In this document: piece after piece, positions 1 to 12,388 of the stretch
Position numbering within the stretch: the first letter of the stretch is position 1
How the letters are laid out: every line of letters begins with the position of its first letter
Assembly (NCBI GenBank): GCA_947651335.1
Contig: CANSYV010000011.1
Span: 1-12,388, forward strand
DNA length: 12,388 nucleotides
Origin: an uncultured Lachnospiraceae bacterium
Lineage (GTDB): Bacteria > Bacillota > Clostridia > Lachnospirales > Lachnospiraceae
Reading direction: 5' to 3'
Translations under genes and position numbers: made by a program
Notes under the pieces: generated by a model
Databases searched by the model: none
The model's input: the letters and a program-made list of their open reading frames with translations, nothing else
What the model was told of the DNA's origin: nothing

Positions 1-1
1 T

Positions 2-265
2 GCACTGTTCTATCCGATTATGGTATTCGTACTCAGCGGATTTGAGCATAGTGTTGCTAATATGTTCTATGGCCCAGCAGGTCTGTTCGCAATGGGCAAT
101 GCCGACTATCTGGCAGCAGCAACAGCTGACACAGCAAAATTGACATGGGGAGCATTCTTCGTGAAAAACTTAATTCCTGTAACACTGGGAAATATTGTGG
201 GCGGCGCAGTACTTGTTGGTATGGTATATTGGTACATTTACTTAAAGGATGATAAAAAGGCGTAA
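2..265 (+). CDS. Formate/nitrite transporter (FNT family), C-terminal fragment
   Basis: This is the 3' end of an inner-membrane channel of the FocA/NirC family, pentameric channels that move small monovalent anions such as formate, nitrite or hydrosulfide. The reading frame is already open at base 2 and ends with TAA at 263-265, so the start lies outside the window. The motif FEHSVANMF (from about base 38) is the family hallmark, and its histidine codon (47-49) corresponds to the conserved pore histidine. The last transmembrane helix (NIVGGAVLVGMVYWYIYL) and a short charged tail (KDDKKA) follow, as usual for the family. A strong terminator lies just downstream. The neighbouring MOSC-MogA gene makes formate, with a molybdo- or tungsto-formate dehydrogenase upstream, a plausible setting. 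The substrate cannot be read from this fragment. Confidence 0.93.
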   Translation, partial: ALFYPIMVFVLSGFEHSVANMFYGPAGLFAMGNADYLAAATADTAKLTWGAFFVKNLIPVTLGNIVGGAVLVGMVYWYIYLKDDKKA

Positions 266-275
266 TACATAGAGG

Positions 276-323
276 CAGCGGGAGGCATTTTTCTGAGGAA
301 AGTGCTTCCCGCTGTTTCTGTCT
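276..323 (+). terminator. Rho-independent terminator after the FNT gene
   Basis: Arms CAGCGGGAGGCA (276-287) and TGCTTCCCGCTG (303-314) pair over 12 bases with one G-U pair. The stem continues inward through TTTC/GAAA around a TGAG loop, and a T-rich tail (TTTCTGTCT) follows. It starts 10 bases after the FNT stop codon and should separate that gene from the next one. Confidence 0.85.
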
Positions 324-383
324 ATAATAATAAGGAACGGGCTGCGTGCCTGGAAGCAAAACTATCTGCAGGAGGAGTTTGTA

Positions 384-1322
384 ATGGGAAAAATACTGGC
401 AATTTGTATCAGCGAAAAAAAAGGAATACAGAAATCACCCATAGATTCGGCTGTACTGTTAGAGGACTGGGGAATTGAAGGAGACGCCCACGGGGGAAAG
501 TGGCACCGTCAGGTGAGCCTTTTGTCCTTTGAGAAAATAGAAGATTTCCGTGCCAAAGGCGCAGACGTTGATTTTGGCGCGTTCGGTGAAAATCTGGTGG
601 TAGAGGGATTCGACCTGAGGAAAATACCTGTAGGTTCCAGATTTCAGATTGGTGATGCCCTTCTGGAACTCACCCAGATCGGAAAAGAATGTCACAGCCA
701 CTGCGCCATTTTCCATGCGGTGGGGGACTGCATCATGCCCAGAGAAGGGGTATTTACCAAAGTGTTAAAGGGTGGTTCCATTAAAGTGGGAGATGAAATT
801 CAGCTGCTTCCCCTTCCTAACGACCGTCCGTTTACAGCCGCAATCGTCACTTTAAGCGATAAAGGCGCTCAGGGTGAAAGAGAGGATAAAAGCGGGCCGG
901 CCATACAGGAGATGCTGGAAAAGGAGGGCTACAATGTGATAGAGACACTGCTCCTGCCAGACGGAATCCAGCCCCTGGCCGCACAGCTTTCCCGCCTGGC
1001 AGACCAGCGGCAGGTGAATGTGATTTTCACCACAGGGGGAACCGGATTTTCAGAGCGGGATCTCACGCCGGAGGCAACCATACAGGTGTGTGACCGCATG
1101 GCAAACGGAATCGCGGAAGCTATGCGGCAGTATTCCCTGACCATCACAGGCAGAGCCATGCTCAGCCGGGCCGTATCCGGAATCCGTAAAAAGACTTTGA
1201 TCGTAAACCTGCCGGGAAGCCCCAAGGCAGTGAAGGAAAGCCTGGAGTATATCCTGCCCCAGCTGGACCACGGCCTGGATATCCTGCGGGGAACAGGGGG
1301 AGAGTGCGGAAGTTCAAAATAG
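384..1322 (+). CDS. MOSC domain-MogA fusion, molybdenum cofactor protein
   Basis: A 312-residue two-domain protein. Residues 1-145 are a small MOSC domain (motifs IEGDAHGGKWHRQVSLLS, FGENLVVEG), related to the C-terminal domain of Moco sulfurases. It has a cysteine/histidine group ECHSHC at 102-107 and C116, where such domains handle sulfur or bind the cofactor. Residues about 149-312 are a MogA/MoaB-type domain, which adenylylates molybdopterin before metal insertion. It shows SDKG (158-161), TTGGTG (216-221), RDLTPEAT (225-232) and NLPGSPKAVKESL (275-287), all characteristic. Such fusions occur in clostridia. The ATG is well placed after AGGAGGAG at 370-377. The gene is bounded by terminators on both sides, so it is probably a single-gene unit, although no convincing complete promoter is visible in the 60 bases before it. 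Confidence 0.93.
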   Translation: MGKILAICISEKKGIQKSPIDSAVLLEDWGIEGDAHGGKWHRQVSLLSFEKIEDFRAKGADVDFGAFGENLVVEGFDLRKIPVGSRFQIGDALLELTQIGKECHSHCAIFHAVGDCIMPREGVFTKVLKGGSIKVGDEIQLLPLPNDRPFTAAIVTLSDKGAQGEREDKSGPAIQEMLEKEGYNVIETLLLPDGIQPLAAQLSRLADQRQVNVIFTTGGTGFSERDLTPEATIQVCDRMANGIAEAMRQYSLTITGRAMLSRAVSGIRKKTLIVNLPGSPKAVKESLEYILPQLDHGLDILRGTGGECGSSK

Positions 1323-1380
1323 AGAGTGCTGTTGGAATTCATGAAGGATTTTCCATAAAAATTTCAGAATGAGAGTATAC

Positions 1381-1418
1381 AAAAAAAGCTGTCAGTATGG
1401 GCGGCTTTTTTTGTTTTT
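1381..1418 (+). terminator. Rho-independent terminator after MOSC-MogA
   Basis: AAAAAAAGCTGTC (1381-1393) pairs with 1400-1412, which ends in a run of seven T. The stem is 13 bases with two G-U pairs and a six-base loop, followed by TGTTTTT. The A-run before and T-run after could let it work in both directions. It lies about 60 bases after the MOSC-MogA stop codon and insulates the operon that follows. Confidence 0.82.
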
Positions 1419-1447
1419 CAAAATAAGAAACACGCTTTAAGGTTTTG

Positions 1448-1476
1448 TTGACAATCTGTCCTTTTGTATGTATAAT
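1448..1476 (+). promoter_or_regulatory. Consensus sigma-A promoter of the uptake operon
   Basis: The -35 box TTGACA (1448-1453) and the -10 box TATAAT (1471-1476) both match the housekeeping consensus exactly and are 17 bases apart, the optimal spacing. The start of transcription should fall near 1482-1485, giving a leader of about 50 bases before the ATG at 1533. A perfect promoter usually needs a repressor to control it, and an inverted repeat lies directly over the expected start of the transcript. Confidence 0.9.
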
Positions 1477-1487
1477 TAAGGAAAAGA

Positions 1488-1513
1488 TCGTTATATTTAT
1501 AAAAAGATAACGA
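1488..1513 (+). promoter_or_regulatory. Inverted repeat resembling a ModE (molybdate) operator
   Basis: Seen: arms TCGTTAT (1488-1494) and ATAACGA (1507-1513) are exact reverse complements separated by 12 bases, starting 11 bases after the -10 box. Known (from memory): the E. coli ModE operator at modA begins CGTTATATT, ends ATAACG and spans 24 bases. Here 1489-1512 also begins CGTTATATT, ends ATAACG and spans 24 bases; the nine central bases differ. Inferred: a ModE-like regulator bound with molybdate or tungstate would block transcription of the operon when the metal is plentiful. No regulator gene is in the window. The repeat could instead be an operator of another family or a weak leader hairpin. 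Confidence 0.6.
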
Positions 1514-1532
1514 AGAAAATCAGGGAGGATAA

Positions 1533-2963
1533 ATGAAAAGGAAAAAATTGATATTTGGTCTGCTTTCGTTATTCTTTATTATATTAAACGATGCAGAAAG
1601 GCCGATGCATATTCTGGCATATTTTGAAAGGGGGCCTGTACAGGTATACGCCGGGGAGCAGAATGTTGTCCTGGAGGCCGGACAGTCTAAGGTTGTGAGT
1701 ATCTCCTTTGACCCTGCCCAGAGCAGACAGCTTCCAGGATGCGGCATGGCAGAATGCCCACAGATCTGCGGCGAAAAGGAATGTCTGGACGAAAACGGCG
1801 AGTGTATCTGTGCCGGGACGGATTACTCTGTCTATTATCCGTTCGCAGAGGTATCTTCCACCAATACAGGGGCGGCGGATGTGAGATACGATGAGGGAGG
1901 ATTCCTGGAAATTAATGCCATTTCACCTGGAACTGCGGTGATTACAGTAACGTCATTTCTCCGGCAGTTTGACAGCACCCAGACGGAAATATCGGTGACG
2001 GTGACAGAGCCTGCGCCGGTTCAGGAATCATCCGGGGGAGGAGGAAATGACGGTTCCCAGCCGTCTGCGCCTGGAAACAGCTTGGTGGAGGGAAACGACG
2101 GGAGCATACACGACGGCACCGGCATCCAGGTGAATGAGGCGGGGGGCTCCAATGAGATTGCTGCCCCGGATTCCACAGGTGTACAGGCAGCAGCCCGCGG
2201 GGGAACGGCGTCAGCGGCCCAGAGCAGTAATTCCGTGTCTGCTTCCTCTGTGAAAAAATCAAAAAAAGCTTCCAAAACCCAAAAGGCCCGGCAGTCAAAA
2301 AAGGCCCAGAGCAGCCAGAAAGAGCAGTCCTCAAAGAACGGGGGAGAAAAAGAAGATTCCGGACATATGGTCATCCGGAGCGACCGGGGCGAGATTATGA
2401 TGATTCCCATTGTTCCAGGGAAAATGGGAAAAAAAGAGCTGGAGCAGATTTTAGATAAAGAGATGTACGCGGATTTTCAGATGAAGGACGAAGCAGAGAC
2501 CATCGAGTATACCTGGGAGTTCTATGGAAAGGACCTGAAAAGGGCGGAGGATTTTGATATGACTATCGAGATGGGGGAGCTTCCTTTTGATAAAGGGGAG
2601 TATGGCTTCACCTCAGACGCGCTCTATCTGTCGTTTGCCCACGACGGAGGGCTTCCGGGGAAGGCATCTGTGTATGTCAGGGTGGCAGATCAGTATTCTG
2701 ACGGGGATACACTGAACTTTTATCTCTATGACAAAGAAAAGAGCATCAGCCTGGAAAAGGAAGACATTGTGGTGGAAAACGGATATGCGGCCCTCCCTCT
2801 TTTCCACTGTTCTGATTACATATTGTCAGCGGAAAAGCTGGAACTTTCCCAGGAAGAAGGCGGGCATTTCCTGGTAATCGCAGCCGCGGCGGTGGCTGTG
2901 GCTGCTGCCGGGGGATCTGCTGTCTTCCTGAAAAAGAGGAAAGCAGGAAGAAGAAATGATTGA
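1533..2963 (+). CDS. Membrane-anchored surface protein with Cys-rich Ig-like domain
   Basis: A 476-residue protein I cannot assign to a named family. Residues 1-18 are a lysine-rich start plus hydrophobic stretch, a Sec signal or N-terminal anchor; no clean cleavage site is visible, the best candidate being after VYA at 40. Residues 41-158 look like a bacterial Ig-like (BIG2-type) domain (LEAGQSKVVSISF, then ISPGTAVITVTS), interrupted by six cysteines at 70, 75, 79, 84, 91 and 93. Residues 165-275 form a Gly/Ser-rich, then Lys-rich linker. Residues 278-435 form a beta-rich domain ending LFHCSDYILS, a pattern common in Firmicute surface proteins. Residues 445-466 are a transmembrane helix followed by KKRKAGRR, placing the protein outside the membrane. 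No LPxTG motif is present. The RBS is GGGAGG at 1523-1528. It is the first gene of the operon, and its stop overlaps the next start by 8 bases. Confidence 0.82.
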   Translation: MKRKKLIFGLLSLFFIILNDAERPMHILAYFERGPVQVYAGEQNVVLEAGQSKVVSISFDPAQSRQLPGCGMAECPQICGEKECLDENGECICAGTDYSVYYPFAEVSSTNTGAADVRYDEGGFLEINAISPGTAVITVTSFLRQFDSTQTEISVTVTEPAPVQESSGGGGNDGSQPSAPGNSLVEGNDGSIHDGTGIQVNEAGGSNEIAAPDSTGVQAAARGGTASAAQSSNSVSASSVKKSKKASKTQKARQSKKAQSSQKEQSSKNGGEKEDSGHMVIRSDRGEIMMIPIVPGKMGKKELEQILDKEMYADFQMKDEAETIEYTWEFYGKDLKRAEDFDMTIEMGELPFDKGEYGFTSDALYLSFAHDGGLPGKASVYVRVADQYSDGDTLNFYLYDKEKSISLEKEDIVVENGYAALPLFHCSDYILSAEKLELSQEEGGHFLVIAAAAVAVAAAGGSAVFLKKRKAGRRND

Positions 2964-3849
2964 GGCAGTACATATTTCCAAGAAATTCGGAAGTTTCTCT
3001 GTGCTCTCGGATGTGAGCTTCCAGGTGGACAGGGGTCAGATCTACGGACTGGTCGGCTGTAACGGAGCAGGCAAGACCACGCTGATGAAAATTTTATGCG
3101 GAATATACCGCCCGGACTGGGGCAGTGCTTCTGTCTTTGGCCAGCCGGTGTTTGAGAATTGGGAGATGAAACGCCGGTGCTTTTTCATGACAGAGGAGGC
3201 AGCGTTCTTTCCCAGGTGTTCGCTGCTGGAGATGAGAAAATTTTATCAGGGGTATTATCCCAAGTGGGAGGATCAGGCTTTTTATGGTCTGTCAGAATGG
3301 TTCGGCATCGACCCATCGGAGAAAATCAGCCGTTTTTCCAAAGGCATGCAGAGGCAGGCAGGGCTGATTCTGGCATTTTCCGTGCACGGGGACTGTCTGT
3401 TCCTGGATGAGGCGTTTGACGGATTGGACTATACCATGCGCAGGCAGGTGAAGGCTATGATCCGGTATTACGCAAAGGCGAGAGACGCCTGCCTGCTGGT
3501 GTCTTCCCATAACCTGCAGGAACTGGAAGGGCTGGCAGACTCCATCGGAATGCTCAGTGACGGGGCGTTGGTATTTGACGGTTCTGTGGAGCAGATGAAG
3601 GAAGAATATCAGACCTGCAGGTTTGCGCGGCCAGAAGGGGCAGGGGATTTGCCAGCCTTGAAGGCGGATTTGCTGGAACAGGACGGGCAGGGGTATCTGT
3701 GTATTCTGAAAGCGTCGAAAGAGGAGGCTCAGAGGAGGCTGGAGAGAATTCATGCCAGGCAGGCCCAGGTCCGCCCGGTTCAGCTGGAAGAATTCTTCCG
3801 CAGAGAAAGGCAGGAGAAGGATGCGGATTGGAAAAAAATCTTTGGGTAA
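2956..3849 (+). CDS. ABC transporter ATPase, YtrB-like
   Basis: A 297-residue cytoplasmic ATPase that would power the permease encoded next. Motifs: Walker A GCNGAGKT (34-41, with Cys where Pro is usual), signature FSKGMQRQ (128-135) instead of LSGGQ, Walker B CLFLDEAFDGLD (148-159, with DEA replacing DEP), and the switch histidine H186 in SSH. The Q-loop region reads FMTEEAAFFP (78-87), so the usual glutamine is absent. These deviations are typical of the YtrB-type ATPases of Firmicutes that pair with ABC-2 permeases, so the protein is probably active. The last 80 residues are an accessory C-terminal region. The start codon lies inside the end of the upstream gene (ATGATTGA, 8-base overlap), indicating translational coupling. 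The transported substrate is unknown. Confidence 0.9.
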   Translation: MIEAVHISKKFGSFSVLSDVSFQVDRGQIYGLVGCNGAGKTTLMKILCGIYRPDWGSASVFGQPVFENWEMKRRCFFMTEEAAFFPRCSLLEMRKFYQGYYPKWEDQAFYGLSEWFGIDPSEKISRFSKGMQRQAGLILAFSVHGDCLFLDEAFDGLDYTMRRQVKAMIRYYAKARDACLLVSSHNLQELEGLADSIGMLSDGALVFDGSVEQMKEEYQTCRFARPEGAGDLPALKADLLEQDGQGYLCILKASKEEAQRRLERIHARQAQVRPVQLEEFFRRERQEKDADWKKIFG

Positions 3850-6055
3850 AGGGAATACCGCTGTGATACACGATTTTTCCTATGTGGTGAAACATCATAT
3901 CTGGATTTTTCTGCTGGGGCTTCTGGCGTTTCTGATTCTTATCCCCTTTTACACAGCCGGACTGCCGGGAGATTCCATTTTCAATATTGAGGTTACCCAT
4001 GACCAGCTGAAGTTCCGTCTGATCCATCCCCAGATGATACCGCTGGCCGCGGCTGCCGCTATGGGGATGGGACTGCTTGCCGGGATGTCTTTGTTTGGAT
4101 TTGTGAGGGATAAGAGAGAAACCACCATTTTCTTTTCCTTGGGAATGACACGGACAGGTCTTTACCGAAACAGGGCCGCGGCCGGGACGGGAATGCTGTC
4201 GGGGTGTACCGGAATACCTGTGGCGGTTTCTCTGTGGCTGAATGTTCAGGCTCTGGGCGGGTATCAGGGACTTGTGAGAAATGCCCTCTATCTGTGGGCA
4301 GGGCTGGCGCTGATGGCCTTGTGCGGCTTTTTCGCGGCCGCCACGGTGAGCTTTTTGTCAGGGACTTTGGGAGAAGCCCTGGTCTGCTGGGCTGGGGTGA
4401 TGGGAACAGTGACGGCCCTGTGTTACTGCTGCAATCTTTTGATGGAAAAATTATATTGGGGAAATGCCAGGGGTGTGGTGTCTTATACCGGGGGCGGGCA
4501 GATTATGCCCTCCCTGCTGGAGGAATACGCCTGTTTCAATCCTTTGCTGTTTTTTCTGGATGAGATGGAAACACACGGGCAGTTTCTCAGGCCTTTAAAG
4601 TCTGATGTGCCTCAGCCTGTCTCGCCAAAAATGCTGGCGGGCTGGGCTCTGGTGTGTGTGGCGCTGGCTGTGGCCGCAGGCTTTTTTCTGTGGAGAAGGA
4701 AGGCGGAGGAGGCGGGAATCGGGGGAGTTCATCTGGTTCTGGAACAGTGGGTGGTTCTCCTGACCGGTTTTCTGGCCTTTTCTCTGTTGTTTTCGTTTTT
4801 TTATGATTACAGTCCGGTTATGGCTGCGGCCATGGGGATGGGGGGATTTTACGGAGTGCATATATTCTGGAGGCGGCTTTTATTTCCCAGGAGTGGGAGG
4901 GGGCACGTCCGCGGCCTGGCGGGGAAGGCGCTGTTAGTACTCTTATCTGCGGCCTGGCGGGGGGCGCTGGTGATGCTGGTGTGTGTGGTGTTTCACAGCG
5001 GATTTTTCCACAGTGACAGGAGATTTCTGGAAAAAGGAGAGATCCGGGAGGCACAGATATCTTACGTGGGTGCCCCTGGATATCTCTATGAGGAGGCCTT
5101 GGGAAGCAGCACAGGGCGCAGTTATTACATTGCCAGCCGCCTGTCCGTGAAGGAAGAAGCCTCCATGGGGAAGGTGAAGGCCCTCCAGGAAATTTTTATC
5201 AATTCCGAAAGAAAGGAGAAGAAACCTGGGAAGGAAATCTCAGATACGGTGGTTCCCTATGATATCTGTTTTTGTTACACAGATACAAAGGGCAAAGAGC
5301 ATATCTGGTACTATGACCGGGCTTCCTATGGACAGCTGGAACAGATGCTTTCCATGGAAGAAGAACCGGAGATTGAACAGAAACAGGCGGGGATATTTGA
5401 CAGTGATACGGACAGCCCCGGCTGGGCGGCGAAGGCGTATCAGACAGGCAGTGTGTTCCTGTCAGATGGGTACTTTACAGGGACGTTCCAGCTCACTTTG
5501 TCAGAGGAGAAGAGAGGGGAGCTTTTGGCTGCCGTGGCAGAAGACCTGGAGGATATGGGGCTTCAGGGGCGCTATTTCCCGGAAGGTACGGCCAGGGCCG
5601 TGCTCATGTTCACCGGGCGGGGAGAAGAAGACTGCCAGTATTATGCCTATCATCTCAACAACGGGTTTCTTTATCTGACACCGGATTATGAACGGACACT
5701 GGCCTGGCTGGAAGAGAATCAGCTTTTGTCCCTTCTGCCAAAAGAACCGAAGATAACCTGTGTGTATCTTCAGAAGCTGGACCCCTATATGGGCATTCAT
5801 GGGCCCCAGATGCCCATGGGGATGTATTTTATGTCTTATTGTGCCGATACAGCAGATGAATTTCTCATTCAGAAAGACTTTGGGAAAAAATATACATTTG
5901 ACGATAAAGATGAAATACAGGAAATTGCCGCGGGCCTGCAGAATGGCTGCTTTATGAGCCGGGGCGGGTATCTGGCGGCAGTGAAAATAAAAGGGCAGGA
6001 AAAGTACCGGTATTTGTTTCTGCCAAAAGAGAAGGTGCCTGGATTTGTTAGATAG
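3821..6055 (+). CDS. ABC-2-type permease with large extracytoplasmic domain (DUF6449-like)
   Basis: A membrane protein of 744 residues from the ATG at 3821, chosen because AGGAGAAGG stands directly before it. An earlier in-frame ATG at 3752 would add 23 residues rich in Arg and Ser and deepen the overlap with the ATPase gene. About nine hydrophobic helices fill residues 20-400. A cytoplasmic loop near 94-120 carries RDKRETTIFFSLGMTRTGLY, the FFxSLxxTR pattern of ABC-2 permeases. The last ~340 residues are hydrophilic and should lie outside the membrane. They resemble what I recall as DUF6449, attached to YtrC/D-like permeases; that name is uncertain. It partners the preceding ATPase (29-base overlap). 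Possible roles are export, membrane-stress defence or handling of surface proteins; nothing in the sequence decides. Confidence 0.82.
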   Translation: MRIGKKSLGKGNTAVIHDFSYVVKHHIWIFLLGLLAFLILIPFYTAGLPGDSIFNIEVTHDQLKFRLIHPQMIPLAAAAAMGMGLLAGMSLFGFVRDKRETTIFFSLGMTRTGLYRNRAAAGTGMLSGCTGIPVAVSLWLNVQALGGYQGLVRNALYLWAGLALMALCGFFAAATVSFLSGTLGEALVCWAGVMGTVTALCYCCNLLMEKLYWGNARGVVSYTGGGQIMPSLLEEYACFNPLLFFLDEMETHGQFLRPLKSDVPQPVSPKMLAGWALVCVALAVAAGFFLWRRKAEEAGIGGVHLVLEQWVVLLTGFLAFSLLFSFFYDYSPVMAAAMGMGGFYGVHIFWRRLLFPRSGRGHVRGLAGKALLVLLSAAWRGALVMLVCVVFHSGFFHSDRRFLEKGEIREAQISYVGAPGYLYEEALGSSTGRSYYIASRLSVKEEASMGKVKALQEIFINSERKEKKPGKEISDTVVPYDICFCYTDTKGKEHIWYYDRASYGQLEQMLSMEEEPEIEQKQAGIFDSDTDSPGWAAKAYQTGSVFLSDGYFTGTFQLTLSEEKRGELLAAVAEDLEDMGLQGRYFPEGTARAVLMFTGRGEEDCQYYAYHLNNGFLYLTPDYERTLAWLEENQLLSLLPKEPKITCVYLQKLDPYMGIHGPQMPMGMYFMSYCADTADEFLIQKDFGKKYTFDDKDEIQEIAAGLQNGCFMSRGGYLAAVKIKGQEKYRYLFLPKEKVPGFVR

Positions 6056-7073
6056 AAAGAAGAAAAATTTCGGCGGCCTGGCAGGGATATTGCTGTTGTG
6101 TCTGGCTGTTTTGATGGTATTTTCCGCCATGGCCGGACGTTACTTTGTTTCCTTTTCTGAATTCGTTCATATTTTGGGTATGAAGCTTTCCGGGGAGGTT
6201 TATGAGCCTTCTATGGCGGAGACTGTTTTATTCGGTACCCGGTTTCCCAGGATTGCGGCCGCTGTGGTCATTGGCTGTGGATTGTCCATGTCCGGGGCCG
6301 CTTATCAGGGGATTTTCAGAAACCCCATGGTTTCTCCCGATCTTCTGGGCGCGTCCGCGGGTGCCGGGTTTGGAGCCGCGCTGGGGTTTCTGCTGGAGCT
6401 GAGCCTTTGGGCCATCCAGCTTCTGGCCTTTGGTATGGGGCTTTTCGCCGTGCTGCTGACCTGTGTGCTGGGGCGGCTGGTGAGAGGGCAGATGGATCAT
6501 AACCGGATTGTCCTGGTATTAAGCGGCATGGTAGTGGGCTCCTTGTTCCAGGCGCTGATCTCCCTGGTAAAATATGTGGCGGATCCCTTTGATACCATGC
6601 CGTCAATCGCTTTCTGGCTCATGGGCGGCCTCACCTATGTGACGGCCCTGGACATGGTATTTCTCCTGGCGCCGGTGGCTGTGGGAACCATTGTGCTTCT
6701 TATGTTCCGCTGGCGGATAAATCTGCTGTCCTTAGGGCCGGATGAGGCGGAGACCATGGGGGTGTCCGTGAAACGAAGCCAGGGGGTGATCATTTTCTGT
6801 GCCACATTGATGACAGCCTCCTGTGTGGCTGTGGGCGGGATGATCGGATGGGCAGGCTTGATTGTGCCCCATTTTTCCAGAATGCTGGCAGGGCCGGACA
6901 ACCGCCGCATGATGCCCTGCGCGGCTTTGTTAGGAGGAATTTTCCTGCTTATTGTGGACGACGCGGCCAGATGTCTGTTTCCCCAGGAGATCCCCATCGG
7001 CATTTTGACAGCCATGGTGGGGGCGCCTGTGTTTATCGGGCTTTTGGCAAAGGGAAGGAGAGGATTTGTATGA
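6045..7073 (+). CDS. BtuC/FecCD-type ABC importer permease
   Basis: A 342-residue inner-membrane permease of the BtuC/FecCD/MolB class, expected to work as a homodimer with about ten helices per subunit. Family motifs are clear: GLSMSGAAYQGIFRNPMVSP (79-98) with LLGASAGAGFG following, the cytoplasmic coupling segment GMIGWAGLIVPHFSRMLAG (265-283) and EIPIGILTAMVGAPVFIGLL (315-334). The class imports siderophore-iron, heme, cobalamin and, in MolBCA systems, molybdate or tungstate. The start is a TTG at 6045 preceded by GAGAAGG (6030-6036) and overlaps the upstream gene by 11 bases; no ATG fits without losing the first helix. The rare start and overlap suggest coupled, moderated translation. 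It works with the next two genes. Confidence 0.94.
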   Translation: MLDRKKKNFGGLAGILLLCLAVLMVFSAMAGRYFVSFSEFVHILGMKLSGEVYEPSMAETVLFGTRFPRIAAAVVIGCGLSMSGAAYQGIFRNPMVSPDLLGASAGAGFGAALGFLLELSLWAIQLLAFGMGLFAVLLTCVLGRLVRGQMDHNRIVLVLSGMVVGSLFQALISLVKYVADPFDTMPSIAFWLMGGLTYVTALDMVFLLAPVAVGTIVLLMFRWRINLLSLGPDEAETMGVSVKRSQGVIIFCATLMTASCVAVGGMIGWAGLIVPHFSRMLAGPDNRRMMPCAALLGGIFLLIVDDAARCLFPQEIPIGILTAMVGAPVFIGLLAKGRRGFV

Positions 7074-8476
7074 GAAAGGGCTGGAAAATGGCGTGCCTTA
7101 CGTTTTTCCTGACACTGGCCCTGGGGGGATGCCATAAGGAAAAAGCGCTGGAATATTCCATCGCGGTCAGCGGTGAAGCCAAAGAGGCGGGCACCGTGGA
7201 GTTTCTGGGGTACAGCATCAATGTCTATGAGGATGAAGCCAGCAACCCCTGCGGCACCTGCCAGCAGCAGCCGGTTCATCTGTATGTGGGGGCAGACGCA
7301 GGTGAGACGGCTCAGGCCATTTCCGATACCGTGGAGCGGGCGGATGATTTATGGGATGTGGTTTCCTGTGAAGATGGGGATGTGGTGCTCAGGGAAAAGG
7401 AAGATGGGAGCATTCAGGAGATTTTCCCCCTGGCCGCCGTGGAGGGCCTGTCCTTGAAGGGAACAGCCAGGGGGCGGCAGGTTCCCCAGGTATCCGGTAC
7501 TGGCGGGGAGCCGGCAGGGAAGGAGCAGAAAAGGGAATTCCCTGATGACCCCCAGAGACTGGCCGCCGTGTACGGCCCCTCCTATGAGCTGCTGGTGATG
7601 CTGGGCGCGGAAGAGAAAATTGTTGTCCGGGCAGATGTGCAGACGGCAGACTTTCCCTGGGCCGAGAAGGTGTTCGGCCGAATCGTGGAGACGCCCATGC
7701 TGAATAACGTGCACACTTCGGTGAACTTCGAGGAATTGATGAGCTTTTCCCCGGATATGGTGTATACCTTTCCCAGGCAGAATGAATTGAATCAGCTCTC
7801 CCAGGCAGGGGTGGCTGCCCTTCCCGGGGAAACCAGCGGACACCTGGAAGGGGTGAAAAAGCAGGTGAGAGAGTATGCCCTGACGCTGGGAGATGAGGCA
7901 AAAAAACGGGCAGACCGGTACTGCCAGTATTTTGATGAGAAGCTTTCCATGATTCAGGAGGCCACAGATTCTCTGGAGGAAAAGGACCGTCCAAAAGTCT
8001 ATTATGCCGGCGTGGACATTCTCACAACTTACGGAAAATATTCAGATATTATGGAAGTCATCCAGGCGGCGGGGGGAACTCCCGTGTCCAGGGAGCTGGA
8101 GGCGGGAAACAGGACAGAGATCGACTACGAACAGCTGATGAAGTGGAATCCGGATGTGATCTTCCTGGACCACGGCGGCATGAACCACGGGGAGACGGTG
8201 GAAGAACTTCTGGAGGAAATCTCCCAAAATAAAGTCTGCCAGTCACTGGCCGCGGTGAAAAACAGACAGATTCACATGAGCCCCTCCGGGGTTTTCTACT
8301 GGGATATGGGAATTCAGAAAATCCTTCTGATAATGCACATGGCGGAGATTCTCCATCCGGAAACCTTTCAGGATCTGGACATGGAAAGGGAGGTTATGGA
8401 ATTTTACCAGGAATTTTTCCAGTACGGCCTGACCCGGGAGGAAGCCGTGAAGATTTTGAACAGGGAAAGTCCTTAG
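7070..8476 (+). CDS. Lipoprotein substrate-binding protein (Peripla_BP_2) with extra N-terminal domain
   Basis: A 468-residue solute-binding lipoprotein of a BtuCDF/MolBCA-class importer. The signal peptide ends in the lipobox LGGC with C21 as the lipidated residue. Residues about 160-468 are the usual two-lobe binding domain: AVYGPSYELLVMLGAEEKIV (166-184), FSPDMVYTF (225-233), VYYAGVDILTTYGKYSDIMEVI (309-330), WNPDVIFLD (358-366) and the C-terminal MSPSGVFYWDMG...LHPETF (402-432). Residues 22-150 are not part of that fold. This segment has NPCGTC (59-64), C100 and a compact VHLYVGADAGETAQAI region, and I do not recognise it. The ATG overlaps the permease stop as ATGA, with AAGGAGAGG upstream; a longer in-frame start at 6848 lies inside the permease and would lose the signal peptide. 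The ligand is unknown; molybdate/tungstate is inferred from context. Confidence 0.92.
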   Translation: MRKGWKMACLTFFLTLALGGCHKEKALEYSIAVSGEAKEAGTVEFLGYSINVYEDEASNPCGTCQQQPVHLYVGADAGETAQAISDTVERADDLWDVVSCEDGDVVLREKEDGSIQEIFPLAAVEGLSLKGTARGRQVPQVSGTGGEPAGKEQKREFPDDPQRLAAVYGPSYELLVMLGAEEKIVVRADVQTADFPWAEKVFGRIVETPMLNNVHTSVNFEELMSFSPDMVYTFPRQNELNQLSQAGVAALPGETSGHLEGVKKQVREYALTLGDEAKKRADRYCQYFDEKLSMIQEATDSLEEKDRPKVYYAGVDILTTYGKYSDIMEVIQAAGGTPVSRELEAGNRTEIDYEQLMKWNPDVIFLDHGGMNHGETVEELLEEISQNKVCQSLAAVKNRQIHMSPSGVFYWDMGIQKILLIMHMAEILHPETFQDLDMEREVMEFYQEFFQYGLTREEAVKILNRESP

Positions 8477-8513
8477 AGAGTGTCTTACAATTGCAAAGGA
8501 AGCGGAAAAAAGC

Positions 8514-9314
8514 GTGGAGAAAATGCTGGAGATTAAAAACGCCGTGTTTGGATACACAGGAAAAAGGAAACATAAAGTGATTCTGGACGGGATTTCCTTT
8601 GGGCTGGCACCTGGAGAGCTGTTGTGCATTCTGGGGGCAAACGGGGCCGGAAAGACCACCATGTACCGTTCCATTTTAGGGTTTCAGTCTCTGCTGGGCG
8701 GGGAGGTATGCCTAGAGGGAAGGGATATCCGGAAAATTCCCCGGGTGGAACTGGCCAGGCAGATTGCATATGTCCCCCAATACCACGCGCCCCCGTTTCC
8801 TTACCGGGTCTTTGATGTGGTGCTCATGGGGCGAAGCGCCCATGTGCCGGGATTTTCCATGCCTGGGCGAAAGGATGAAGCGGCTGCCCTTTCGGCTCTG
8901 GAGCGTATGGGAATCAGCCATATGAAGGATGAGATTTATACGGAAATCAGCGGCGGGGAACGTCAGCTGGTGCTGATTGCCCGGGCCCTGGCACAGCAGG
9001 CGCGGTTTATCCTCATGGACGAACCGGCGTCCAATCTGGACTATGGGAACCAGATGCGTCTGCTGAGGGAAATCAAGAGGCTTGCCGGGGAGGGAATGGG
9101 AATCTGCTTCACCACCCATTACCCGGAACACGCCTTCTTAACCGAGGCGTGTGTCCTGGCCATAGAAGGGCAGAAGAAGTGGCGGGAAGGGCCTGCTGAG
9201 GAAGTGGTCACGGAAGAACTTCTGCGCCGTATGTACCAGGTGGACGCCCTGATTGGGACATACACGGATGAACAGGGACGTAAGTCCAGACATATTACGG
9301 CATGGATCAAATAG
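8514..9314 (+). CDS. ABC importer ATPase (FecE/BtuD/MolC type)
   Basis: A 266-residue ATPase that completes the importer with the permease at 6045 and the binding protein at 7070. All canonical motifs are present: Walker A GANGAGKT (41-48), Q-loop VPQ (Q89), signature SGGERQ (146-151), Walker B FILMDEP (165-171), D-loop SNLD (173-176) and switch histidine H202 in TTH. In contrast to the other ATPase in this operon, nothing is degenerate. The start is taken as GTG at 8514 with AAAGGAAGCGG (8495-8505) upstream; ATG at 8523, three codons in, is an alternative. The gap to the binding-protein gene is 37 bases with no terminator or promoter visible. Confidence 0.94.
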   Translation: MEKMLEIKNAVFGYTGKRKHKVILDGISFGLAPGELLCILGANGAGKTTMYRSILGFQSLLGGEVCLEGRDIRKIPRVELARQIAYVPQYHAPPFPYRVFDVVLMGRSAHVPGFSMPGRKDEAAALSALERMGISHMKDEIYTEISGGERQLVLIARALAQQARFILMDEPASNLDYGNQMRLLREIKRLAGEGMGICFTTHYPEHAFLTEACVLAIEGQKKWREGPAEEVVTEELLRRMYQVDALIGTYTDEQGRKSRHITAWIK

Positions 9315-9325
9315 AATCTGATGTT

Positions 9326-9333
9326 AGGAGGAG
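9326..9333 (+). promoter_or_regulatory. Ribosome binding site deciding the DUF364 start
   Basis: AGGAGGAG is a near-perfect Shine-Dalgarno sequence four bases before the ATG at 9338. It favours that start over the in-frame ATG at 9302, which lies within the end of the upstream ATPase gene and lacks a comparable site. Confidence 0.8.
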
Positions 9334-9337
9334 AGAG

Positions 9338-10078
9338 ATGACAAGAGAGGAATTGTTTCCTGTACTGGCGGAGAAATTCCGGCATGTGATTGAGGAACAC
9401 CATCTGCTGGATGAAGAAGTCAAAATCCAGTGCAGGGCCCTGTCGCCCCAGGAAGCCATTGGGGAGACCAAAAGGAAAGATTATCCCATTCTGGGTGGAA
9501 AGGAGGTGATGATACAGGCGGAGTTTGACGGGGGAATCGGCCAGGCGTTTACCAGCACGCCGTCTGCCTTTCGGGGAACCCTCCGGGAGGTGCTGGATCT
9601 GGATATAATCAGTAATCCCCATGACAGATCCATATTTATCGCGGCGCTGAACGCAGTCATGAGAAAGCTGGGACTGTGTGGCCGTTCCATTCACTGCAGA
9701 GACGGCGGACCGGAGGAATGTGCCGTGAAAGCGGCGGATATGCTGATGAAAACCTATGGAAATGTGAAAATAGCCCAGATCGGTTTTCAGCCGGCCCTGC
9801 TGGAACGGTTGTCTGAGAAGTTCGAGATGCGCCTTCTGGATATCAATCCGGAACTGGTGGGAAAGACCCGCTTCGGCGTAGAGATCTTAGACGGGGTGAA
9901 AGCCTATGAGGACACGGTTTTACACTGGGCGGAGCTGATTTTATGTACGGGAAGCACCCTGTCAAATGCCACGATTGCAGATTATATCAATCTGGATAAA
10001 GAGGTATTGTTTTACGGAACCACGGCCGCGGGAGCGGCAGCGCTTCTGGGATTGAAGCGGCTCTGCTATGGACTGTAG
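9338..10078 (+). CDS. DUF4213/DUF364 protein, putative heavy-metal chelation
   Basis: A 246-residue soluble protein without signal peptide or membrane segment, so cytoplasmic. Residues about 8-95 match the DUF4213 (enolase-N-like) domain, with GKEVMIQAEF and GIGQAFTSTPSAFRG (66-80). Residues about 105-245 match the Rossmann-like DUF364 domain (Pfam PF04016, described as a putative heavy-metal chelation domain), with IHCRDGGPEECA (118-129), IAQIGFQPALLERL, LLDINPELVG (167-175), the hallmark ILCTGSTLSNATI (201-213) and LFYGTTAAGAAALLG (224-238). Cysteines at 120, 128 and 203 could contribute to metal binding. The family is often found beside metal importers; its biochemical role is not established. 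Here it lies 23 bases after the importer ATPase, so it probably receives, sequesters or senses the imported metal. The start at 9338 is set by the strong RBS just upstream. Confidence 0.88.
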   Translation: MTREELFPVLAEKFRHVIEEHHLLDEEVKIQCRALSPQEAIGETKRKDYPILGGKEVMIQAEFDGGIGQAFTSTPSAFRGTLREVLDLDIISNPHDRSIFIAALNAVMRKLGLCGRSIHCRDGGPEECAVKAADMLMKTYGNVKIAQIGFQPALLERLSEKFEMRLLDINPELVGKTRFGVEILDGVKAYEDTVLHWAELILCTGSTLSNATIADYINLDKEVLFYGTTAAGAAALLGLKRLCYGL

Positions 10079-10116
10079 TACTGTGCAGTACATACAGGAC
10101 CGGCAGACACAGTTAT

Positions 10117-10153
10117 TAGAGCGCGGCAAAAAGCAGTTTTCAGACGCGCTTTG
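10117..10153 (+). repeat. Inverted repeat in the leader of the last gene
   Basis: AGCGCG (10120-10125) and CGCGCT (10145-10150) are exact reverse complements. Flanking A-U and G-U pairs extend the stem to about nine bases around a 19-base loop that itself contains AAAA-GCAG-TTTT. A smaller hairpin, GTACT-GTGC-AGTAC, lies at 10078-10091, overlapping the end of the upstream stop codon. Neither is followed by a T-run, so they do not look like terminators. They may be transcript-processing or stabilising structures separating the importer genes from the surface-protein gene. I see no convincing promoter in 10079-10179. Confidence 0.45.
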
Positions 10154-10179
10154 GAAAAAACACAAAACAGGAGGAAAAA

Positions 10180-12388
10180 ATGAGATTTTCAAAGAAAACA
10201 GCGGCTTGGATATTGTCAGCGGTTATGACAGTATCTTCTATGAGCACGGCAGTATTTGCGGCGGAGATACCTGATCCTGTCATGGAGACAATGGTGGAGG
10301 AGTCTCTGGAAAATGAGGCAGCGGCGGAACTTCCGGCTGTCCAGGAAACCACAGACGACGCGCTGGCAGAGCCGGCGCCTGAAATAGAAGACGTGGATAA
10401 GACTGCCGCGGATGAGACTGCAGACCAGGGGGCTGTCAATGAAGCGTTAGAGGAATCTTCCAATGAAGCGGCAGTATCCGCGGGAAATGAACCAGCCACT
10501 GACTGGGTGGAGATTGACCAGATCGCAGGCGCCACAGATGTGAGCGCGCAGGGATTCGGCATCCGTCATTTTGACGAAAACGGCACACTGATAAAAGAGA
10601 AATACTGGTCAGAAGATGATATGAAAGCACTGGCGGAAAAGTATGATAAGACACCGTATTATACATTTGGCTGTGGTATGCTTGGTTATCCTTCTCTTGC
10701 GAAAGGGGAAGGCGTAAAACTGACAGACCTGCTGGAGGAATCCGGAATTTCCTTTCAGGCAGGCCAGTCCCTGCGGCTGAGAGCCACAGATGTGCTGGCA
10801 CAGGAAATGGAAATCGGTGAAGTTGCATGGCGGACCGGAAAAATCACTTATGCCAGCGAAGCAAAGGAACAGGAATGGAAAGCCGTTCTGGCCGACGTGT
10901 CAAAGGCATCCGCCAACGGCTATTATACAAACTTTACCTATTCCTATCTGATGGGAATGCCCAGGTATTCGTTTGCCCAGGGAATGGCAGATGCCATGAA
11001 GAAAAATCCCAACAGCACCCAGAGCGATTTGTATAACAACCCGGAAGTGATTGCAAGCGGAAAGGCCGGCGGGGTTGTCTCCCCTCTGTTGTGTTTCGGT
11101 TTTGGACAGGAGTATGCCAACAGCGATAAAATTGTGTCAGGCAATGGCATTTCTGATATTGAGCTGTCACGCAGCAGCGCTTACCGCTTCTGTTTCGGAC
11201 AGGCTCTGGATACCAATGAGGCGAAAGCTGAGGTGATATCCAGCGCCAACACCAGAATGCAGACTGCCTATAATGTATTCGGGATTGATATCTGGGATGG
11301 ACAGAGTGCTGCGGTGAACACGAAAGGAACCTATCACATCAGAGAAAAGGCGAAATTTACAGTAGCTCCCGCAGAGGGCGACGCAAAAGAAGTTCTGGAC
11401 CACATTCAAAAAGTGGCTCTGGCAAAAGAAGGCGGGGAAGAAAAAGAGCTTACAGCGGCAGATTATACAACTGTCTCTGACGGCATTGAGCTTCACGCGG
11501 ACGTAATTACTGACCCGGGAACTTATACCATTAAGTTAAAAGCAGAAAACTATTATCTGGCAGAGAGAACTTTTGAAGTAGGCGCGGAAAGGAAAAAGGC
11601 GGCCTACAGCAAGGGAGACGACATCAGCGGTACTGTATTTTACATTGCCGTGGATACGGACGGAAACGGAAAAGTTACAGATGAAGAGGATGCCGTCTAT
11701 TACTATACTCTGGACGAGATCAAAAGCGAAAATGAAGAAACCGCATTTGCCTATATCAATCATGGCGAAGGCGAAACTGCCAATGTGAAGGGAGCTAAGC
11801 TGAGCACCCTGATTACGAATCTGAAGGGCGTGGACATTGGAAAAGACTGGGTGATTCAGTACATGGAGGAAGATGCGTTCCATGCTGTAAATGAAGAATA
11901 TCAGGATACAGTGGGGGGACTGACCGACGAGAACGGCGTGGGAAATGGTTCCGGCGCAGGGATTGCCGCAGATACTATGATTGGATGGGCCAACAAGCTT
12001 GTCTATGATACCCCCAATGAGAACAGTGTGAGTGATACCGATTATATTCCATTTACGGAATATAAGAGAGAGCCCTCCCATGTACGGGCATACAGACAGA
12101 CAAAAAGCGCCAACAGCGTGGTATTGAAAATGTTAAAAGGCGTGGTCATCACCAATAAGCAGGAAAACACAGTGCTTCCCTCAGGAAAATGCGGCTACAA
12201 GCTGATAAGCGTGGACAGCAGCGGCAAGAAGATTGCTGACGATTACGATGCAGCCGGGCTTCTGGAAGGCATGAACTGGGCAGCATCCGCCAACGTGAAT
12301 GTGCCCTGGGCCAAGCTGACAGACCAGCCGTCGAAAACCATTACCATAGGAGCGGATACAACACAGGAAGTTCCCTTCACCTATGAGG
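10180..12388 (+). CDS. Large secreted protein with two sulfite-oxidase-fold-like domains (partial)
   Basis: At least 736 residues, open at the window end. Residues 1-27 are a Sec signal peptide cleaved after VFA. Residues 28-108 are an acidic linker. A first domain (about 109-370) has GVKLTDLLEESGI (178-190), VVSPLLCFGFG and SAYRFCFGQAL. This pattern is seen in secreted Firmicute proteins distantly related to the sulfite-oxidase molybdopterin-binding domain. An Ig-like stretch follows (about 380-465). A second, diverged copy (about 470-655) has YYYTLDEI, then GAKLSTLITNLKGV (538-551), and carries an EF-hand loop at 492-503. No twin-arginine motif is present, so export is unfolded and a cytoplasmically loaded Moco is unlikely. 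A surface receptor or adhesin is more probable than an enzyme. The RBS is AGGAGG before the ATG. The anchor, if any, lies beyond the window. Confidence 0.75.
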   Translation, partial: MRFSKKTAAWILSAVMTVSSMSTAVFAAEIPDPVMETMVEESLENEAAAELPAVQETTDDALAEPAPEIEDVDKTAADETADQGAVNEALEESSNEAAVSAGNEPATDWVEIDQIAGATDVSAQGFGIRHFDENGTLIKEKYWSEDDMKALAEKYDKTPYYTFGCGMLGYPSLAKGEGVKLTDLLEESGISFQAGQSLRLRATDVLAQEMEIGEVAWRTGKITYASEAKEQEWKAVLADVSKASANGYYTNFTYSYLMGMPRYSFAQGMADAMKKNPNSTQSDLYNNPEVIASGKAGGVVSPLLCFGFGQEYANSDKIVSGNGISDIELSRSSAYRFCFGQALDTNEAKAEVISSANTRMQTAYNVFGIDIWDGQSAAVNTKGTYHIREKAKFTVAPAEGDAKEVLDHIQKVALAKEGGEEKELTAADYTTVSDGIELHADVITDPGTYTIKLKAENYYLAERTFEVGAERKKAAYSKGDDISGTVFYIAVDTDGNGKVTDEEDAVYYYTLDEIKSENEETAFAYINHGEGETANVKGAKLSTLITNLKGVDIGKDWVIQYMEEDAFHAVNEEYQDTVGGLTDENGVGNGSGAGIAADTMIGWANKLVYDTPNENSVSDTDYIPFTEYKREPSHVRAYRQTKSANSVVLKMLKGVVITNKQENTVLPSGKCGYKLISVDSSGKKIADDYDAAGLLEGMNWAASANVNVPWAKLTDQPSKTITIGADTTQEVPFTYE

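Follow-up and report, generated by a model that had tools for sequence, protein, structure and literature searches.

A ModE-type operator candidate over the start of a probable molybdenum or tungsten acquisition operon in an uncultured Lachnospiraceae bacterium

Which regulator reads the palindrome that lies over the start of a large transporter and surface-protein operon, and what does this operon bring into the cell? Both questions are raised by the window, i.e. the whole stretch of DNA that was analysed (12,388 nucleotides). Judging from sequence comparisons, the palindrome is probably (with a probability of about 0.77) the site of a ModE-type repressor acting on an operon (1533-12388) for the acquisition of molybdenum or tungsten. 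The site itself, its position, its conservation at modA, formate dehydrogenase and operons of this type, and the presence of a suitable regulator gene are computational observations, which are presented below.

The palindrome, CGTTATATTTATAAAAAGATAACG, occupies positions 1489-1512 and is symmetrical at 10 of its 12 base pairs; an earlier sequence-only reading of the window had placed it at 1488-1513, which adds one more T/A pair. It follows a sigma-A type promoter with TTGACA at 1448-1453, a 17-nt spacer and TATAAT at 1471-1476. Between this -10 box and the palindrome there are 12 nt (11, as the sequence-only reading had it, if the palindrome is taken to begin with the extra T at 1488), and another 20 nt separate the palindrome from the ATG at 1533. 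The statement that this is the sole such repeat in the window also holds, as CGTTAT-N12-ATAACG was found once there and in none of 200 shuffles of the window. The pattern CGTTATAT-N8-14-ATAACG occurs once in the draft genome to which the window belongs (2.0 Mb, 61.66% complete). An RNA element at the operon start was considered and rejected, since Rfam gave only chance-level matches in the window and, at the gathering score, no match close to where the operon begins in any of ten related loci. The features of the window are as follows:

384-1322, plus strand: MOSC-MoaB-like Mo-cofactor protein (PF03473 and PF00994), an upstream neighbour outside the operon
1448-1476, plus strand: sigma-A type promoter TTGACA-N17-TATAAT, agreeing with the consensus at 12/12 positions and ranked first among 12 promoter-like sites of the window
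1489-1512, no strand assigned: putative ModE-type operator in the start-site region; same motif at modA and formate dehydrogenase in the genus
1523-1528, plus strand: probable ribosome-binding site GGGAGG, as read from the sequence
1533-2963, plus strand: P1, exported protein with a six-cysteine motif, a C-terminal hydrophobic segment and a basic tail; no Pfam family
2956-3849, plus strand: ABC1, exporter-like ABC transporter ATPase (PF00005; closest in NCBIfam to export ATPases, with scores below cut-off)
3752-6055, plus strand: large membrane protein adjoining ABC1, probably a permease, whose start may instead be 3821; no Pfam family reaches the cut-off
6045-7073, plus strand: FecCD-type permease (PF01032, E 4.3e-80)
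7070-8476, plus strand: substrate-binding lipoprotein, Peripla_BP_2 (PF01497), with an N-terminal extension of ~150 residues
8514-9314, plus strand: ABC2, ATPase that probably works with the FecCD permease (PF00005; best NCBIfam matches are heme/corrinoid ATPases, below cut-off)
9302-10078, plus strand: DUF364 protein (PF04016, E 3e-8)
10180-12388, plus strand: P10, large exported surface protein (PF07550), cut by the contig end

P10 has a full-length form, P0001, of 1076 aa and 99% identity. The six-cysteine motif of P1 (residues 66-95, LPGCGM-ECPQ-CGEK-CL-ENGEC-C) is conserved in all three aligned proteins and may serve metal binding or form disulfides. Upstream of the MOSC-MoaB gene, positions 2-265 hold the end of a formate/nitrite transporter gene (PF01226), which fits a formate dehydrogenase theme of the neighbourhood.

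The ends and the 24-base length of the palindrome had been likened to the ModE operator of E. coli modA. The sequence upstream of modA in E. coli K-12, which was retrieved and compared, carries CGTTATATTGTCGCCTACATAACG and confirms this likeness. The two are identical at 16 of 24 positions: they share the first 9 and the last 6 bases and differ over most of the centre. Both are imperfect 24-bp palindromes with shared ends, placed just before an operon for (in the window, presumptive) molybdenum uptake, but the centre is GTCGCC in E. coli and A/T-rich in the window, and the window site belongs to a member of the Lachnospiraceae and has a target operon other than modABC. The consensus ends of the ModE operator are given as CGNTAT and ATANCG (PMC545781), and the window site is a 24-bp palindrome with such ends.

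Five genomes of this Lachnospiraceae genus were searched with the query CGTTATNTTNNNNNNAANATAACG, using the reversed pattern as a control. At up to two mismatches there were 18 sites versus 4 for the control. All ten sites with no more than one mismatch, two per genome, stand before modA (5), formate dehydrogenase (3) or an operon of the window type (2). The motif precedes the molybdate transport gene modA in 5/5 genomes, the formate dehydrogenase operon in G002, G003 and G004, and the window-type operon in the window's own genome and G001. The recurrence before mod or fdh genes that the sequence-only reading had proposed to look for was thus found, at modA or at modA and fdh, in every genome of the genus. 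One two-mismatch site, on contig C110 of the window's own genome, falls inside an unrelated reading frame. ModA and ModB (TIGR01256, TIGR02141) and MoaA of this genome score above the NCBIfam cut-offs, and the G003 enzyme matches the formate dehydrogenase alpha family TIGR01591 with 844 bits; the matches of G003 ModC and G001 MobA are below the cut-offs. In G001 just 183 bases lie between a contig end and the start of the formate dehydrogenase match, which cuts off most of the region upstream, and the window's own draft holds a fragmentary match only.

A second formate dehydrogenase, 69% identical and with one in-frame TGA, probably encoding selenocysteine, was seen in G002 (C26:21669-24359), G003 (C2:165256-167946) and G001 (C88:8292-10982). 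No genus site with 0-1 mismatch lies at these coordinates; the formate dehydrogenase sites precede the TGA-free copy.

The position of the sites differs between targets. At modA and the window-type operons all 7 palindromes begin 7-12 nt after TATAAT, i.e. in a repressor position, and the remark of the sequence-only reading that this placement favours repression extends to all of them, as a protein bound just after the -10 box would block initiation. At formate dehydrogenase the sites lie upstream of the promoter, with TATAAT ~50 nt downstream, in 3/3 cases (activator position). From sequence, this is the geometry one would expect of a regulator repressing uptake and activating a molybdenum enzyme. 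E. coli ModE is described as activating moaA (PMC2408646); the same source speaks of ModE upregulating modABCD, and a reference title quoted there calls ModE the repressor of that operon.

A scan with a ModE position weight matrix had also been suggested. Our matrix was built from the 8 modA and formate dehydrogenase sites only, leaving the operon sites out, and was compared with 1000 Markov nulls. It ranks position 1489 first in the window at 28.1 bits (next, 11.7), above the maximum of 21.5 bits reached in the nulls. The E. coli site (11.4 bits) and a site of Formimonas warabiya described below (9.2 bits) score inside the null range of the genus matrix, so that their support for the motif comes from their ends and position, not from the matrix.

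The sequence-only reading had made the presence of a ModE-family regulator gene a test of its proposal, and one ModE-type HTH protein (C46:166-429) is encoded in the window's own draft genome. It matches TIGR00637 with E 2.6e-18 and 66.7 bits, below the curated cut-off of 98.5. Its gene lies in a molybdenum cofactor/mod cluster with MobB, MoeA, a second MoCF-domain protein, MOSC and MoaC (by Pfam), MoaA, ModA and ModB. Pfam finds an N-terminal NTP_transf_3 and a C-terminal HTH_1 domain in this protein and no Mop (molybdate-binding) domain up to E 5. Because an NTP-transferase-like domain replaces the molybdate-binding domains, it is not a classical ModE. At E 1e-3 it has 232 homologs, both domains being present in 117 of the 120 listed, and 36 fusion proteins picked from these 120 were aligned. 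AGGxSxRMG is the nucleotide-binding motif of MobA/MocA nucleotidyltransferases; none of the 36 fusion proteins has it, in contrast to two MobA-like proteins from the genus. At E 0.01 the PDB relatives are limited to three ModE-family sequences (2ijl, 1b9m, 1o7l), and these match in the HTH. Compared with E. coli ModE (PDB 1b9m), the protein has a homologous HTH, but this is C-terminal and partnered by NTP_transf_3 lacking the MobA motif, and no Mop domain was found. We regard it as a candidate regulator in which a ModE-type HTH is fused to a degenerate MobA/MocA-like domain. The single-domain ModE of Desulfovibrio (PMC545781) is similar in having a DNA-binding domain without molybdate-binding domains and predicted sites at mod genes, but the site predicted in that paper, CGGTCACG-N14-CGTGACCG, is unlike the window palindrome.

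Sites with at most one mismatch were then sought in 299 genomes of the family, again with the reversed pattern as a control. Raw counts show no enrichment (39 sites in 34 genomes versus 34 control sites in 29 genomes), and outside the genus only gene context and co-occurrence set the sites apart from the control. A ModE-type HTH (TIGR00637, E 1e-8) is encoded in 20/34 site-bearing genomes versus 43/265 others (Fisher 2.8e-7), or in 18/32 (p 2.2e-6) without the two genus genomes; genomes with the control pattern show no such link (5/29, p 0.81). At this threshold, 14 of the 34 site-bearing genomes lack a ModE-type HTH. In a by-eye comparison, 12/39 sites (in 11 genomes, the window's own included) lie within ~6 kb of a ModE-type HTH gene versus 0/34 control sites; with the genus left out, this holds for 11/35 sites (p 3.9e-4).

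For 28 of the 35 sites outside the genus the loci were retrieved, together with 29 control loci, and searched by tblastn with a set of molybdenum and FecCD genes. A gene of this set is nearby at 13/28 sites versus 1/29 control loci (p 1.6e-4), or at 12 versus 0 when loci with a generic ATPase only (L080 for the sites, L104 for the control) are dropped; 15/28 sites have no gene of the set nearby. In G016, G028, G138 and G298 the site stands just 5' of a binding protein-FecCD operon. The G028 site lies inside the 5' extension of a mechanically called ORF, ahead of the probable Met start, and a short modE ends this operon. Two further family sites have neighbours linked to selenium: L162 4507, adjacent to a xanthine dehydrogenase of the selenium-dependent type (TIGR03311, 1354.7 bits), which site is L068 among the 28 retrieved sites and outside the 13 with a tested gene, and L165 4404, not among the 28, beside an AIRS-domain protein that is SelD-like by eye.

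What the operon carries can be approached through its importer. FecCD-type permeases belong to type II importers, and the operon has the gene set of the type II importer MolBC-A: a FecCD permease, a Peripla_BP_2 protein and an ATPase. Among 17 PDB relatives of the binding protein, HI_1472/MolA (3psa, E 2.2e-11) ranks third, behind 4ovk and 4hn9, one of which is an iron-complex protein. MolBC-A of Haemophilus is reported to import molybdate as a low-affinity system, MolA binding tungstate as well, and molB is mentioned in that report as repressed in a molybdate-dependent way, the factor being unknown (PMC4031551). The likeness lies in the importer type and in the kinship of MolA to the window binding protein, but the window importer comes together with P1, an ABC pair of exporter-like type, DUF364 and large surface proteins, and the low affinity of MolBC-A (PMC4031551) means that kinship to MolA is by itself no argument for uptake under scarcity. 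DUF364 genes have been reported beside iron, tungsten, vanadium and molybdenum transport genes, with a proposed role in making flavin or pterin derivatives (PMC2954201). In G022, a surface protein beside P1 (L019 2-1237) matches PF00174, a molybdopterin-binding oxidoreductase domain (31.9 bits, cut-off 24), and the profile of its family matches the sulfite oxidase structure 6y0k with E 0.0015; PF00174 has no match in P10 of the window or in 10 surface proteins of other loci. Kinship of the P10 domain with sulfite oxidase is at most hinted at by a weak profile link (hhalign E 0.0024, probability 12).

The repressor position common with modA, together with the evidence from MolA, DUF364 and PF00174, makes molybdenum or tungsten acquisition the most likely role of the operon. 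From these data we infer binding, the direction of control, the effector and the substrate as follows. The ModE-HTH fusion regulator would bind the palindrome when molybdenum, tungsten or finished cofactor is plentiful and, once bound, would block RNA polymerase at the operon start site, as at modA. When molybdenum or tungsten is scarce the operon would be expressed, and the FecCD-type importer, the binding protein, the surface proteins and the DUF364 protein would help to acquire the metal. The link to molybdate or tungstate drawn in the sequence-only reading is largely supported by the genus sites, the matrix, the Formimonas layout and the HTH co-occurrence. A slight reservation comes from the Formimonas site, which covers no more than part of the operon, and from the low affinity of MolBC-A.

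An operator of ModE type could also control the import of another nutrient, such as an iron/heme chelate or a corrinoid, needed for molybdenum enzymes, so that control would coordinate the operon without defining its substrate. The FecCD, Peripla_BP_2 and ATPase families do serve heme, B12 and siderophores as well, the best NCBIfam matches of the ATPase are of heme and corrinoid types (although below cut-off), P10 carries the Shr-like HID domain PF07550, and an iron-complex protein is one of the two PDB matches ranked above MolA. We nevertheless consider this unlikely, as the site has the repressor position seen at modA and not the activator position of formate dehydrogenase, the same kind of site stands at FecCD operons of four other genera, and the binding protein is related to MolA. 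The reported vicinity of DUF364 to genes for the transport of iron, tungstate, vanadium and molybdate (PMC2954201) fits either substrate.

A more specific, and decidedly improbable, version of molybdenum or tungsten acquisition is that the metal enters as a Mo- or W-pterin complex and not as the bare oxyanion. Sulfite-oxidase-like surface proteins would capture the complex, the FecCD importer would carry it in, and DUF364 would process it. What the regulator senses through its non-catalytic MobA/MocA-like domain would be finished cofactor and not molybdate.

Is the site conserved at homologous operons? Scanning genomes with P1 yielded 10 loci, two of them being the G001 (L142) and G022 (L143) regions. 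In the other 8 (L144-L151), P1 relatives were found in 7 by blastp of reading frames and in the eighth by tblastn. Relatives of the large membrane protein occur at 5/8 (L144-L147, L151), the binding protein with ABC2 at 4/8 (L144, L145, L147, L151), FecCD at 3/8 (L145, L147, L151) and DUF364 at 1/8 (L147). Large surface proteins lie around these genes, and several loci end at contig or retrieval limits. Conservation upstream of such operons, on which the sequence-only reading had staked its proposal, held for G001 and for part of the Formimonas warabiya operon and failed at L145-L151, seven homologous loci without the palindrome as retrieved; the 5' end of the G022 operon lies off its contig. 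In F. warabiya, TTGACA-17-TATAAT is followed after 14 nt by CGTTATTCTATTTACGGCATAACG (CGTTAT-N12-ATAACG), before surface-protein, P1, ABC1 and permease genes. The binding-protein and ABC2 genes are upstream of this site and not after it, a FecCD gene was not found at the locus, and the genome has two ModE-type HTH genes. In the same locus (L144 1876-3413), the query that finds the binding protein, whose N-terminal extension in the window lies at 7070-7530, also matches a small separate gene ahead of it.

Among the L145-L151 genomes, a clear ModE-type HTH is encoded in that of L147, in spite of the missing site, and two others give marginal matches (E 5e-4 and 9e-4). The homologous operons of four MAGs have another palindrome just after the promoter, with the sequence TATAGTNACTATA or differing from it by one base: L146 (4640-5020), L147 (800-1170), L148 (800-1070) and L149 (7540-7770). 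Its exact sites, 5 in the four genomes versus 7 for the reversed control, are not above control; 3/5 lie at the homologous operon and 2/5 have no tested gene nearby. Since three of these four genomes contain no ModE-type HTH at E 1e-3, another regulator may occupy the same place there.

In the window, too, the palindrome might be read by an unrelated regulator, e.g. another LysR-type protein, its likeness to the ModE operator being convergent. Of the 9 HTH_1 matches in the draft genome just one is of ModE type, the site is missing from 7/10 homologous loci, and a ModE-type HTH is lacking in the 14 site-bearing family genomes noted above. Yet the sites co-occur with ModE-type HTH genes and lie near them in 12/39 cases versus 0/34 in the control, and their ends and length equal those of the E. 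coli operator, which leaves this explanation very improbable. A chance palindrome is highly improbable and was rejected: although family-wide sites at one mismatch are no commoner than the reversed control, none of the 200 shuffles contained the motif, the leave-out matrix score exceeds all 1000 nulls, and the position is conserved in G001 and Formimonas.

A ModE-type repressor site on a molybdenum or tungsten acquisition operon would bring E. coli-type ModE control into the Lachnospiraceae and would indicate the probable class of substrate for a conserved but unnamed operon that includes surface proteins. Among the open-licence PMC titles and abstracts listed, where 'ModE' also matches 'mode', none dealt with the fusion or with Lachnospiraceae ModE sites. 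The candidate would be a ModE-type regulator partnered by a cofactor-enzyme-like domain without the catalytic motif. For Desulfovibrio the question has been raised how molybdenum is sensed by ModE HTH proteins that lack molybdate-binding domains (PMC545781), and the fusion of the HTH to a MobA/MocA-like domain makes this question testable.
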